Position numbers and translations under genes: made by a program. The notes under the pieces are model-generated. The model did not search any database, was not told the DNA's origin, and saw only the letters and a program-made list of their open reading frames with translations. 64,000 nt of DNA from Cystobacter ferrugineus (lineage in GTDB: Bacteria > Myxococcota > Myxococcia > Myxococcales > Myxococcaceae). How positions within the stretch are numbered: the stretch's first letter is position 1; each line of letters begins with the position of its first letter. Where the stretch lies: positions 122,268 through 186,267 of the forward strand of contig NZ_MPIN01000015.1 of NCBI RefSeq assembly GCF_001887355.1, read 5' to 3'. Positions 1-64,000 of the stretch are shown piece by piece.

Positions 1-375
1 GGTCCTCCCTTGGTTCTAGGACCTGGCGGGTCCTGGTGGGTCCGGTCGGAGTATGACAGCGCCCCCCGACAGCGACGAACGAGTGCGCAGACAGCTCCCC
101 GCCATGTCGCGTCTATGTCGCGTGACACTGCGGAATGGCCTGGAACGGGGTGGGACAGGGCGGGACGCGGCGGGATATCGATTCCCAGTGCTTCCGGGCG
201 GGTGCGAGATAAGGGCGCGATTCTGCTGGGAGTTTCGCACCGCCCGGCGTGGGTTCGATTCCCGCCGCTTCTCGTGACGCGCGCGCCTACTTCCAGAGCG
301 TCTCGTTTCCATCACGCTGCTCCGGGGCCGGCGCCCCCCGGGAGACGTGTGAGAGCGCGCGCTGAGCGGCGGGAC
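1..375. other. Intergenic region without a supported gene
   Basis: No convincing coding frame is seen. The region begins with a 6-bp inverted repeat (GGTCCT at 1-6, AGGACC at 18-23) and several GGTCC and GGGAC repeats. It contains a long-stem hairpin at 194-247 followed directly by a T-arm-like hairpin at 249-265, both listed separately. The short open frames here have no usable ribosome-binding site, and the minus-strand one reads through the T-arm, a common artefact over tRNA-like DNA. The upstream gene context is outside the window. Confidence 0.5.
194..265 (+). other. Long-stem hairpin followed by an orphan tRNA T-arm-like motif
   Basis: Positions 194-207 pair with 235-247 to give a 13-bp stem with one bulged G and a 27-nt loop. 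Two bases later a perfect T-arm-like hairpin follows: GTGGG (249-253), loop TTCGATT (254-260), CCCGC (261-265, one G-T wobble). The downstream bases CGCTTCT have no matching 5' acceptor strand at tRNA distance and no CCA follows. A complete tRNA or tmRNA is therefore not supported. It may be a tRNA-derived fragment, an attachment-site remnant or a structured RNA. Confidence 0.35.
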
Positions 376-1080
376 TCACTCGCGGGAGGACGCCCGCGCC
401 GCGAGCGCCTCGCGCCGCACCTCGTTCACCAGCCGGTGCGCGTGCCGCGTCGTCTCCGGCTCCCGGTAGCGCGACGTCATCCGCAACACCCACTCCACCG
501 CCGTGGGCAGATCCATCAGGTGTCCCGGCGACACGTAGACGGGCAACACGCCGCGCCGCGTGCGCACCGCCCGGCCCACCACCTCGCCCTGGTGGAGGAT
601 GTCCGCCACCGCGCCGCGCTCCTCGCCCAGGGGCCCGTGCTCGCCCACCAGCAGGGACTTGGCGCAACCGATGGAAGGCACCCCGAACAGCAGGCCCCCG
701 TGACACGCCAGCCCCAGCCGCCGGGGGTGCGCCGTGCCCTGGCCATCGAAGATGATCAAATCCGGCCGCACCTCCAGCCGCGCCCACGCCTCCATCAGCA
801 CGGGCAGCTCCCGGAAGGACAGCAGCCCCGGCACGTAGGGAAAGCCCAGCCGCGTCACCGCGCTCGCCCGGGCCACGGGCGCTCGAGTCTCCGCGTCCAG
901 CACCACGAAGCCCCCGGACGCCCAGTCCTCCCCCCGGCTCATGGAGATGTCCGCCCCCGCCACCCGCTCCACCTTCAACCCCTTCGGCGGACGCAGCACC
1001 ACGCGCTCCTTCAACTCCCGCTGCAGCGCCACCGCCTGGGTCGGCGTCAGGTCCCAGCCATGCAGGGAATGCCGTTCCAT
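376..1080 (-). CDS. nfi: Endonuclease V (deoxyinosine 3' endonuclease)
   Basis: A 234-residue protein of the usual length for bacterial endonuclease V, which cuts DNA one phosphodiester 3' of deoxyinosine and so repairs deaminated adenine. The family catalytic residues can be read: D44 in AGADIS, Y82 in PYVPG, E91 in SFRELP, D112 in FDGQG and K141 in GCAKS, nearly the spacing known from the Thermotoga enzyme (D43, Y80, E89, D110, K139). No membrane segment or signal peptide is seen, so it should be cytoplasmic. It is transcribed away from the molybdopterin oxidoreductase gene starting at 1299. Identification is strong. Confidence 0.95.
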   Translation of the reverse strand: MERHSLHGWDLTPTQAVALQRELKERVVLRPPKGLKVERVAGADISMSRGEDWASGGFVVLDAETRAPVARASAVTRLGFPYVPGLLSFRELPVLMEAWARLEVRPDLIIFDGQGTAHPRRLGLACHGGLLFGVPSIGCAKSLLVGEHGPLGEERGAVADILHQGEVVGRAVRTRRGVLPVYVSPGHLMDLPTAVEWVLRMTSRYREPETTRHAHRLVNEVRREALAARASSRE

Positions 1081-1298
1081 CCCGCCCTCCTCGTGAGGTC
1101 AACCCGCTCGCACTACCTCCCAGATTAGTCCTTCCCCCGCCGGAGCACAGCCGTCCCTCGTTGAAGACACGCTGATGGGCAGGGCAACCGCTCCTGGCAA
1201 CCAGGCGGGCAAGCCCCTTCGCGCCACGCTGGGAGCGGTAGACTTCCAGCCCCCTGGGTCCCCCGTATCCCCAGTCCCGGACCCGCGAGGAGGAGCGC

Positions 1299-3674
<2,376 letters not shown>

Positions 3675-3686
3675 GCCAACAGGCAA

Positions 3687-3716
3687 GCCCTCGGGTTGAC
3701 TGGCCAACCCGAGGGC
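3687..3716. terminator. Stem-loop after the YdeP-like gene
   Basis: A perfect 11-bp inverted repeat (3687-3697 with 3706-3716) around an 8-nt loop lies 13 nt after the stop codon of the oxidoreductase. No U-tract follows, so it may end transcription only partly, as is common in GC-rich genomes, or stabilise the mRNA 3' end. Confidence 0.6.
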
Positions 3717-3746
3717 CCCGATGAGCAGACGGCCAGGCAGAGGGGG

Positions 3747-3779
3747 TTGAAACTTCAGAACTTGTTCTGCATTGTTTCA
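3747..3779 (+). promoter_or_regulatory. Nested palindrome and possible promoter of the toxin-antitoxin operon
   Basis: Two inverted repeats are nested just before the antitoxin ATG at 3782: TGAAAC (3748-3753) with GTTTCA (3774-3779), and CAGAAC (3756-3761) with GTTCTG (3764-3769). A -35-like TTGAAA (3747-3752) and a weak -10-like CATTGT (3770-3775) are 17 bp apart and embedded in the palindrome. This is the expected geometry for operator binding by an antitoxin or toxin-antitoxin complex. If this promoter is used, transcription would start almost at the ATG, giving a leaderless mRNA. That fits the lack of a ribosome-binding site. Confidence 0.6.
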
Positions 3780-3781
3780 GC

Positions 3782-4237
3782 ATGGCGACCCATGAGCTGA
3801 CTTGGAGCGCTTTCCTTCGCGAGCCAACGAGCGTCGAACCGATGCTCGAAAAGGGCGACGTCCTCCTGAAGCGTCGTGATGGAGAGGCGCTCCGCCTCTC
3901 TCGGGAGTCCAGGGGCGCCAACACGCGGCAAGCGATAATCGATGCGGTGCGGCTCTTGAGGGCTGACCCATCCGCCGACCCCATCCGGGGATCAGACCGG
4001 GGTGTCACGAACCGCCTTCCCTGGACGCGCTTCCTTCCCGAGGAAGACCGGCTCACGTTCGTCACGGAATTCATCGACCACCTGGAGGCGTGTGCCGACC
4101 TCGGTGATTTCACCGCGCTCGGACGGCTCCTTGAGGAGTGGAAGAACACCGCGGCTGCATACGCGGACGGTGTTGCCCCTGCGCTGAAACGGCCCGTGAA
4201 AGCAGTGGGCGGTCGTGTACCCCGCCCAGGTCGGTAG
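3782..4237 (+). CDS. Putative type II antitoxin (Phd-like/DUF6247-like)
   Basis: A 151-residue protein with an N-terminal Phd-like part (EKGDVLLKRRDGEALRLSR, the pattern of prevent-host-death antitoxins that occupy DNA) and a C-terminal part LPWTRFLPEEDR...EACADLG...EEWKNTAAAYAD. The C-terminal part resembles actinobacterial antitoxins assigned to DUF6247; that family name is recalled, not checked. It lies 3 nt before a small RelE-like gene, the standard antitoxin-toxin order. It probably binds and neutralises the toxin and represses its own promoter at the palindrome 3747-3779. No Shine-Dalgarno sequence precedes the ATG. Codon choice is less GC-biased than in flanking genes, which fits horizontal acquisition. 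Confidence 0.7.
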   Translation: MATHELTWSAFLREPTSVEPMLEKGDVLLKRRDGEALRLSRESRGANTRQAIIDAVRLLRADPSADPIRGSDRGVTNRLPWTRFLPEEDRLTFVTEFIDHLEACADLGDFTALGRLLEEWKNTAAAYADGVAPALKRPVKAVGGRVPRPGR

Positions 4238-4240
4238 GCG

Positions 4241-4591
4241 ATGCCAAAGAGGGGAGATCGTGTTGCCCCACCGCCCAGGAGTGACGAGTGGGACATTCGC
4301 TTCGGCGATAGCGATGCGGTGGACGGGTGGAATGACCTTTGCGCGCAGGCACCTGGAGCCACCCGGGATGCCTACGACGCGATCGTCAAGAATCCGCGCG
4401 ACGCATCCCGGCCCGGTCGTCAGCACCGGCTGAAAGGCTCGCTCGCCTCACGCAAGGTTGCTGGAGAGACGCTCGAGCAGTGGCAGTTCGAGGTCACCAG
4501 CGGTGGGCGCATCTGGTACTGCATCGATGATGAGCACAAGAGGGTAATCCTCGTGCTCGCATCAACGAAGCACCCAAAGGCGACCGAATAG
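4241..4591 (+). CDS. Putative RelE/ParE-fold toxin
   Basis: A 116-residue basic protein starting 3 nt after the antitoxin stop, so translation is probably coupled. The features are those of RelE/ParE-fold toxins: helical N-terminal half with RDAYDAIVKNPRD, a basic strand RQHRLKGSLASRK, the strand GRIWYCIDDEHKRVIL and a C-terminal STKHPKATE tail. Comparable proteins accompany DUF6247-type antitoxins in actinobacteria. RelE-type toxins usually cut ribosome-bound mRNA, but the exact activity here is unknown. The gene is convergent with the PP2C phosphatase, with a gap of only 14 nt. Toxin assignment rests on gene order and fold-like motifs. Confidence 0.65.
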   Translation: MPKRGDRVAPPPRSDEWDIRFGDSDAVDGWNDLCAQAPGATRDAYDAIVKNPRDASRPGRQHRLKGSLASRKVAGETLEQWQFEVTSGGRIWYCIDDEHKRVILVLASTKHPKATE

Positions 4592-4605
4592 CGCGCATCG
4601 AACGC

Positions 4606-5352
4606 CTAGCCGTTGTCCAGCAACCGCAGCACGATGCCCGTGATGTTGTCCGTCCCGCCCCGGTCATAGGCCCGGGCCACGAGCCGCTCGGCGATGTCCT
4701 GCGACGAGCCGCCCTGGGCCAGCAGCTCGACCATCATCTCCGGCGGCACGAGCTCGTACAGGCCATCACTGCACAGGAGCAGCACGTCGCCGGAGCTCAG
4801 CGGCACCCGGCCGCAATCCGGCTCCACGCTGTCCTCCATGCCCACCGCGCCCGTGAGCGAGTTGCGGTGGCGCAACGCGAAGGGCGTCTTCGTGTCGAGC
4901 CCCGCCGCCTCCATCTCCGCGATGACCGTGTGGTCGCGCGTGAGCCGCCGCACCGCCCCGTCGCGCACCAGGAAGGTGCGGCTGTCGCCGATGTTGCACA
5001 CCACCGCCTCGTCCTCGAGCAGCAGCACCCCGGTGAGCGTCGAGGCCATCATGGACAGCTTGCCGCGCTGCTGGCCCCGCACCTCCTCATGCGCCAGCCG
5101 CACCGCATGGAGCAGGGTCTGCTCGGGGGTCTCGGCCTCGAGCGGGGCAGTGGCATCCTCCCGTGAGGCCAGGAAGTCCGTCACCGTGCGCAGCACGAGC
5201 TGGCTGGCCACTTCCCCGCCCTCGTGGCCGCCCAGGCCATCGGCGACCGCGAAGAAGCCCAGCTCGGGCCGCTGACAGAAGGAGTCCTCGTTGTTCGAGC
5301 GGCGGCCGATGTGGGTCGCGGCGCCACTATCGATTCGTGGTGTGACGGGCAT
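4606..5352 (-). CDS. PP2C-family Ser/Thr protein phosphatase
   Basis: A 248-residue stand-alone PPM/PP2C catalytic domain that removes phosphate from Ser/Thr-phosphorylated proteins using two metal ions. The metal-binding motifs are complete: D23 in RRSNNEDSF, D38-G39 in VADGLGGH, D196 in CSDGL and D235-N236 in GGTDNITG. It has neither a signal peptide nor a membrane segment. It resembles the cytoplasmic phosphatases (Stp/PrpC) that counteract Hanks-type kinases, two of which are encoded elsewhere in this window. It is convergent with the toxin gene. Confidence 0.93.
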   Translation of the reverse strand: MPVTPRIDSGAATHIGRRSNNEDSFCQRPELGFFAVADGLGGHEGGEVASQLVLRTVTDFLASREDATAPLEAETPEQTLLHAVRLAHEEVRGQQRGKLSMMASTLTGVLLLEDEAVVCNIGDSRTFLVRDGAVRRLTRDHTVIAEMEAAGLDTKTPFALRHRNSLTGAVGMEDSVEPDCGRVPLSSGDVLLLCSDGLYELVPPEMMVELLAQGGSSQDIAERLVARAYDRGGTDNITGIVLRLLDNG

Positions 5353-5382
5353 TGAATGCCTTTTTAGACGAGATGATGGCCC

Positions 5383-7077
5383 TCAGGGGGCGGGAGCGAC
5401 CGAGGGCTTCGACTGGGGGGCGGGGGCCGGGGGCTTGACGTCCGGCGCCGCGGGGGCAGGGGTCTCGGGAACCGCCAGCTTGGGGCCCGCGTCCCGCACG
5501 ATGGTCCGGTACCAGGAGTCCGGGTACTTGGGATGGTTCACCTTGCCCGATTCGTCGCGCACGTTGCCGTCGATGTACTTCACCAGGAGCTGCTCGCCCA
5601 GCTTGCGCCAGCGCGTGTGCACCTTGCTGCCCTGCTGGCAGGAGTAGTCGGTGAGGTAGGCCCGCGCCTGCTCGGGCGAGCTCTTGTACAGCTCCAGCGC
5701 CGCCTTCTCGATGTCGCCCTGGTCGGCGAGGAACTGGCCCTCCAGCTCGCCTTGCGCCTTCCGCACGTCGACAATCATGTCGCTCCAGCGCCCGTAGGCC
5801 TGGTTGGACACCCAGTTGAACACCCAGAAGGAGGAGTCCCAGGAGAACTGGCCCCGGCTGGCCACGCCCTGGGCGAAGTTGTCCGGCGCGCGGCGCACGC
5901 CCGCGTAGACCGGCGTGTAGACGGTGGTGAAGGTGTCATCCACCCCGAACCACAGCACCCCGCCCACCGGCGCCGGCATCCAGGAGCGCATCTGCGCCAC
6001 GAACGAGAAGCCCGTCTGCTGCGTGGAGATGGCGCGCTCGTGGACGTACTCCTTGCCATCCACCTTCCACGTCATCGGCCGCCAGCGGTAGGGCATCGCG
6101 TAGGGCCCCGCCCCCACGTCCTTGGACATGTCCAGCGGCGTGCCCTCGAAGTGGTCGCGCATCAGCCCCATCACGTCCTGCACCGACAGCTTGCGGTCCG
6201 GCTTCACCCACAGGGGCAGCCGCTTGTCCGGATGCGAGCCGTCCGCGTACTCCACCCCCAACCCGAGCGACGGCGCCGCGCGGCGGAAGATGCTCCACAC
6301 GCGCCCCTCGGCGAAGCGGGTGCCGCCGAAGTCGAGCGGGTGGTAGGTGTCCGCGAAGCTGAAGTCCTTGTCCGCCCCGCTGAACCAGCCCTTCTCGCGC
6401 GCGAAGGAGATGACGTCCTTGGAGTACAGGACGTTGGCGGAATCGTTGAGCGGGAACTGGCGGATGCGCGCCTGGTTGGCGTGCGCGGAGATCGTCCCCT
6501 CGGGCAGCCGGCGGGCCACCCACACCGCCCCCTTCTGCCCCGCGCCCTTGCCAATCATCTCGAGGATCCACGCCTCCTTCGGGTCCGCGATGGAGAAGGA
6601 CTCGCCCGTGGAGGCATAGCCGTACTCGGCCACCAGGTCCGTCATCACCTGGATGGCCTCCCGGGCCGTCTTCGCGCGCTCCAGCGCCGTGTAGATGAGC
6701 GAGCCGTAGTCGATGAGGCCCGCCGGTCCCTCCAGCTCCTTACGCCCGGTGAAGGTGGACTCACTGATGGAGAGCTGGTGCTCGTTCATGTTGCCCACCA
6801 CCGAGTAGGTGACGGGGGCTTCCTTGATGCGGCCCAGGAACTTGCCCGTGTCCCACTCGATGATGTCGCGCTGGGCGCCGGGCGCGTTGCGGCGCGCCGG
6901 GGTGTAATACAGCTCGCCATACAGCTCGTGCGAGTCCGCCGCGTAGGTGATGAGGGTGGAGCCGTCGGCCGAGGCCCCCTTGCTCACCAGCAGGCTGGTG
7001 CAGGCGAGAGCCGCGGGCGCCGCCAGCCCCGCCGCGACGGCCAGGGGGGGAAGGAACTTCGAGAAGGACCGGATCAT
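5383..7077 (-). CDS. Secreted C69-family dipeptidase
   Basis: The start is placed at the ATG at 7077, giving 564 residues with signal peptide [11 protein letters not shown]...AALA. Cleavage exposes C26 in [12 protein letters not shown], the N-terminal nucleophile of peptidase family C69 (PepD/dipeptidase A, Ntn-hydrolase fold). Further family motifs are [10 protein letters not shown] near residue 45, [19 protein letters not shown] and HANQARI. The C-terminal 40 residues are Pro/Ala-rich. The predicted role is hydrolysis of dipeptides in the periplasm or outside the cell, suiting a predator feeding on lysed prey. An upstream in-frame ATG at 7251 would add 58 unsupported residues ahead of the signal peptide and is rejected. 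It diverges from fumarase. Confidence 0.9.
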
Positions 7078-7311
7078 GGCGGCGATGCTACCAGGGAGCT
7101 TCGCGTCCCGGTGGGCCGGAGAGGCGCGCTTCCCCAGCACTCGGGCGAGCCAGGAGCCCGGCTTGCCTCTACAATCGCTCGTGACGCGCATGAGGGCAGG
7201 TTCTCGGCGCGTCCGCGCCCGTCCCCCGGGCCGGTGGCACCCGGTGGACAATCAGGGCATGGCAACCCGGGCCCCCGTGGCCCCGCCCCCCCTTCTTGGA
7301 GAAGGCCCACG

Positions 7312-8940
<1,629 letters not shown>

Positions 8941-8950
8941 GTGGCCCGCG

Positions 8951-8979
8951 GGGGCTCCGGACCAATCGCCCGGGGCCCC
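8951..8979. terminator. Bidirectional terminator-like stem-loop
   Basis: A 10-bp stem (8951-8960 with 8970-8979, one T-G wobble) and 9-nt loop lie between the convergent fumarase gene and the minus-strand gene 8989-9381. The symmetric position suits termination of both. Confidence 0.55.
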
Positions 8980-8988
8980 TCGAGAGCT

Positions 8989-9381
8989 TCAGTGCTTGAG
9001 CCCGGCCACGTGCTGGGTGGGCATGTTCTCCAGCCCGTGGGTGAGCTGGAAGGTGTAGCGCACGCGCGGCGCGGACTTGGTCCCGCCGAGCACCTTGAAG
9101 AGGAAGTAGCCCCGGTCCACGTTCTCCGGATCCGCCAGCACCTGCACGTGCATCAGATCGGTGGTGTCGAGCACCATCTCGCCCACCAGGCGCTTGCCCA
9201 TGATGAGCTGCACCACGGGCGTGCCGTTGTCCTCCGAGAACAGCACCCAGTGGAGCGCCTCGGCGTCGTACAGCCAGGACTCCTCCGTGCCGACACTGAG
9301 GAGGCAGTTGGTGTGGTCCAGGATCCAATCCCAGAAGCGCTCAAAGGGGAGCGTCACTCCCGATTCCGTCTCGATCGCCAT
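8989..9381 (-). CDS. Conserved hypothetical protein
   Basis: A protein of about 130 residues, not recognised. It is acidic to neutral, rich in Trp and aromatic residues in its N-terminal half (FERFWDWILDH, EESWLYDAEALHWVLF), and ends in a strand-rich region (RVRYTFQLTHGL). No signal peptide, membrane helix or metal motif is seen. The ATG at 9381 is chosen; a GTG three codons upstream is equally possible. It is the last gene downstream of the stressosome/hybrid-kinase cluster, 55 nt after the kinase stop, so it may be co-transcribed, but no function follows from that. Confidence 0.6.
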   Translation of the reverse strand: MAIETESGVTLPFERFWDWILDHTNCLLSVGTEESWLYDAEALHWVLFSEDNGTPVVQLIMGKRLVGEMVLDTTDLMHVQVLADPENVDRGYFLFKVLGGTKSAPRVRYTFQLTHGLENMPTQHVAGLKH

Positions 9382-9436
9382 GCCCACCACATAGCGCAGG
9401 TCGGGCCGTGGGGGGCATGGCCAATCGCGGCGCGGC

Positions 9437-11344
9437 CTAGGCCCTGGACTTGCGCGCCGGAAGCTGGTTGAGCAGCCGCTCCAGTTCGTCCGGTTTCACC
9501 GGCTTCACCACGTGCAGGTCGAAGCCCGCCTCCACCGCGCGTGAACGGTGCTCGCCGCTGTAGCCCGTGAGCGCCACGAGATAGACGTCCTGGCCGCCCT
9601 GGCTCTCGCGGATCTTCCGCGCCACCTGGAAGCCGTCCATCCCCGGCAGGCCCAGGTCCACCAGGGCCACGTGCGGCCGCAGCGAGGGGAAGCGCTCCAC
9701 GCCCCGGAAGCCATCCTCGGCCACCGCCACCTCGTGGCCCCACATCTCCAGCAGCTCGCGCAGCACCTCGCGCGTGTCCTCGTTGTCCTCCACCAGCAAC
9801 ACCCGCCGCGCCGCGCCCGTCTCGGGAGGAGCCACCCGCGTCTCGGCGGGCGCGGAGACCACCGCCTGCGCCGCCAGCGGCAGGATCACCACCAGCTCGC
9901 TGCCCTTGCCCTCGCCCTCGCTGTAGACCCGGACCACGCCCCCATGCAGCTCCACGAGGCGCCGCACCAGGGTCAACCCGATGCCCAGACCCCCGCGAGA
10001 GCGGTCCAACTGCTGCTCGCCCTGCACGAAGAGCTCGAACACCCGGGTCTGGAGCTCCGGGCTCATGCCAATCCCCGTGTCCTTCACGCGCAGCACCACC
10101 TGGCGCTCCAGGCCCCGCTGCTCCACCGTCACGCCGACGAAGACGTGGCCCCCCACCGGGGTGTACTTCCGCGCGTTGTCCAGCAGGTTGGACACCACCT
10201 GCTCCAGCCGCGTGGCGTCGCCCTCCAGCCACAGCGCCTCGGGCGGCAGCGTCAGCTCCAGGTGCAGCCCCTTGTCCAGGAGCGACTGACGGCGCGCCTC
10301 CACGCCGTGCTGCACCACCTGACGCAGGTCCACCAGCGCGCGCCGCAGCTCGATGTGGCCGCGGTTGAAGCGCGACACGTCCAGCAGGTCATCCACCATG
10401 CGCGCCATGTGCTGACTCTGCCGCGTCAGCACGCGCATGGCCCGGGACTCGGCGCCCTGGGTGGCCTCGGCCAGGTGCAGGGAGTTGACGATGGCGGCCA
10501 GGGGGTTGCGCAGCTCGTGCGCCAGCATCGCGAGGAACTCGTCCTTGCGCCGGTCCGCGTCCGCCAGCTCCGCCGCGCGCCGTTGCAGCTCCTCCTGGAG
10601 CTGGCGGTGGGGGGTGATATCCGTGAGGATGCGCACCGCGCCCGTCACGCCACCGCCATCGCCGTCCACGGGGTTGGCCGCCACGCGGTACCAGCGCGAG
10701 CCCAGGCACACCGAGGCCTCCTCGCGGCAGTCCAGCGTCTCGCCACAGCTCGCGGGCAGCTCCTCGCCGCCCGCCGCCTCCCGCATCAACGCCGCGAAGG
10801 ACTGGCCGAACACCGTCTCCTCGCTCCCGCCGAACAGCGACACGAAGGAGCGGTTGGCGCGCATCACCCGGCCCTGTCCATCCAGCAGACACACGCCATC
10901 GCCCAGCGAGTCGAAGGTCGCCGTCCACTGCGCGGCCGCGCGGCGCGCTTCCTCCTCGGCCCGGCGCAGGCGCAACAGCGAGCGCACCGTGGCCAGCAGC
11001 TCCGCGGTGTCCACCGGCTGCGTCAGGTAGCCGTCCGCGCCGCTCTCCAACCCCTCCACCTTGTTCTCGGTGCGGATGTAGTTGGCCGACAGGTGCATCA
11101 CGACGATGTTCGACGTGTGGGGATCCGACTTGAGCCGCCGGCACACCTCGATGCCATTGATGTCCGGCAGCTTCACGTCGAGGATGATGAGGTCCGGGCG
11201 CAGCTCGGCGGCGAGCTGGAGCGCCTCGGCGCCCGTGCCCCCCTCGGCCACCTGGAAGCCCGACGCGCGCAGGATGCGCGTCACCGCGTACCGGTTCGCT
11301 TCATTGTCGTTGATGTTGAGGAGGATGGGTTCGCGGTGGGGCAC
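9437..11344 (-). CDS. Hybrid histidine kinase (REC-PAS-HisKA-HATPase-REC)
   Basis: 635 residues with no membrane segment. Domains in order: receiver 5-120 with phospho-acceptor D56 in LDVKLPD; linker coiled coil 122-140; PAS about 142-248; HisKA with H276 in MLAHELRNP; HATPase about 375-495 with DTGIGMS and GGLGIGLTLV; C-terminal receiver about 512-630 with VDLGLPGMDG. It is therefore a phosphorelay protein with input receiver, kinase core and output receiver. It lies 21 nt downstream of another hybrid kinase and the rsbRST-like genes and is probably in the same operon. It has no DNA-binding domain, so the final output must be another protein. Confidence 0.92.
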   Translation of the reverse strand: MPHREPILLNINDNEANRYAVTRILRASGFQVAEGGTGAEALQLAAELRPDLIILDVKLPDINGIEVCRRLKSDPHTSNIVVMHLSANYIRTENKVEGLESGADGYLTQPVDTAELLATVRSLLRLRRAEEEARRAAAQWTATFDSLGDGVCLLDGQGRVMRANRSFVSLFGGSEETVFGQSFAALMREAAGGEELPASCGETLDCREEASVCLGSRWYRVAANPVDGDGGGVTGAVRILTDITPHRQLQEELQRRAAELADADRRKDEFLAMLAHELRNPLAAIVNSLHLAEATQGAESRAMRVLTRQSQHMARMVDDLLDVSRFNRGHIELRRALVDLRQVVQHGVEARRQSLLDKGLHLELTLPPEALWLEGDATRLEQVVSNLLDNARKYTPVGGHVFVGVTVEQRGLERQVVLRVKDTGIGMSPELQTRVFELFVQGEQQLDRSRGGLGIGLTLVRRLVELHGGVVRVYSEGEGKGSELVVILPLAAQAVVSAPAETRVAPPETGAARRVLLVEDNEDTREVLRELLEMWGHEVAVAEDGFRGVERFPSLRPHVALVDLGLPGMDGFQVARKIRESQGGQDVYLVALTGYSGEHRSRAVEAGFDLHVVKPVKPDELERLLNQLPARKSRA

Positions 11345-11365
11345 GAGGCGCTCTCCGAAGGGGTA

Positions 11366-13126
11366 TCAGGACCGCCGTTCCGGGCCGGACAAGGCACGTT
11401 GCAGGAGGTCGAACGCCGCATCCCGGGTGAGTCCACTCTTCGAGAGGATACCCAACACATGGGGGAGCAGGCGTCCACGCTCCTGCTCCGTCAGGGAACG
11501 GCTGGTGTGGATGATGACGGGGATGTCGCGCGTGGAGCGCTCACGCCGCAGCGTCTCCAGGACCTCGAAGCCGTCCATGCCCGGCAGCGACAGGTCCAAC
11601 ACGATGGCGGAGGGGTGGAGCTGGTTGGCCAGGCGCACGCCCTCCAGGCCCGTGGTGGCCTCGCGGAACTGCAACGAGGCGTCGGCCAGCAGGCGCTTGA
11701 GCAGGTAGCGCACCACCTCGTCATCGTCCACGAGCAGCACGGTGCGCGGACGCGACGCGTCTCGCGGTGCCTCGGGCTCCACCGGCTCGTCATCCACCAG
11801 GGGCTTCTGCCGCTGGGTGTAGTCGAGCGCCACCCGGGCCCGGAAGGTGCTGCCCCGGCCCTTCTGGCTCTCCACGAAGAGCGAGCCCCCCAACAGCTCC
11901 GCCAGCCGCCGCGACAGGGGCAGCCCGAGCCCCGTGCCCTTGATGCCCTGCTGGTGCGGCCCCTCCACCTGCACGAACTCCTCGAAGATGCGCTCCTGGT
12001 CCTCGGGCGCGATGCCCATGCCGGTGTCGCTCACCGCGAACTCCACGACGCCGCGGGGGCCGGCCATCGCCGACACCCGCACCTCGCCCCGCTGGGTGAA
12101 CTTGAGGGCATTGGAGACGAGGTTGCGGAGGATCTGCGACAGCTTGCGCTCGTCGGTGTGCAGCTCCGGCAGTCCCACGGGCTCGTCGAAGACGAGCGCC
12201 ACCCCCTCGTTCACCTTCAAGGGGCGCAGCATCCCGCGCAGCGAGCCGAACAGCTCCCCCACGGAGAAGCGCGTGGGGAGCACCTCGGAACGGCCGGACT
12301 CGATCTTCGCCAGGTCCAGCAGATCGTCGATGAGCTCCTGCAGGGCCTCGCCGGACTTGCGGATGAAGGTGACCTGCTTCTCCTGCTCTTCGTTGAGTGG
12401 CCCGTCCAGCCGATCCAGCAGCAGCCGCGACAGGTTGACGACGGAGCTGATGGGCGTGCGCAGCTCGTGGCTGACGTTGGAGATGAAGCGCGTCTTCATG
12501 TCCGACGCGCGGCGCAGCGCCTCGGCCTTCTCCTCCAGCTCGGCATAGAGCGCCACGACGCCGCGGTTGGTCTCCTCCAGCTCCCGGTTGAGCCGCTCCA
12601 CCTCGGCCTTGCGCGCCTGGAGCTCCTCCAGCGTGCGCAAGAGCTCCTCGTTCTGCCGCGACAGCTCGTCCACGGCGTTGGAGCGCCGCTGCCGCTCCAG
12701 CTCGGAGCGCAGCGACTGCAACACGTACGCGGGAGGCGCGGCACGCGGCAGGCGATGGGCCAACTCCAGCACCAGCGCATCCTCCTCCACCCGCAGGGAC
12801 ACGCGATCCATCAACCGCTGCGCGGGGGCGAGCGCGGGGCCGGGCCGGGGCGCCGCCGGAGGCACCCCCGACATGAGCCCCGGAGTCGACGCCGGAGCCC
12901 GCACGCGCACGAGCAGGGCGGGCGACTGCGTCTCCTCCAGGAGGAACTCGATGTGGCCGTTGGCCTGGGAAGCCGCGAGCCGGGCCACCTCGGAGATGGC
13001 CGTGGCGATGCGCACCTGATCCTGCGCCTCGAACCCGAGCACCTGGGCGATATGGCGGCCCCGCTGCCGGGTGTTCACCACATCCTGTCCGGTGCGCAGC
13101 TCGGATTGAAAGAGGAAGAGGCTCAC
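11366..13126 (-). CDS. RsbT-like domain fused to histidine kinase and receiver
   Basis: The start is taken as GTG at 13126, which overlaps the upstream stop in a GTGA arrangement and has GGAG seven nt upstream; an open frame reaching 13744 is antisense-like and rejected. The product has 586 residues. Residues 1-130 resemble an RsbT/anti-sigma HATPase-like regulator (FEAQDQVRIATAISEVARLA) but the ATP-lid glycines are not evident. Then follow a long coiled coil (about 135-210), HisKA with H220 in NVSHELRTPIS, HATPase about 330-440 with DTGMGIAPED and GTGLGLPLS, and a receiver about 460-580 with LDLSLPGMDG. The fusion ties an Rsb-type partner-switch domain directly to a phosphorelay kinase, which suggests the stressosome signal leaves through this protein. 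Confidence 0.88.
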   Translation of the reverse strand: MSLFLFQSELRTGQDVVNTRQRGRHIAQVLGFEAQDQVRIATAISEVARLAASQANGHIEFLLEETQSPALLVRVRAPASTPGLMSGVPPAAPRPGPALAPAQRLMDRVSLRVEEDALVLELAHRLPRAAPPAYVLQSLRSELERQRRSNAVDELSRQNEELLRTLEELQARKAEVERLNRELEETNRGVVALYAELEEKAEALRRASDMKTRFISNVSHELRTPISSVVNLSRLLLDRLDGPLNEEQEKQVTFIRKSGEALQELIDDLLDLAKIESGRSEVLPTRFSVGELFGSLRGMLRPLKVNEGVALVFDEPVGLPELHTDERKLSQILRNLVSNALKFTQRGEVRVSAMAGPRGVVEFAVSDTGMGIAPEDQERIFEEFVQVEGPHQQGIKGTGLGLPLSRRLAELLGGSLFVESQKGRGSTFRARVALDYTQRQKPLVDDEPVEPEAPRDASRPRTVLLVDDDEVVRYLLKRLLADASLQFREATTGLEGVRLANQLHPSAIVLDLSLPGMDGFEVLETLRRERSTRDIPVIIHTSRSLTEQERGRLLPHVLGILSKSGLTRDAAFDLLQRALSGPERRS

Positions 13127-14136
13127 GAGCCGCTCCGCGGGGCCTCTCGAGCCACCAGCACCGTCACGTCGTCCCGTCCCCGGGAGAAGTCCCGGTAGAG
13201 CACGCCCGCCACCAGGGAGGGATGCCGGTTGAGCAGCCCGGGGGAGCCATCCACCCGCCACTGGGTGAGCAGACCATCCGAGCACATCACCAGCACCGAG
13301 TCCGGGCTCCACGTATAGGAGAAGGACTGAACGCGGTGCATCTGGTGGCCCAACGTGCCATTCATGGACACCATGCGCTGCATGCTTCCCTGGGGGGAGA
13401 GCACGGAGGCGGCGATGTTGCCCACCCCGGCGAAGTCGAGCCGCGCGTCTCCAGGACGCAGGGAGGCGAGGGCCACCGCCGCGCCGCGGGTGCTGCGCAG
13501 CTCTCCATGGGAGCCCTTGAGCAGCTCGGTCACGTCCGGCGTGCCCTGCTCGAGGAAGGACACCACGGCCGCGCGCGAGGCGCGGGCCGCATCGGGCCCA
13601 TGGCCCAGACCATCGGCGACGAGGAACACGGAGCGGCCATCCTTGAGGTCCTGGCTCCAGGCATCCCCGCAGACCTCCTCGCCCTGCATGGGCACGCACA
13701 CCGCGCCCATCTCCACCTCGGCGCGCGGCGGCTTGCTCAGCCACAACTGGGCGAGCAGCGCCGTGCCCACGCCTGGTTGGGAATAGATGTCGAAGACGGT
13801 GGACATGCGCCGCATGGCGCCCAGTCCCGAGCCCCCCGTGCCCGCGGTCGTGTAGCCATCGCGCATGCAGCGGTCCACGTCCGCCATGCCGGGCCCCTTG
13901 TCCAGCGCGAGCAATTCCACCCCCACGTGGGAGCCGGCATGAAGGGCACGCAAGAGGAGCTGGCCCTCGCGCGCATGGGCGACGAGGTTCTTGGCGGCCT
14001 CGCTCGCCACGAGCGCCACCTTGCCCTGGGCCTCCTCGTTGAAGCCCAGCTTGGAGGCGAGCGCGGCGGCGGTCCGCCGGGCATGGCCCGCCTGGCTGCT
14101 CTCCGTGACGGAGAGCGCCGTGGTGCTCACTTCCAT
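13123..14136 (-). CDS. RsbT-like HATPase fused to SpoIIE/RsbX-like PP2C phosphatase
   Basis: 337 residues in two parts. Residues 1-135 are a GHKL ATPase of the RsbT/RsbW type (EAAKNLVAHA N-box, DKGPGM, GSGLGAMRRM). Residues 143-330 are a SpoIIE-type PP2C phosphatase with metal residues D158 (GDAW), D175-G176 (VADGLGHG), CSDGL and GRDDVTVLV. In Bacillus the separate RsbX dephosphorylates RsbS and RsbR to reset the stressosome; this protein is the likely equivalent, with an added ATPase half. It overlaps rsbT by 10 nt and the next kinase by 4 nt, so coordinated translation is expected. Confidence 0.88.
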   Translation of the reverse strand: MEVSTTALSVTESSQAGHARRTAAALASKLGFNEEAQGKVALVASEAAKNLVAHAREGQLLLRALHAGSHVGVELLALDKGPGMADVDRCMRDGYTTAGTGGSGLGAMRRMSTVFDIYSQPGVGTALLAQLWLSKPPRAEVEMGAVCVPMQGEEVCGDAWSQDLKDGRSVFLVADGLGHGPDAARASRAAVVSFLEQGTPDVTELLKGSHGELRSTRGAAVALASLRPGDARLDFAGVGNIAASVLSPQGSMQRMVSMNGTLGHQMHRVQSFSYTWSPDSVLVMCSDGLLTQWRVDGSPGLLNRHPSLVAGVLYRDFSRGRDDVTVLVAREAPRSGS

Positions 14137-14507
14137 CGTGTCACCGTGACCCGTGTGCCCTCCCCCACCTTGCTGAAGATCTCGAAGTCGTTCACCAGCC
14201 GCTTGGAGCCACCCAGACCCAGTCCCATGCCGCCTCCCGACGTGTAGCCATCACGCAGCGCCAGTTCGACATCGGGAATCCCTGGCCCTTGATCTTCAAA
14301 AGACAACCGCAGACCGCGCCGGATTCCATCCTGGACCACCTGCAGGGTGACGTTGCCTCCCCCCCCGTAATCCAGGGTGTTGCGGGCCAGCTCACTGGCC
14401 GCCGTCACCATCTTCGTCTGCTCCACGAGGCTGAACTTCAATTCAGCCGACCAGGAACGGACCGCCTGGCGCACGAGCACCAGGTCCTGGGAGGAGCGGA
14501 TGGGCAT
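14127..14507 (-). CDS. rsbT: RsbT-type serine kinase / partner-switch protein
   Basis: 126 residues from the ATG at 14507, which follows GAGGAG with a 7-nt spacer; an ATG at 14531 lies inside rsbS and lacks a site. A single GHKL ATPase fold with N-box SELARNTLDYGGGG, G1 box EDQGPGIPD and G2 GGMGLGLGGSK is characteristic of RsbT. RsbT phosphorylates RsbS and RsbR, is released from the stressosome under stress and then activates a downstream effector (RsbU in Bacillus). It lies 4 nt after rsbS. No RsbU is present; the fused kinase downstream is the candidate effector. Confidence 0.92.
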   Translation of the reverse strand: MPIRSSQDLVLVRQAVRSWSAELKFSLVEQTKMVTAASELARNTLDYGGGGNVTLQVVQDGIRRGLRLSFEDQGPGIPDVELALRDGYTSGGGMGLGLGGSKRLVNDFEIFSKVGEGTRVTVTRWK

Positions 14508-14511
14508 GCTC

Positions 14512-14913
14512 TCACTCCTCAAGATATTCATCCGAGACCTCGATTCGAGCCTCGTCCTCCTCCATGGAAGCCCGCAGCAGCGCCATCCCCTTCTCGATGT
14601 TGAGGGCGGTGCGGATGCCGGGCAGGGACATGCCCAATTCCACCAGGGTGATGGCCACCGCGGGCTGCATGCCCACCACGACCGTCTGGGCGTCCAGCAC
14701 CCGTGACATGGTCGCGATGTTGCCCAGGATGCGGCCGATGAAGGAGTCCACCACCTCGAGCGAGGAGATGTCGATGAGCACGCCGCGCGCGCCCGTGTCG
14801 ACGATCCTCGAGGTCAGATCGTCCTGGAGGTTCACGGCGACCTGATCGTGCATGTCCATCTGGATGGTGACGATCAGCACCTGCCCCATACGGAGGATGG
14901 GAATACGCTCCAT
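14512..14913 (-). CDS. rsbS: RsbS-type stressosome STAS protein
   Basis: 133 residues, a single STAS domain. The motif DISSLEVVDSFIG contains S57, equivalent to S59 of Bacillus RsbS, the residue phosphorylated by RsbT. The segments QPAVAITLVELG and LNIEKGM are also typical. RsbS forms the stressosome core with RsbR and holds RsbT. It sits between rsbR and rsbT with gaps of 15 and 4 nt. An acidic tail of about 15 residues (EEDEARIEVSDEYLEE) extends beyond the Bacillus protein and is unusual. Identification is strong. Confidence 0.94.
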   Translation of the reverse strand: MERIPILRMGQVLIVTIQMDMHDQVAVNLQDDLTSRIVDTGARGVLIDISSLEVVDSFIGRILGNIATMSRVLDAQTVVVGMQPAVAITLVELGMSLPGIRTALNIEKGMALLRASMEEDEARIEVSDEYLEE

Positions 14914-14928
14914 GAGCCGGGGCCTCCG

Positions 14929-15792
14929 CTAGACCTTGCCCGGGGCCAGGGAGCCGGGGGCGTTCTGGTTGATACGCCGCAGCGCCCAGCGGAAGGCTCC
15001 CGCGAGGCTCGACTTGGTCACCACGCCGGACAGGTCCACGCCCAGGTGGACGATAGTCTGGGCGATCTGCGGACGGATGCCGCTGATGACGCACTCGGCG
15101 CCCATGAGGCGCGTGGCGGTGACGGTCTTGATGAGGTGCTGCGCGGTGAGCGTGTCCACGGTGGGCACGCCGGTGATGTCGATGATGGCGATCTCCGCGC
15201 CCGTCTCGACGATGCGCTGCAGGAGCGTCTCCATCACCGTCTGGGTGCGCCCGCTGTCCAGCGTGCCGATGAGCGGCAGGGCCACGATGCGATCCCACAA
15301 CTGCACCACGGGCGTGGACAGCTCCAGCATCTCCTGCTGCTGGCGCATGATGACCTCCTCACGCGTGCGCTGGTGCACCTCGGTGGTGAACAGGCCGAGC
15401 TTGTCCAACAGCTGCGTGGCGTTCCACATGTCCTCGGCCACCTGCTGCAGCTGGCTGGAGGGCTCCCGGCGCAGCCAGGAGAACAGGGGCTGCTTGAAGC
15501 TGAAGATGAAGGTGGCCGTCTCCGACGGGGAGAAGCCCTGGAGGCTGCGCGAGCGCGACAACCGCTCGAGCAGCTCGCGCACGGGCGTGTACACGGAGGC
15601 ATTGATGTCGGTGACGTTGCCGTGCTGGCTGGCCTGGGTGAGCAGACGGAGGAACTCCGCGCACTGCTCCCGCAGCTCGCCCTCCTTCATCAGGGCATCG
15701 CGACGAACACCACTGTTGGACAAGTTGGAAAACCATTCCGTCAACAGCTCGGATGAATGGTTCTTGAGGATCTCGTGGATGCGGGTAGTCAA
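14929..15792 (-). CDS. rsbR: RsbR-type stressosome sensor
   Basis: About 287 residues if the TTG at 15792 is the start; it follows GGAGGAG with a 4-nt spacer, while the ATG at 15876 has no good site. The N-terminal half (1-150) is helical like the globin-fold sensor of RsbR, though no haem ligand can be claimed. The C-terminal half is a STAS domain with both regulatory threonines: LSTPVVQLW near residue 160 and IIDITGVPTVDT near residue 207, corresponding to T171 and T205 in Bacillus. IRPQIAQTIVHLGVDLS is also diagnostic. It is the first gene of the rsbRST cluster. The ligand or stress sensed is unknown. Confidence 0.92.
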   Translation of the reverse strand: MTTRIHEILKNHSSELLTEWFSNLSNSGVRRDALMKEGELREQCAEFLRLLTQASQHGNVTDINASVYTPVRELLERLSRSRSLQGFSPSETATFIFSFKQPLFSWLRREPSSQLQQVAEDMWNATQLLDKLGLFTTEVHQRTREEVIMRQQQEMLELSTPVVQLWDRIVALPLIGTLDSGRTQTVMETLLQRIVETGAEIAIIDITGVPTVDTLTAQHLIKTVTATRLMGAECVISGIRPQIAQTIVHLGVDLSGVVTKSSLAGAFRWALRRINQNAPGSLAPGKV

Positions 15793-15963
15793 CAAACTCC
15801 TCCTGACGGACAGCCTGTACCACAAGGGGTAGCGCCAGGAGCCAACCACGAACCGGGCGGCGGACAGCCCGGACATGACTGTTCAATCCCCGATAACCCC
15901 TCGGGAGCGGGCGGGCATTTCCCTTTCAGCCGGGTGGAGCGGGACGCACGCGGCGGCGGGGTC

Positions 15964-17334
15964 TCAGGCCAGCAGCCACACCAGGAGGAAACCCGCCACG
16001 AGCGCGGCGAGGAACAGCGCCCCCGCGCGCCAGCCCGTCCAGGACCGGGCCGCCGGGGCGGCAGGCACCTCGTCCTCACCGTCCTCCACGACGGCGCGGA
16101 CCAGCTCGGAGCCCTCGTCGCGCCGCGCCACCGCGGTCTCGTGCGTGGTGAGGTCCACGTCGAAGGCCACGCGCACCTCGCGCGAGGTGGGCGAGCGCGA
16201 GAGGGGTGGCCCGGGCTCATCCACCAGGGTGACCGCCGAGGAGGGCAGGAAGTCCGCGGGCGCATCGAGCGCGCGGTGCTCGAAGGCGAGCGCGGTGGGA
16301 GGCGCGAAGGCGGGCAGTTCCTTCTCGGTGAGGGGACGGCGCAGGGAGGAGCGGCCCCGGAGCAGCTCGCCGAGCACGCCATCCTCCACCCGCTTCTCGC
16401 GCGCGAAGGCGTCGCTCATGAGCCGCGCCAGGTCCGAGTCCCCCAGACCGGGCGACACCTCCTCGCGCACCGAGCGCAGCGCGCGGGCGAACGCCGTGGC
16501 GTCCTGGAAGCGCGCGTCGGGCTCGGTGGCCAGCGCCTTCATCACCACCGCGTCCACGCGCGGGGACAGGCCCTCCCGGTGCTGGCTGGGGGGAGCCCAC
16601 TCGGGGTAGGCCGCGCGGCGCCAGCGCTCGACGACGTCACCCTGCTGGGCCAGGGGCTGCCAGGAGAGCAATTCCCAGAGCACCACCCCCGTCGCGTACA
16701 CGTCCGCGCGCCGGTCCACGCGCTGCTTGCGCGCGTGCTCCGGCGCCATGTACGCGAGGCTGCCCATCACCACGCTGGGCGCCGTCTGGGCCTCCTTGAG
16801 CGTGGACTGCGCCGCGCCGAAGTCGATGATCTTCACCTCGCCCGCGTAGGAGATGCACACGTTGGCCGGAGACAGGTCGCGGTGCACCAGGTGCAGCGGG
16901 TGGCCGTGCTCGTCCGTCACGTCGTGCGCGTGGGCGAGGCCCTGGCACATGCGCTCGGCCACGAGCAGGGCGAGCCCCACGGGCAGCATGCGGCCCTGTT
17001 TGCGCAGCCGCCAGGCGAGCCGGTTGAGCGTCTTGCCGGCCACGTACTCCATGGCGAGGTAGAGCTCACCGGCCACCTCGCCCATGTCCCACACGCGGGC
17101 GATGTTGGGGTGGGAGAGCCGCCGCACCACGCGCGCCTCGTCCCGGAAGCGGGCGAGGAACTGCGCGTTGCCGGCGAGCCCCGGCAGCACCTTCTTCACC
17201 ACGCAGGCACGGCCCGGCCGCTCCTCGCGCGCGAGGAACACCTCCCCCATGCCCCCGTACCCGATGCGCCGCACCAGGGTATAGGGGCCGAAGGAGACGG
17301 GCCCTTGGGCCTGTGGCTCAGGAACCTTGTCCAA
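15964..17334 (-). CDS. Membrane-anchored Ser/Thr protein kinase
   Basis: The start is inferred as TTG at 17334, inside the 3' end of hemL (17-nt overlap); upstream sequence is antisense-like, so translation coupling is likely. 456 residues: Hanks-type kinase domain about 12-290 with glycine loop GYGGMGEVF, Lys in CVVKK, catalytic loop HRDLSPANV, IIDFG and MAPEHARK. The HRDLSPxN variant is common in myxobacteria. After a linker of about 140 residues there is one C-terminal transmembrane helix (GALFLAALVAGFLLVWLL), leaving the kinase in the cytoplasm. No extracellular sensor follows the helix, so input must come through the linker or a partner. Confidence 0.9.
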   Translation of the reverse strand: MDKVPEPQAQGPVSFGPYTLVRRIGYGGMGEVFLAREERPGRACVVKKVLPGLAGNAQFLARFRDEARVVRRLSHPNIARVWDMGEVAGELYLAMEYVAGKTLNRLAWRLRKQGRMLPVGLALLVAERMCQGLAHAHDVTDEHGHPLHLVHRDLSPANVCISYAGEVKIIDFGAAQSTLKEAQTAPSVVMGSLAYMAPEHARKQRVDRRADVYATGVVLWELLSWQPLAQQGDVVERWRRAAYPEWAPPSQHREGLSPRVDAVVMKALATEPDARFQDATAFARALRSVREEVSPGLGDSDLARLMSDAFAREKRVEDGVLGELLRGRSSLRRPLTEKELPAFAPPTALAFEHRALDAPADFLPSSAVTLVDEPGPPLSRSPTSREVRVAFDVDLTTHETAVARRDEGSELVRAVVEDGEDEVPAAPAARSWTGWRAGALFLAALVAGFLLVWLLA

Positions 17335-18613
17335 GCGCGCGGAACGCCCGGCGAGCGGCCCGGAGGATGTGCGCCACCTCGGGCTCGTTGATGGACAGGG
17401 ACAGGAAGGCCGACTCGAACTGGCTGGGCGGCAGGTACACGCCCTCCTCCAGCATGTGGTGGAAGAAACGGCCGTAGCGCGCCGTGTCGCTCTTCTTCGC
17501 GCTCGCGTAGTCGAACACCGGCCCCTCGGTGAAGAAGACGGTGAACATGCTGCCCACGCGGTTGATGGTGACGGGCACCTTCGCCTCCTCCGCCTCCGCG
17601 CGCAGGCCCGCTTCCAGCTCGCGGCCAATCGCGTCCAGGCGCTCGTACACGCCCGGCGAGCGCAGGGCCTGGAGCGTCGCCAGGCCGGCGGCCACCGCCA
17701 CGGGGTTCCCCGACAGCGTGCCGGACTGGTACACCGGCCCCTCGGGCGCCACCTTCGCCATGACGTCGCGCCGCCCGCCGTAGGCCGCCAGCGGCATGCC
17801 GCCGCCCACCACCTTGCCGAAGGTGCTCAGGTCCGGCCGCAGCCCGTACACCTCCTGGGCGCCACCGCGCGCGAGCCGGAAGCCCGTCATCACCTCGTCC
17901 AGCACGAAGAGCACCCCGTGCGCCCGGCACAGCGCCTGGAGCCCCTGGAGGTAGCCCTCCTCGGGGATGAGCACGCCCATGTTGCCCACCACCGGCTCGA
18001 TGATGGCGCAGGCGATGTCCTTGGCGCGCTCGGCGAACAGCCGCTCCACCGCCCCCAGGTCATTGAAGGGCACCGTCAGCGTGAGCCCCGCCACCGCCGC
18101 GGGCACCCCCGGCGAGTCCGGCAGCCCCAGCGTCTCCACGCCGCTGCCCGCCTTCACCAGGAAGGGGTCTCCCGCGCCGTGGAAGCACCCCTCGAACTTG
18201 AGGATGTGGTCGCGGCCCGTGAAGCCCCGCGCCAGCCGGATGGCCGCCACCGTGGCCTCCGTGCCGCTGGACACCAGCCGCACCTTCTCCACGCTCGGCA
18301 CCGTGGCGCAGATGAGTTCGGCGAACTGCACCTCCGCGTCCGTGGGCGCCCCGAACGTCGTCCCCCGGCGCGCCGCCTCGGTGACGGCCGCGACCACCGG
18401 CGGCCACGCATGGCCGAGGATGAGCGGACCCCAGCTCCCCACCAGGTCCACGTACCGGTTGCCGTCCACGTCCGTCAGCCACGCGCCCGCCCCCTCCTTG
18501 AAGAAGACGGGCTCGCCACCAACTCCACGAAAGGCGCGCACCGGTGAGTTCACCCCTCCCGGAATGAGCTCCTGCGCACGCGAGAAGAGGGCCTTGCTCT
18601 GCGAGTGGTTCAT
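17318..18613 (-). CDS. hemL: Glutamate-1-semialdehyde 2,1-aminomutase
   Basis: 431 residues, the usual length. This PLP enzyme converts glutamate-1-semialdehyde to 5-aminolevulinate in C5-pathway haem synthesis. Visible motifs: SGTEATVAAIRLAR, FEGCFHGAGDPFL, FVLDEVMTGFR and the PLP lysine K267 in STFGKVVGGGMP; YQSGTLSGNPVAVAAGL follows. The ATG at 18613 is the clear start. Its 3' end overlaps the Ser/Thr kinase gene. An AT-rich stretch at about 18660-18750 probably holds its promoter. Confidence 0.96.
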   Translation of the reverse strand: MNHSQSKALFSRAQELIPGGVNSPVRAFRGVGGEPVFFKEGAGAWLTDVDGNRYVDLVGSWGPLILGHAWPPVVAAVTEAARRGTTFGAPTDAEVQFAELICATVPSVEKVRLVSSGTEATVAAIRLARGFTGRDHILKFEGCFHGAGDPFLVKAGSGVETLGLPDSPGVPAAVAGLTLTVPFNDLGAVERLFAERAKDIACAIIEPVVGNMGVLIPEEGYLQGLQALCRAHGVLFVLDEVMTGFRLARGGAQEVYGLRPDLSTFGKVVGGGMPLAAYGGRRDVMAKVAPEGPVYQSGTLSGNPVAVAAGLATLQALRSPGVYERLDAIGRELEAGLRAEAEEAKVPVTINRVGSMFTVFFTEGPVFDYASAKKSDTARYGRFFHHMLEEGVYLPPSQFESAFLSLSINEPEVAHILRAARRAFRALGQGS

Positions 18614-18993
18614 GAGCGCTCCATACCACGCGCCCCCTCCCCTCGGCCCATTTCACTCCGAGTGGTTCACTTGATTCTCAACGTGCAATCGTTTACAAAT
18701 TATCTCTGCTTACACTCACGGTCACAGTTATAAGCAGAAGAGAAAATTCCGCGACATCGAGACCGAGTTCCCCCTGCGCGCGCGGCACTGGAACGGGCAG
18801 CACCGGCGGCTCCGCCGCTCCCCCGCGTCCATGAGGACGCCGCGGTCGAGCGAGAGCACCGGGCCTCCACTCCCACCCGGAGGCCGGGCCGGAGCGCTGA
18901 ACGAGGGCTGGGGTGGGGGTATCTGGGGGGAAGTCCCCCACCCCGGCTCTCTCCCAGGGGACGAAGGAGGGACGGTTGGGGTAAGCCCCGGCC
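18614..18993. other. Intergenic region with AT-rich island and G-rich hairpin
   Basis: 380 nt between divergent hemL and the gene at 18994. Positions 18660-18750 are markedly AT-rich for this genome. A plus-strand promoter-like pair, TTGATT then TACAAA 17 bp later, can be read around 18671-18699, but it is far from the downstream start, so assignment is uncertain. A G-rich hairpin at 18905-18947 is listed separately. No small gene with a ribosome-binding site is seen. Confidence 0.4.
18905..18947 (+). promoter_or_regulatory. G-quadruplex motif overlapping a 13-bp hairpin
   Basis: Four G-runs on the plus strand (18905-18907, 18910-18913, 18915-18919, 18925-18930) satisfy the G3+N1-7 quadruplex rule. 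The same bases form the 5' arm of a stem, 18907-18919 with 18935-18947 (13 bp, one wobble). The two structures exclude each other, so it could act as a transcriptional or RNA switch about 50 nt before the gene at 18994. Function is inference. Confidence 0.4.
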
Positions 18994-19923
18994 ATGCTCC
19001 GCCTCCGCCAACGCCGGACCCTCACCCTGCGCGCCCCCGAGAGCCCGGGAGCCGCGGCGCACGTCTCCGCCGCGAGTGGCCTGGTGCGCGTGGGGGGCTG
19101 GCTCCACGTCATCGCGGATGACTCGCTGGCCCTGGCCTCCTTCCCGCTCCAGGGAGACGCGCCGGGACAACTCGTGCGCCTTCTGCCGGGGGAGCTGCCG
19201 CCCGAGCACCGCGAGCGCAAGGCGCGCAAGCCAGACTTCGAGGCGCTCTGCCTCCTGGGAGCGCTGACGGGAGCGCCCCGGGGCGCATTGCTGGCGGTGC
19301 CCTCGGGGAGCACGCCGGTGCGCGTGCGGGGCGCGCTGGTGCCACTGGAGGCGGAGGGGAGCCCGGGAGGAGCGGTGCGCGAGGTGGACTTCCAGCCCCT
19401 CTACGCCCAGCTCGAGCGGGAGCTGGGGCCGCTCAACATCGAGGGGGCGGCGGTGACGGGCACGCGCCTGCGCCTGCTCAACCGGGGCAACGGGGACGCG
19501 GGCACGGACGCGGTGGTGGACCTGGATTTGGATCGGGTGCTGCGCGCGCTGGAGGCGGGACGGCCCGCCCTGCCGGACGTGGTGCGCACCGTGCGCCGGT
19601 GGGAGCTGGGCCGCGCGGGCCCGGTGCGCCTGTCCTTCACGGACGCCTCCCCCCTGCCGGATGGGCGCGTCGTCTTCACCGCCGCGGCCGAGGACACGCG
19701 CGACGCGTACGCGGATGGCGCGGTGACGGGCTCGGCGGTGGGCGTGCTCGCGCCGGATGGCACGCCCGTGTTCCTCGACGGCGTGGACGCGAAGGTGAAG
19801 CTGGAGGGCGTGGACGCGCGCGTGGAGTCGGGCCGCATCCACCTGCTGCTCGTGTCGGACGCGGATGACCCCACCCGGGCCGCGCCCCTCTTCGAGGCCG
19901 TGCTGGAGGGCGTCGCCGGCTAG
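18994..19923 (+). CDS. Conserved protein of unknown function (DUF6929-like)
   Basis: 309 residues. It is rich in beta strands with repeated patterns such as HVIADDSLALASFPL and GTRLRLLNRGN. These resemble the blade-like repeats of a family I recall as DUF6929; the assignment was not checked. No signal peptide or membrane helix is seen. The ATG at 18994 has no strong ribosome-binding site; the upstream quadruplex/hairpin element may matter for expression. It is convergent with the TPR lipoprotein gene ending at 19925, with practically no gap. No enzymatic motif is visible. Confidence 0.75.
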   Translation: MLRLRQRRTLTLRAPESPGAAAHVSAASGLVRVGGWLHVIADDSLALASFPLQGDAPGQLVRLLPGELPPEHRERKARKPDFEALCLLGALTGAPRGALLAVPSGSTPVRVRGALVPLEAEGSPGGAVREVDFQPLYAQLERELGPLNIEGAAVTGTRLRLLNRGNGDAGTDAVVDLDLDRVLRALEAGRPALPDVVRTVRRWELGRAGPVRLSFTDASPLPDGRVVFTAAAEDTRDAYADGAVTGSAVGVLAPDGTPVFLDGVDAKVKLEGVDARVESGRIHLLLVSDADDPTRAAPLFEAVLEGVAG

Positions 19924-19924
19924 C

Positions 19925-20866
19925 TCAGTCGTGATCCCTCGCGGCCTCCTCGGCCGAGCCGCCCACCGCCTCCACCGAGGTGCGCGCGGGCCGCGCGGGG
20001 ACCTTGGCGAAGGCCGACACGCGCGAGCCGATGTTCTCCGGCGTCGTCGCGGTGAGGCGGCGGCGCGCCCGGGCGATGGCGTCCTGCACCATGGAAGGAT
20101 CCGGGTGGTTCTTGAGGGTCTGCACCCACATCTCGATGGCCTTCTCGTTGTCACCCGCCTCGGCCTTGAGCTTGCCCGCCTCGAACATGGCGTGCGGGGC
20201 CAGCTCCGAGTCGCCAAAGCGCGTGAGCAGGTCCGCGTAGGCCAGCGAGGCCTCCTGCCGGAAGCGCTGCACCTCGGCGGTGCTCGGGGTGCCCTGGACC
20301 GACTGCATGTGCAGCGCCTGGGCCTGGAGGAAGAGCGCGTCGTCCACGAAGGCGCTGGTGGCGAAGCGCTCGACCAGCTTGCGCGACTCGAGCACGCACT
20401 GGCTGTAGTCCTGCAGCTCGAAGTACAGCTTGGCCACCTGGTAGTGCAGCTCGGCGCCCTGGGGCGGATTGCGCGCGAGCGCGGCGGTGAGCTGATCAAT
20501 GGCGCCGCGGGGGTCGCGGAAGTGCACCCGCAGCAGCTCGGCGAGCACCACCCGGGACTCCTGGGCCTCGGGGGACTCGGGACACTGGGTGATGAGCTCC
20601 TTGTAGACGCTCACCGCCTCCTTCACCTTGCGCAGCTCCAGCCAGTACACGTCCGCGGCGCCCTTGAGCGCGCGCGCCCGGAGCACCAGGGCCTGCGCAG
20701 AGTCATCCATGCGCAGCGCATCCAGCGCCTTGCGGTACTCCACGAGCGCCTCGTCGGGACGCTTGTCGTAGATGCAGTCTCGGGCGCGCTGCAGGTGATC
20801 GGTGGCGCCGTCCCGGGAGCAACCCGGGGCGAGCACGAGGGCCAGGAGGAGAAGGGAACGCCGCAC
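19925..20866 (-). CDS. TPR-repeat lipoprotein
   Basis: The start is GTG at 20866, overlapping the upstream stop by one base; 313 residues. Signal peptide with lipobox LAPGC near residue 16, so a type II-processed lipoprotein is predicted. The body consists of TPR-like helical repeats (DEALVEYRKALDAL, GAELHYQVAKLYFELQDYSQC, ASLAYADLLTRFGDSELAPHAMFEAGKL), as in outer-membrane assembly and divisome scaffolds. The C-terminal 30 residues are low complexity. It is the last gene of a run starting with lspA, lspA and lgt, the enzymes that would process it. Confidence 0.8.
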   Translation of the reverse strand: MRRSLLLLALVLAPGCSRDGATDHLQRARDCIYDKRPDEALVEYRKALDALRMDDSAQALVLRARALKGAADVYWLELRKVKEAVSVYKELITQCPESPEAQESRVVLAELLRVHFRDPRGAIDQLTAALARNPPQGAELHYQVAKLYFELQDYSQCVLESRKLVERFATSAFVDDALFLQAQALHMQSVQGTPSTAEVQRFRQEASLAYADLLTRFGDSELAPHAMFEAGKLKAEAGDNEKAIEMWVQTLKNHPDPSMVQDAIARARRRLTATTPENIGSRVSAFAKVPARPARTSVEAVGGSAEEAARDHD

Positions 20867-21117
20867 TAGCAGGTCTCCGGCGGGACGCGGACACACTCGG
20901 TGTCCAGACAACGGATGCACTCCAAGGGCCCCGGGATGTCCCTCACGCACAACGTCATGGTCGAGGACAGGGGGCAGTCCTCGGAGGCGACGCAACGGTA
21001 GGTCCGGCCCTCGTCATCTTGCACGGGTACGGGCCGGCACGCCTCGGAATCAGAGGGGCCACAGCCCGCGAGTCCGGTCACGGTGGCGAGGACGAGCGCT
21101 GTGATCCGGGTTCTCAC
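20866..21117 (-). CDS. Small Cys-rich lipoprotein
   Basis: 83 residues. Signal peptide MRTRITALVLATVTGLAGC with lipobox LAGC. The mature part has six further Cys (EACRP, YRCVAS, EDCPL, LCVRD, LECIRCLDTEC and the terminal C), suggesting disulfide bonds or metal binding in the periplasm. It is not recognised as a named family. It overlaps the TPR lipoprotein by one base (TAGTG), so the two are probably translated together. Confidence 0.7.
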   Translation of the reverse strand: MRTRITALVLATVTGLAGCGPSDSEACRPVPVQDDEGRTYRCVASEDCPLSSTMTLCVRDIPGPLECIRCLDTECVRVPPETC

Positions 21118-21177
21118 GGGGCCGGAGTTCTAGCCGGATTCGGCCGCTCCGTCACGCGCGCGACACCCTCCAGGGGC

Positions 21178-21555
21178 CTAGCGGCTCATCGCTCCCTGGA
21201 AGGCCGAGGAGAGGACCGTGCCCGCTGACGCCATGCGTTGAGCGCGTGCCTTCTCCTCCTGCCGCCGCAGCAGGTTCGCCATGCCCTTCAGATGCGCCTC
21301 CGACACCTGGCACTGGATGGCGGACACCTGCCCGTGCCGCTGCTCCAGCTCCTGCCACAGGTGCAACCGGGCCTGATTGCCCAGCAGCCGGACCTCCACG
21401 GCGTCGAACGCCGCGTCCATGCGCCGCTCATCCTCCTCGAGCAGCGCGAGCCGCGCCTGGGCTTCGTCCGGGGGGAAGTCGACCACGCATCCGCTCGCCA
21501 GCCAGAGCACCATCATCGCCCCCGCGAGCCTCCAGCGTCGTGTCCCTCCAGCCAT
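21178..21555 (-). CDS. Predicted lipoprotein with coiled-coil body
   Basis: The start at 21555 follows GAGG with a 6-nt spacer; 125 residues. Signal peptide ends with WLASGC, a lipobox. The mature protein is charged and helical, with heptad-like stretches ARLALLEEDERRMDAAFDAVE and LLRRQEEKARAQRM, so a coiled coil is likely. No family recognised. It lies in the same minus-strand run as lspA/lgt and other lipoprotein genes. Confidence 0.7.
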   Translation of the reverse strand: MAGGTRRWRLAGAMMVLWLASGCVVDFPPDEAQARLALLEEDERRMDAAFDAVEVRLLGNQARLHLWQELEQRHGQVSAIQCQVSEAHLKGMANLLRRQEEKARAQRMASAGTVLSSAFQGAMSR

Positions 21556-21715
21556 CACCCACCTCAGGTTGTCTGGTCCAATGCCAGTTCGCGTCCGCGA
21601 AGGCCGGGAGAGGTCCTCGCGCGGCGCGCAACCTAGGGAGCCCACCGCCTGGGGGGAACCACCACGTGCGACGGGTTGACGTTTTGGGCGGCCGAAGGCT
21701 CAACACCCGACAGAG

Positions 21716-22225
21716 TCAGGGCACGCGCCGGTGTCGGAGGATGAACTCACACACCTCACGCGCCGCGCCGAAGCCCGCCGCCCGCTGTGCGACATAGTGT
21801 ACCCGGGAGCGCACCTCGTCCGGGGCCTCGGGGGGCGCCGCCGAGAAGCCCACCGCCTGGAGCAGCGGCAGATCCACCAGCTCATCCCCCATGTAGCCGC
21901 ACCGCTCCGGCGTCACCTTCAGCAACTCCAGCAGCGTCTCGAAGTGCGCCACCTTGTCCTGACTGCCGAAGTGCACGTGCTTGATGCCCAGCGACTGCAT
22001 CCGCATCTGCGCCGAGAGGCTGTCCCCGCCGGAGATGGCCGCCACCTCGATGCCCGCCTCCTGCAGCCGCTTGATGCCCATGCCGTCGCGCACGCTGTAC
22101 ATCTGCGTCCAGCCCGAGTTGGGCACCCAGAAGATGCGTCCATCCGTGAGCGTGCCGTCGATGTCGAAGATCATCACCGACAGCCCGCTCACCCGCGCCT
22201 TGAGCGACTCGAGGTCCTGGTTCAT
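21716..22225 (-). CDS. kdsC: 3-deoxy-D-manno-octulosonate 8-phosphate phosphatase (KdsC type)
   Basis: 169 residues, a minimal HAD phosphatase without cap, as in KdsC, which acts as a tetramer and hydrolyses KDO-8-phosphate for lipopolysaccharide inner-core synthesis. Motifs: nucleophile MIFDIDGTLTDG near residues 18-29, AISGGDS (Ser/Thr motif II), Lys in SQDKVAHFE and YMGDELVDLPLL (motif IV). The spacing to the upstream repeat-containing gene is 12 nt, so co-transcription is likely. KDO-phosphatase function fits the envelope theme of this operon, although a related sugar phosphate cannot be excluded. Confidence 0.88.
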   Translation of the reverse strand: MNQDLESLKARVSGLSVMIFDIDGTLTDGRIFWVPNSGWTQMYSVRDGMGIKRLQEAGIEVAAISGGDSLSAQMRMQSLGIKHVHFGSQDKVAHFETLLELLKVTPERCGYMGDELVDLPLLQAVGFSAAPPEAPDEVRSRVHYVAQRAAGFGAAREVCEFILRHRRVP

Positions 22226-22237
22226 CCGCGCGGGCGC

Positions 22238-23212
22238 CTACTTGGGCACGGCCTTGAGCACGGCCTTGCCATCCTTGATGACGACCTTGAACTCCACCGA
22301 GTTCGCCTTGTGCTGCTTCATCAACTCCGGCACCTGCTTGCGCAGCGAGGCGGCCACGGAGTCGTAGCTCATCTTGGAGGTGTCCTCCTTGTTGTTGCGC
22401 TTGGCCGCCACGTAGGCGTCGTACACGGACTTGAGCCGGGCGTCGGACAGGTCGCTCGAGCCGGACGCGGAGGCCGGACGTGCCGCGGGCGCGCGGGCGG
22501 CGGGACGGGCCGCCACGGGCGCCACGGAGGGCACCAGGGGCTTGACCGCGGGAGCCACCGGCGCCACCGCCGGCACCAGGGGCGCGATGGCCGGAATGAC
22601 GGGCGCCACGGAGGGCACCAGGGGCTTGACCGCGGGAGCCACCGGCGCCACCGCCGGCACCAGGGGCGCCACGGAGGGCACCAGCGGGGCCACCGCCGGC
22701 ACGCCGCGCACGGGCGGCGAGTCCGACTCATCATCGGGCAGCTCCACCACGTTCTGGCTGCGCGGCCTGTCGGAGCCCGACTTCTCGCTGCGGCGGCGGG
22801 CCTTGGCCACGTCCCGCTTGTAGGTGCCGTTCTCGATTTCCTGCATCGTGCGCTGCCACAGCCGCTCGTAGGTGGTGAACTTGCCGTGGATGCTCTGCAC
22901 GCGGAACTTCGCCGAGGTGTTGCGCACGAAGCTGCTCTTGAGCCGCATCACGCGCTTCTTCAAATCCTCGTACTGCCGCGTCGGCGGGACGCGCTCGTTG
23001 CCCATGAAGTAGTGCTCATAGGCCACCTTGAGCGCCGCGATCTCCTCCTCGATGGCCTCACACTCCTGGAACGTCACCTCGCTGCCCGACATGGTGGGCA
23101 TGCCGGACTTCGTGTCGCCGCTGGTGGCGGCCAGCTTGGCGGCGGACTTGGCCGAGGTACCAATCTTCGCGGCCTGATTCTTCGTGGACGACTTCGCGGA
23201 CTCGTACGCCAT
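22238..23212 (-). CDS. Myxobacterial conserved protein with Pro-Val-Ala repeats
   Basis: About 324 residues from the ATG at 23212; a GTG two codons earlier is possible. It has three parts. Residues 1-140 are helical and charged (FQECEAIEEEIAALKVAYEHYF, RQYEDLKKRVMRLKSS). The centre, about 160-255, is a low-complexity linker of VAPLVP/AVKPLVPS repeats coded by an 84-bp DNA repeat. The C-terminus, about 260-324, is a compact domain (LSDARLKSVYDAYVAAKRNN...VEFKVVIKDGKAVLKAVPK) that I recall from a Myxococcus family named after MXAN_5187. No signal peptide is seen. Its place between lgt and kdsC is suggestive, but the function is unknown. Confidence 0.75.
   Translation of the reverse strand: MAYESAKSSTKNQAAKIGTSAKSAAKLAATSGDTKSGMPTMSGSEVTFQECEAIEEEIAALKVAYEHYFMGNERVPPTRQYEDLKKRVMRLKSSFVRNTSAKFRVQSIHGKFTTYERLWQRTMQEIENGTYKRDVAKARRRSEKSGSDRPRSQNVVELPDDESDSPPVRGVPAVAPLVPSVAPLVPAVAPVAPAVKPLVPSVAPVIPAIAPLVPAVAPVAPAVKPLVPSVAPVAARPAARAPAARPASASGSSDLSDARLKSVYDAYVAAKRNNKEDTSKMSYDSVAASLRKQVPELMKQHKANSVEFKVVIKDGKAVLKAVPK
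22515..22669. repeat. 84-bp direct repeat inside the coding sequence
   Basis: A 71-bp block at 22515-22585 recurs without a difference at 22599-22669, a period of 84 bp. It keeps frame and codes for 28-residue Pro/Val/Ala units. Shorter partial units lie on both sides. The exact identity implies recent duplication, and copy number may vary between strains. Confidence 0.85.
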
Positions 23213-23262
23213 GGGCACCCACGAGTGTCCCCAAGACGCGCGCTCCGATCAACCTCGCAGCC

Positions 23263-24579
23263 TCACGCGGGGCTGGGAGTCGGTCCCACGCCCGGCAGCT
23301 CACCGACCTGGCGGATCCGCCGGTACAACAAAGTAGCGCCAAAAGTGAACATGCACAGCGAGATGAACTGGCTGGTGGAGATGTTGTACCAGGCCTCCAG
23401 GGGCACCGCGTCGGCCAGACGCGATGCGCCAAGCGACTCGAGCAGGCCGTGCAGGGTGCCGCGCTCGGTGTCCCCGCGGAACAGCTCCACCGTGGTGCGC
23501 AGCACCGCGTAGCACATGAGCCACAGGGCGAAGATCTGCCCGTGGAAGCGCCGGTAGCGCCGTGCGTACAGGAGCGCACAGAAGAGCACGAGCTGCCCGA
23601 CGGACTCGTAGATTTGCGTGGGGTAGACCGGCAGGGTGGTGCCGTGCTGGGCCACCCACTCGGAGATGCGCACCGCGCCCGGGACGGGGTAGTGGAGGAT
23701 CAGCCCGGAGTCCGGCAGGACGAAGCGCCCATCCTGGGCCTGGGACTGGAAGGCGAGGCTGGAGGAGCCCGAGAGCCGGCCGAAGAGATCCTGGGCGAAC
23801 CCCGCGCCCGGGAAGCGGGCCATGAAGCGCGCGCCGGACGCGGCGACATCGCCCCAGCAGCACCCGGCGGAGAAGCACCCGAGCCGGCCCAGGCACTGGC
23901 CGAGCGACACCGTGGGAATGGCCACGTCCGCCAGCCGCAGGAAGTCCATGCCGTTGCGGCGCGCGAAGAGCCACGCCGCCAGGGCCGCGCCGATGAGGCC
24001 GCCGTAGAACACGAGCCCACCGCCCAGCGAGAACACCTGCGTCCAGTCGCGCGCGTAGTCCCTCCAGTTGACGAGCACGAAGAGGACGCGGCTGCCCACC
24101 AGACCCCCCACGAGCACGTGGAAGCCCAGGTCCAGTACCGCCTCACGCTTGCGCGGCCCCTCGGTGTCCACCCACTGGCCGCCCCCGGACGCATCCGGCA
24201 CCCACGACATCGAGCGCCACTCGTCCTGGGCCAGCCGCGACGCCACCGACATCGCCGTGAGGAAGCCGGCGGCCAGCAACAACCCGTAGGTGTGCACGGG
24301 GATGCCCTGGCCCTGGCCGCCGGGGATGGCGTCCGCGGGCAGGGCGTAGCGCAGACCGACGAAGGCCAGCCCCGCCGCGACGGCGCCATAGCCGAGCGCG
24401 CGCGTGAGCCGCTGTTCGGACGTGGGCGGCGTGGCCTTCCCTCTCCCCTCGGACGACGGGCCCTCGGCGCCGAGCCAGCCGTTGCGGGCGATGGACACCA
24501 CCGCGACGAGCGCCACCACGTACAGCAGGAGCTGCGAGGCGAGCGAGGTGAAGGTGAAGTGGATGAGGACGGGAAGCAT
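23263..24579 (-). CDS. lgt: Prolipoprotein diacylglyceryl transferase, enlarged form
   Basis: 438 residues against roughly 260-300 for most Lgt proteins. It transfers diacylglycerol from phosphatidylglycerol to the lipobox Cys, the first step of lipoprotein maturation. Core motifs are present: HTYGLLLAAG (about 93-102), GGLVFYGGLIGA, the signature LGRLGCFSAGCCWG and LPVYPTQIYES. About seven membrane helices are expected. The extra length is an N-terminal helix plus hydrophilic linker (about 1-90), a loop around 120-145, and about 60 residues after the signature. The usual His of the FHGG motif is Tyr here (FYGG). It is 79 nt downstream of lspA-2. Confidence 0.93.
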   Translation of the reverse strand: MLPVLIHFTFTSLASQLLLYVVALVAVVSIARNGWLGAEGPSSEGRGKATPPTSEQRLTRALGYGAVAAGLAFVGLRYALPADAIPGGQGQGIPVHTYGLLLAAGFLTAMSVASRLAQDEWRSMSWVPDASGGGQWVDTEGPRKREAVLDLGFHVLVGGLVGSRVLFVLVNWRDYARDWTQVFSLGGGLVFYGGLIGAALAAWLFARRNGMDFLRLADVAIPTVSLGQCLGRLGCFSAGCCWGDVAASGARFMARFPGAGFAQDLFGRLSGSSSLAFQSQAQDGRFVLPDSGLILHYPVPGAVRISEWVAQHGTTLPVYPTQIYESVGQLVLFCALLYARRYRRFHGQIFALWLMCYAVLRTTVELFRGDTERGTLHGLLESLGASRLADAVPLEAWYNISTSQFISLCMFTFGATLLYRRIRQVGELPGVGPTPSPA

Positions 24580-24658
24580 GATGGGGGAGCCTCGGAAAGC
24601 GCGCGGCCCGACAGCCTAGCCGGTCAGGGCGTCCGGACGAAAAGGGCCGCCCGGCGGC

Positions 24659-25279
24659 TCAGGAGCCGAGCCGTGCGGACTTGTTCTCCGCCGGCGTCTC
24701 CTCCTTGCGCACGAAGGCATCCACCAGCAGCAGCCCCACGCCCACCACGATGGCCGAGTCGGCCACGTTGAACGAGGGCCACGCGGCCTTGTCGTACCAA
24801 TGGGCCTCGAGGAAATCGATGACGAAGGCCCGGGCGAGCCGGTCGATGTAGTTGCCCAGCGCGCCACCGAGCACCAGTGGCAGGCCCCACAGCGCCCAGC
24901 GCTCCTTCGGATCCTTCCCACTGAGCTTGCTGAAGTACCAGGTGATGAACACCACGGCGCCCAGGCTCACCACATGGAAGAGCGGTCCCCGGATGTGGGG
25001 CGGCAGGCTGCGGAACATCCCCCAGGCGGCGCCTGGGTTCTCCGCGTAGCGCAGGCGGAAGAACGAGGGGGAGATCTCGATGTGCCGCTTGGACCGGAAG
25101 TGCAGTCCGTCATAGCCCGGCGGGGGCGGATCGCCATACATCGCCGACAGCCGCTCGCCCAGCGTGGGCCGGTCATCGAAGCGCGTGGTGAGCTCACGCA
25201 CGACGAGGTACTTCGTCCACTGATCCAGAACGATGACGCCGAGCGCCACCGACAACAGGAGAAGGTATTTACGGGGCAC
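24659..25279 (-). CDS. lspA: Signal peptidase II, second tandem copy
   Basis: 206 residues from GTG at 25279, which lies 11 nt after the stop of the first copy; longer frames upstream overlap that gene. An aspartic protease of the inner membrane that removes signal peptides from lipidated prolipoproteins. The motif block YAENPGAAWGMF, the first catalytic Asp in GGALGNYIDR and the second in FNVAD are intact. A periplasmic insertion of about 50 residues after helix 1 (about 30-85) makes it longer than the usual 160-170 residues. It differs from copy 1 mainly in this insertion and loop regions. Confidence 0.92.
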   Translation of the reverse strand: MPRKYLLLLSVALGVIVLDQWTKYLVVRELTTRFDDRPTLGERLSAMYGDPPPPGYDGLHFRSKRHIEISPSFFRLRYAENPGAAWGMFRSLPPHIRGPLFHVVSLGAVVFITWYFSKLSGKDPKERWALWGLPLVLGGALGNYIDRLARAFVIDFLEAHWYDKAAWPSFNVADSAIVVGVGLLLVDAFVRKEETPAENKSARLGS

Positions 25280-25290
25280 GGGCTGGCGGC

Positions 25291-25911
25291 TTACACCACC
25301 TGGCCCCCCGGCGTCACGGATTCCACGGGCTGGCGCGTCAGGAAGGAATCGAGCAGCAACAGCCCCACCCCCACGCAGATGGCCGCGTCGGCCACGTTGA
25401 AGGTGGGCCAGCGCATCCCCGGCTGGTTGCGCCAGTGCCAGTCGATGAAGTCGATGACGTAGCCGCGCAGGAGCCGATCCACGAAGTTGCCCAGCGCGCC
25501 GCCGGTGACGAGCGCCAGCGCCCAGCGCGACCGGACCTGATCCGGCGTCAGCTTCAGGTACATGTAGAGGATGAAGCCGAGCGCGACGAGGCTCACCACG
25601 TGGAAGAAGGGCCGGCGCACCCCCTCGGGCAGGTTGGCGAACATCCCCCACGCCGCCCCGGGGTTCTCCACGTAGCGGAAGTGCCAGTAGTCCTCGATGA
25701 AGCGGTAGGGCCGGGTCGAGCGGCGGAACGCCCCCTCCACGGGAGGATCGTTGTCCAGGTTGCGCTCGGACAGGAAGCCTTCCAACCGGGCCAGGCCCGT
25801 GCGCCCGTCGAGCGCCTCCGTCAGATGGGCCACGGCCAGGTACTTGGTCACCTGGTCGGCGGCGAGGGTGGCGAGGCCCACGAGGATGAGGACACGAAAG
25901 TGTTTCACCAT
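25291..25911 (-). CDS. lspA: Signal peptidase II, first tandem copy
   Basis: 206 residues from the ATG at 25911. It has the same architecture as the following copy: helix 1 (VLILVGLATLAADQVTKYLAV), a long insertion rich in charged residues, YVENPGAAWGMF, GGALGNFVDR and FNVADAAI with both catalytic Asp. Both copies look active. Multiple lspA genes are known in Myxococcus xanthus, where some paralogues go with production of the LspA inhibitor myxovirescin; whether these copies give resistance is untested. It is the first gene of the minus-strand lipoprotein-processing run and diverges from the FAM210-like gene. Confidence 0.93.
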   Translation of the reverse strand: MVKHFRVLILVGLATLAADQVTKYLAVAHLTEALDGRTGLARLEGFLSERNLDNDPPVEGAFRRSTRPYRFIEDYWHFRYVENPGAAWGMFANLPEGVRRPFFHVVSLVALGFILYMYLKLTPDQVRSRWALALVTGGALGNFVDRLLRGYVIDFIDWHWRNQPGMRWPTFNVADAAICVGVGLLLLDSFLTRQPVESVTPGGQVV

Positions 25912-26025
25912 GAGACCTCTACCTCTACCCCGGCCGCCTGGATCCTGACAATCCGCCCCACCCTGGAGACGGACAGGCGACAGGCTCGCTCGCTGGCTTC
26001 CCGGAAGTGGGGCATGGTGGGGGCA

Positions 26026-26388
26026 ATGGCGACTGTTGAACCTCCCGTGACCCCGAATCCAGACCTGACGCCCACTCCCTCGGCCTCCGTGAAGCCCAAG
26101 CCCAAGCTCATGGAGCGCCTCCAGGAGTTCATCACCCGCTATGGCATGTTGGCCGTCGTGGTGCACTGGGGCCTCTTCAGCCTCTTCCTCGTGGGCTTCA
26201 TGCTGCTCATCCACGCGGGCTTCAAGGTGGAGAGCGCCGCGGGCGCCGCGGGCACCTTCACGGGCGCCTACCTCGCCTGCCAGGCCATCAAGATTCCCCG
26301 CTTCGCCCTCACCTTCGCCGTCACCCCGCTCATCGACCGGCTCATCCAGCGGATACGCCAGAAGAAGCAGCAGCCCCCCACGCCGTGA
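26026..26388 (+). CDS. Small membrane protein, FAM210/DUF1279-like
   Basis: 120 residues from ATG 26026 (an ATG at 26014 is also in frame). A proline-rich N-terminal 30 residues precede ERLQEFITRYGMLAVVVHWGLFSLFLVGFMLL, one helix, then a Gly/Ala-rich stretch and a second hydrophobic segment ending in PRFALTFAVTPLIDRLIQRI. The order YG-hairpin-hydrophobic-TPLIDR resembles DUF1279/FAM210 proteins; the match is by eye. It overlaps the Mut7-C gene by four bases (GTGA). Role unknown. Confidence 0.7.
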   Translation: MATVEPPVTPNPDLTPTPSASVKPKPKLMERLQEFITRYGMLAVVVHWGLFSLFLVGFMLLIHAGFKVESAAGAAGTFTGAYLACQAIKIPRFALTFAVTPLIDRLIQRIRQKKQQPPTP

Positions 26389-27125
26389 GCCCCCTCACGC
26401 TGCGCTTCCACGGCCCCCTCAACGACTTCCTCGCCCCGGAGCGCCGGGGCGTCGAGTTCGCCCATCCCCTGCCCGCGCCGTGCTCGGTGAAGGATCTCAT
26501 CGAGTCGCTCGGCCCGCCTCACCCCGAGGTGGACGTGGTGCTCGTGGATGGCGCGGCGGTGGACTTCTCCCACCGCGTCCAGCGCGGACAGCGCATCTGC
26601 GTCCATCCCCCCGACTGCCCTCCCGAGGAGACGCCCTCGCTCCGCGTGGGCCCGCCCGCCCTGAGCGAGCCGCGCTTCCTGCTCGACGTGGGCCTGGGCC
26701 GGCTCGCGTCCCTGCTGCGCATGCTCGGCTTCGACACCGTGTGGCGCAACGACTTCGCGGATGACGTGCTGGCCCGGCGCTCGCGCGACGAGCAGCGCAT
26801 CCTGCTCACCCGGGACCTGGGAGTGCTCAAGCGCTCCGAGGTGGTGCACGGCTACTTCCCCCGCGAGACGAACCCCTCGCGGCAACTGCCCGAGGTGGCG
26901 CGGCGCTACGGACTCGTCCCACGCATGCGCCCCTTCACCCGCTGCCTCGCCTGCAACACGCCGCTCGCCGGCGCGTCCCCCGACGAGGTACGCGGACGCG
27001 TGCCCGAGCGGGTGCTCGCGACGTTCTCCAGCTTCCAGCACTGCCCCGGCTGCCAGCGCGTCTTCTGGGCGGGCTCCCACCACGACCGCATGCGGGCGCT
27101 CATCGACTCGCTGCGCGGGGTGTAG
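26385..27125 (+). CDS. Mut7-C RNase-domain protein with ubiquitin-like N-terminus
   Basis: 246 residues from GTG overlapping the upstream stop. Residues 1-82 form a ubiquitin/ThiS-like fold (LTLRFHGPLNDFLAPERRG, VLVDGAAVDFSHRVQRGQRICVHPP). Residues 95-240 are a Mut7-C domain: FLLDVGLGRLASLLRMLGFDT, ILLTRDLGVLKR and a zinc-ribbon end CLACN...CPGCQRVFW. Mut7-C is a PIN-fold predicted RNase; D in LLD and in TRD are likely acidic catalytic residues. The fusion to a ubiquitin-like N-terminal domain is a known bacterial arrangement. The substrate is unknown. Confidence 0.88.
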   Translation: MSPLTLRFHGPLNDFLAPERRGVEFAHPLPAPCSVKDLIESLGPPHPEVDVVLVDGAAVDFSHRVQRGQRICVHPPDCPPEETPSLRVGPPALSEPRFLLDVGLGRLASLLRMLGFDTVWRNDFADDVLARRSRDEQRILLTRDLGVLKRSEVVHGYFPRETNPSRQLPEVARRYGLVPRMRPFTRCLACNTPLAGASPDEVRGRVPERVLATFSSFQHCPGCQRVFWAGSHHDRMRALIDSLRGV

Positions 27126-27170
27126 TACTCCCACCCTCGTCGTCGTTGCCGCACCAAGGAGCTGGTCCTC

Positions 27171-27335
27171 ATGAAGAAGTATCGCTGCATCCCCTGTGGT
27201 CACATCTACGATCCCGCCGTGGGCGACCCGGACTCCGGCATTCCTCCGGGCACGGCCTTCGAGCAGATTCCAGACGACTGGTACTGCCCGGATTGCGGCG
27301 CGACGAAGGCGGACTTCGAGCCGTACGACAACTGA
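27171..27335 (+). CDS. Rubredoxin
   Basis: 54 residues, the typical size. Two iron-binding loops, [12 protein letters not shown] and [12 protein letters not shown], supply four Cys for one Fe; the aromatic core and DDWYCPDCG motif are standard. Rubredoxin carries single electrons in the cytoplasm, for example to alkane hydroxylases or peroxide-detoxifying enzymes. The start ATG lies 45 nt after the Mut7-C gene and after a CAAGGAGCTGG site. No obvious redox partner is adjacent. The stop codon is part of an inverted repeat shared with the convergent LysR gene. Confidence 0.95.
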
Positions 27336-27362
27336 GCCCCACCTCGGGCCAGCGCGGGCTCA
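27333..27362. terminator. Inverted repeat built from two stop codons
   Basis: TGAGCCC at 27333-27339 is the reverse complement of GGGCTCA at 27356-27362. The left arm contains the rubredoxin stop and the right arm the LysR stop. A short bidirectional terminator is plausible; the stem is only 7 bp, so confidence is limited. Confidence 0.4.
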
Positions 27363-28277
27363 GGCTCCCGGAGTGCCCTCCAGGAGCCAATCCCGCACCG
27401 CGAGGAAGCGCGCGGTGGGCGCCGCGGCCCGGCGCCACGCGACCCAGAGCGTCCCCCGCGGACGCCGGCCCGGGCGCCTGCCGGACTCCGGCTCGAGCAC
27501 CACCACCCGCCCCGCGCGGACCGCCGACTCCACCAGGTAGTCGGGCAGCACCGCGATGCCATTGCCCGCCTCGGCGAGCGCCAGCATCTCATCCAGGTTG
27601 GCGATGCGGCACACCACGTGCGTGGGCAATGGCTCGCGTGCACCAAAGGCCGCCCGCCACCACGGGCCGAGCATCGCCAGATCCGCATCGAACGCGATGA
27701 AGCGCTGAGCCGCGAACTCCCGGGCCGTGCGGGGTGTGCCCCACCGCCGCACGTGGGCGGGCGAGGCCACGGCCACGAACTCCTCCTGCCCCACCGGCCG
27801 CACCTCCAGCCCTGGCTCCTCGGGCAACACGCCCACGAGGGCCACGTCCAGCTCTCCCGCGAGCAGCCGGCGCACGAGCAGGCTCGGCACGTCGAAGCGC
27901 ACGCTCAAGCGCAGGTCCGGATAGCGCTCCAACAGCCCCGGCAGGCGCGGACGCAGCCAGAACCGGAAGAAGGGCCAGGGCCCCCCCAGGGACACCTCGC
28001 CCCGCACCGCGCGGTGGGCCGCGGACGCTTCCTCGAGCGCCGCGTCCAGCGCGGGCAGGTGCTCCCCGAGCCGCGCGACGAGCGCCGCCCCCGCGGCCGT
28101 GAGCCGGGCCCGCCGCCCCACCCGCTCGAACAGCGCCACGCCCACGCGCGCCTCCAGCGCCTTGAGCTGCTGTCCCACGGCGGAAGGGGTGATGCCCAGG
28201 CGCGCGGCCGCCGCGGCATGGGTCCCCGCGCGGCTCACCTCCCAGAGCGTCCACAGCGCCTCGTGATTGCCAAGCAT
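27360..28277 (-). CDS. LysR-family transcriptional regulator
   Basis: 305 residues. N-terminal winged HTH about 5-65 (LWTLWEVSRAGTHAAAAARLGITPSAVGQQLKALEARVGV shown in part by SAVGQQLKALE), then a periplasmic-binding-like effector domain about 90-295 with PWPFFRFWLRPRLPGLL and ELDVALVGVLPEEPG. It regulates genes in response to a small co-inducer that cannot be named. It diverges from the DJ-1/PfpI gene across 110 nt containing a T-N11-A box, the classic LysR layout, so that gene is the likely target. Confidence 0.92.
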   Translation of the reverse strand: MLGNHEALWTLWEVSRAGTHAAAAARLGITPSAVGQQLKALEARVGVALFERVGRRARLTAAGAALVARLGEHLPALDAALEEASAAHRAVRGEVSLGGPWPFFRFWLRPRLPGLLERYPDLRLSVRFDVPSLLVRRLLAGELDVALVGVLPEEPGLEVRPVGQEEFVAVASPAHVRRWGTPRTAREFAAQRFIAFDADLAMLGPWWRAAFGAREPLPTHVVCRIANLDEMLALAEAGNGIAVLPDYLVESAVRAGRVVVLEPESGRRPGRRPRGTLWVAWRRAAAPTARFLAVRDWLLEGTPGA

Positions 28278-28280
28278 GGC

Positions 28281-28295
28281 TTCACATTATGCGAA
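28281..28295. promoter_or_regulatory. LysR-type T-N11-A box
   Basis: TTC-N9-GAA dyad (TTCACATTATGCGAA), AT-rich in the centre, lies 4 nt before the lysR start and 93 nt before the DJ-1-like gene. Position and symmetry fit autoregulation and divergent activation by the LysR protein. Confidence 0.45.
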
Positions 28296-28387
28296 GAGCC
28301 CCTCGATTTTCTTCAGCCCGGCGCGGCGGTACTTGTCCGTTCCGTTGGCCCCGAACCCGGTGGCCCCCCGAAGAAGGAGCACGCACC

Positions 28388-29092
28388 ATGAAGGCCCTGA
28401 CCGCCGTGAAGATCCTGCTGATCGTCACCAGCCACACGCAGCTCGGAAACACGAAGGAGCCCACCGGCTTCTGGTTCGAGGAACTGGCGGCGCCCTACGC
28501 CGAGTTCACCCAGGCGGGCGCGCAGGTGGACATCGCCTCGCCGCTGGGCGGCAAGGCCTCGGCGGACCCCAAGAGCGAGAAGGAGTCCTCCGAGGCCACC
28601 CGCGCCTTCCTCGCCGACGCCACCGCGAAGAAGAAGCTCGCGAACACGCTCCCGCTGGAGAAGGTGAAGGACACCTATGACGCCTACTTCGTGGTGGGCG
28701 GCCACGGCGTGATGTGGGACCTGGCGACGCACGCGCCGCTGCACTCGCTGCTCTCGGCCGCGTATGCCCGGGGCTCGGTGGTCTCGGCCGTCTGCCATGG
28801 GCCCGCGGCGCTCGTGGGCGTGAAGGCGCCAGATGGCAAGCCCCTCGTGGCGGGCAAGCGCGTGGCGGCCTTCACCAACGAGGAGGAGAAGGCCGCGAAG
28901 CTCGACTCGGTGGTGCCCTTCGCCCTGGAGACCCGGCTGCGCGAGCAGGGCGCCCGCTTCGAGTCCGGCCCCATGTGGGGCAGCTTCGCGGTGCGTGACG
29001 GCAACCTCGTCACCGGCCAGAACCCGGCCTCGTCCGTGGCCGCCGCGCGCGAGGTCATCGCCGCGCTGCGTGAGAAGAGCGAGAAGAAGTAG
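28388..29092 (+). CDS. DJ-1/PfpI-family protein (type 1 glutamine amidotransferase fold)
   Basis: 234 residues from ATG 28388. The nucleophile-elbow Cys C136 in SAVCHGPAAL and Glu in FEELAAP (about 31) form the DJ-1/Hsp31 catalytic pair; GGHGVMWDL precedes them. Related proteins act as glyoxalase III, deglycase-like or chaperone proteins in electrophile stress. No signal peptide is present, so a cytoplasmic location is expected. The probable regulator is the divergent LysR protein. The exact activity cannot be decided from sequence. Confidence 0.88.
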   Translation: MKALTAVKILLIVTSHTQLGNTKEPTGFWFEELAAPYAEFTQAGAQVDIASPLGGKASADPKSEKESSEATRAFLADATAKKKLANTLPLEKVKDTYDAYFVVGGHGVMWDLATHAPLHSLLSAAYARGSVVSAVCHGPAALVGVKAPDGKPLVAGKRVAAFTNEEEKAAKLDSVVPFALETRLREQGARFESGPMWGSFAVRDGNLVTGQNPASSVAAAREVIAALREKSEKK

Positions 29093-29158
29093 TCCCCCCC
29101 CGGGAGGAGCAGCATTCTCCCTGGCACTCGACTCGCGGCGGCGTAGCATCCACCGCGC

Positions 29159-30322
29159 ATGAGACGACTCCGCCCGCTGCTCCTCCTGATGCCTCTGCTG
29201 ACCGGCTGTGAATGGGTGGCCGATCCGCTGTCCTTCACCCGGGAAGAAGTTCCGCGCTTCAAGGCCCACGCGGACCACCCCGCGCCGGTGGACAACCCCA
29301 CGTCGCTCAAGGTGATGTCGTGGAACGTGAAGTACGGGGCCTGCCGCATCGACTTCTGGTTCGACTTCTGGGGTGACCGCGTCCAGATGTCCTCCACCGA
29401 GGTGACGGACTGCCTCACCCGCGTCGCCGCGCTCATCCGCGAGTACGACCCGGACATCCTCATGACGGAGGAGATCGAGGTCGACTCCAAGCGCAGCGCC
29501 TACATCGACCAGGTGCGCTTCCTGCTGGAGAACACGAACCTGCGCTACGCGGGCTACATGTCCACCTGGAAGGCGCGCTACGTGCCGTCCGAGGGCGTGG
29601 GCCGCATGGACCTGGGCAACGCCATCCTCTCGCGCTACCCCATCCTCAAGGCCGAGCGCATCCGCCAGGAAGACCGCACGGATCAGGATCCGCTCACGTC
29701 GACCTTCTACATCAAGCGCGCCATCGGCCGGGTGGAGGTGGACGTGGGCCAGGGCCGGAGGATCGCCGCCTACGTGGTGCACACCGAGGCGTATGACCAG
29801 GACGGCACCAAGCAGAAGCAGATCCAGCAGATCCACGACGTCCTGAAGGCGGAGACGCTGCCCTGGGTCATCGGAGGCGACTTCAACGAGCTGCCGCCCG
29901 TGTGCGACGAGCGCGCGCCCCGGGGCTCTCCCGAGTCGTGTGAGGGCAAGCTGCGGCTGAGCGGCTTCCTCGACGAGCGCGAGAGCAGCAAGGGCACCGA
30001 GTTCGAGCAGCCGCCCTACACGCCCAGCGTCATGAAGCAGTACTACGACGACTTCGAACCCTACATCCCCCTCTCCCGCTACGGCGTGGGCGAGGACAAC
30101 CAACGGCGCTACTTCACGCACTCGGTCCTCGGCCCGGACAGCGTGAACGACCAGGGCGTGCCCGGGTATTGGAACCGCACGCTGGACTACCTCTTCATCC
30201 GCAAGGGCGAGCAATGGACGGACACCGACGTCATCCAGGGTCCTGGCCCGTTCGGCATAAAGAGCGACGCCCTGCGGCTGTCGGATCATGCCCCCGTCGT
30301 CGGAACCTGGAGGCTGCCATGA
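29159..30322 (+). CDS. Endonuclease/exonuclease/phosphatase-family lipoprotein
   Basis: 387 residues. Signal peptide MRRLRPLLLLMPLLTGC with lipobox LLTGC. The EEP fold is shown by LKVMSWNVKYG (about 50-60), MTEEIEVDS with the metal-binding Glu, GNAILSRYPI, VHTEAYD, VIGGDFNELPP and LDYLFIRKG followed by LSDHAPVVGTW. All catalytic motifs are retained, so it is probably an exported metal-dependent phosphodiesterase, either a nuclease or a sphingomyelinase/phosphatase. An insertion of about 60 residues lies between GGDFNE and DYLF. It overlaps the next gene by four bases (ATGA). Confidence 0.9.
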   Translation: MRRLRPLLLLMPLLTGCEWVADPLSFTREEVPRFKAHADHPAPVDNPTSLKVMSWNVKYGACRIDFWFDFWGDRVQMSSTEVTDCLTRVAALIREYDPDILMTEEIEVDSKRSAYIDQVRFLLENTNLRYAGYMSTWKARYVPSEGVGRMDLGNAILSRYPILKAERIRQEDRTDQDPLTSTFYIKRAIGRVEVDVGQGRRIAAYVVHTEAYDQDGTKQKQIQQIHDVLKAETLPWVIGGDFNELPPVCDERAPRGSPESCEGKLRLSGFLDERESSKGTEFEQPPYTPSVMKQYYDDFEPYIPLSRYGVGEDNQRRYFTHSVLGPDSVNDQGVPGYWNRTLDYLFIRKGEQWTDTDVIQGPGPFGIKSDALRLSDHAPVVGTWRLP

Positions 30323-31167
30323 GGGCGCTGCTTCTCTGTGTCGTCCTGGCCGGCACGCTCGCCGCCGCCGATCCCCGTCCCGCGAGGAACACCGCGGACG
30401 TGGGCCCGCGGGGCTCCTGGAGCGTGGGCGTGTTCAACCCGTTGCGCCTCGCGATCCTCGACGGGCTCGAGCTCCAGACCCATCCCCTCGTCTTCCTCGT
30501 GGCCCCCAACCTGGACGCCCGCTTCGCCCTGGTGCGCTCCTCGTCGGTGCGGCTCACGGCCGAGGCCGGACTGTCCCTGCCCACCTTCGGACTGCGGCTC
30601 ACCAAGGGCTACCTCTTCCCCGCGTGGGCCACGAGCGAGAACGACATCGGCTGGATGCTGATTCCGCGCGCGGGGCTGCTGCTGTCCGGCAACGTGGGCC
30701 CCCACGACGTGTGGACGCTCAAGGCGGACGGCGCCTGGCGCGCGAAGCTCGGACCCAACAGCGCCACCCAGCTCAACTCCTTCCTCGCCCCCCTGGACAT
30801 CCTGCTCGCCGCGCCGCTCACGGGCTCCTGCTACCGCGTGGGTGGAGCGTACGACCACGCCCTCTCCGAGCGGCTGCGCCTGCGCGGTGAGCTCAACCTC
30901 TACGCCACCGGACCCCAGGGCCGGCTCGCCGTGTCGGAGACGGACGTGGGGCCCATCGCCGAGCTGTCTCCGCTCATCGTCACCGCCCACGTGGGACTCG
31001 ACGTCGCCGTCTTCAAGCACAGCCGTTTCACCGTGGGTGTGTTGTGGGCCAACGCGGACCAGGGCGCCACGCGCCTGGTGACGGGCCCGGACGGCTTCTC
31101 GGAGCGCGAGAGGGTGCGCGGCAACAACATCGTGCCGACCCTGGACTTCATCTGGGCGGGGCCCTGA
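30319..31167 (+). CDS. Secreted protein, possible outer-membrane barrel
   Basis: 282 residues with signal peptide MRALLLCVVLAGTLAAA. The mature sequence alternates polar and hydrophobic residues in many short strands (SVRLTAEAGLSLPT, AGLLLSGNVG, HVGLDVAVFKHSRFTVGVLWA), consistent with a beta-barrel, but it does not end in Phe. No family recognised. The ATGA overlap with the EEP lipoprotein gene indicates one operon; both products would work at the envelope. Confidence 0.65.
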   Translation: MRALLLCVVLAGTLAAADPRPARNTADVGPRGSWSVGVFNPLRLAILDGLELQTHPLVFLVAPNLDARFALVRSSSVRLTAEAGLSLPTFGLRLTKGYLFPAWATSENDIGWMLIPRAGLLLSGNVGPHDVWTLKADGAWRAKLGPNSATQLNSFLAPLDILLAAPLTGSCYRVGGAYDHALSERLRLRGELNLYATGPQGRLAVSETDVGPIAELSPLIVTAHVGLDVAVFKHSRFTVGVLWANADQGATRLVTGPDGFSERERVRGNNIVPTLDFIWAGP

Positions 31168-31213
31168 GGCTCCATGGCGAAGGGGCGGGGGGACACGTTA
31201 AGCTCCACGCCCC

Positions 31214-33607
31214 TTGGCCGAGACACCTCCGTCCCCCCACCCGCTCCCTGACGAAGGCGACCGCACCGTCATCCGTCCCCCGTCCCCACAGGACGGGGGG
31301 AGCACGTTGTTCGCCGGACGCTACGCGCTCCTGCGGACGCTGGGCCGGGGGGGCATGGGCACGGTGTACCAGGCACGCGACAGCCTGGTGGGCGACCTCG
31401 TGGCGCTCAAGATGCTGCAACTCGGCGAGCACGCGGGCCCGGAGGCGCTGGAGCGCTTCCGCCGCGAGGTCCGGCTCGCCCGCCGCATCACCCACCCCCA
31501 CGTGGCGCGGATGCACGACCTGGGCACCCACGAGGGCCAGGCCTTCCTCACCATGGAATACGTGCAGGGCGAGGACCTCCGCTCGCGGCTCGCCCGCGAG
31601 CGCACGCTGAGTGCTCCGCACAGCGCGCGCATCGCCCTCGCCGTCTGCGAGGGGCTCGCCGCGGCCCATGCCGCCGGCGTGGTGCACCGCGACCTCAAGC
31701 CCGCCAACGTCCTGCTGGAGTCCGAGGGACGCGTCGTGCTCACCGACTTCGGCATCGCCCGCGCGCTGGCCCGGGAGGCCGCCTCGAGCACCCAGGGCGC
31801 CATCGGCACGCCCCTGTACATGTCGCCGGAGCAGGTGGCGGGAGAGCCGGTGGATGCCCGCGCGGACCTCTACGCCGTGGGACTGCTGCTCTACGAGATG
31901 CTCACGGGCCAGCTTCCCTTCGGCTCGGACGAGCCCTGGGCGGTCGCCATGGCCCGCCTGCGTCAGCCCGCGCCCGATCTCCGCCAGCACCCGGGCATCC
32001 CCGCGCCGCTCGCCGAGCTGGTGAACCACTGCCTCGCGCGCGCCCCCGAGGATCGGCCCGAGAGCGCGAGCGAGGCGGCGCGGCTGCTGCGCGACTGGCT
32101 CGCCAGCGAGGGACAGCTCACCGAGCCGGGCTACACCCGCCCCGAGCCCACCGTGCAGCAATGGCCCTCCGAGCCCGGCCCGCCCACGCCTCGCGCCACG
32201 CCCCGCTCCGCCCACACCCCGGTGAAGCGGAGCGTGGCCATCCTGCCCCTGCGCTACCAGGGCCCTCGCGAGTCCGAGTTCCTCGCGGAAGCGCTGACCG
32301 AGTCACTCATCGATCAGCTCTCGCGTGCGCGGGGCTTCCGGGTGCTCGGCAGCGGGGTGACGGCGCGCTGCGACACGCGTGACCCACGCACCGTGGGAAG
32401 CGAGCTGAAGGTGGAGCTGGTGGTGGACGGGACGATGCAGAGCGCGGGCAAGGCGGTGCGTGTCGCCATCCGGCTGCTCGAGGCGCGCTCGGGGACGCAG
32501 TTGTGGAGCGACCGGTTCGAGTTCCCCTCCACGGATGTGTTCGAGCTCCAGGACAAGCTGGCGCCCCGCATCTGCGAGCAGCTCCGGGTGGAGGGGGTGC
32601 TCTCCACCTGGAGCACGAGCCCGCCCCCCGAGGCGCTGGCGCTCTACCGCCAGGCGAAGCAGCAGCTCTACAGCTCGTTCTGGACCCTGACCGAGGGCCC
32701 GCTGGCGATGATCAACGCATGCCTGGAGCTGGCACCGGACTTCGCGCCCGCCCTGGCGCTGCACGCCGTGGCCAGCGTGCGCACGTGGTTCATGGGGACG
32801 AAGAACTCCAGCGACCACCTGGTCCGGACCGCACGCGACAGCCTCGAGCGGGCGCTGCACCTGGCGCCCGACCTGGTGGAGACCCATCTGGCGCGGGCGA
32901 TGCTCGCGGCCCAGGAGAATGACTGGCGGCAGACGGTGCGCAGCGTGCGCACGGCCCTGGACATCGCGCCCTACCATGCGCCGTCGATGCTGTACCTGGG
33001 CAACATGCAGTGCGAGTCGGGCCAGGCAGACGAGGGGCTGGTGCGCTTGCGGCTCGCCTACGAGCTGTCGCCTTCCCTGACGATGTCGCTCTACGAGTTC
33101 GCCCGCTGCAGCGCGCTGCGCGGGCGGATGGAGGACTACCACTGGGCAGTGGAACGGCTGGCGGCCTCGCCACCCCACCACTCCGCGACGGCGGCCCTGC
33201 AGTTGCGCGTCGCCGCATGGAACCGGGACCTGGAGGAGCTGCGGCGCCACCGGGAGTCCGTCTCGGTTGGAGGACATCCCATCTCTCACATGGTGGGCCT
33301 TTATACCGCCGCGATGCTGGGCGAGTTGCCCGTCTCCGAGGTCGCGGCCCAGGTGGACGAGCGGCTGGCGCAGAGCAACAGCCCGCGCTTCGACTCCCTG
33401 CTGTGCCAGCTCACCACGGAGGTGTTGTGCCTGTGCGGCGAGCCGGACAAGGCCCTGGCCTACTTCCAGCGGGCCGCGGACACGGTGCTCATCGACCTGG
33501 AGTGGATCGACCACTGCCCGGCGCTCGAGCCCCTGCGCGCCCTGCCGGGCTTCATGGAAGGGCGCCGCAAGGTGCGCGCCCGGGTCGAGGCCATCTGGGC
33601 CGGGTGA
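31214..33607 (+). CDS. Ser/Thr kinase with TolB-like and TPR-like regions
   Basis: 797 residues from TTG 31214, the only near start before the kinase domain. Kinase about 30-300: GRGGMGTVY, ALKML, HRDLKPANVL, LTDFGIARA, GTPLYMSPEQ. Residues 335-460 contain SVAILPLRYQGPRESEFLAEAL...GTMQSAGKAVRVAIRLL, the adenylate-cyclase-associated/TolB-N-like module often found with TPRs in signalling proteins. Residues 470-797 are TPR-like helices. No transmembrane helix is evident. It probably couples a protein-protein interaction platform to phosphorylation. It is monocistronic and convergent with the next gene. Confidence 0.9.
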   Translation: MAETPPSPHPLPDEGDRTVIRPPSPQDGGSTLFAGRYALLRTLGRGGMGTVYQARDSLVGDLVALKMLQLGEHAGPEALERFRREVRLARRITHPHVARMHDLGTHEGQAFLTMEYVQGEDLRSRLARERTLSAPHSARIALAVCEGLAAAHAAGVVHRDLKPANVLLESEGRVVLTDFGIARALAREAASSTQGAIGTPLYMSPEQVAGEPVDARADLYAVGLLLYEMLTGQLPFGSDEPWAVAMARLRQPAPDLRQHPGIPAPLAELVNHCLARAPEDRPESASEAARLLRDWLASEGQLTEPGYTRPEPTVQQWPSEPGPPTPRATPRSAHTPVKRSVAILPLRYQGPRESEFLAEALTESLIDQLSRARGFRVLGSGVTARCDTRDPRTVGSELKVELVVDGTMQSAGKAVRVAIRLLEARSGTQLWSDRFEFPSTDVFELQDKLAPRICEQLRVEGVLSTWSTSPPPEALALYRQAKQQLYSSFWTLTEGPLAMINACLELAPDFAPALALHAVASVRTWFMGTKNSSDHLVRTARDSLERALHLAPDLVETHLARAMLAAQENDWRQTVRSVRTALDIAPYHAPSMLYLGNMQCESGQADEGLVRLRLAYELSPSLTMSLYEFARCSALRGRMEDYHWAVERLAASPPHHSATAALQLRVAAWNRDLEELRRHRESVSVGGHPISHMVGLYTAAMLGELPVSEVAAQVDERLAQSNSPRFDSLLCQLTTEVLCLCGEPDKALAYFQRAADTVLIDLEWIDHCPALEPLRALPGFMEGRRKVRARVEAIWAG

Positions 33608-33641
33608 GAGGGCCCGGATGTAAGGGCCCGGAAGAGAGGAC

Positions 33642-34175
33642 TCAGGCGGTGGCGCGAGCGACGGCCGCGCGCCGGGCGGCCCCCACGAGCGCCCAGGCGC
33701 CGAAGAGCATCCCGGACCAGAACAGATCGCCCATCAGCGTGTTGCGCAGGAACGGCAGGGCGGCGACGTAGCAGCGCACGAGCCCCGAGAGGGTGTGCTC
33801 GTACATCCCGGAGGACAGCCAGACAGCGAAGTTGGTGCCCACGAAGAAGAGCGCCGAGGAGCCCACGGCGCCCGCGCCCACGGTGGTCACCGTCAGGCGG
33901 CGCTTGAGCACGGCGCTCAGCAGCACCGGGGCCATGAGGCACAGGTAGACCACGCCCATGACCTTGTAATCATAGACACCCAGCACCGCGTCGCTGATGA
34001 GCATGCTCGCCAGGGGCACGCAGGCGGCGAACGAGACGTGCCGCATGAAGTAGCCGGAGAACAGGGCCGTCGCGGCGATGGGCATGAAGTTGGGCTCATG
34101 GGGAAGCAGGCGGCCGGCCACGCCAAGTGCCACCAACATCGAGAACATCCCCACCTCGGTCATCCATGCTTTCAT
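33642..34175 (-). CDS. Small multi-pass membrane protein (DUF6580-like)
   Basis: 177 residues with about five hydrophobic segments (MFSMLVALGVAGRLL, FMPIAATALFSGYFM, ASMLISDAVLGV, VYLCLMAPVLLSAVL, LMGDLFWSGMLFGAWAL). The N-terminal RLLPHEPNFMPIAATALFSG motif matches a family I recall as DUF6580, which resembles ECF-transporter substrate-binding (S) components in layout. No substrate can be named. It is 58 nt downstream of the arylamine N-acetyltransferase gene on the same strand. Confidence 0.75.
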   Translation of the reverse strand: MKAWMTEVGMFSMLVALGVAGRLLPHEPNFMPIAATALFSGYFMRHVSFAACVPLASMLISDAVLGVYDYKVMGVVYLCLMAPVLLSAVLKRRLTVTTVGAGAVGSSALFFVGTNFAVWLSSGMYEHTLSGLVRCYVAALPFLRNTLMGDLFWSGMLFGAWALVGAARRAAVARATA

Positions 34176-34233
34176 GAGTCCCTCCTGACGTGCGAACCCA
34201 TGAGGTTCTATCCCCCGTCTCCCTACCCGTCAA

Positions 34234-35082
34234 CTACGCCTGGGAGTGCGTCGTGGCCCATGACACACGCGGTCGACAGAACATGGCCTCCGAGTGGAGA
34301 ACAGAGGACTCCGCGTCGCCACCGAGGGCCCCCCGAGGGATGCCGAAGTATTCGAGCAGGGCCCGCTCGACGTCCTCCGCCACCGCGAGGGTGCGCACCA
34401 GACGTTGCCCCTGCTGCGTGATGATGAGCTTCGTCCCGCTCAGCGTCACCCGGCCCGTGTCCGTCTTTCGCGTGCAGAGCCGATTCTTGTGAAAGACAGA
34501 ATCCGGCGAGGTCTGATGGTAGAGGCACATCTCCGAGAACTCCTCCAGCCGTCTCGGGACACGCGAGAATCCATACAGCAGCCGCCACCTGCCCGTTGAT
34601 TGCTCTTGCCAGAGCGCCCAATCATCCTCGCCACGCTGCTCCAGGTGGAACATCTTCTCTTGCGAGACCCACCGTCCCGGAGCGAGCGGGAGCGGCTCCG
34701 CGAAGGCATCACCGAAGCCCACGTCGACGAGCCAGGAGCCCTGCCAGGTGACTTCCAGCAGGAGGTGATCGAACTCGGGACCGGTATCCCGGGCGCCGTC
34801 CGAAGACACCCGCCCGGACAGATAAGACACCTGGAAGCCCAGGGCACGCAGGAGCGCGGCGAACAGGCCGTTCAACTCGTAGCAGAACCCACCGCGGCGC
34901 CGCCGGATGATCTTCTCGAAGAAGGCGGCCTCGTCGAGCACGATGGGCCGCCGGCTGTGGATGTCGAGGTTCTCGAAAGGAATGGTTTCAATGTGACGAC
35001 GGTGCAGCGCGCGCAGCGTCACCAGCCCAGGCGAACAAGACCCCTCGTAACCCATCCGCTGAAAATACTGGCCAATGTCCAT
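34234..35082 (-). CDS. nat: Arylamine N-acetyltransferase
   Basis: 282 residues from ATG 35082. The Cys-His-Asp triad is complete: C67 in GGFCYELN, H106 in DHLLLEV and D120 in LVDVGFGD, at nearly the standard positions 69, 107 and 122. IETIPFENLDIH near 31-42 is also diagnostic. The enzyme moves acetyl groups from acetyl-CoA to arylamines or hydrazines in the cytoplasm; relatives also act in polyketide or siderophore tailoring, but nothing nearby supports that. Confidence 0.93.
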   Translation of the reverse strand: MDIGQYFQRMGYEGSCSPGLVTLRALHRRHIETIPFENLDIHSRRPIVLDEAAFFEKIIRRRRGGFCYELNGLFAALLRALGFQVSYLSGRVSSDGARDTGPEFDHLLLEVTWQGSWLVDVGFGDAFAEPLPLAPGRWVSQEKMFHLEQRGEDDWALWQEQSTGRWRLLYGFSRVPRRLEEFSEMCLYHQTSPDSVFHKNRLCTRKTDTGRVTLSGTKLIITQQGQRLVRTLAVAEDVERALLEYFGIPRGALGGDAESSVLHSEAMFCRPRVSWATTHSQA

Positions 35083-35334
35083 GACCCCCCGCCCTCCCCC
35101 ACCCACTCGGAAATCCGGCCCACATCGTGGGAAATATAGGTGTACCTCGCCGTTTGTCGCGCAAGCGCTGGCCGCATGGACATGCCGCCCGCGAACCTTT
35201 TTCGCGCAACGAGGGTGACAGAACATGCAAATGAATTGCGTCACGGGGAGGCTTGCCACTGGATGCCGCCAGCGGAACTCACGGCACCGCGAAGAGCAGG
35301 TCATCGTGGTTCGCCGTGGCGCTCGCCGCCGCGG

Positions 35335-36771
35335 CTAGGGCACGCGCTTGCCGATGGGCTGGCCGTCGAAGAGCAGACTCAGGCCGCCGTCCGGCTCGTG
35401 CTGGAAGCCCACCTTCGTGCCCTCGAGCAGTCCGTAGTCATCCCGCTCGACGAACTCGTTGTCGCCGTAGGCCTCCAGCTCTCCGCGGATCGCGGGCTCC
35501 GCCATCCCGAAGGTCGCCCACAGGCGGCCCCCGTCCACGGCGATGCGCACCGGGCCCACCGCCGTGTCGAACGAGCCCACGTAGTCCCGCCACACACCGG
35601 TGTCGGGCACGAAGGTGCTGGGCGCCCGATCCCTCGACGGAGAGGCTGGCGAGGGCTCCTCGCCGAACACCATCGCGGCGACGCCCAGGGCCACCTCCTC
35701 CGAGACCCTCGTCTTGAGGTTGCTGAGCACCGCCACGGCCGTGCCCTCGGCGGGGAACAGCAGGAACATGGAGCTGGTGGTGAGCGTGCTGCCCCCATGG
35801 GCCACCATCTTCCGGCCGAACTGCTGGGAGAGCATCCAGCCCATTCCACTGGTGGGAATCACCAGGGGCCGCCACATCCGTTCCACGCCCTGCGCGGAGA
35901 GCACCCGGCCCCCGGGCCCTTCGCCCCCGGCGAACAGGCCGGAGAAGTAACGAGCCACATCCTCGGCGGAGGTGTAGGTGGCCGCGCCCGCGGGCACGTG
36001 CGCGCTCGACCAGGGCGGCGACAGCGGCTGCATCTGGCCCCGCGACCACGAGTACCCCTGAGCCAGGTCCGGCGCCTGCTCGGAGTCTGGATCCAGGAGG
36101 GTGTGGTCCATGCCGAGCGGCTTGAAGATGGAGTCGGCCAGGTACGACGCGAAGGGCTTGCCCGTCACCGTCTGGACGATGAGGCCCACCAGGGCGAAAC
36201 CATCGTTGGCGTACTCCTCGCCCTGCCCTGGCGTGAAGCGCAGGCGCACCTTGGCGAGCGCACGCGCCCTGCGCTCGAGGGCACCTTCATCCCGGGAGCC
36301 ATCCCAGAAGTAGCTCATGGGCAGGCCCGAGGTGTGCGTCAGCAGGTGCTCGACGAGGATTTGCTCCTGGAGCCCGTCCGCCGTGCGGAACCAGGGCAGG
36401 TAGCGCGTCACGGGCGCCTCCAGGTCCACGAGCCCCGCCTCCACCTGCTGCATGAGCGCCAGCGCCGCCATCGCCTTGGTCGTGGAGCCAATGGACACCC
36501 GGGTCGTGACGTTCATCGGCTGGTTCGTCTCCCGGTTCGCCACGCCATAGCTCTTGAGGCACGCGGGCTGGCCACCCTGGAGAATGACGAGCGAGAGGCC
36601 CGGGATGTGTCCTTGTCGCATGCGCTCGGTGACGAACGGATCGATCCGTTCGCTCAGCGCGGAGGGAAGAGCATCACATGCATCCGGGGGCGGGGGCGTC
36701 TCGGGCGGAGATGAGCACCCGGAGTTCAGGGCGGAGCCGAGCAGCAAGAGAACCAGGGAGCGCGTCGACAT
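35335..36771 (-). CDS. Beta-lactamase-family serine hydrolase lipoprotein
   Basis: 478 residues from ATG 36771. Lipobox LNSGC at residue 19. Class C/esterase-type fold with S96-x-x-K99 in SIGSTTKAM, Tyr-Ala-Asn in EYANDGFALVG near 190 and a late HGGSTLTTSS motif near 350. Such proteins are DD-peptidases, esterases or peptidases rather than antibiotic-destroying enzymes in most cases. A C-terminal lipocalin-like beta domain (about 385-478) is suggested by VGPVRIAVDGGRLWATFG. Location is the periplasm or outer membrane. Confidence 0.9.
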   Translation of the reverse strand: MSTRSLVLLLLGSALNSGCSSPPETPPPPDACDALPSALSERIDPFVTERMRQGHIPGLSLVILQGGQPACLKSYGVANRETNQPMNVTTRVSIGSTTKAMAALALMQQVEAGLVDLEAPVTRYLPWFRTADGLQEQILVEHLLTHTSGLPMSYFWDGSRDEGALERRARALAKVRLRFTPGQGEEYANDGFALVGLIVQTVTGKPFASYLADSIFKPLGMDHTLLDPDSEQAPDLAQGYSWSRGQMQPLSPPWSSAHVPAGAATYTSAEDVARYFSGLFAGGEGPGGRVLSAQGVERMWRPLVIPTSGMGWMLSQQFGRKMVAHGGSTLTTSSMFLLFPAEGTAVAVLSNLKTRVSEEVALGVAAMVFGEEPSPASPSRDRAPSTFVPDTGVWRDYVGSFDTAVGPVRIAVDGGRLWATFGMAEPAIRGELEAYGDNEFVERDDYGLLEGTKVGFQHEPDGGLSLLFDGQPIGKRVP

Positions 36772-36927
36772 GACAGGGCCTCGGGCCCTCGCGATGTGCG
36801 AGTGGGGCGGAAGATGAATCGGTCGCGGCATGGAACAACCCAGGGCCCGCGAAGTGTCACCGCGGGACATCACAAGGGCGGGCTCGGGACTCCATCGGGG
36901 TGTACGCCTCCCTCAAGGAGTCCTCTC

Positions 36928-37329
36928 ATGCTCTTCCGTCTCCCCGCGGCGAGCGCGCTCGCCCTCACCGGTGCTCTGCTCGGTCTGTCCGGAACCTCCT
37001 GGGCCCAGGCGTCCGCCCCACCCGAGCACAACGTGCTCCAGCACCTCACCCGCTCCTGCGGCGGCTTTCCCGGCACGCCCTGTCCCGAGGGCCAGCTCTG
37101 CCTCGACGACCCCAGCGATGATTGCGATCCGGACAACGGCGGCGCCGACTGTATTGGCCTCTGCGTGAAGAAGAGCCAGTGCGTATCCTCGACCTGCGAC
37201 TACAACGATCCGCGCAGGCGCTATGTCAGCAGGAGCCCCCAGCTATGCAGCGCCATCCTCTTCGTCTGCCAACCGGGTGAACAGGCATTCTTCGACGCCT
37301 GCGGCTGCGGCTGCGAACGCGGACAGTAG
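36928..37329 (+). CDS. Secreted Cys-rich protein
   Basis: 133 residues from ATG 36928, preceded by AAGGAG with a 7-nt spacer. Signal peptide MLFRLPAASALALTGALLG...WA. The mature part has 14 or so Cys and the motif CPEGQLCLDD-x8-GGADCIGLC, a pattern recurring in secreted myxobacterial proteins, then a C-terminal CGCGC cluster. Disulfide-bonded folding outside the cell is expected. Function unknown. It diverges from the serine hydrolase and is convergent with the MEDS kinase. Confidence 0.8.
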   Translation: MLFRLPAASALALTGALLGLSGTSWAQASAPPEHNVLQHLTRSCGGFPGTPCPEGQLCLDDPSDDCDPDNGGADCIGLCVKKSQCVSSTCDYNDPRRRYVSRSPQLCSAILFVCQPGEQAFFDACGCGCERGQ

Positions 37330-37354
37330 AATGCTCAGACAGTAGAATGCTCAG
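37323..37354. repeat. 16-bp tandem duplication at convergent stop codons
   Basis: The unit ACAGTAGAATGCTCAG at 37323-37338 is repeated exactly at 37339-37354. The first copy carries the TAG stop of the Cys-rich gene (37327-37329) and the second reaches the stop of the MEDS kinase (37351-37353). It looks like a recent slippage event. Confidence 0.9.
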
Positions 37355-38706
37355 TCGAGCGGCAACATGAGCGTGAACGTCGCGCCCGCCCCGGGCCGGC
37401 TGGAAAGCGTCACGCTGCCGTGGTGAGCCTCCACCATCTGTTTGACGATCCACAGCCCCAGGCCGAATCCGCCCGCGAACGTCTGGCTTCCCGCCTGGAC
37501 GAAACGCTCGAAGATGCGCTCGTGGTCCTTCTCGGCGATCCCCGGCCCGGCGTCTCGCACGACGATCCTCACCCAGGGGCCTTCCGCCTGCACCCGGATG
37601 TTCACGGGAGCGCCCGGGGCGTAACGGACCGCGTTCTGCAACAGGTTGGTGAGCGCCTGCTCCACACGCATCCTGTCCCAGCAGCCCACGACGGCCTCGC
37701 GAGCCTCGACGGTGACCTGACACCGCGCCCGCGCGAGCTCCTCCGCGAAGCGCTCCACGGTCTCCACCACCAGCTCCGACATGTCGAAGGACTCCCGCTG
37801 AAGCATCGGCGCCCGGGCGTCCGCACGCGAGACATCCAGCAGGTTGTTGATGAGCTTCTCCAGCCGGCCGCACTGATCCTGGATCCGGTTCAGCCGCGCG
37901 TTGAGCTGTTCCGTGCTCAGCATCCCCTTGGCCTGGGCGCGAACCATCCCCTGGACATAGAGCTGGAGCGAGGTGATGGGGGTCTTCAGTTCGTGCGATG
38001 CAACGGAGAGAAACTCATCGCGTGCCTGGACGGCGAGCGCGAGAGCGGTGGTCCGCTCGAGCACCCGGCGTTCGAGCTCGGCGTTGAGGCGCTGCAGTTC
38101 ATCCTTCGCCATGCTCAGCGCGGCGCTTTCAATCATCTGCCAGTGGCCCGCCCGGCGAGTGAGGGCGAACTGGTGGTTGGCGACCACGTCGAGGATGTCA
38201 TCAGGCTGGCAGCGGCCCAGGCAATAGCTGCACATCCCGATGATGTGACGGTCCTGGAAGGTGCGCGAGACGCGGGCCTCGTAATCGACGAAGCCATTCC
38301 AGTCCGAGCGCTCGACCCAGTACGTATTCCCCGTCAGCCGCAGTCCGGCGAACCCATCCGCCAGGGCCCGCTCTTCACGCTCGACCCATCCCCGCAGGGT
38401 GGAGTCCGGGTCCGCCTTTCCCGTGCGCGCGTACCATTCCTGGTGGTTGATGATCTCGAGCTGATTGCGCCGCTCTCGCTCCACGAGGTCCGGGACGACC
38501 TGGCGCAGCGCCGTCCGGGCATCTTCGGCCCGGAGAGGCTCCGAGGTCACCCACAGACACATCTCGTTGTTGTCGAGGCCCGCCTTGAAATAGGGCACGA
38601 GCGAATCCACGAGGTCCTCTCGATCCCCGTAGAACTGACAGAAGTGTGCCCCCCAGGGGAGGGAGCCAACGACCGAGAGACCACTGGGCCGGAGATTGTC
38701 GTGCAT
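37351..38706 (-). CDS. MEDS-domain sensor histidine kinase
   Basis: 451 residues, soluble. Residues 12-170 are a MEDS domain (WGAHFCQFYGDREDLVDSLVPYF, YEARVSRTF, GMCSYCLGRC), named for DcmR-type sensors of C1 compounds; its Cys-rich end (C159, C162, C166) may bind metal. A coiled coil leads to HisKA with H238 in SVASHELKTPITS, then HATPase about 340-450 with DAGPGIAEKD and FGLGLWIVKQ. No receiver is fused and no response regulator is adjacent, so it is an orphan kinase. Ligand unknown. Confidence 0.9.
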   Translation of the reverse strand: MHDNLRPSGLSVVGSLPWGAHFCQFYGDREDLVDSLVPYFKAGLDNNEMCLWVTSEPLRAEDARTALRQVVPDLVERERRNQLEIINHQEWYARTGKADPDSTLRGWVEREERALADGFAGLRLTGNTYWVERSDWNGFVDYEARVSRTFQDRHIIGMCSYCLGRCQPDDILDVVANHQFALTRRAGHWQMIESAALSMAKDELQRLNAELERRVLERTTALALAVQARDEFLSVASHELKTPITSLQLYVQGMVRAQAKGMLSTEQLNARLNRIQDQCGRLEKLINNLLDVSRADARAPMLQRESFDMSELVVETVERFAEELARARCQVTVEAREAVVGCWDRMRVEQALTNLLQNAVRYAPGAPVNIRVQAEGPWVRIVVRDAGPGIAEKDHERIFERFVQAGSQTFAGGFGLGLWIVKQMVEAHHGSVTLSSRPGAGATFTLMLPLD

Positions 38707-38897
38707 GGCCCATCATCTCTAGGGCGAAGCCGATTGTCCCACAACCCGTAGATGCGCCCTTGTCGGAAAATCTGAACAAGCGGCCCACAACCCGGCCCGC
38801 CAGGCGAGCGCTCGTGCCCGGGCCTTCGAACCCCACCTCACTCGTCGCTCTCGGGAAAGAGGTCCAGTGAGCACCCGGTCCGCTTTTTCGGCGTGCT

Positions 38898-38930
38898 GAA
38901 CGACCAGGCTCGCGGGCTCGCTCCGTATTC
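38898..38930 (+). promoter_or_regulatory. 33-bp ECF promoter-like box, copy 1 (before the sigma gene)
   Basis: GAACGACCAGGC, then 3 nt, CGGGCTC, then a CT-containing spacer and CGTATTC. The same array with identical spacing is found at 42171-42203 (28 of 33 positions equal). GAAC and CGTA resemble the -35 and -10 elements of ECF sigma promoters, although the distance between them (22 nt) is longer than usual. It lies 55 nt before the likely GTG start of the sigma gene, suggesting autoregulation. Confidence 0.7.
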
Positions 38931-38984
38931 TAGAAAAAGGGAGTGGGCTGGAGGAGCCGGCCCGCCGGGTGGAGTGGGACACGC

Positions 38985-39677
38985 GTGCTGCTGCCAGGAA
39001 GTGACCGGACCGTGCTGCAGGCCTTCCGCGAGGGGGAGCGAGCCACCCTCACGCGCGTCTACCGCGCCTACTCGCCGCAGGTGGCGCGCTATCTGGCCCG
39101 GCGCTTCTCCGTGCGCTCCGGCACCACCGTGCACCAGGTCGCCCTGGGGGCGCTGGACCTCGACGCGGCACACCAGGAGACCTTCGTCCGCGCCTTCCGG
39201 CCCGCCCTCCGTCAGGCCTATGACGGGGTGCGGCCCTATCTCGGCTTCCTGCTGACGCTCGCGCGCTCCACCGCGGTGGACCTCCTGAGGGCCTCGGGCC
39301 GCATCGCCCGCGAGGCCGTGCCGCTGGACGACGTGCCCGAGCTGGCCCAGGCCCCCACCGAGGAGCGCAACCCCGAGGAGCAGGCGCTGGAGGCCGAGGT
39401 GCGCGCCCTGGTGCGTCAGTTCCTCGAGGGGCTGTCCGAGGAGGCCCGGGCCCTCGCCCAGCTCCGCTTCATGGAGGGCCTGTCCCAGGAAGCCGCCGCC
39501 GCGCGCCTCCAGCTCACCCGCGGTGAGGTGCGGGTGCGCGAGCGCCACCTGCGCGCCGGGTTCACCGAGCACCTGCGGGCCCGGGGATGGTTGGAGGCCG
39601 CGCCCGGGTCCCCGTACGCCACGGAGGGACTCCTCCTGGCCTTCATCGTCCTGAGCGGAATGGGGAGCAGCCCATGA
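38985..39677 (+). CDS. ECF-type RNA polymerase sigma factor
   Basis: 230 residues from GTG 38985; an upstream GTG at 38943 would leave no room for a leader after the promoter-like box. Sigma region 2 about 10-105 (LTRVYRAYSPQVARYLARR, LGFLLTLARSTAVDLLRASGR) and region 4 about 150-215 (LSEEARALAQLRFMEGLSQEAAAARLQLTRGEVR in parts) are separated by an acidic linker with PEEQALEAEV. Region 2 carries an insertion around 40-70, so it is a divergent ECF factor. The stop overlaps the anti-sigma start (ATGA). It should be held inactive by that membrane protein. Confidence 0.9.
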   Translation: MLLPGSDRTVLQAFREGERATLTRVYRAYSPQVARYLARRFSVRSGTTVHQVALGALDLDAAHQETFVRAFRPALRQAYDGVRPYLGFLLTLARSTAVDLLRASGRIAREAVPLDDVPELAQAPTEERNPEEQALEAEVRALVRQFLEGLSEEARALAQLRFMEGLSQEAAAARLQLTRGEVRVRERHLRAGFTEHLRARGWLEAAPGSPYATEGLLLAFIVLSGMGSSP

Positions 39678-40426
39678 GTTGGTTCGACACACACGTGGAC
39701 GGCCTGCTGGCGCGGTGGGCCGAGGGCACGCTGTCCCCGCGCCAGTCCACCCGGCTGCTGCGGCATGCCCACACCTGCGAGCGCTGCGCCAGGCACTACG
39801 AGCGGCTGGTCCGGGCCTCGCGGCTGCTGGAGCGCGGCGAGCCGCACACGCCCACCGACACCGAGTTGACGGTGCTGGCGGACGCGGGGCTCGCGGCGGC
39901 CCTGGCGGCGGCGGAGCCGGAGAGAGCGCGCTCGCGCTGGCCCTCCCTCGCGATGGCCGGGGGGATGCTGGCGGCCGTGAGCCTCGCGGTGCTGGTGCTC
40001 ATACGTCCCGAGGAGAACGACGCGTGGCGCGCCCGGGGAACGGGCCAGCCCACCCGCGCCGTGCTGCGTGTGTTCTGCGCCGTGAGACAGCGGCCCCTGC
40101 GCGAGCTGGAGCCCTCCCAGGCGTGTCCCCCGGGCGCGCAGTTGGCCTTCGCCGTGGGAGCGGACTCCCCGCTCTCCCATGTCGCGGTGGCGGTGCGCGG
40201 CCCCCGGGGCGCCCAGCGCATCGAGGGCCCCTTCCCCATCACCGGACGCCCTGGCGCGGAGCAGCCGCTGGAGACAACCCTCTCCGTCCAACAGCCTCCC
40301 GGCGAGGCGGAAGTCATCGCCGCCTTCGCGCCCTCTCCCCGGGAGGCCCTCGCGGCCCTTCGCGAAGAGGAGCACCGGGAGGCCGTGGTCCTCCGGCTTC
40401 CGGTTCGGATAGAGGACACGCCATGA
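39674..40426 (+). CDS. Zinc-type membrane anti-sigma factor
   Basis: 250 residues. The N-terminal ZAS motif H-x3-C-x2-C is visible in LRHAHTCERCARHYER (about residues 33-48). One transmembrane helix follows near 97-115 (LAMAGGMLAAVSLAVLVLI), and the C-terminal 135 residues are predicted to be periplasmic, with an Ig-like strand pattern and two Cys. This is the classical arrangement for binding the ECF sigma factor in the cytoplasm and sensing an envelope signal. Four-base overlaps with both neighbours show one translational unit. Confidence 0.88.
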   Translation: MSWFDTHVDGLLARWAEGTLSPRQSTRLLRHAHTCERCARHYERLVRASRLLERGEPHTPTDTELTVLADAGLAAALAAAEPERARSRWPSLAMAGGMLAAVSLAVLVLIRPEENDAWRARGTGQPTRAVLRVFCAVRQRPLRELEPSQACPPGAQLAFAVGADSPLSHVAVAVRGPRGAQRIEGPFPITGRPGAEQPLETTLSVQQPPGEAEVIAAFAPSPREALAALREEEHREAVVLRLPVRIEDTP

Positions 40427-42141
40427 GACTTCGCGTCCATGGCGCGGTGCTCGCAATCCCCCTGCTCCTGGCCACCTTGCTCCTCGGCACTCCGTCCCCG
40501 GCCGCCCCCCGGGTACGCCGGGCGCTCGTCATCGCCCACAACGCCAGCGATGACCCGTCGCTCCCCCCGCTCCACTACGCGGACGATGACGGCGTGCTGT
40601 GGACGGAGACGCTGCGGCGGCTCGGCGTGGAGACCACCCTGCTGGTGGACGCGGACGAGGAGACACGCCAGACGGACGCCGCGGTGCTGAAGGGAGTGCG
40701 GGCCCCCACCCCCGAGGAAGTATCCCGGGCGGTGGCGGCGCTGCGCCAGGCCCTCCAGGCGGATCGCGCCGCGGGGCGGCAGACGGACGTGCTGCTCGTC
40801 TACGTGGGCCACGGAAACACCGACACGCTCGGGCGCGCCTACTTCACCCTGCCCGGCGGCCGGTTGGACCGGGCGGGCTTCTACACGCGGCTGGTGGACC
40901 CGCTCGGGGCGGACTTCGTGCACGTGGTGGTGGATGCCTGCCGGGCCTCGGGGGTGGTGGGCCGCCGGGGCCGGCCGGACGCGGAGGTGCTGGCGGAGCT
41001 GCGCGGGGTGCTGGAGCGCGAGCAGCTCGCCACCCGGCCCCACGTGGGCGCCATCTTCGCCGAGAGCGACAGCGGGGAGACGCACGAATGGTCCCGCCTG
41101 CGCGCCGGCGTCTTCAGCCACGTGGTGCGCTCGGGGTTGATGGGGGGCGCGGACGTCAACGGGGATGGCGCGGTGGAGTACAGCGAGATGGCCGCCTTCG
41201 TCACCGCCTCGCTGCAGGAGGTGAAGGCCGTCCCCGTCCGCCTCTCCGTGCACGCCTACGCCCCCTCCCGCGAGCCGCGGCGACCGCTGGTGGACTCCGC
41301 GCCCCGGGGACCGAGCCTGCTGCTGCCGGCCGGGCTCGAGCACGCGCGCATCTCCGTGGAGGACTCCTCCGGCCGGCGGCTGGCGGACGTGCGGCGCGCC
41401 GAGTCCCAGCCCGTGGCCCTGCGTCTGCCGGAGCGCGAGTCCTACTGGATACGCACCCCCACCGCCGAGGCCCGCCTCACGCTCGCCCAGCTCGGCGACG
41501 GGCTGCCCCGGCTCAACCCCCGCGAGCTGCGCGAGCGCGGTCCCGCCGAGGATGCCCTGCGGCGCGGCCTCTTCGCCGTCCCCTTCGACCGCGGCTTCTA
41601 CGAGCACTACGTGGCCACCTCGTCCTTCGTCCCGGTGGACTTCCCCCCCGGAGGCGGAGACGCGCTCGCGCGACGTCCGCCCGAGCCACGGCCGCTGGTG
41701 CTGGAAGTGGGCGTGGTCGCCCAGAGTGCCCCGCTCGGGCTCGCGGCGTTCGCCACCGGGCCCAGCGTGGCGCTGCGGACTTCACGAGCGCCCTACACCC
41801 TCGGACTGCGCGCCACGTACGCCTTCACGCCCCTGCTCCGCGACGGCGTGTCCCTTCAACGGCTGTCGGTGCAGGGACTGCTGGGACTGCGGGACACCGG
41901 GCCCATCGCTCCGTTCCTCGAGGCCGCGGGCGGCTGGAGCCTGGTGGCCGTGAAATACCCCCTGGGTACCACGCAGGGAGACCCCACCGTCCTCTCCGCC
42001 CACCTGTCCGGAGGCGTGATACTCCAGCAGACCCCCGTGCCGATCCGCGTGGCCGCCCTTTTCGGGGTGGACCTCGTCACCACGGATGGCGGGGAGCGGG
42101 GAGACCGCACCTGGGGCGTCGAGGTGACGCTCGGGTTCTGA
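40423..42141 (+). CDS. Exported caspase-family protein with EF-hand and barrel-like C-terminus
   Basis: 572 residues. Signal peptide of about 28 residues (AIPLLLATLLLGTPSPAA). Caspase-like p20 fold with catalytic H130 in YVGHGNTD and C173 in VVDACRASG. An EF-hand loop, D244 to E255 (DVNGDGAVEYSE), lies behind it and suggests calcium control. About residues 425-572 form alternating amphipathic strands ending in GVEVTLGF with terminal Phe, as in outer-membrane barrels. The protein may thus be anchored in the outer membrane with the protease domain in the periplasm. It is third in the sigma/anti-sigma operon (ATGA overlap). Whether it cleaves the anti-sigma factor or another target is unknown. 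Confidence 0.85.
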   Translation: MRLRVHGAVLAIPLLLATLLLGTPSPAAPRVRRALVIAHNASDDPSLPPLHYADDDGVLWTETLRRLGVETTLLVDADEETRQTDAAVLKGVRAPTPEEVSRAVAALRQALQADRAAGRQTDVLLVYVGHGNTDTLGRAYFTLPGGRLDRAGFYTRLVDPLGADFVHVVVDACRASGVVGRRGRPDAEVLAELRGVLEREQLATRPHVGAIFAESDSGETHEWSRLRAGVFSHVVRSGLMGGADVNGDGAVEYSEMAAFVTASLQEVKAVPVRLSVHAYAPSREPRRPLVDSAPRGPSLLLPAGLEHARISVEDSSGRRLADVRRAESQPVALRLPERESYWIRTPTAEARLTLAQLGDGLPRLNPRELRERGPAEDALRRGLFAVPFDRGFYEHYVATSSFVPVDFPPGGGDALARRPPEPRPLVLEVGVVAQSAPLGLAAFATGPSVALRTSRAPYTLGLRATYAFTPLLRDGVSLQRLSVQGLLGLRDTGPIAPFLEAAGGWSLVAVKYPLGTTQGDPTVLSAHLSGGVILQQTPVPIRVAALFGVDLVTTDGGERGDRTWGVEVTLGF

Positions 42142-42170
42142 AGCCCCCCGCGTTGGAAAAAACCGGGCGC

Positions 42171-42203
42171 GAACGACCAGGCGGACGGGCTCCCTACGTA
42201 TTC
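42171..42203 (+). promoter_or_regulatory. 33-bp ECF promoter-like box, copy 2 (before the Fn3/FG-GAP gene)
   Basis: The second copy of the array at 38898-38930, with GAACGACCAGGC and CGTATTC at the same distance. It starts 30 nt after the caspase stop and 50 nt before the GTG at 42253. It implies that the large lipoprotein gene has its own promoter read by the same sigma factor. Confidence 0.7.
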
Positions 42204-42252
42204 CGCGCACAACCGCATGTCGTCCTTTCGATTCGCCCCGAGGGGGGAAGCC

Positions 42253-45200
42253 GTGTCCCGAAGATTGATTCCGTTGTTCCTCGCCCTGCTGGTGGGGGCC
42301 GGTGGCTGTGACCTGGAGCCCATCACCTCCCAGCCGCCCATCTCCGAGCCACCCACCAGGCCCATGGCCCCCTCGGCTCCGGGGCGGGTGGAGGCGCGCG
42401 CCGAGCCGGGCACGGTGACGCTCTCGTGGAGCCCCCCGGAGCACACGGGTAGCCTCACGGGTTACCGGGTGCGCGCCGAGCCGTTGGGAAGCGCTCCACT
42501 CCTCGAGGTGAACGAACCCACGGCCCGCGTCACCGGCCTGAGCGCGGGCGCCACCTACCGCTTCTCGGTGGCCGCGGTGAACGAGGTGGGTGAAGGACCG
42601 GCCACCCGCTCGGAGGCCGTCACCCTGCCGGAGCCCCCCAGCGCACCACCCCAGCCGTCCGTGGTGCGAGGAGATGGACAGGTGCGGGTGAGCTGGACGG
42701 AGCCCGCGACGGACGGGCGAAGCCCCCTCACCGGCTACATCGTCACCGCGCATCCCCAGGGCATTGGGGTGACGGTGGACGCCAGCATGCGCTCCGCGGT
42801 GGTGGAAGGGCTGAGCAATGGCGAGCCCTCCACCTTCACGGTGCGCGCCCTCAACGCCGTGGGCGAGGGCCCCGACTCCCCCGCCTCGCCGAGCGTGGTG
42901 CCGGCCCGCGCGCCCTCGGCGCCGGCCAGCGTCGAGGCCACGGCGGACATCCGCCAGGCCACCGTCACCTGGAACGCCCCCGAGAACACCGGAGGCCTGC
43001 CCATGGACACCTATGTGGTGACGGCCGAGCCGGGCGGCGCCTCACGGCAGGTGGGGGCCGAGTCCCGGAGCGTCACCTTCACCGGGTTGGACAACGGCAC
43101 CGCGTACGCCTTCACCGTGGTGGCGCGCAACGAGGTTGGCGAGGGAGCGGGGCTGCGCTCCGCGCCGGTGCGCACTCCCGACGTGCCCGCCCGGCCCGGC
43201 GAGGTGCGAGCCACGCGCGGCGTCCGCTCTGCCACGGTGACGTGGGAGGCCCCGGCCCAGGACGGCGGTGCCCCGCTCACGGGCTTCATCGTGGAGGCCT
43301 CGCCCTCCGGCGCGCGCGTGCAGGTGGACGCCCAGACGCACAGCGCCACCTTCACGGACCTGAGCAGCACGAAGGCGCATGCCTTCACCGTGTCCGCCCT
43401 CAATGCCGTGGGCAGCAGCGCCGCTTCCGCGCCCTCGGCCGCCGTGCGTCCCCTCCCCGTGCCCGCCGAGGTGACGGACCTCCAGGTGGACACCTCCGAC
43501 GCGGGCTGCCTCACCGTCTCGTACGCGCTGCGCCAGGCGGACGGGCTGCGTGCCGACATCCTCGTGGAGGTGGCCACCCAGGGCGCGGCCCCCTTCACTC
43601 GCGCCACCCAGGCCGGCAGCATCGACCATGAGGGCCTGCTCGCGCGCTCTTCCTCGCCGGAGGGTGATGCCCACGGGTTTCTCTGGAACCGTGGCCACGA
43701 CGTGCCCGGCGCCACCACCGTCCAACTGCGCCTGAGTGCCCAGGTCCCCGGTGCCGCACCGGGCTCGGCGACGCTCGAGCTGTCCCTGCCCGCCGCCGCC
43801 CGCCGCTGCGAGGTCCGGCTGCCCACCAGCATCGTCCAGCCCCTGGCCCACGAACCCCTCCAGGCCGTGAACGGAGACTTCAACCGGGATGGCAAGCCGG
43901 ACCTGGCAGTCGCCATGAACGACAGCAGTACCGTCGCCATCCTGCTGGGGCTGGGCAACGGCGGTTTCCAGCCCCCCATCCAGCACAACGGCATCATCTA
44001 CGGGGTGGGCCACCTCGGCGCCGCGGACCTGGATGGCGACGGCGCGGATGAGCTGCTCGTCCCGGACCAGTCCGGCCGCCTGTGGGTCGCCCGCAACGTG
44101 GGGCATGGAATGTTCCTGGACCCCGTCTCCTACTCCCTGGGCACACCCCTTTGGCGCGACACCACGCCAGGCGCGCTCGCCTTCGCCGACCTCGACGGCG
44201 ACGGCAGCCTCGACGTGGCCACCCTGGGATGGAACAACGACAGATGGAACAACAACCGTCCCCTGGGGATCCTCGCCAACACGGGGGACGGCACGCTGGG
44301 CGGCTTCACCCGGCTGGGGACAAGCGTGGCCTCCAATGCCATTCTCGAGACAGCCGACTTCGACGAGGACGGCCGGGAGGACCTGCTGGCCTTCGGCCCG
44401 CTGGGGGGAAGCACCGTCCTGCTGGCCAATGGAGATGGCACCTTCCGCGAGCGCGCCATCACCTCCATGGTCCACGCGGACAGCGTCGCGGTGGGCGATC
44501 TCGACGGTGATGGCCACCTGGACCTGGCGCTCGCCGCAGTGGACTCCTCCGACCCCACCCAGCTCTACCTCGCCCGGGGAGATGGCCAGGGAGGTTTCTC
44601 CCCAGCGCAGCTCGTGGACTCGCTCACGAACTACGGCAGCCCGCGGCGCGTGGCCCTGACGGTGGTGGACCTGGACCACGATGGCCTGGAGGATCTGGTG
44701 GTGGGAGTGGAGTGGGACCATTCCCTCGCCGTGCTGAGGGGAAGGGGCGCGGGGCTCTTCGCGCCAGCGGTGATGCTACCCGCGGGACACAACCCCATCT
44801 TCGCCACCCGGCGTGACTTCGACGGGGATGGAGTGCAGGACGTGGCGGCGGTGCAGCGCCTGAGCAAGGACGTGCGCGTGTGGCGAGGCGGAGCCGAGGC
44901 CCTGTCGCTGTCCGATGGCCTCACGGGAACCTTCGCCCAGGGAGACTTCAACGCGGATGGGAGGATGGACCTCGTCAATGCCACGCAGCCGGACAACGTC
45001 CAGGTGCTCCTTACCGGCGCTTCCGACGGCCCGCGGGCCCAGGAGCCCGTAGCGATGAATGGCTCGATCTATCAACTGGTCGTGGGCCACGTGGACGGAG
45101 ACGCGGCCCTGGACGTCCTGGTGTTGTACGGCGGGTACCGTCCCTCGAGCTTCGGACTCCTCCTGGGCAACGGCGATGGCACCCTGCGCCGCGCCGCCGA

Positions 45201-45945
45201 CATCCCCATCGGGGCGATGCCGGAGCATGCGACCCTCGGTGATGTGAACGGAGATGGGCGGATGGACATCGTCTGCCGGGTGCACTTCGCTATCGAGCCC
45301 GGCTACTACACCACGGAGGTCTGGCTGTTGCTCGGCCAGGGCGATGGCACCTTCGCTCCCGCCACGGTCGTGACGACCAGCCCCAACCCGGGCAGGCCGG
45401 CACTGGGGGACCTCGATCGCAACGGCACCTTGGACATGATCATGCCGCAGGATGCACCCAGTGGCGGGGTGCTGCTGCTCAAGGGCCGTGGCGATGGCAC
45501 CTTCCTGCCTCCCGTGCACCTCTGGTACCAGGCAGGCCAGAACGACGGCCATATCGCCCTGGCGGATCTCAACGGGGACGGCTTCCCGGAGATCGTGCGC
45601 AGCAACGCCTACGACCAAAGCGTCCACGTGCTGCGCTCGTACTCGGGGAGTTGGACGGCCTGGGAGAGCAGGAGCTACGCGGCGGGCGGCAACTGCACCG
45701 ACATCTTCGTGCGGGACTTCGATGAGGACGGGCGACTGGACGTGATCTGCTCCAATCCGGGCATGGACTCGGTCTCGCTGCTCAGAGGCGATGTGTACGG
45801 GCAACTGGCGCAGCCACAGGTCTTCGGGGTGCGCACCGATCTCTACAAACTGGGGGTGCTCGACGTGAACGCGGATGGGCGCCTGGACATCATCACGGGG
45901 GGAGGCCCGACCATCACCCAGGGCTCGCTGATCCTCCAGCGCTGA
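42253..45945 (+). CDS. Giant Fn3/FG-GAP repeat lipoprotein
   Basis: 1230 residues from GTG 42253, which follows AGGGGGGAAG; the ATG at 42217 lies too close to the expected transcription start. Lipobox VGAGGC near residue 18. Four fibronectin type III domains span about 38-395 (repeats of PSAPASVEATA, TVTWNAPENTGG and FTVRALNAVGEGP). A strand-rich domain follows to about 535. About 535-1225 hold some ten FG-GAP/VCBS repeats with calcium loops such as DLDGDGADE, DLDGDGSLD and DVNGDGRMD, which usually fold as a beta-propeller. A surface adhesion or matrix role is likely. Control by the upstream ECF factor is inferred from the shared box. Confidence 0.9.
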   Translation: MSRRLIPLFLALLVGAGGCDLEPITSQPPISEPPTRPMAPSAPGRVEARAEPGTVTLSWSPPEHTGSLTGYRVRAEPLGSAPLLEVNEPTARVTGLSAGATYRFSVAAVNEVGEGPATRSEAVTLPEPPSAPPQPSVVRGDGQVRVSWTEPATDGRSPLTGYIVTAHPQGIGVTVDASMRSAVVEGLSNGEPSTFTVRALNAVGEGPDSPASPSVVPARAPSAPASVEATADIRQATVTWNAPENTGGLPMDTYVVTAEPGGASRQVGAESRSVTFTGLDNGTAYAFTVVARNEVGEGAGLRSAPVRTPDVPARPGEVRATRGVRSATVTWEAPAQDGGAPLTGFIVEASPSGARVQVDAQTHSATFTDLSSTKAHAFTVSALNAVGSSAASAPSAAVRPLPVPAEVTDLQVDTSDAGCLTVSYALRQADGLRADILVEVATQGAAPFTRATQAGSIDHEGLLARSSSPEGDAHGFLWNRGHDVPGATTVQLRLSAQVPGAAPGSATLELSLPAAARRCEVRLPTSIVQPLAHEPLQAVNGDFNRDGKPDLAVAMNDSSTVAILLGLGNGGFQPPIQHNGIIYGVGHLGAADLDGDGADELLVPDQSGRLWVARNVGHGMFLDPVSYSLGTPLWRDTTPGALAFADLDGDGSLDVATLGWNNDRWNNNRPLGILANTGDGTLGGFTRLGTSVASNAILETADFDEDGREDLLAFGPLGGSTVLLANGDGTFRERAITSMVHADSVAVGDLDGDGHLDLALAAVDSSDPTQLYLARGDGQGGFSPAQLVDSLTNYGSPRRVALTVVDLDHDGLEDLVVGVEWDHSLAVLRGRGAGLFAPAVMLPAGHNPIFATRRDFDGDGVQDVAAVQRLSKDVRVWRGGAEALSLSDGLTGTFAQGDFNADGRMDLVNATQPDNVQVLLTGASDGPRAQEPVAMNGSIYQLVVGHVDGDAALDVLVLYGGYRPSSFGLLLGNGDGTLRRAADIPIGAMPEHATLGDVNGDGRMDIVCRVHFAIEPGYYTTEVWLLLGQGDGTFAPATVVTTSPNPGRPALGDLDRNGTLDMIMPQDAPSGGVLLLKGRGDGTFLPPVHLWYQAGQNDGHIALADLNGDGFPEIVRSNAYDQSVHVLRSYSGSWTAWESRSYAAGGNCTDIFVRDFDEDGRLDVICSNPGMDSVSLLRGDVYGQLAQPQVFGVRTDLYKLGVLDVNADGRLDIITGGGPTITQGSLILQR

Positions 45946-46002
45946 CAAGGAAGCATCCTCTGGTCGTCCACGGTCCGGGGTGTGACCGCATCCCCGTGAC
46001 CA

Positions 46003-46042
46003 TGTCAGGGTCATGACACGGACTGACAGGCGAGCGCTCGCC
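46003..46042. promoter_or_regulatory. TGTCA/TGACA dyad and 14-bp palindrome
   Basis: TGTCA at 46003-46007 faces TGACA at 46014-46018; CTGACA follows at 46023-46028, and a perfect palindrome GGCGAGCGCTCGCC lies at 46029-46042. The TGACA/TGTCA elements recall the paired palindromes at 47269-47301. The palindrome could also be part of a terminator for the preceding gene. Functional meaning is uncertain. Confidence 0.35.
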
Positions 46043-46197
46043 GAGGACAGGGAGCAAGGCACCCGGAAGAGCGTTCATCGCGAGATTCAAAGAGGCCCAA
46101 TCTCAAGTGTTTGACGTGATAGCTGCCAGGAAAGCCGCGGAAGCCCAACAGCGGTGCTTGATCCTCACAGCCTCATGGAAAGTGAAAGGCCCTCACC

Positions 46198-47124
46198 TTG
46201 AAACTCGCAAAGTCTGGAATGTTCTTGTTCGCAGCGTCCCTGCTGTCTGCCTGTGGCACCGCGCCCGAGCAGAGCGACGAGCCGTTGGGGGGCCCGAGCC
46301 CGGCGGCCTCGAGCGTGTCACGGCAAGCGGCGGCATTGGACACGTCCGCGTGCCTGAGCTGGGCGAACGATCCCATCACGGGTCAGAAGTGCCCGATCAA
46401 CACGCCCTGCACCACCTACGCGGACTGTGGCGTGCAGACGCCCAGCCCGAGCGGCGTGGGCCCCGGCAGCCCGTATTGGTACTGCTCCACCAGCAACGTC
46501 TGCCAGTTCCTGCCGGTATCGAACGGCTTCTCGACGGCCACGGGCACCTGCACGGGTCAGTTGCAGTTCCGGCAGAACACCGCCGCGCCCTTCGACAAGA
46601 AGATCCTTCCGCCCGACGGGGTGAGCTTCCGCCAGGGCACGACGCTGGCCTTCGAGGTCACCAACACGACGACGAGCACCCTGTACCTGGATCAGATTCC
46701 TCTCTCGCTCGAGATGGCGGGAACCAACCCCTCGCGGTTCGATGTGAGCTCCATCAAGATGTATCAGGCCGGCACCCGCGCCGACTCCGGTGACGGCACG
46801 GGGCTGCAGCTCATCTGCGTCAGCCCCAACTCGCCCTTCTTGAGCTCCGTCAACTTCACCCTCGGCACTGGCGCCACGGGAGGATGCGGTGGCAGCTACT
46901 TCTCGCGCATCACGGCGGGAGGGACGGCGCGCTTCCTCATCGATCTCACGTTCGCGGCCAACCAGACGTACATCGCCAACCGGCAGTACCGGCTGAAGAT
47001 CGGCTCGCTCGCCACGGGCCTCAAGGCGCGCACGTCGACCGCCAGCACGGCGGCCGCCTATACGGGCTGCACCTTGCCGGCGACCGGGATGACCGGTGCG
47101 TACCTCATCTTCAGCAATCCCTGA
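46198..47124 (+). CDS. Predicted surface lipoprotein, unknown function
   Basis: 308 residues from TTG 46198, with AAAGG 8 nt upstream. Signal peptide MKLAKSGMFLFAASLLSAC with lipobox LLSAC. The mature N-terminus is low complexity, then a Cys-containing segment CPINTPCTTYADCG (about 65-80), then a strand-rich domain to the end with further Cys (GGCGGSYFSRITAGGTARF). The Ser/Thr/Asn-rich composition is typical of secreted myxobacterial proteins. No family recognised. It is followed by a strong stem-loop. Confidence 0.72.
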   Translation: MKLAKSGMFLFAASLLSACGTAPEQSDEPLGGPSPAASSVSRQAAALDTSACLSWANDPITGQKCPINTPCTTYADCGVQTPSPSGVGPGSPYWYCSTSNVCQFLPVSNGFSTATGTCTGQLQFRQNTAAPFDKKILPPDGVSFRQGTTLAFEVTNTTTSTLYLDQIPLSLEMAGTNPSRFDVSSIKMYQAGTRADSGDGTGLQLICVSPNSPFLSSVNFTLGTGATGGCGGSYFSRITAGGTARFLIDLTFAANQTYIANRQYRLKIGSLATGLKARTSTASTAAAYTGCTLPATGMTGAYLIFSNP

Positions 47125-47139
47125 CATCCCATGGGAAGA

Positions 47140-47177
47140 CCGCTCCCCGGGGAGGGGCACGAGTCCCCGAGGAGCGG
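47140..47177. terminator. Strong stem-loop after the lipoprotein gene
   Basis: Stem of 7 bp (47140-47146 with 47171-47177) plus 6 bp (47148-47153 with 47164-47169) around one C-A mismatch, loop 10 nt, 16 nt after the stop codon. No U-tract follows. Confidence 0.65.
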
Positions 47178-47268
47178 CTGGGTAGAGGATGAGGCCCGGC
47201 ACCACGGGCGCGCAGGGCGAGCCTCCCTCTGCCGGCCGGGCGGCTCCCGCTCGAAACCGCAACCCGTC

Positions 47269-47301
47269 CTGACATGTCAGCGCCTCAACGCGACATGTCA
47301 G
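47269..47301. promoter_or_regulatory. Two TGACATGTCA-type palindromes, 21 bp apart
   Basis: CTGACATGTCAG at 47269-47280 is a perfect 12-bp palindrome; GACATGTC at 47292-47299 repeats its core. Their centres are 21 bp apart, two helical turns, so two dimers could bind on one DNA face. They lie 115-145 bp before the Hint-domain gene, with a TTGACA-like hexamer just downstream (47313-47318) and an AT-rich TATATA stretch near 47352-47360. An operator is likely; the regulator is unknown. Confidence 0.6.
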
Positions 47302-47413
47302 CCGACAATGATTGACACAACAAGCAAGCCCATTGTGCACCCCACGTTCTAAATATATATGAACCCCCATCCACATCCCGTGCGAATCCCTCGCGCGGAG
47401 GTAGGGGGGAAAC

Positions 47414-49246
47414 ATGTCAAACTCACGTTCCATGCTGCGGAAGACGCTCTGCGGGAGCCTGCTCTTGGGGCTCATGGGGCCTTTCGCCGCGAGCGCGTTG
47501 CCGGCTGACGGGAAGAACAGCCAGATCGACTGGACGCAGTCCGAGTTCTCGGGGTGGGCTCGTCCTGATGCGTTGTCCTTGACCGAGCTGAAGACGTATC
47601 AAGAGGATCGCAGGTACGTGCGGAGTCTGGTGAAGCCAGACGTCGCCACGAGCCTCGACTACTCGGACCCGAAGGTGTACCGGTTCGTCGTCGCCCGGCT
47701 GAAGATGGCCGGGAAGACGCCGCAGACGTCGCCCCGTCTCTTCGACCTCATCAGCCGGCGGCGCACCGCCGATCAACTGCGTCCGCGCAACACGGAGAGC
47801 GCACGGACGCTCACGGCCGCCCGGACGCCCCAGCACTTCATCAACTCGACCAACTTCCTCACCGAGAGCAGCCCGTACATGGAGGCCAACGCGCTGCTCA
47901 CCTACCCCGGCGTGGCCAACTACCTCTATGTCGACAGTGCCTCCTGGGACAATAACGGCACCGCCCTCGGAGCAATGGGCTATTCCGAGAAGTACAGTGG
48001 CTCCATCGTGAGATCCGTGGCGGTCGGGGACATCACCCTGACCAACGCGCTGGACTACGTGGTGGACTCGTACTCTCTCATCGACTCGGCCACGGGCCTG
48101 CAGGAGACCTACACCCTGCGCGAGAACAACAGGAGGTGTCAGTTCGACCTGTCCACACTGGACATCACCAACCCCGTGAACACGACGGGTGGACAGTGCG
48201 TGGACCTCTGCCTGAACCGGATCTGGACGGGTGATTGCGACTACGATCTGACCGGAACCCCGACGGCGTTGAAGATCCCCTTGTCCGGCTCCATCGGCAT
48301 CTCCTTCAACAACCCCAGCTGCGTCTTCGATGCCAACAGGATCGCGCAGTACCAGAACGGAACCGTGACGCCTCCGGGAAACATCAAGGTCGTGTTGGCC
48401 AACGTGGGCGGCGGCTGCGACGTGGACAGCGGCAATGCCCTGTACTCCCCGATGCAGAACTTCTGGCAGCACGTCACGCTCTCCCCTGACGGCAAGACGC
48501 TGAGCTGGAATCTCACGGGAGCGGACGCGGCGCTCTTCGACTCGAGCTGCCGGCAGGTCCAGGACCAGCTGGAGCTCAGCATGATCCTGGGCATTCCGAT
48601 GAAGCAGGGAGCCGTTGAGATTCCGCCCCGTCCCATCGTCATCAGCAACGATCCAGACTCCCAGGCCACGGACTACCAGTTGCCGTGCATGACCATGACG
48701 AACAGCTGCCTCGCCGAGGGCACGAAGGTGCAACTGGCCGACGGCCGCATGGTGCCCATCGAGTCCATCCAGATCGGGGACAAGATCTTCAACCCCTTCC
48801 ACCCGGGAGCCCAGGCGCTCACCGTGACCGACATCGCCAAGGGCTTCGAGACCGTGCCCATGGTGCGCATCAAGGACAAGGCCGGGAGGGAGCTGCTGAT
48901 GACGGAGATGCATCCCATCGCCACGGTGGACCGGGGCATGGTGCAGGCCCGGAAGCTGCGGGTGGGAGACAAGGTCCAGACCCGGACCGGCACCAGCCCC
49001 CTGGTGAGCGTCACCCGCCAGCCGTTCGGCGGCAAGGTGCACAACCTCAAGGTCGGCTCGAACGAGGAAGCCCTGAAGCTGGGCCCGGATCAGACCGTGG
49101 TGTACGCGAACGGCTTCCTCGTCGGTGACGGGCAGATCCAGCAGAAGTACGAGTCCGCCGAGCAGAACGCCAACGCGAGGCTCGACATGCGCACGCGCGT
49201 GGACAAGCGCTGGCGCCAGGACTACGTGAAGAGCGCCACCCGGTAG
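47414..49246 (+). CDS. Secreted protein with C-terminal Hint (Hedgehog/intein) domain
   Basis: 610 residues with signal peptide (TLCGSLLLGLMGPFAASA). Residues 30-430 are an unrecognised, strand-rich part with several Cys. The Hint domain begins at C432 in NSCLAEGTKVQLADG (block A nucleophile), has T497-x-x-H500 in TEMHPIAT (block B), and continues to VVYANGFLVGDG near 570. Such modules cut their own chain at the Cys and may pass the N-part to a nucleophile or a lipid. No C-extein Cys/Ser/Thr after the late VHN motif is seen, so Hedgehog-like cleavage is more likely than splicing. Upstream palindromes suggest regulation. Confidence 0.82.
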   Translation: MSNSRSMLRKTLCGSLLLGLMGPFAASALPADGKNSQIDWTQSEFSGWARPDALSLTELKTYQEDRRYVRSLVKPDVATSLDYSDPKVYRFVVARLKMAGKTPQTSPRLFDLISRRRTADQLRPRNTESARTLTAARTPQHFINSTNFLTESSPYMEANALLTYPGVANYLYVDSASWDNNGTALGAMGYSEKYSGSIVRSVAVGDITLTNALDYVVDSYSLIDSATGLQETYTLRENNRRCQFDLSTLDITNPVNTTGGQCVDLCLNRIWTGDCDYDLTGTPTALKIPLSGSIGISFNNPSCVFDANRIAQYQNGTVTPPGNIKVVLANVGGGCDVDSGNALYSPMQNFWQHVTLSPDGKTLSWNLTGADAALFDSSCRQVQDQLELSMILGIPMKQGAVEIPPRPIVISNDPDSQATDYQLPCMTMTNSCLAEGTKVQLADGRMVPIESIQIGDKIFNPFHPGAQALTVTDIAKGFETVPMVRIKDKAGRELLMTEMHPIATVDRGMVQARKLRVGDKVQTRTGTSPLVSVTRQPFGGKVHNLKVGSNEEALKLGPDQTVVYANGFLVGDGQIQQKYESAEQNANARLDMRTRVDKRWRQDYVKSATR

Positions 49247-49465
49247 GTCGACCGGCCTCGCCTCGCGCCCCACACCGCAAGAGGCGGGCGCCGCCCGTTC
49301 ACAACATCCCGGGCCAGCCGCGAGGTGCCCGTGTTCTCGATCACACAGGGCCGCTCCTGACAGAACTTTCTTGGAATGCCGGACAATCATCTGCGTCCCC
49401 GAGCCCATGGCCGGGGGAGGCGCCCGGTGCCACTCATCGGGTCCCCCCGCCCTCGAGGTGCGCCG

Positions 49466-50755
49466 ATGCGTTCGTGGAAAGCCTGGGTGCTTTCATCCCT
49501 GATGTGTGGACTGGTGGCCTGTGACGTGGGTCTCGCCCCGAACGAGCCGCAAGAGCCAGAAGCACCGGGGGCATCGGCCGAGCACCTCGCGGAGGTGGCG
49601 GCCCCCGCGCAGACGCTGCAACCCAAGGAGCAGCTCGGCAGGCTGTTGTTCTTCGACAAGAGACTCTCCGAGCCGCCCGGCCAAGCGTGTGCTTCCTGTC
49701 ATCACCCGTCGACGGGCTGGGCGGGACCGGACATACACAGCAATACGGCCGGGGCCGTGCACGAGGGCGCCGTCCCGGGGCGGTTCGGCAATCGCAAGCC
49801 TCCCTCGAGCGCCTACGCCACCCCCGCTCCCATCCTCCACCCGGCCAACTGGGCGAAGGGAGTCTTCGTGGGAGGCAATTTCTGGGATGGCCGCGCCACG
49901 GGCGAGAAGCTGGGCAGTCCCGCAGCGGACCAGGCGCAGATGCCCTTCCTCAACCCGGTGGAGCAGAACAACCCCAGCGAGGCGGCCGTCGTCGCCAAGG
50001 TGTGCACCGGGCCCTACAAGGCGAACTTCCTTCTCGTCTACGGGTGGACCATGTGCATGCCGAGCCAGGTGGCGCGGGCCTACGACAACATCGCCCGGGC
50101 CATCGCGGCCTACGAGGCCTCGCCCGAGATGAATGCCTTCTCCTCCAAGTACGACGCGTACCTGGCCGGGCGAGTCACCCTGACGGACCAGGAGATGCAG
50201 GGCCTGCGACTCTTCGAGGGCAAGGCGATGTGCGCCAGTTGCCACCTGAGCCAGCCCGGAGCCCACGGCCAGCCCCCCCTCTTCACCGACTACACCTATG
50301 CGAACCTCGGTGTGCCGCGAAACCCGCTCAACCCCTGGTACGAGCAGCACGAGTTCAATCCGCAGGACTGGGAGTGGACGGACCAGGGACTGGGAGCATT
50401 CCTGCAGACGCGCCCGGAGTGGCGGCGGTACGCGCGGGAGAACCTCGGGAAGCAGAAGGTCCCCACCTTGCGCAACGTGGACAAGCGGCCCTCACCTGCC
50501 TTCGTCAAACCCTACATGCACAACGGCTACTTCAAGGACCTCAAGAGCGTGGTCCACTTCTACAACACGCGTGACGCCCTCCCCGTCTGCCGCACGCAAG
50601 CCCCCCAGGAGCACGGCGTCGACTGCTGGCCTCCGCCCGAGGTGAAGCAGAACGTCAACACCAGCCAGATGGGCAACCTCGGCCTCACCGCCGAGGAGGA
50701 AGACGCCCTCGTCGCCTTCCTGCGGACCTTGTCGGACGGCTACGTCCAGCGCTGA
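49466..50755 (+). CDS. Di-haem cytochrome c peroxidase-family lipoprotein
   Basis: 429 residues from ATG 49466. Lipobox LVAC at residue 19. Two haem c sites: C75-A-S-C78-H79 in QACASCHH, and CASCHL near 257. Other family signs are LGRLLFFDKRLS, GWAGPD, VPTLRNVDKR and the distal-ligand region YMHNGYFKDLKSVVHFYN. The MauG/CcpA group reduces hydrogen peroxide with electrons from small cytochromes, or oxidises protein side chains, in the periplasm. No partner gene is adjacent. Attachment as a lipoprotein is less common than a soluble form. Confidence 0.9.
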   Translation: MRSWKAWVLSSLMCGLVACDVGLAPNEPQEPEAPGASAEHLAEVAAPAQTLQPKEQLGRLLFFDKRLSEPPGQACASCHHPSTGWAGPDIHSNTAGAVHEGAVPGRFGNRKPPSSAYATPAPILHPANWAKGVFVGGNFWDGRATGEKLGSPAADQAQMPFLNPVEQNNPSEAAVVAKVCTGPYKANFLLVYGWTMCMPSQVARAYDNIARAIAAYEASPEMNAFSSKYDAYLAGRVTLTDQEMQGLRLFEGKAMCASCHLSQPGAHGQPPLFTDYTYANLGVPRNPLNPWYEQHEFNPQDWEWTDQGLGAFLQTRPEWRRYARENLGKQKVPTLRNVDKRPSPAFVKPYMHNGYFKDLKSVVHFYNTRDALPVCRTQAPQEHGVDCWPPPEVKQNVNTSQMGNLGLTAEEEDALVAFLRTLSDGYVQR

Positions 50756-50796
50756 ACGGCATTGGCTCCGCGCCGTCTTTTTGGAAGTGTGGAGCC

Positions 50797-52044
50797 ATGC
50801 GGAGCAGACGCCTTGGATGGGCCGGTCTCATCTCACTCCTCATTCATGCGGCGCTCCTGGCCCTCCTCTGGGGGAGGGAACCCGAGCACCCGGTGAGCAC
50901 CCCACCCGGGTCTCATCCGATCGAGGTGGAACTCGACTTCTCGCCCCCCCCTCCTGCCGCGCCGCCCCTGAGTCCTCCGCCCACGGCCCGGGCCGAGCGG
51001 CCCCGCTCCCCGCCTCGTACACCGCCAGTTCCCCGGGCGCCTCCCGTCAGGCCCCCTCCCCCGGAGCGGCCTTCCTCCGAGCCGTCCACCACCGAGCCGT
51101 CTCCTCCCCTCGAGTTGGACGCGCCGCTCGCGGCGGAGGCGCGGCGCCCCTCACTGCTGCCCTCCCTTCCGCCAGGGGACTGGAGCCTGCCCCTCCCCGA
51201 GGAGAAGCCACGGGGACGCACGATCCGCCCGGGCGATCCGAGCCTCTCTCCGGAGACACTCGCCGCCGAGGAGCACGCCCGCGTGAGCGCCCGGGTGCGG
51301 TCCTTCACCGAGGACGATCTGGCCGCGCGGCGGGTGGAGAACGGCCTGGTGGATCCGTACTTCAGCGAGGTGCGTGAGTCCCTGGAGAAGCAGCTCGAGG
51401 GTGCCCCGCTCTTCAAGGGGAAGACCTCCACGTCGAAGCTCCAGCAGTTCGCCCAGACCTACTTGAAGGATGCCGAGCGCTACGGCCACAGCGGGCTCGT
51501 GGGCAAGAACCAGAAACGGGATGCTCACAAGCCGCTCACTCCCCTCGAGAAGCTCGAGTCCCTCCCCGTGGAGAACAAGGCCCTTGAAGGCATGCGCGGG
51601 TTCCTCAGGTTGGGAGATGCGCTCCAGCAGCATGCCGAGCCCGAGCCGCAGCTCGTCGTCATCCTGGAGTTGCAGCAAGCCCCCGACGGGCAACTCCGCT
51701 CGGTGCAGGTGGTGGAGCCCAGCGGCGACAAAGCCTTCGACAAGTACGTGAGCGAGGCCATGCCTCCCGCCCTGGCCCGGCTCGCGCCGCCCCCCTCGAA
51801 GACCCCGGGAGTGCACCTGGGCACCCACTCGAATGGCATCCGCACCCTCTGGTCCGTGGAGGGCCGCGTCGTCCACCTCAAGCAGGTCTCGGAGATGAAG
51901 GAGAAGGACGCCGCGTACGCGGCGGCCATGGCCAGTCTGGGCGCGCTCGCCGGCCGCTTCGACGAGACCACCGGCGAGGTGCAGGTGATCGACCTGCTCG
52001 ACCCGAAGTTCCGCTGCCGCGCCCGCCTGCTGCGCGTCTGGTGA
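50797..52044 (+). CDS. TonB-like protein
   Basis: 415 residues. N-terminal membrane helix LGWAGLISLLIHAALLALLW (about 6-25), then a Pro-rich spacer (about 45-110; PPPPAAPPLSPPP, PPSRPPVPRAPPVRPPP type), then a charged helical region, and a C-terminal domain with QLVVILELQQAPDGQLRSVQVVEPSG, the beta-alpha-beta pattern of TonB/TolA C-termini. It would span the periplasm and transmit energy from an inner-membrane motor to the outer membrane. No exbB/exbD or receptor gene is adjacent. It starts 41 nt after the peroxidase gene. Confidence 0.82.
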   Translation: MRSRRLGWAGLISLLIHAALLALLWGREPEHPVSTPPGSHPIEVELDFSPPPPAAPPLSPPPTARAERPRSPPRTPPVPRAPPVRPPPPERPSSEPSTTEPSPPLELDAPLAAEARRPSLLPSLPPGDWSLPLPEEKPRGRTIRPGDPSLSPETLAAEEHARVSARVRSFTEDDLAARRVENGLVDPYFSEVRESLEKQLEGAPLFKGKTSTSKLQQFAQTYLKDAERYGHSGLVGKNQKRDAHKPLTPLEKLESLPVENKALEGMRGFLRLGDALQQHAEPEPQLVVILELQQAPDGQLRSVQVVEPSGDKAFDKYVSEAMPPALARLAPPPSKTPGVHLGTHSNGIRTLWSVEGRVVHLKQVSEMKEKDAAYAAAMASLGALAGRFDETTGEVQVIDLLDPKFRCRARLLRVW

Positions 52045-52060
52045 GCGGCCCCTCTCGTGC

Positions 52061-52780
52061 TCAGTCGACGGTGATGTCGTCGAGCTCGATGGAGACGACG
52101 AGGGGCTCGGGGACCGCGCGGTTCTGGGCGTCGCGGCCGTAGATCATTCGCGTCGTGGGAATGACGATGCCGGAGATCTCCCGATGGCCGCTCATGTATT
52201 GCACGCTCGGCACGCCCCCCGCGATGTCCACCTGGTAGTCGCGCCGGCGAAGCAGACCGTCGGAATCGACGTACAGCGTTTGCTCGGCGTTATGCGTGGC
52301 GATACTGCCCGGGTAGGTGACCTTGAGCCGCCGCCACTTCTCGCCCTGCTCGTTCCAGGGCTCGAGTTCCTCCGTCTGGACGCCAGGGAAGGTGAACGAG
52401 TACGGCTCGGTCACGTAGGTCCACATGGCGTAGCCGGTGAAGTATGCGAGTTGGAGCGGGTTCCAGGGCGTCTCCAGGGTGTGGCCGGCGAACGAGGCCC
52501 GAGGGTCGTGGAGTTCCTCGAGGACCCCCTTGCTCGTTGACTCGATCGCGACGCGCGTCGGGGTGAAGACGCTGCGGCGGTCCGGTCCGGTGAAGGGAGT
52601 GATCGAGGTCCACTGCTTCTGGATGGCGACGGTGAACCTCGCGTCATCGACGATGCCGCCCACCTGCTTGAGCGGCCAGAGAACGCCGCCGAAGCGCTGA
52701 TGAGCGGAGATCTTGTTCAACTTCTTCCAGCGCTCGGCGCCGCCGTAGGCGCTCAGGACTCGTGCGAGAAGGTCCGACAT
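52061..52780 (-). CDS. Hypothetical protein
   Basis: 239 residues from ATG 52780, preceded by GGGAG with a 5-nt spacer. No signal peptide. N-terminus VLSAYGGAERWKKLNKISAHQRFGG, then a strand-rich body (AEQTLYVDSDGLLRRRDYQVDIAGG, MSGHREISGIVIPTTRMIYG). The start resembles the first strand-helix of LolA/LolB-like or outer-membrane lipoprotein-sorting folds, but this is only an impression. Not recognised; convergent with the TonB-like gene. Confidence 0.7.
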   Translation of the reverse strand: MSDLLARVLSAYGGAERWKKLNKISAHQRFGGVLWPLKQVGGIVDDARFTVAIQKQWTSITPFTGPDRRSVFTPTRVAIESTSKGVLEELHDPRASFAGHTLETPWNPLQLAYFTGYAMWTYVTEPYSFTFPGVQTEELEPWNEQGEKWRRLKVTYPGSIATHNAEQTLYVDSDGLLRRRDYQVDIAGGVPSVQYMSGHREISGIVIPTTRMIYGRDAQNRAVPEPLVVSIELDDITVD

Positions 52781-52924
52781 GGTTGCTCCCGGGAGGTGTG
52801 AACGCGGGAACTCCCCGGCGGTCACAGTGTCTTCGTGAGCGCTAGTATATGACCGGTCGTCTTATATCGCCAGATGATTCGTCCTCCAGGCTGTGCCCTC
52901 GTCCCAGCCCAGGTTGTGCCGGAG

Positions 52925-53187
52925 TCAGGAGCCCGGTGGCGGGGGCGGCGCGAACTTCCAGAGCACTTTGTCCCCCGCCTGGAGCACCTTGGCGCCCACG
53001 CCCGCGTCGGCGTAGGTGCCATTGACCCAGAACTGCCAGCTCCGCTTGTCTCGCCCGCCGCTCTGGTTCTTGAACCCATCAATCCCGGTGACGAACACCG
53101 TGGCGCCACTGCCCGTGTGTTTGATGGCGATGGGAGGAGAGCGCCGGGCCGCGGCCTGGGTGGCCTCCTAGTCCGTCATCCCCTGGC
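52925..53187 (-). pseudogene. 3' fragment of a DUF4430-like gene
   Basis: The 257 bp at 52931-53187 match 55275-55531 of the intact gene with about a dozen differences counted by eye. The frame keeps the C-terminal part (VFVTGIDGFKNQ, VNGTYADAGVGAK, FAPPPPPGS) and ends at a TGA at 52925-52927. The codon for Trp in MTAWEA has become TAG (53168-53170), and no start codon or signal peptide is attached. It is therefore a broken partial copy. It forms the left direct repeat around the toxin/immunity cassette. Confidence 0.88.
52931..53187. repeat. Direct repeat, left copy
   Basis: Left copy of a 257-bp repeat whose right copy is 55275-55531 (offset 2344 bp), same orientation, about 95% identical by eye. 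Similarity stops abruptly after CCCTGGC at 53187. Recombination between the copies would remove the toxin and its immunity gene together. Confidence 0.88.
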
Positions 53188-53298
53188 ATATCACCCGCCG
53201 GGCTTGTCCCGCTTGATCCCTCTCCGCCTGTCACTCGCGGCGCGCTCCGTGCGTGGTCGGCTGCGCTTGCTGGGCGGTGCCAGACGGGGTGCTTCTGG

Positions 53299-53679
53299 CT
53301 ACCCCGCAGCATCCTCGGCTGGATCTAGTGCCCAAGTGCCCTCTTCCCAGCGTTTCAGGGCCTCCGAAGCTTCAAAAGCAGCCAGTCCTTCACCTTTTGC
53401 GATCTCCAGTAAGACGGCCTTGGCTTCCGCCGTCCGATAACGCAGCAGGTAGACCGCCGCCATGCCTCGTACGTCCATTCGCGGGTGCGTGAGCAACATG
53501 GCGAGCGCATCCCGCCCCGCGTTCCCGTGAGCGCGCAACATCTTGAACGTGGCGATCCGCTGCTTCGCGTGCCTGTTTCCAGTTCTAGCATCACCTCGGA
53601 AGATTGCGTCCGTCTGTTCTGCTGTGTGATGGGCAAATTTTTCCGCCAGTTCTTCTAGCTGTCTTACCTGACTTTCCAA
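53299..53679 (-). CDS. Putative SitI-type immunity protein (DUF2019-like)
   Basis: 126 residues, soluble, all helical, with HEAT-like repeats (NAGRDALAMLLTHPRMDVRGMAAVYLLRY, EAKAVLLEIAKGEG) as in DUF2019 proteins known as neighbours of toxins. It overlaps the SitA-like toxin by 16 nt and follows it on the same strand, the toxin-immunity order of sit loci. It would bind the toxin domain in the cytoplasm and protect the cell and its kin. Assignment rests on neighbourhood and repeat pattern; specificity is untested. Confidence 0.75.
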   Translation of the reverse strand: MESQVRQLEELAEKFAHHTAEQTDAIFRGDARTGNRHAKQRIATFKMLRAHGNAGRDALAMLLTHPRMDVRGMAAVYLLRYRTAEAKAVLLEIAKGEGLAAFEASEALKRWEEGTWALDPAEDAAG

Positions 53680-55127
53680 ATTCCTCTCCTGATATTTTCA
53701 ATTGCCTTCAATCCGAACTGACGCTGGGCTTCGTATGACTGAGTGCCAAGCCATCGCCGAACCGTCAGGGTGTTGGAGCCGGTGATTCCTTCTCGGATCG
53801 ATGAGTAGAAAGCACTCACGTCGGTGTGTAGCCCCTCGTTGAGTGCGGTGATGTTTTCGGTATTGTGAAGGGCCTCGCCTCCAAACCGCTTCACATTGCC
53901 CGGGGTCTGCTCCACGATGTGATGCCATTGCTTTCCCGAGCCCGCTGGCCCCATGGCCGACTTGAAGCCACTAAACGACCCCCACGCCCTGTGCCCGTTG
54001 GCGAGGAGCTTACCCCGAGTTGGGGCAGGACTCCCAGCGCCAACGCCCCGGGCGACCATGGCCACGGCATGAGGCGCCAACACCACGCGGATCACCCCCT
54101 CTGGCACAGAGACAATAAGGCGCTCGGCTCCGGTTGCGGTCTCCAGCAGGCCCAACCCAGTACGAGCCGCGACTTTCTCCGACGCTTGCGCGAATCCGGG
54201 GAGTTTGGGGGCCTTGGAAGCAAGGGCCACCGTTTCGCCAATGGCCGCCGTCCCCACGATGACGAGAATCCGCACACTGTTGGGACCGATGACACGCCCG
54301 AAACGCTCACCAATCTCGCGTAACTCCGCAAAGGTGGAGGCCCGGGGCGCATCTTCGTAAAGCCGCGCATAGGCCCGCAGCAAATCGAAGAATTCATAAC
54401 CAAGATAACCCCACAAGGCGGCACTAAACACCAGAGCCGCGCCCTTTGTTATCGGCTCGGGCACTGGCGCCAACAGCAGCGCCATATAGACCGTGATGCT
54501 CATGCTCAGCATTGCGAGCATTTGTGTAGGGTTGAGCATGGCGCGCAACTCCGCGTTCACACCATCCAGGGCTGGCCCTACCGCCAGGGCGAGCGCAAGG
54601 CTTCGCTTGTCTTTATCCTGGAAGCGGGACCCGTCCTCAAACAGCGTCAGGCAGTCCCCTGGAGTGCCGCACCGCTCACAAAACTGACCATAGGACCGGG
54701 CCAGGTCTGATTGCCACGCTTCGCCGCTCACGGACGCGGAAGCCAACGCCAGCCTACGGCCGACATACAACGGGGGCCGAGACGCGGCCACCCGAAGCGG
54801 CATGTCAAGCCAAAGCGTTGTCATGGCTGCCGAAAACTCAGCGTCGCTCACCTGCACAGGCGCGAAGTCCGCAGGCAGCTTGGCAAAGAAAGCCTCTCCC
54901 TGGCCCCAGTCCTCCAGGCTCCAGTCCACGGATTCTGACTTCTGCGCCCAGGACTCGGGCGAGTCGCGCGGCACGGGCGGATGGTAACGGAAAGCCGTCG
55001 ACCCTCCACCCATGGGGACCCCCGTGGTGCACGCTGAAATCAGCATCAGCGCCGCCAGGGCTAGCGCCCCCGCGCGCGGAGGCCGCCGCATGTCCACGAA
55101 ACGCGAATTGTCGGAATGTTTCAACAT
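53664..55127 (-). CDS. SitA-like polymorphic lipoprotein toxin
   Basis: 487 residues from ATG 55127, after GAGAGG; ATGs at 55169 and 55091 are alternatives. Lipobox LISAC. The body has the SitA-type layout: N-terminal region with VPRDSPESWAQ and WLDMPLRVAASRPPLYVGRRL, two hydrophobic stretches (LSMSITVYMALLLAPVPEP, ALVFSAALWGYLGYEFFDLL), and a C-terminal toxin domain with QWHHIVEQ at about 400, LHNTENITALNEGLHTDVSAFYSS and TVRRWLGTQSYEAQRQFG. The HH motif suggests a nuclease of the HNH/AHH sort. SitA toxins pass between myxobacterial cells by outer-membrane exchange and kill kin lacking the immunity protein. The GC bias is visibly weaker than in neighbours, so a mobile origin is likely. Confidence 0.85.
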   Translation of the reverse strand: MLKHSDNSRFVDMRRPPRAGALALAALMLISACTTGVPMGGGSTAFRYHPPVPRDSPESWAQKSESVDWSLEDWGQGEAFFAKLPADFAPVQVSDAEFSAAMTTLWLDMPLRVAASRPPLYVGRRLALASASVSGEAWQSDLARSYGQFCERCGTPGDCLTLFEDGSRFQDKDKRSLALALAVGPALDGVNAELRAMLNPTQMLAMLSMSITVYMALLLAPVPEPITKGAALVFSAALWGYLGYEFFDLLRAYARLYEDAPRASTFAELREIGERFGRVIGPNSVRILVIVGTAAIGETVALASKAPKLPGFAQASEKVAARTGLGLLETATGAERLIVSVPEGVIRVVLAPHAVAMVARGVGAGSPAPTRGKLLANGHRAWGSFSGFKSAMGPAGSGKQWHHIVEQTPGNVKRFGGEALHNTENITALNEGLHTDVSAFYSSIREGITGSNTLTVRRWLGTQSYEAQRQFGLKAIENIRRGIWKVR

Positions 55128-55177
55128 CGCCGCACCTCTCCGGGCGGGCCACCCGAGTTGGGAGCCCAAACCCGAAG

Positions 55178-55207
55178 ATTACAGAGGGAGGCTGACGGCA
55201 AGGTCAA
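55178..55207 (-). promoter_or_regulatory. Sigma-70-type promoter of the toxin gene
   Basis: On the minus strand TTGACC (complement of 55202-55207) and TGTAAT (complement of 55178-55183) are separated by 18 bp; each matches five of six consensus bases. Transcription would start near 55170, giving a leader of about 43 nt before the ATG at 55127. A small hairpin ACCTA-TTGAG-TAGGT lies further upstream (55235-55249). Confidence 0.55.
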
Positions 55208-55265
55208 CTCACCGGGTCTGGTGAGATACTAAGTACCTATTGAGTAGGTTAGACTTACTGGACAC

Positions 55266-55730
55266 TCACCAGGTGCCCGGTGGCGGGGGCGGCGCGAACT
55301 TCCAGAGCACTTTGTCCCCCGCCTGGAGCACCTTGGCGCCCACGCCCGCGTCGGCGTAGGTGCCATTGACCCAGAACTGCCAGCTCCGCTTGTCTCGCCC
55401 GCCGCCCTGGTTCTTGAACCCATCGATCCCGGTGACGAACACCATGGAGCCACTGCCCGAGTGCTTGAGTTCGATGGAAGGGGAGCGCCGGGCCGCGGCC
55501 TGGGTGGCCTCCCAGGCCGTCATCCCCTGGCGCCACTCGATGCCCGTCAGGACCTTCTCCTTGCCATTGCCATAATCAAAGACAACCGAGACGGTCGCGG
55601 GGGCGCTCTTGCCCTCCGGGGCCTTCTTCGCCGGCTCATCCGCCCAGACGGGCACCGAGGCGAACCCCAGCACCACCAGCGCCAGACAGCCCAGCAGGGA
55701 ACGACGTGACGGCTTCGGGGTCTCACTCAT
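55266..55730 (-). CDS. Exported DUF4430-like protein with Tat-type signal
   Basis: 154 residues. N-terminus SRRSLLGCLALVVLGFASVPVWA carries a twin-arginine motif, suggesting Tat export. The mature domain (about 45-154) with TGIEWRQGMTAWEATQAAARR, VFVTGIDGFKNQ and WQFWVNGTYADAGVGAKVLQAGDKVLWKF resembles the DUF4430/transcobalamin-like C-terminal fold, which is related to gel-forming or cobalamin-binding modules. It overlaps ileS by four bases (ATGA), an odd partner for an aminoacyl-tRNA synthetase. Residue motifs are intact, unlike the fragment at 52925-53187. Confidence 0.82.
   Translation of the reverse strand: MSETPKPSRRSLLGCLALVVLGFASVPVWADEPAKKAPEGKSAPATVSVVFDYGNGKEKVLTGIEWRQGMTAWEATQAAARRSPSIELKHSGSGSMVFVTGIDGFKNQGGGRDKRSWQFWVNGTYADAGVGAKVLQAGDKVLWKFAPPPPPGTW
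55275..55531. repeat. Direct repeat, right copy
   Basis: Right copy of the 257-bp repeat, located in the 3' part of the intact DUF4430-like gene. The differences from the left copy cluster in the region coding for ARRSPSIELKHSGSGS, so the left copy has drifted or came from a different strain. Confidence 0.88.
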
Positions 55731-58627
55731 GACAGTGCCTCCTGGCATTTGCCGCAGACGGAAGCGCCCGCGGCCACCTGCTCCGAGTACGTCCAGCAAC
55801 GAGGGCACTTGGCGCCCCGGGCCGGCAGCACCTCCGCCTTCACGTCCTCGCCCAACGCCTGCGCCACGTCGAGCGCCTGGGCCTTCTCCCCCGCCCCGTC
55901 CGCCAGCTCCACCTGGCTCACGATGAGCAGCCCTGGCAGCTCCGCCGCGTGGGACTGGAGGAACTCGCGCGCCTTGCCGCTCGCGCTCAGCACCACCCGC
56001 GCCTCCAGCGAGGAGCCGATCATCTTCTCGCGCCGCGCCGCCTCCAGCAGCCCCTGCACGGCGCCACGCACCGCGAAGAGTTTCGCGTACCGCTCGGCCA
56101 GGGCCGCGTCGGGCTTCACCGACGGCTCCGGGAAGTCCGTCAGGAAGACGCTCTCCGCCTTCTTCCCCGGCAGGTACTGCCACGCCTCCTCCGCCGTGAA
56201 GCTCATGATGGGCGCCAGCACCTGCAGCAGCACCGTGGCCACCTCGTACAGCACCGTCTGCGCGCCGCGCCGCGCCTCGCCCGTCGCCTTGGACGTGTAG
56301 AGCCGGTCCTTGAGGATGTCGAAGTACACCGCCGACAGGTCCCCCGCGCAGAAGTCCACCACCGTCGCGTACACGAGGTGGAACTCGTACGCCTCGTAGG
56401 CTCGCTTCACCCGCGCCACCACGTCCGCGAGCCGGCCCCGCGCCCACGTGTCCAGGGGCTGCAACCGCTCCGCCGCCACCGCGTCCCGCTCCGGCTCGAA
56501 GTCATACAGGTTGCTCAGCGCGTAGCGGATGGTGTTGCGGATCTTCCGGTAGCCCTCGCTCAGGCCCTTGAGGATTTGATCCGACAGGCGCACGTCGTTG
56601 CGGTAGTCGCTGCTGGCCACCCACAGCCGGAGCACCTCGGCGCCGTACTGCTGGATGATCTTCTCCGGGGCCACCGTGTTGCCCACGCTCTTGGACATCT
56701 TCTCGCCCTTGCCGTCCACCACGAAGCCGTGCGTGAGACAGGCCTTGTAGGGCGACACGTCGCGCGTGCCCACCGACACCAGGATGGACGAGTGGAACCA
56801 GCCCCGGTGCTGATCACTCCCCTCGAGGAACAGGTCCGCCGGAATGCGCTGGCGCCGGTCCAGCACCGCGCTGAACATGCACGCCGAGTCGAACCACACA
56901 TCCAGGATGTCCGTCTCGCGGCGGAAGCTCGTCTTGCCGCACCTGCCGCACGCGCGCTGGCCCTCGGGCAGGAAGTCCGCCACCGGCGTGCGGTACCACA
57001 CGCCCACGCCCTGCTTCTCCACCGCCACCGCCACGTTCTCCATCAACTCCGGGGAGATGAGCGCCTCGTCGCAGCCCTCGCAGTAGGCGATGGGAATGGG
57101 CACGCCCCAGCTCCGCTGACGGCTGATGCACCAGTCCGGCCGCGTCTCCAGCATGCCCCGGATGCGGCTCTGCCCCCACGAGGGCACCCACTGCACCCGG
57201 TCCACCTCTTCCAGCACCTGCTGGCGGTACGTCTTGCCCTCGCCTTCGTGCAGCGGCTTGTCCAACGGAATGAACCACTGGTACGTGGCGCTGAGGATGA
57301 CCGGGTTGTGGCAGCGCCAGCAGTGCGGATAGCTGTGCTCCACCTTGTCCGTCTTGCCGTTGAGCAGCACGCCCTTGTCCGCGAGCACGTCGATGACGAG
57401 TGGGTTGGCCTCGAAGACCTTCTTGCCCGCGAGCCACTCGCCCACGCTGTCGTCGAAGCGGCCGTCGTGGCGGATGGGGTTGTAGATGTCGAGCCCGTAC
57501 TTCAGGCCCACCTCGTAGTCCTCCTGGCCATGCCCCGGCGCCGTGTGCACCAGGCCCGTACCGGCCTCCAGCGTCACGTGCTCGCCCAGGAGGATCTTCC
57601 CCTCACGCGGATGGAAGACGTGCCGGTAGGTGCAGCCCTCCAGCTCGTCGCCCCGCGCGTAGGCGAGGATGCGCTCGGGCTCCACCAGCGCCGTCGCCGA
57701 CACCTCGCTGCCCTTCACCTTCACCGTCTTCACTTCCAGCTCGTCCGCCTTCACCTCGGCGAGCACCCGGGGCAGCAGGTCCTTGGCCACGCAGATGACG
57801 CGCTCGCCGAGCGCGTAGAACACGTACTCGTACTCGGCGTTCATCGCGATGGCGAGGTTGGCCGGCAGCGTCCAGGGCGTGGTGGTCCAGATGACGAAGG
57901 AGACGTTGCGCCCCGCGAGCGCCGGCACCCGCTCGGCCACCTCGGGGCCCGCGGGGAAGGCCACGTACACGGACGGGCTCGAGTGCTGCTCGTACTCCAC
58001 CTCGGCCTCGGCGAGCGCCGTCTGATCCGTGAGGCAGAAGTACACCGGCTTCTTGCGCCGGTAGAGCATGCCGCGCCGGGCGAAGGTGGCCAGCTCGCGG
58101 ATCTCCTGCGCCTCGTAGGCGAAGTCGAGCGTGCGGTAGGGATTGTCCCAGTCCCCGAGCACCCCCAGGCGCTTGAACTCGGTGCGCTGGATGTCGATGA
58201 ACTCCAGCGCGTACTCGCGGCACCGGGCGAGGAAGGCCTCGCGGTCCAGCGTGCGCTTGTCGATCTTCTTGTCCTTGAGCCGCTTCTCCACCGCCTGCTC
58301 GATGGGCAGGCCGTGCGTGTCCCAGCCGGGGATGTAGTCACACTGGCGGCCGGAGAGATTGCGGTACTTCACCACGATGTCCTTGAGGACCTTGTTGAGC
58401 GCGTGGCCCGCGTGCAGGTGGCCGTTGGCGTACGGCGGCCCGTCGGCGATGACGAAGGGCTCGCGGCCCACGCGCCGCTCGAGGATCTTTCCCCAGATGC
58501 CATGGTCCGCCCACCAGCCGAGCATGCGGGGCTCGAGCTGGGCGAGGTTCCCCTTCATGGGGAAGTCCGTCTTGGGAAGGTTGACCGTGTCCTTGGAATC
58601 CTGGGGAGGCGCTCCGGCATCGTTCAT
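55727..58627 (-). CDS. ileS: Isoleucyl-tRNA synthetase
   Basis: 966 residues from ATG 58627. Class I synthetase that charges tRNA-Ile with editing of valine. HIGH-type motif PPYANGHLHAGHALNK near residues 65-80, editing domain (TTTPWTLPANLAIA, HTAPGHGQEDYEVG), KMSKS in KGEKMSKSVGN, and a C-terminal zinc ribbon CPRCWTYSE...CGKCQEAL. This is the standard bacterial type. No T-box is seen upstream. A TATAAT at 58663-58668 on the minus strand is a probable -10 element. Confidence 0.97.
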   Translation of the reverse strand: MNDAGAPPQDSKDTVNLPKTDFPMKGNLAQLEPRMLGWWADHGIWGKILERRVGREPFVIADGPPYANGHLHAGHALNKVLKDIVVKYRNLSGRQCDYIPGWDTHGLPIEQAVEKRLKDKKIDKRTLDREAFLARCREYALEFIDIQRTEFKRLGVLGDWDNPYRTLDFAYEAQEIRELATFARRGMLYRRKKPVYFCLTDQTALAEAEVEYEQHSSPSVYVAFPAGPEVAERVPALAGRNVSFVIWTTTPWTLPANLAIAMNAEYEYVFYALGERVICVAKDLLPRVLAEVKADELEVKTVKVKGSEVSATALVEPERILAYARGDELEGCTYRHVFHPREGKILLGEHVTLEAGTGLVHTAPGHGQEDYEVGLKYGLDIYNPIRHDGRFDDSVGEWLAGKKVFEANPLVIDVLADKGVLLNGKTDKVEHSYPHCWRCHNPVILSATYQWFIPLDKPLHEGEGKTYRQQVLEEVDRVQWVPSWGQSRIRGMLETRPDWCISRQRSWGVPIPIAYCEGCDEALISPELMENVAVAVEKQGVGVWYRTPVADFLPEGQRACGRCGKTSFRRETDILDVWFDSACMFSAVLDRRQRIPADLFLEGSDQHRGWFHSSILVSVGTRDVSPYKACLTHGFVVDGKGEKMSKSVGNTVAPEKIIQQYGAEVLRLWVASSDYRNDVRLSDQILKGLSEGYRKIRNTIRYALSNLYDFEPERDAVAAERLQPLDTWARGRLADVVARVKRAYEAYEFHLVYATVVDFCAGDLSAVYFDILKDRLYTSKATGEARRGAQTVLYEVATVLLQVLAPIMSFTAEEAWQYLPGKKAESVFLTDFPEPSVKPDAALAERYAKLFAVRGAVQGLLEAARREKMIGSSLEARVVLSASGKAREFLQSHAAELPGLLIVSQVELADGAGEKAQALDVAQALGEDVKAEVLPARGAKCPRCWTYSEQVAAGASVCGKCQEALS

Positions 58628-58662
58628 GCCGGGGCCGTAACATGGGAGGGACGAGCGCTTCA

Positions 58663-58687
58663 ATTATAGTCCAACGGCTCCTATAAT
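58663..58687. promoter_or_regulatory. Overlapping divergent -10 elements in an inverted repeat
   Basis: ATTATAG at 58663-58669 and CTATAAT at 58681-58687 are perfect inverted repeats. Each supplies a TATAAT hexamer: minus strand 36 nt before ileS, plus strand 65 nt before the Cys-rich gene. The plus-strand -10 has a weak TTCAAT 17 bp upstream. Divergent promoters that compete for polymerase, or a shared operator, are likely. Confidence 0.5.
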
Positions 58688-58751
58688 CGCTCACCCGCCG
58701 GGCAGCGCAGGCCCCCGGCGAGCCACCGTCCCCTACCCTGGAACCTCACTC

Positions 58752-59042
58752 ATGAAACACTCCTCGCTGCTGGCCCTCGCGCTCTCCTGTCTCCTGCCCG
58801 CCGCCGCCCTGGCCAAGGACCCGGCTCCCACCCGGCGGGACAAGGAGCCCAAGCCTGTCATGAACACCCAACAGGCCCAGGCACTCAACAAGTGCATGTC
58901 GAAGTGCCAGGAGCCCATGCAGTCGTGCATGGACGACTGCAATGGCAACCAGGACTGCAACATGAATTGCGGCGGCAAGTTCTCCGAATGCATCAACAAG
59001 TCGTGCGGGGACCTGCTCCCCAAGGCCACGCCGCAGCAGTAG
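58752..59042 (+). CDS. Small secreted Cys-rich protein
   Basis: 96 residues. Signal peptide MKHSSLLALALSCLLPAAALA. The mature part has seven Cys in CMSKCQEPMQSCMDDCNGNQDC and NMNCGGKFSECINKSCG, spaced C-x3-C, C-x3-C, C-x5-C, C-x3-C, in an amphipathic helical pattern that suggests a disulfide-locked helical hairpin, comparable to CHCH-like folds. Periplasmic. No family named. Convergent with the gene ending at 59080. Confidence 0.72.
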   Translation: MKHSSLLALALSCLLPAAALAKDPAPTRRDKEPKPVMNTQQAQALNKCMSKCQEPMQSCMDDCNGNQDCNMNCGGKFSECINKSCGDLLPKATPQQ

Positions 59043-59079
59043 GCGCGCGGGGCGAGGGCGGCCCGGCGCCCGAGCCCGC

Positions 59080-59883
59080 TCAAGGGGCTGGAGCCGCCGG
59101 CTCCACTCCGCCCACCTGACGCACCAGCCACACCATCAGCCGGCCCTTGTCGTCCGGCCGGGCGCGCACCCGCAGCCACTCCGAGCCCCGCTGGTATTCC
59201 CCCTGCTGCCCGGTGGCCTTGTAGCCCGCGTTCACCAGTTCCTCCCGATAGAAGGCCTGGACCTTGTCCGGCGTGGAGTCCACGTCATAGGCCGCGCTCG
59301 ACTGTCCCTCCGCCTCCGTGCGCAGCAGGTTGCGCGCGCCCGGCATCAGGGGAGCCCACCCGAGTGACTGGTTTTGGATCCCCGGCTTCCAGGCGCCCAC
59401 GTTCGCCGTGCCCAGGATGACCGAGGTGGTCTTGTCCGGATTGGACTGGAGGATGACCGTATAGGACAGCATCTGCTTGGGATCCAACGCCGTGAGCTGG
59501 GGCTCGCGGGAGATGGCGGCCTGCTTCTCGAGCGGAGCGACGTAGAGCCCCGCCTTCTCGAAGAAGCGCACGAAGTGCACGGCGAGGTCATCCGCGGACC
59601 GGGACGAGCGCGCCAGTTGGATGAGGACCGGCACGCCATTGGCCGCGATGGGCCCGTCCGTGTCCACCCACGCGAGCAACCCCGGGACATCCCAACGCAG
59701 GGGAACCAGCTTGCCGGGCGGTGCGGACGGCGCCGCGCCCGCCGGGGTCCCCGACGGCGCGCCCGAGGCGCCCGCGGTGGCGCGCTCCGCGGCGGCCTTG
59801 CCCTCGCGCGCCGGGGCCTCCGCCTTCTTGGCGGCGGCATCGCTCGGGGCCGCCGCCAACATCCAGGCCAGGACGAGGAACAT
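59080..59883 (-). CDS. Exported protein of the Tad-like operon
   Basis: 267 residues from ATG 59883, overlapping the upstream stop by one base. Signal peptide MFLVLAWMLAAAPSDAAA, an Ala/Pro-rich spacer (about 20-60), and a domain about 60-260 with GKLVPLRWDVPGLL, SYTVILQSNPDKTTSVILG and AYDVDSTPDKVQAFYREELVNAGYKATGQQG. The last part resembles bacterial domains that bind components of envelope machines, but no family is claimed. Being last in the operon with three pseudopilin-like genes suggests an accessory role there. Confidence 0.7.
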   Translation of the reverse strand: MFLVLAWMLAAAPSDAAAKKAEAPAREGKAAAERATAGASGAPSGTPAGAAPSAPPGKLVPLRWDVPGLLAWVDTDGPIAANGVPVLIQLARSSRSADDLAVHFVRFFEKAGLYVAPLEKQAAISREPQLTALDPKQMLSYTVILQSNPDKTTSVILGTANVGAWKPGIQNQSLGWAPLMPGARNLLRTEAEGQSSAAYDVDSTPDKVQAFYREELVNAGYKATGQQGEYQRGSEWLRVRARPDDKGRLMVWLVRQVGGVEPAAPAP

Positions 59884-60872
59884 CAGGGGCAATCCTTTCC
59901 GAGGAAACAGCCATCCCGCATGAGGTAGGCCGCCGAATACGCCAGACCGGGAACACCGATGGGCGCGGCCCCGGGAGTGGTGGGCCAGAGCGGCCAGCCC
60001 TCCGCCAGGGAGAAGCCCGTGGGCTGGACGAAGAGCGGCTCGCCCGCGCTGCTCATCCAGAACATGTTCTCGCCACCATAGAAGAACGGCATGGGCATCC
60101 TCTTGACGATGCCCATGGCCATCTTGCTGCCGGCCATCCCCTGGCCCAACCCGTTGAGGGTGAAGACGCTGCCGGCCATCAAATAGAAGGGAATGTTGGT
60201 GGGGCACGGCGCGGGGACGTCGGGGATGAACGGGCAGATGCCGGACTCGGAGTCCCCGGACAGCCCCCAGTCATCCAGCGCCATGGTCAACCGCCCCGTG
60301 CAGACGCCGCCCCGGGCCCGGCCCATGCCACACACGCGGAAGGGCTCGGGACGCAGCATGTGCGGCTGGGAGAAGAAGCCATTGGGGCCCTCCATGAACT
60401 TCCGGGGAAGCGTATAGGCGCCCACCGGATCGACGAGCGCCTCGGACTGGCAGCTCAATCCGCCCGCGTCCGCGTAGGCCGCGATGGTCAGCGGGCTCGG
60501 ACCGAACGAGGGGCCGGCGTTCGTGCGGCACGTCACGTTCATTCCCGACACGCGGGTGAAGACCTGGGCGAGCCCGTCACCGTGGGCGGTGGAGGTCCGG
60601 CTGTCGAAATCCCGGTAGCGCTCGGTGGCCTCCGCGGCGGCGATCCGCGCGGCCGCATCGGAGGGATTGTTGTTCAACGGCCACGAGTGGAGTCTGTGAC
60701 CGGTGGTGTCCAGCAGCGCCGAGTGCGACGCCTCCGTCACCTTCACCGACAGGTAGCCGATCTCCGCGAAGTGGATGCCGAACATCACCACGGTGACGAA
60801 GACCAACAGCCCGAGCACCAGTTCCGTCAGGGATTGGCCGCGCGAGGCGCGGCGGCGCGAAAGGCTCCTCAT
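59883..60872 (-). CDS. TadE-like pseudopilin, long form
   Basis: 329 residues from ATG 60872. After RRASRGQS comes the TadE helix LTELVLGLLVFVTVVMFGIHFAEIGYLS, then a periplasmic domain of about 270 residues with many Cys (CRTNAG, LSCQSE, VCGMG, GVCTGRL, GICPF, APCPTN, DGCFLGKDC). TadE/TadF-type minor pilins help assemble Flp pili. The unusual length and Cys content point to a specialised tip or surface protein. TGATG overlaps with both neighbours. Confidence 0.82.
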   Translation of the reverse strand: MRSLSRRRASRGQSLTELVLGLLVFVTVVMFGIHFAEIGYLSVKVTEASHSALLDTTGHRLHSWPLNNNPSDAAARIAAAEATERYRDFDSRTSTAHGDGLAQVFTRVSGMNVTCRTNAGPSFGPSPLTIAAYADAGGLSCQSEALVDPVGAYTLPRKFMEGPNGFFSQPHMLRPEPFRVCGMGRARGGVCTGRLTMALDDWGLSGDSESGICPFIPDVPAPCPTNIPFYLMAGSVFTLNGLGQGMAGSKMAMGIVKRMPMPFFYGGENMFWMSSAGEPLFVQPTGFSLAEGWPLWPTTPGAAPIGVPGLAYSAAYLMRDGCFLGKDCP

Positions 60873-62473
60873 CACGGACCTCCCTCGTAGCCATTGGCAC
60901 GCAGGGCCTCGAAAGACTCCGCCGCCCAACCGGTGCCCACGTCGCCCAGCGTGTCGGGGACATCGTCTTCGCCCTGATCATCGACCGTGAGGGGAACCAG
61001 GGTGGCGCGCCAGTAGGGGTTGAGCAGGTTGGGCGGTTCCTTCCAGTGCCCCTTGCGGTGGTAGTAGGTGATGCCCGCCGACAGCGCCGTCTGCCTGCTG
61101 ATGTTGGTCCCATCCGCGAGCACCAACCCCCGGTTGTCGAATCCGGACTCCCGCGAGGGACTGAAGCGGAAGCGGAAGCCGAGGTTCCACGGATCCACGG
61201 GCTGGCCGCTGGCCTCGCGCACGCCGTAGTCACGCTGGATGACGGCGAAGTTCTTCGGCTGCCCGAAGTTGTCGTCCTCCTGCACCAGGGGCAGGGGATT
61301 GTAGTCGATGAAGGTGGGCCACATGCTCGGACAGCGCATGCACCGGCCCAGGGTGTGACGCACGGGCGCGGGAATCAGGTCCGCCAGGAAGACGGGGCTC
61401 CAGAAGTGCAGGTCCGTCGGGTCCGTCGAGTCGGTGGAGCTCAACCAGACATTCGTGGGTAACGCGGACTGGTAGCGGGGACACGGCATGAAGGTGTGGT
61501 TGAAGCGCAGCGTGCTGGCGCCATGGTCATCCGTCCAGGAGTACTTGCCGTTGACCAGGGGCCACAGCGCGCCGTGGTTGGGCAGGGTGGAGAAGTAGGA
61601 ACTGCCCTGGTTGACGACCATCACGTTGTCCGGTGGCGCCACGTAACCCAATGACTGCAATTGCTGTTGGATCACCATCGCGGGAATGCCGGAGCGGCCG
61701 GTGATGAAGGAGAAGCCCCGGCTGCCCATGGCCGCGAAGACATGGTGGGAGTTGAGGATGTCGATGGGCGTGGTCGCGCCCGTGAAGAAACCAATCTCCC
61801 GGTTGGAGACCGAGTCTCCACCCCCAGGTGCGCTCCACTCTCCAGGCACCCGGCTGCCCGCTTTCGCGGCGTCCACGATCTCATCGGCCAGGCTCTGGCC
61901 GCTGATCTCCCCCATCAGTCGCACGTACTCGAGGAGTTGCACCCCGTGCAGGCGCATGGCCGCGTCCTGCAGGCGCAGCGACTGGGCGCCCGCCTCCGTG
62001 TCCAGCGCCTGGAACTCCATGGACTCCATGATGTCCCGGAACCGGACCATGTAGGACTTCAAACCCGCCAGTTTGGCAGCGGCGATGGAGCATCCGCACA
62101 TCCAGGTGCATCCCGAATAGGGATTGCAGCACCTGCCCGCGTCCGCCCAGTGCGCCCCGGAGATGATGGTGTAATTGAGGGAGGTGGCCGCGACGTGGGC
62201 CCGGAAGAGCGTGGACCAACTGATGAGGCTCTGCACCGCCGCCATGGACACCATGTGGGCGATCTGCGCGCGGCTCAGCAAGGCGATCTCGTTGTAGACA
62301 CGCGCGGTGACGGCCGCGTTGCTGTAGGCGGCGGCATCCGCCACGGCCTGCACCTCCATCTTCTCGCGTACCTTGGTGCCGATGGACAGTGTGACCGTCA
62401 CCATCAGCGTGAGCAGGAAGAGGGAGATGACCATGAGGACCATTGTCTGGCCCCGACGAGGGTAGGGTGTCAC
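60872..62473 (-). CDS. TadG-like membrane protein
   Basis: 533 residues from GTG 62473 (GTGA overlap). N-terminus YPRRGQTMVLMVISLFLLTLMVTVTLSIGTKV is the TadG/Flp-associated helix, followed by KMEVQAVADAAAYSNAAV, the usual continuation. The periplasmic part is helical to about 170, with a Cys cluster CCNPYSGCTWMCGCS near 110, and beta-rich toward the end. TadG anchors or caps Flp-type pili. No VWA motif is evident, which separates it from classical long TadG. Confidence 0.8.
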   Translation of the reverse strand: MTPYPRRGQTMVLMVISLFLLTLMVTVTLSIGTKVREKMEVQAVADAAAYSNAAVTARVYNEIALLSRAQIAHMVSMAAVQSLISWSTLFRAHVAATSLNYTIISGAHWADAGRCCNPYSGCTWMCGCSIAAAKLAGLKSYMVRFRDIMESMEFQALDTEAGAQSLRLQDAAMRLHGVQLLEYVRLMGEISGQSLADEIVDAAKAGSRVPGEWSAPGGGDSVSNREIGFFTGATTPIDILNSHHVFAAMGSRGFSFITGRSGIPAMVIQQQLQSLGYVAPPDNVMVVNQGSSYFSTLPNHGALWPLVNGKYSWTDDHGASTLRFNHTFMPCPRYQSALPTNVWLSSTDSTDPTDLHFWSPVFLADLIPAPVRHTLGRCMRCPSMWPTFIDYNPLPLVQEDDNFGQPKNFAVIQRDYGVREASGQPVDPWNLGFRFRFSPSRESGFDNRGLVLADGTNISRQTALSAGITYYHRKGHWKEPPNLLNPYWRATLVPLTVDDQGEDDVPDTLGDVGTGWAAESFEALRANGYEGGP

Positions 62474-63228
62474 AGGACCTCCGGCGCCGGAGCGCAGTTC
62501 TGGGTCTGGAAGTGCTGTCGGCGCACCGGCGTCATCATCCGCAGGCTCGCCGAGGCGTGAATGGGCATGGAGTAGAAGCCAATCGAGACGCGGCGCAGGA
62601 GCTCGGCGCGGATGGAGCCCTCGAGCGTGGTGGGGTTCTCCGCGCTCCAATTGGCCCGCCGCACGGGGGTGAGCGGATCCTGCGCCGTGTAGTCCTGCAG
62701 GCCCCAGCGCGCCAGCGTCATGCGGCTGATGACCCAGTCCGCGAAGGGAATCTTGAGCGGGTACCAGTAGACGAGCCGGATCTCCATGCGCCGGTTGGCG
62801 CCATCCGCCTGATCGAAGTCCTGGTCCTCGTCGGGCACCGTGTCGGCCACGGGGCTGTCGCGGAGGATCCACACCAGGGCGCCCTCGACGGGATTGCCCC
62901 GCGCCGAGGTCCGGTAGACGTTGTCCTTGTACCTGCCGAACGCCTGGCCGAGCTTCTGGGCGGGCGAGCCGCTGCCCCTCATGAAGGAGTGGTAGCTGGG
63001 CATCAGGGCGAGCACGGCCGCGTGGGTCATCGCCGTGCAGTCCCCGTGCTTCACGCTCCCCGAGCGCACGGCCCGGAAGGCCGCGTACTCGGCCATGATG
63101 CGGCCCTGGAGCATCAGGAACAGCTGCAAGGTCCCCAGCATCAGGAAGACGGTGAGCGGCATGGACAGAGCCGCCTCGACGGACGCCTGCCCGGACTGTC
63201 CTCGGTTGGGGGGAACACGCGGAGTCAT
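62470..63228 (-). CDS. TadE-like pseudopilin
   Basis: 252 residues from ATG 63228. RGQSGQASVEAALSMPLTVFLMLGTLQLFLMLQ is the TadE helix with the invariant Glu at the fifth position of the processed helix region. The periplasmic rest has EIRLVYWYPLKIPFADWVISR typical of TadE relatives. First gene of the four-gene operon. A TTGACC (about 63266-63271 on the minus strand) and TATAAG are 20 bp apart upstream, a suboptimal promoter. Confidence 0.83.
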   Translation of the reverse strand: MTPRVPPNRGQSGQASVEAALSMPLTVFLMLGTLQLFLMLQGRIMAEYAAFRAVRSGSVKHGDCTAMTHAAVLALMPSYHSFMRGSGSPAQKLGQAFGRYKDNVYRTSARGNPVEGALVWILRDSPVADTVPDEDQDFDQADGANRRMEIRLVYWYPLKIPFADWVISRMTLARWGLQDYTAQDPLTPVRRANWSAENPTTLEGSIRAELLRRVSIGFYSMPIHASASLRMMTPVRRQHFQTQNCAPAPEVL

Positions 63229-63392
63229 GGGACTCTCGTTTTCTTATACCGATAGTTGCAATCCCATCGGTCAAGTGGACGCCTCCCCGCTTGGGCGAAG
63301 GCATGCCCTCAACCCCTGGCGGGGACCGGGGCGCTCCCGTGCGCAAAATATTTGTAAATTCTTCCTCGGGCCCGCCCGCCGAGCCACCGGGC

Positions 63393-64000
<608 letters not shown>

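Follow-up and report, generated by a model that had tools for sequence, protein, structure and literature searches.

Two matching promoter boxes probably place an ECF sigma factor operon with an exported caspase, and the adjacent surface lipoprotein gene, in one regulon in Cystobacter ferrugineus

In a stretch of 64,000 nucleotides of C. ferrugineus DNA (hereafter the window) we observed two similar 33-bp boxes, one before an ECF sigma factor gene and the other before a giant lipoprotein gene, which are very likely promoters of the co-encoded sigma factor and hence belong to one regulon. The first-pass annotation had suggested that a single sigma factor reads both promoters, linking sigma, anti-sigma, caspase and lipoprotein. 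Comparative data support this suggestion: the box is conserved at orthologous loci, is unique in the genome, co-occurs with the sigma factor, and is found before a lipoprotein homologue situated on another contig. The features of the locus are as follows.

38898-38930, + strand: box 1, GAACGACCAGGCTCGCGGGCTCGCTCCGTATTC, putative promoter for the sigma operon; -35 element CGACC at 38901-38905, 18-nt spacer, -10 element CGTAT at 38924-38928.
38985-39677, + strand: ECF sigma factor gene with a hydrophobic C-terminal tail in the product; the GTG start at 38985 was picked by orthologue comparison, the listed open frame opening at 38943.
39674-40426, + strand: membrane anti-sigma factor with zf-HC2 H-x3-C-x2-C, one transmembrane (TM) helix and a beta-rich periplasmic domain.
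40034-40039, + strand: codons of anti-sigma R121-G122, the proposed caspase cut site, invariant (22/22), in a periplasmic linker predicted to be disordered.
40423-42141, + strand: exported Peptidase_C14 caspase bearing H130 and C173; residues 425-572 (41695-42138) form a predicted eight-stranded outer-membrane barrel.
42171-42203, + strand: box 2, GAACGACCAGGCGGACGGGCTCCCTACGTATTC, putative promoter for the lipoprotein gene; -35 element CGACC at 42174-42178, 18-nt spacer, -10 element CGTAT at 42197-42201.
42253-45945, + strand: giant lipoprotein with four Fn3 stretches, FG-GAP repeats and a lipobox Cys recognised both visually and with a script; mature N-terminus CDLEPITSQPP.

Direct reading gives 28 equal positions out of 33 without a gap, as had been reported, although the word "identical" in the title of that report was wrong. 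The flanks of the boxes are unrelated (13/60 identical positions upstream, 17/60 downstream), and the distance from the box to the proposed start is about 50 nt for both the sigma and the lipoprotein gene. Similarity of this level is not rare in the window, where 15 direct-repeat diagonals, the box pair among them, reach 28/33; the remaining 14 appear, as judged by eye, to be coding or tandem repeats. The significance of the pair comes from its uniqueness in the genome and from the comparative data.

The alignment of orthologous boxes shows a conserved core, CRACC-N18-CGTAT. Among the 27 aligned rows the -10 element is CGTAT in all 27, the -35 element is CGACC in 22, CAACC in 4 and TAGCC in one, and the spacer is 18 nt; the spacer sequence is also partly conserved (columns CGGGCTC). 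The putative sequence recognised by the sigma factor is aCRACC-N18-CGTAT. GAAC, earlier taken for a -35 element separated from the -10 element by an unusually long gap of 22 nt, is rejected in this role, since GAA is not conserved across orthologous boxes; conservation falls on CRACC, which precedes CGTAT by 18 nt. The spacer of ECF promoters is near 16-17 nt. An AAC-type -35 element and a CGT-type -10 element are described for ECF promoters in the available parts of two papers (PMC8103513, PMC3426412), the latter giving TGTCACA-n16-CGTC with a spacer of 16 +/- 1 for ECF41. The RAC-to-CGT distance of 19 nt in our boxes is about 2 nt above that of the ECF41 promoter, and thus the gap is only mildly long.

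The concern that the box might have many unrelated copies is not borne out: the pattern CRACC-N16-TN-CGTATY has exactly two matches in the 12.05-Mb genome, box 1 and box 2, and none in the reversed control. No third copy of the box was found in the genome when up to 3 of 28 specified positions were allowed to mismatch, and the reversed control gave zero. Relaxing the pattern leads to the background level, both with one mismatch allowed (55 matches, the two boxes counted, vs 58 in the control), by which a larger regulon in this genome is rejected, and for the looser GAACGACC-N18-CGTATTC with up to 2 mismatches (15 vs 14). In a 24-box profile, which has both window boxes among its training rows, the boxes score 31.6 and 23.6 bits, and the next candidate scores 13.0 (150 of the 6191 first-look candidates scored). 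The two boxes are thus probably the only consensus targets of the sigma factor in its own genome. The looser pattern also gave a box pair on contig C19, considered as a second system and rejected, as the match count of this pattern equals that of the reversed control; the pair lies in a duplicated region carrying RCC1-like genes, where no sigma gene was seen among the translated frames.

Nor is the box absent from orthologous loci: exact CRACC-N18-CGTAT is present upstream of the sigma gene in 22 of 25. It is degenerate in L022 (TAGCC-N18-CGTAT), and no box was found directly before the sigma gene in the most divergent orthologues (L040 and L041, 44-47% identity); in genomes G010 and G030 (loci L044 and L043, respectively) CGACC-N18-CGTAT is kept without the pattern's flanking T and Y. 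In the 27 sigma-carrying genomes we observed 126 motif matches vs 13 in the reversed control, a ratio that overstates the number of independent events, as related genomes are not independent; in nine genomes without a sigma orthologue there was no enrichment (3 vs 10). Sigma-carrying genomes have from one to nine exact sites, so the regulon size seems to vary among relatives. Subtraction of 24 boxes of the sigma genes themselves leaves 102 matches. The 107 distinct fetched sites include 102 non-sigma boxes, 13 of which were judged intragenic; for the remaining 89, a gene start lies 10-200 nt downstream in 75 cases, vs 40 in the opposite direction. In crude tests, predicted targets in other genomes showed no enrichment for exported proteins (30/75 vs 19/40 in the opposite direction), and lipoprotein enrichment was not supported.

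The second box is less widespread. A lipoprotein follows the caspase in 21 of the 24 loci examined, and a second box after the caspase is present in 5 of these 24 loci and missing from 19; apart from C. ferrugineus, the lipoprotein-gene box occurs in four genomes (L017, L022, L083, L084). In G030, where the lipoprotein homologue (60% identity) and the sigma gene are on different contigs, the box is present, whereas in G002, which has no sigma trio, the region aligned upstream of the homologue lacks CGACC, and CGTAG replaces CGTAT; this comparison is a single pair. No box was found for the Fn3 homologue from M. xanthus (L283, 49% identity). Among 82 distinct predicted N-termini of lipoproteins, six begin with C-x(0,3)-PI, and all six are caspase-adjacent. 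Caspase-adjacent lipoproteins, many of which have a C-x-P-I-like tether, are of several kinds (Fn3/FG-GAP, RCC1 propeller, DUF7151/receptor-L and others).

The genes for sigma, anti-sigma and caspase are conserved as a set, and M. xanthus too has the operon (L026). The sigma factor has the sigma2 and sigma4 regions only and matches sigma-70 ECF models (TIGR02937, 64.8 bits, cut-off 42.9; Sigma70_r4, 26, cut-off 24.1; Sigma70_r2, 16.9, under the cut-off of 24), and the co-encoded membrane anti-sigma is likewise typical of an ECF system. The latter matches zf-HC2 with 22.9 bits (cut-off 22.2) and has invariant H31, C35 and C38 (22/22), a single predicted TM helix at residues 96-109 modelled with low pLDDT, and pLDDT under 50 at residues 110-125. 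The caspase matches PF00656 with 24.8 bits (cut-off 21.4), which assigns it to C14, and its H130/C173 dyad is invariant (22/22). In the AlphaFold2 model, strands are seen at residues 425-571 (pLDDT 69-95 in 10-residue blocks), and Foldseek relates this part to NspA (1.3e-6), OmpA and OmpX (about 1e-5), with probability 1.00 and TMt 0.57-0.65 in the first six matches. The C-terminus is thus predicted to be an eight-stranded OmpA/OmpX/NspA-like outer-membrane barrel. The myxobacterial genomes searched encode many exported caspases, and at least two further sigma genes adjoin caspases in the genome considered; upstream of the paralogous caspase-linked sigma modules, a GATCC-like block was noticed by eye.

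Metacaspases cut after Arg or Lys. Conserved Arg-Gly or Lys-Gly in the partner anti-sigma factors suggests that the caspase may be proteolytically active. A basic-small linker site is also present in two further caspase-linked anti-sigma families (9/9 in the second, 16/16 recovered in the third). Of eight other zf-HC2 frames with a TM-like stretch in the genome, seven have no basic-Gly there, although one of these seven (L236) has only 3 residues after the TM stretch. Two observations count against the proposed cut: frame L244 has Arg-Gly after the TM stretch and no resolved neighbouring caspase, and in L238/L257, fused to a caspase-like part as judged by eye, no Arg-Gly was found after the TM stretch.

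We propose the following mechanism. In the resting state, the inner-membrane zinc-finger anti-sigma would hold the sigma factor, while the OmpA-like barrel would anchor the caspase in the outer membrane, the protease domain facing the periplasm. Upon a surface signal, the caspase would cut the anti-sigma after the invariant Arg (Arg-Gly) in the juxtamembrane linker, and further proteolysis would free the sigma factor to transcribe from both promoters. Box 2 would then direct transcription of the Fn3/FG-GAP surface lipoprotein gene, and box 1 that of the operon of sigma, anti-sigma and caspase; such positive autoregulation is suggested by conservation of the box upstream of the sigma gene.

The boxes could be explained otherwise. 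If they were operators of a DNA-binding regulator, a partly conserved spacer, which goes beyond what an ECF promoter seemingly requires, would be natural; but the two blocks at fixed 18-nt spacing with CGT at the -10 place, the similar distances of about 50 nt to both proposed starts, the variation of the spacer between genomes carrying both boxes, and the presence of the box tracking the sigma factor across genomes make this extremely unlikely. It is very unlikely that a different ECF sigma factor reads the boxes: there are nine sigma homologue matches in the genome (own sigma counted), and at least two further sigma genes adjoin caspases, but the nine genomes with only weaker sigma matches show no motif enrichment, and profile R1 found no box before paralogous sigmas in the loci searched. 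Finally, chance similarity or recent copying without function, to which the 15 diagonals might point, is hardly credible given the orthologue conservation, genome uniqueness, co-occurrence with sigma and unrelated flanks.

The role of the caspase is less certain, and that it is the activating protease for the anti-sigma we regard as an even chance. With the promoters as described, the caspase could instead be an output of the response, processing or releasing the lipoprotein or other envelope proteins, while ordinary site-1/site-2 proteases cut the anti-sigma. Box 1 would control the caspase gene too, a lipoprotein is usually next to it, and the caspase-adjacency of all C-x(0,3)-PI N-termini suggests that those lipoproteins may be substrates or partners of the caspase. 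Against this stand the basic-small dipeptide kept in three divergent caspase-linked anti-sigma families, the lack of basic-Gly in seven of the eight other zf-HC2 frames, and the relief of ECF sigma inhibition by a caspase-family protease in the CRISPR-associated CASP system, as described in the available part of the paper (PMC10028731); we consider the output role possible but rather doubtful.

Cell-surface signalling comprises an outer-membrane receptor, an anti-sigma and an ECF sigma. The path from the outer membrane via an inner-membrane anti-sigma to the sigma factor is common to both, but here a barrel with a caspase domain replaces the receptor. With RpoE-RseA and SigW-RsiW, as partly described in PMC8103513, PMC8999054 and PMC10028731, the locus shares the order of sigma and membrane anti-sigma, a self-promoter (here a proposed one) with a CGT-type -10 element and presumed proteolytic release; unlike them, it has a CRACC -35 element with an 18-nt spacer, and its operon adds an exported caspase whose C-terminus is predicted to form an outer-membrane barrel, followed by the lipoprotein. 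ECF41, in the accessible parts of its description (PMC3426412), also has a very small regulon and a neighbouring target sharing the promoter motif with the sigma gene; its own features are TGTCACA-n16-CGTC, COE neighbour genes and control via a fused C-terminal domain. In the CRISPR-associated system (Csx29 protease, Csx30, CASP-sigma; PMC10028731, available part), sigma motifs likewise lie within the own locus, but it has a TPR-CHAT protease and Cas7-11, in contrast to the exported C14 caspase and membrane anti-sigma here; our locus does not match that system in its protease or inhibitor, as a Pfam scan (E 0.1) found only Peptidase_C14 in the caspase and only zf-HC2 in the anti-sigma. In M. 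xanthus DK1622, four of five metacaspases are in operons with sigma factors (PMC3501461, in part); the available parts of that survey mention neither a promoter nor an anti-sigma site, a barrel or a lipoprotein partner of such operons, and call the functions of exported bacterial caspases largely unknown. In the open-access PMC literature we found nothing on the promoter pair, the caspase barrel or the anti-sigma linker site, and no paper combining caspase/C14, ECF and anti-sigma.

Tentatively, and with less than even confidence, we suggest that myxobacterial outer-membrane-anchored periplasmic caspases may be a family of site-1 proteases, in which the barrel, perhaps with the neighbouring surface lipoprotein, would sense outside contact, and a cut at the basic-small linker site of the anti-sigma would free an ECF sigma factor that has a promoter code of its own; this genome contains at least three sigma modules linked to caspases, two with a barrel-like caspase C-terminus. 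The finding would give exported bacterial caspases a concrete, testable role, and, with the promoter code defined, the cut site predicted exactly and the regulon comprising two promoters, the pathway could be tested with few mutants and reporters.

The two boxes of the window and the genes around them are arranged as follows:

38898-38930, box 1, upstream of the ECF sigma gene
38985-39677, ECF sigma gene
39674-40426, membrane anti-sigma gene
40423-42141, exported caspase gene
42171-42203, box 2, upstream of the lipoprotein gene
42253-45945, Fn3/FG-GAP lipoprotein gene

Direct reading of the window bore out both box positions and the identity of 28 of 33 bases reported in the first-pass annotation. 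In this GC-rich window 15 direct-repeat diagonals, the box pair included, reach the same level; hence such likeness is common there, and outside evidence is required for the pair. The sequences flanking the boxes are unrelated (13/60 and 17/60 identical). Two further long stretches of high similarity, 52922-53158 and 55266-55502, lie 2.3 kb apart and are perhaps duplicated gene parts.

The sigma protein search of named genome records gave 25 relatives (24 myxobacterial titles, one titled Comamonas), and the exact core CRACC-N18-CGTAT is located 5' of the sigma gene in 22 of the 25 loci, so that the proposed comparison of orthologous upstream regions came out in favor of the box. The sigma box of Hyalangium (locus L022) reads TAGCC-N18-CGTAT, and upstream of sigma in two MAG loci (sigma identity 44-47%) the box is absent. 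In an alignment table of 27 rows, made up of three lipoprotein boxes and 24 sigma boxes (that of the window among them), no row departs from T-N-CGTAT or from the CC of CRACC, but the GAA in front varies. Thus the predicted -35 element is CRACC with an 18-nt spacer, rather than the GAAC with a 22-nt distance initially suggested. Outside the table, the sigma boxes of the relatives G010 and G030 (L044, L043) keep CGACC-N18-CGTAT, but not the T of T-N-CGTAT.

The long box pattern, with up to three mismatches, matches only boxes 1 and 2 in the 12.05-Mb genome. A 38-column profile of 24 boxes, both window boxes being among its rows, gave these two 31.6 and 23.6 bits, and no other site exceeded 13.0 (150 scored out of 6191 first-look candidates). 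A genome-wide scan for the core motif found CRACC-N16-TN-CGTATY at exactly two places, the window boxes (reversed control, 0); with one mismatch the core motif is at background level in this genome (55 vs 58 reversed). A pair of similar 33-base sites on contig C19 (L016, 5918 and 11009) was judged unrelated to the window sigma; it is surrounded by a duplicated region containing RCC1-like genes.

The core motif was also searched in 39 genomes, whose counts are not independent, as the genomes are related. The 27 genomes with a close sigma orthologue hold 126 exact matches vs 13 reversed; the nine with weaker sigma matches only, 3 vs 10; and the three with divergent sigmas (G055, G082, G083), 2 vs 1. 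The nine, which include the three congeners, have sigma matches of at most 44% identity where listed (for G018 a best E of 1.3e-5 is listed instead). Hence the reading of the boxes as a promoter pair of the co-encoded sigma factor is very probably right in substance, given conservation, uniqueness and co-occurrence with sigma, whereas the motif first proposed had to be corrected.

Judged by sequence, 24 of the 126 matches are the sigma's own boxes. The 110 site-bearing loci fetched (L094-L203) contain 107 distinct sites. Excluding sigma boxes leaves 102, of which five belong to genomes whose sigma is divergent or missing. Setting aside 13 judged intragenic, 75 of the remaining 89 have a gene start 10-200 nt downstream, compared to 40 in the opposite direction; exported products are not enriched among these genes (30/75 vs 19/40). 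The box recurs before an orthologous gene (MDVKGVAFLARQTM...), likely a conserved extra target of the sigma, in eight genomes: seven of Corallococcus plus a Myxococcaceae MAG (L104, L128, L134, L141, L143, L158, L161, L165).

Among 24 loci inspected 3' of the caspase, a lipoprotein-like gene comes next in 21 (none by script in L035, L040 and L041), and it is preceded by a box in five: our genome, Archangium violaceum Cb vi76 (L017), Hyalangium (L022), G030 (L083) and G010 (L084). The gap from the caspase to the lipoprotein frame is within about 30 bases in Myxococcus, Pyxidicoccus and Citreicoccus and about 30-100 bases in Corallococcus-type loci, all boxless; given the short gap and missing box, these frames are probably part of the caspase operon. 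The Fn3/FG-GAP homologue of G030 (60% over ~480-500 aa) has its own box on a contig different from that of the sigma, whereas in the congener G002, which has no orthologue of the trio, the well-aligned upstream region lacks CGACC and has CGTAG for CGTAT; this contrast is one pair. No box precedes the M. xanthus homologue (49%). In L040 and L041 an RCC1-repeat lipoprotein (CLSPITSE / CLDPITSQ) is situated upstream of sigma, not downstream of the caspase, and L040 has a nearby fasciclin-like lipoprotein (by eye) with a core box, weak by profile (12.0 bits). Eight of the 21 caspase-adjacent lipoproteins (window 42253, L017, L022, L032, L034, L083, L084, L085) carry C-x(0,3)-PI at the mature N-terminus, the others often GI, AI, TI or PL. 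Under a stricter script 6 of 82 distinct lipoprotein N-termini have it, all caspase-adjacent; the pattern, noticed first and counted afterwards, is a possible tether or sorting signal.

The anti-sigma is present in 25/25 sigma-relative loci and the caspase in 21/25, the contigs of the other four ending about 1 kb or less past the sigma start; the trio also occurs in G030, G010 and G055. The sigma passes TIGR02937, and its C-terminus (39610-39677) is a hydrophobic tail, TEGLLLAFIVLSGMG, unusual for a cytoplasmic sigma; that of L040 is likewise hydrophobic. The anti-sigma has an invariant H-x3-C-x2-C zinc finger, a TM helix (low pLDDT), a linker predicted to be disordered at residues 110-125 (pLDDT <50) and, predicted with good confidence, a beta-rich domain in the periplasm. 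By eye, the caspase carries a signal peptide. It also has an invariant H130/C173 dyad (22/22) and eight predicted strands in its C-terminal 148 residues, whose best structural matches are NspA, OmpA and OmpX; its partly low-confidence N-terminal part weakly matches caspase-2 (1.4e-3; overall mean pLDDT 64.7). In OmpA-like barrels with an even number of strands, a domain N-terminal to the barrel lies in the periplasm; the model therefore suggests a periplasmic caspase domain.

Within the variable, gap-rich linker, R121-G122 is invariant (22/22). A second caspase-linked anti-sigma family (30-38% identical in the 4/9 loci where alignable) has [RK][GAS] at the same place in 9/9 examined, and a third, found via another caspase gene of our genome, has R-x-K-G in 16/16 recovered anti-sigmas (not recovered in 4/20 loci). 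As metacaspases prefer Arg or Lys at P1, these conserved basic sites lead us to propose, from a sequence pattern noticed post hoc, that the caspase may be the site-1 protease of the anti-sigma and would cut it at R121-G122. Of the 24 zf-HC2 matches listed in our genome, a TM-like stretch with a score of 1.6 or more is present in 11. Four of the 11 (the window anti-sigma, the two other caspase-linked ones and, with no caspase resolved beside it, L244) show basic-Gly within 20 residues after it; seven do not, including L236, with almost no residues past the TM, and L238, whose caspase-like CHAT part (by eye) counts against the cut-site rule.

Other modules were observed in our genome. L258 (C6:442500-449500), a third caspase-linked one, comprises an ECF sigma, an anti-sigma with RLKG in the linker and an exported caspase, whose C-terminus by eye also resembles a barrel; immediately 3' of these lies a lipoprotein-like gene. 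In a paralogous module (L259 / L082, C11 near 304125), boxless by the profile, sigma and anti-sigma are divergent from a caspase that stops short of the barrel region. On C6, a single protein (L257 1418-4384) combines a zf-HC2 finger, a TM helix and, by eye, TPR-like/CHAT-like C-terminal parts; its gene adjoins a sigma gene, and it is possibly an anti-sigma fused to a caspase-like protease.

In the open-access literature searched we found nothing on the promoter pair, the caspase barrel or the linker site. Related papers report sigma factors in the operons of four of the five M. xanthus metacaspase genes (PMC3501461), describe a caspase-family protease relieving ECF-like sigma inhibition in a CRISPR setting (PMC10028731), and mention CHAT proteins near ECF54 (PMC8999054). 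The most interesting part of the finding is what the box pair controls.
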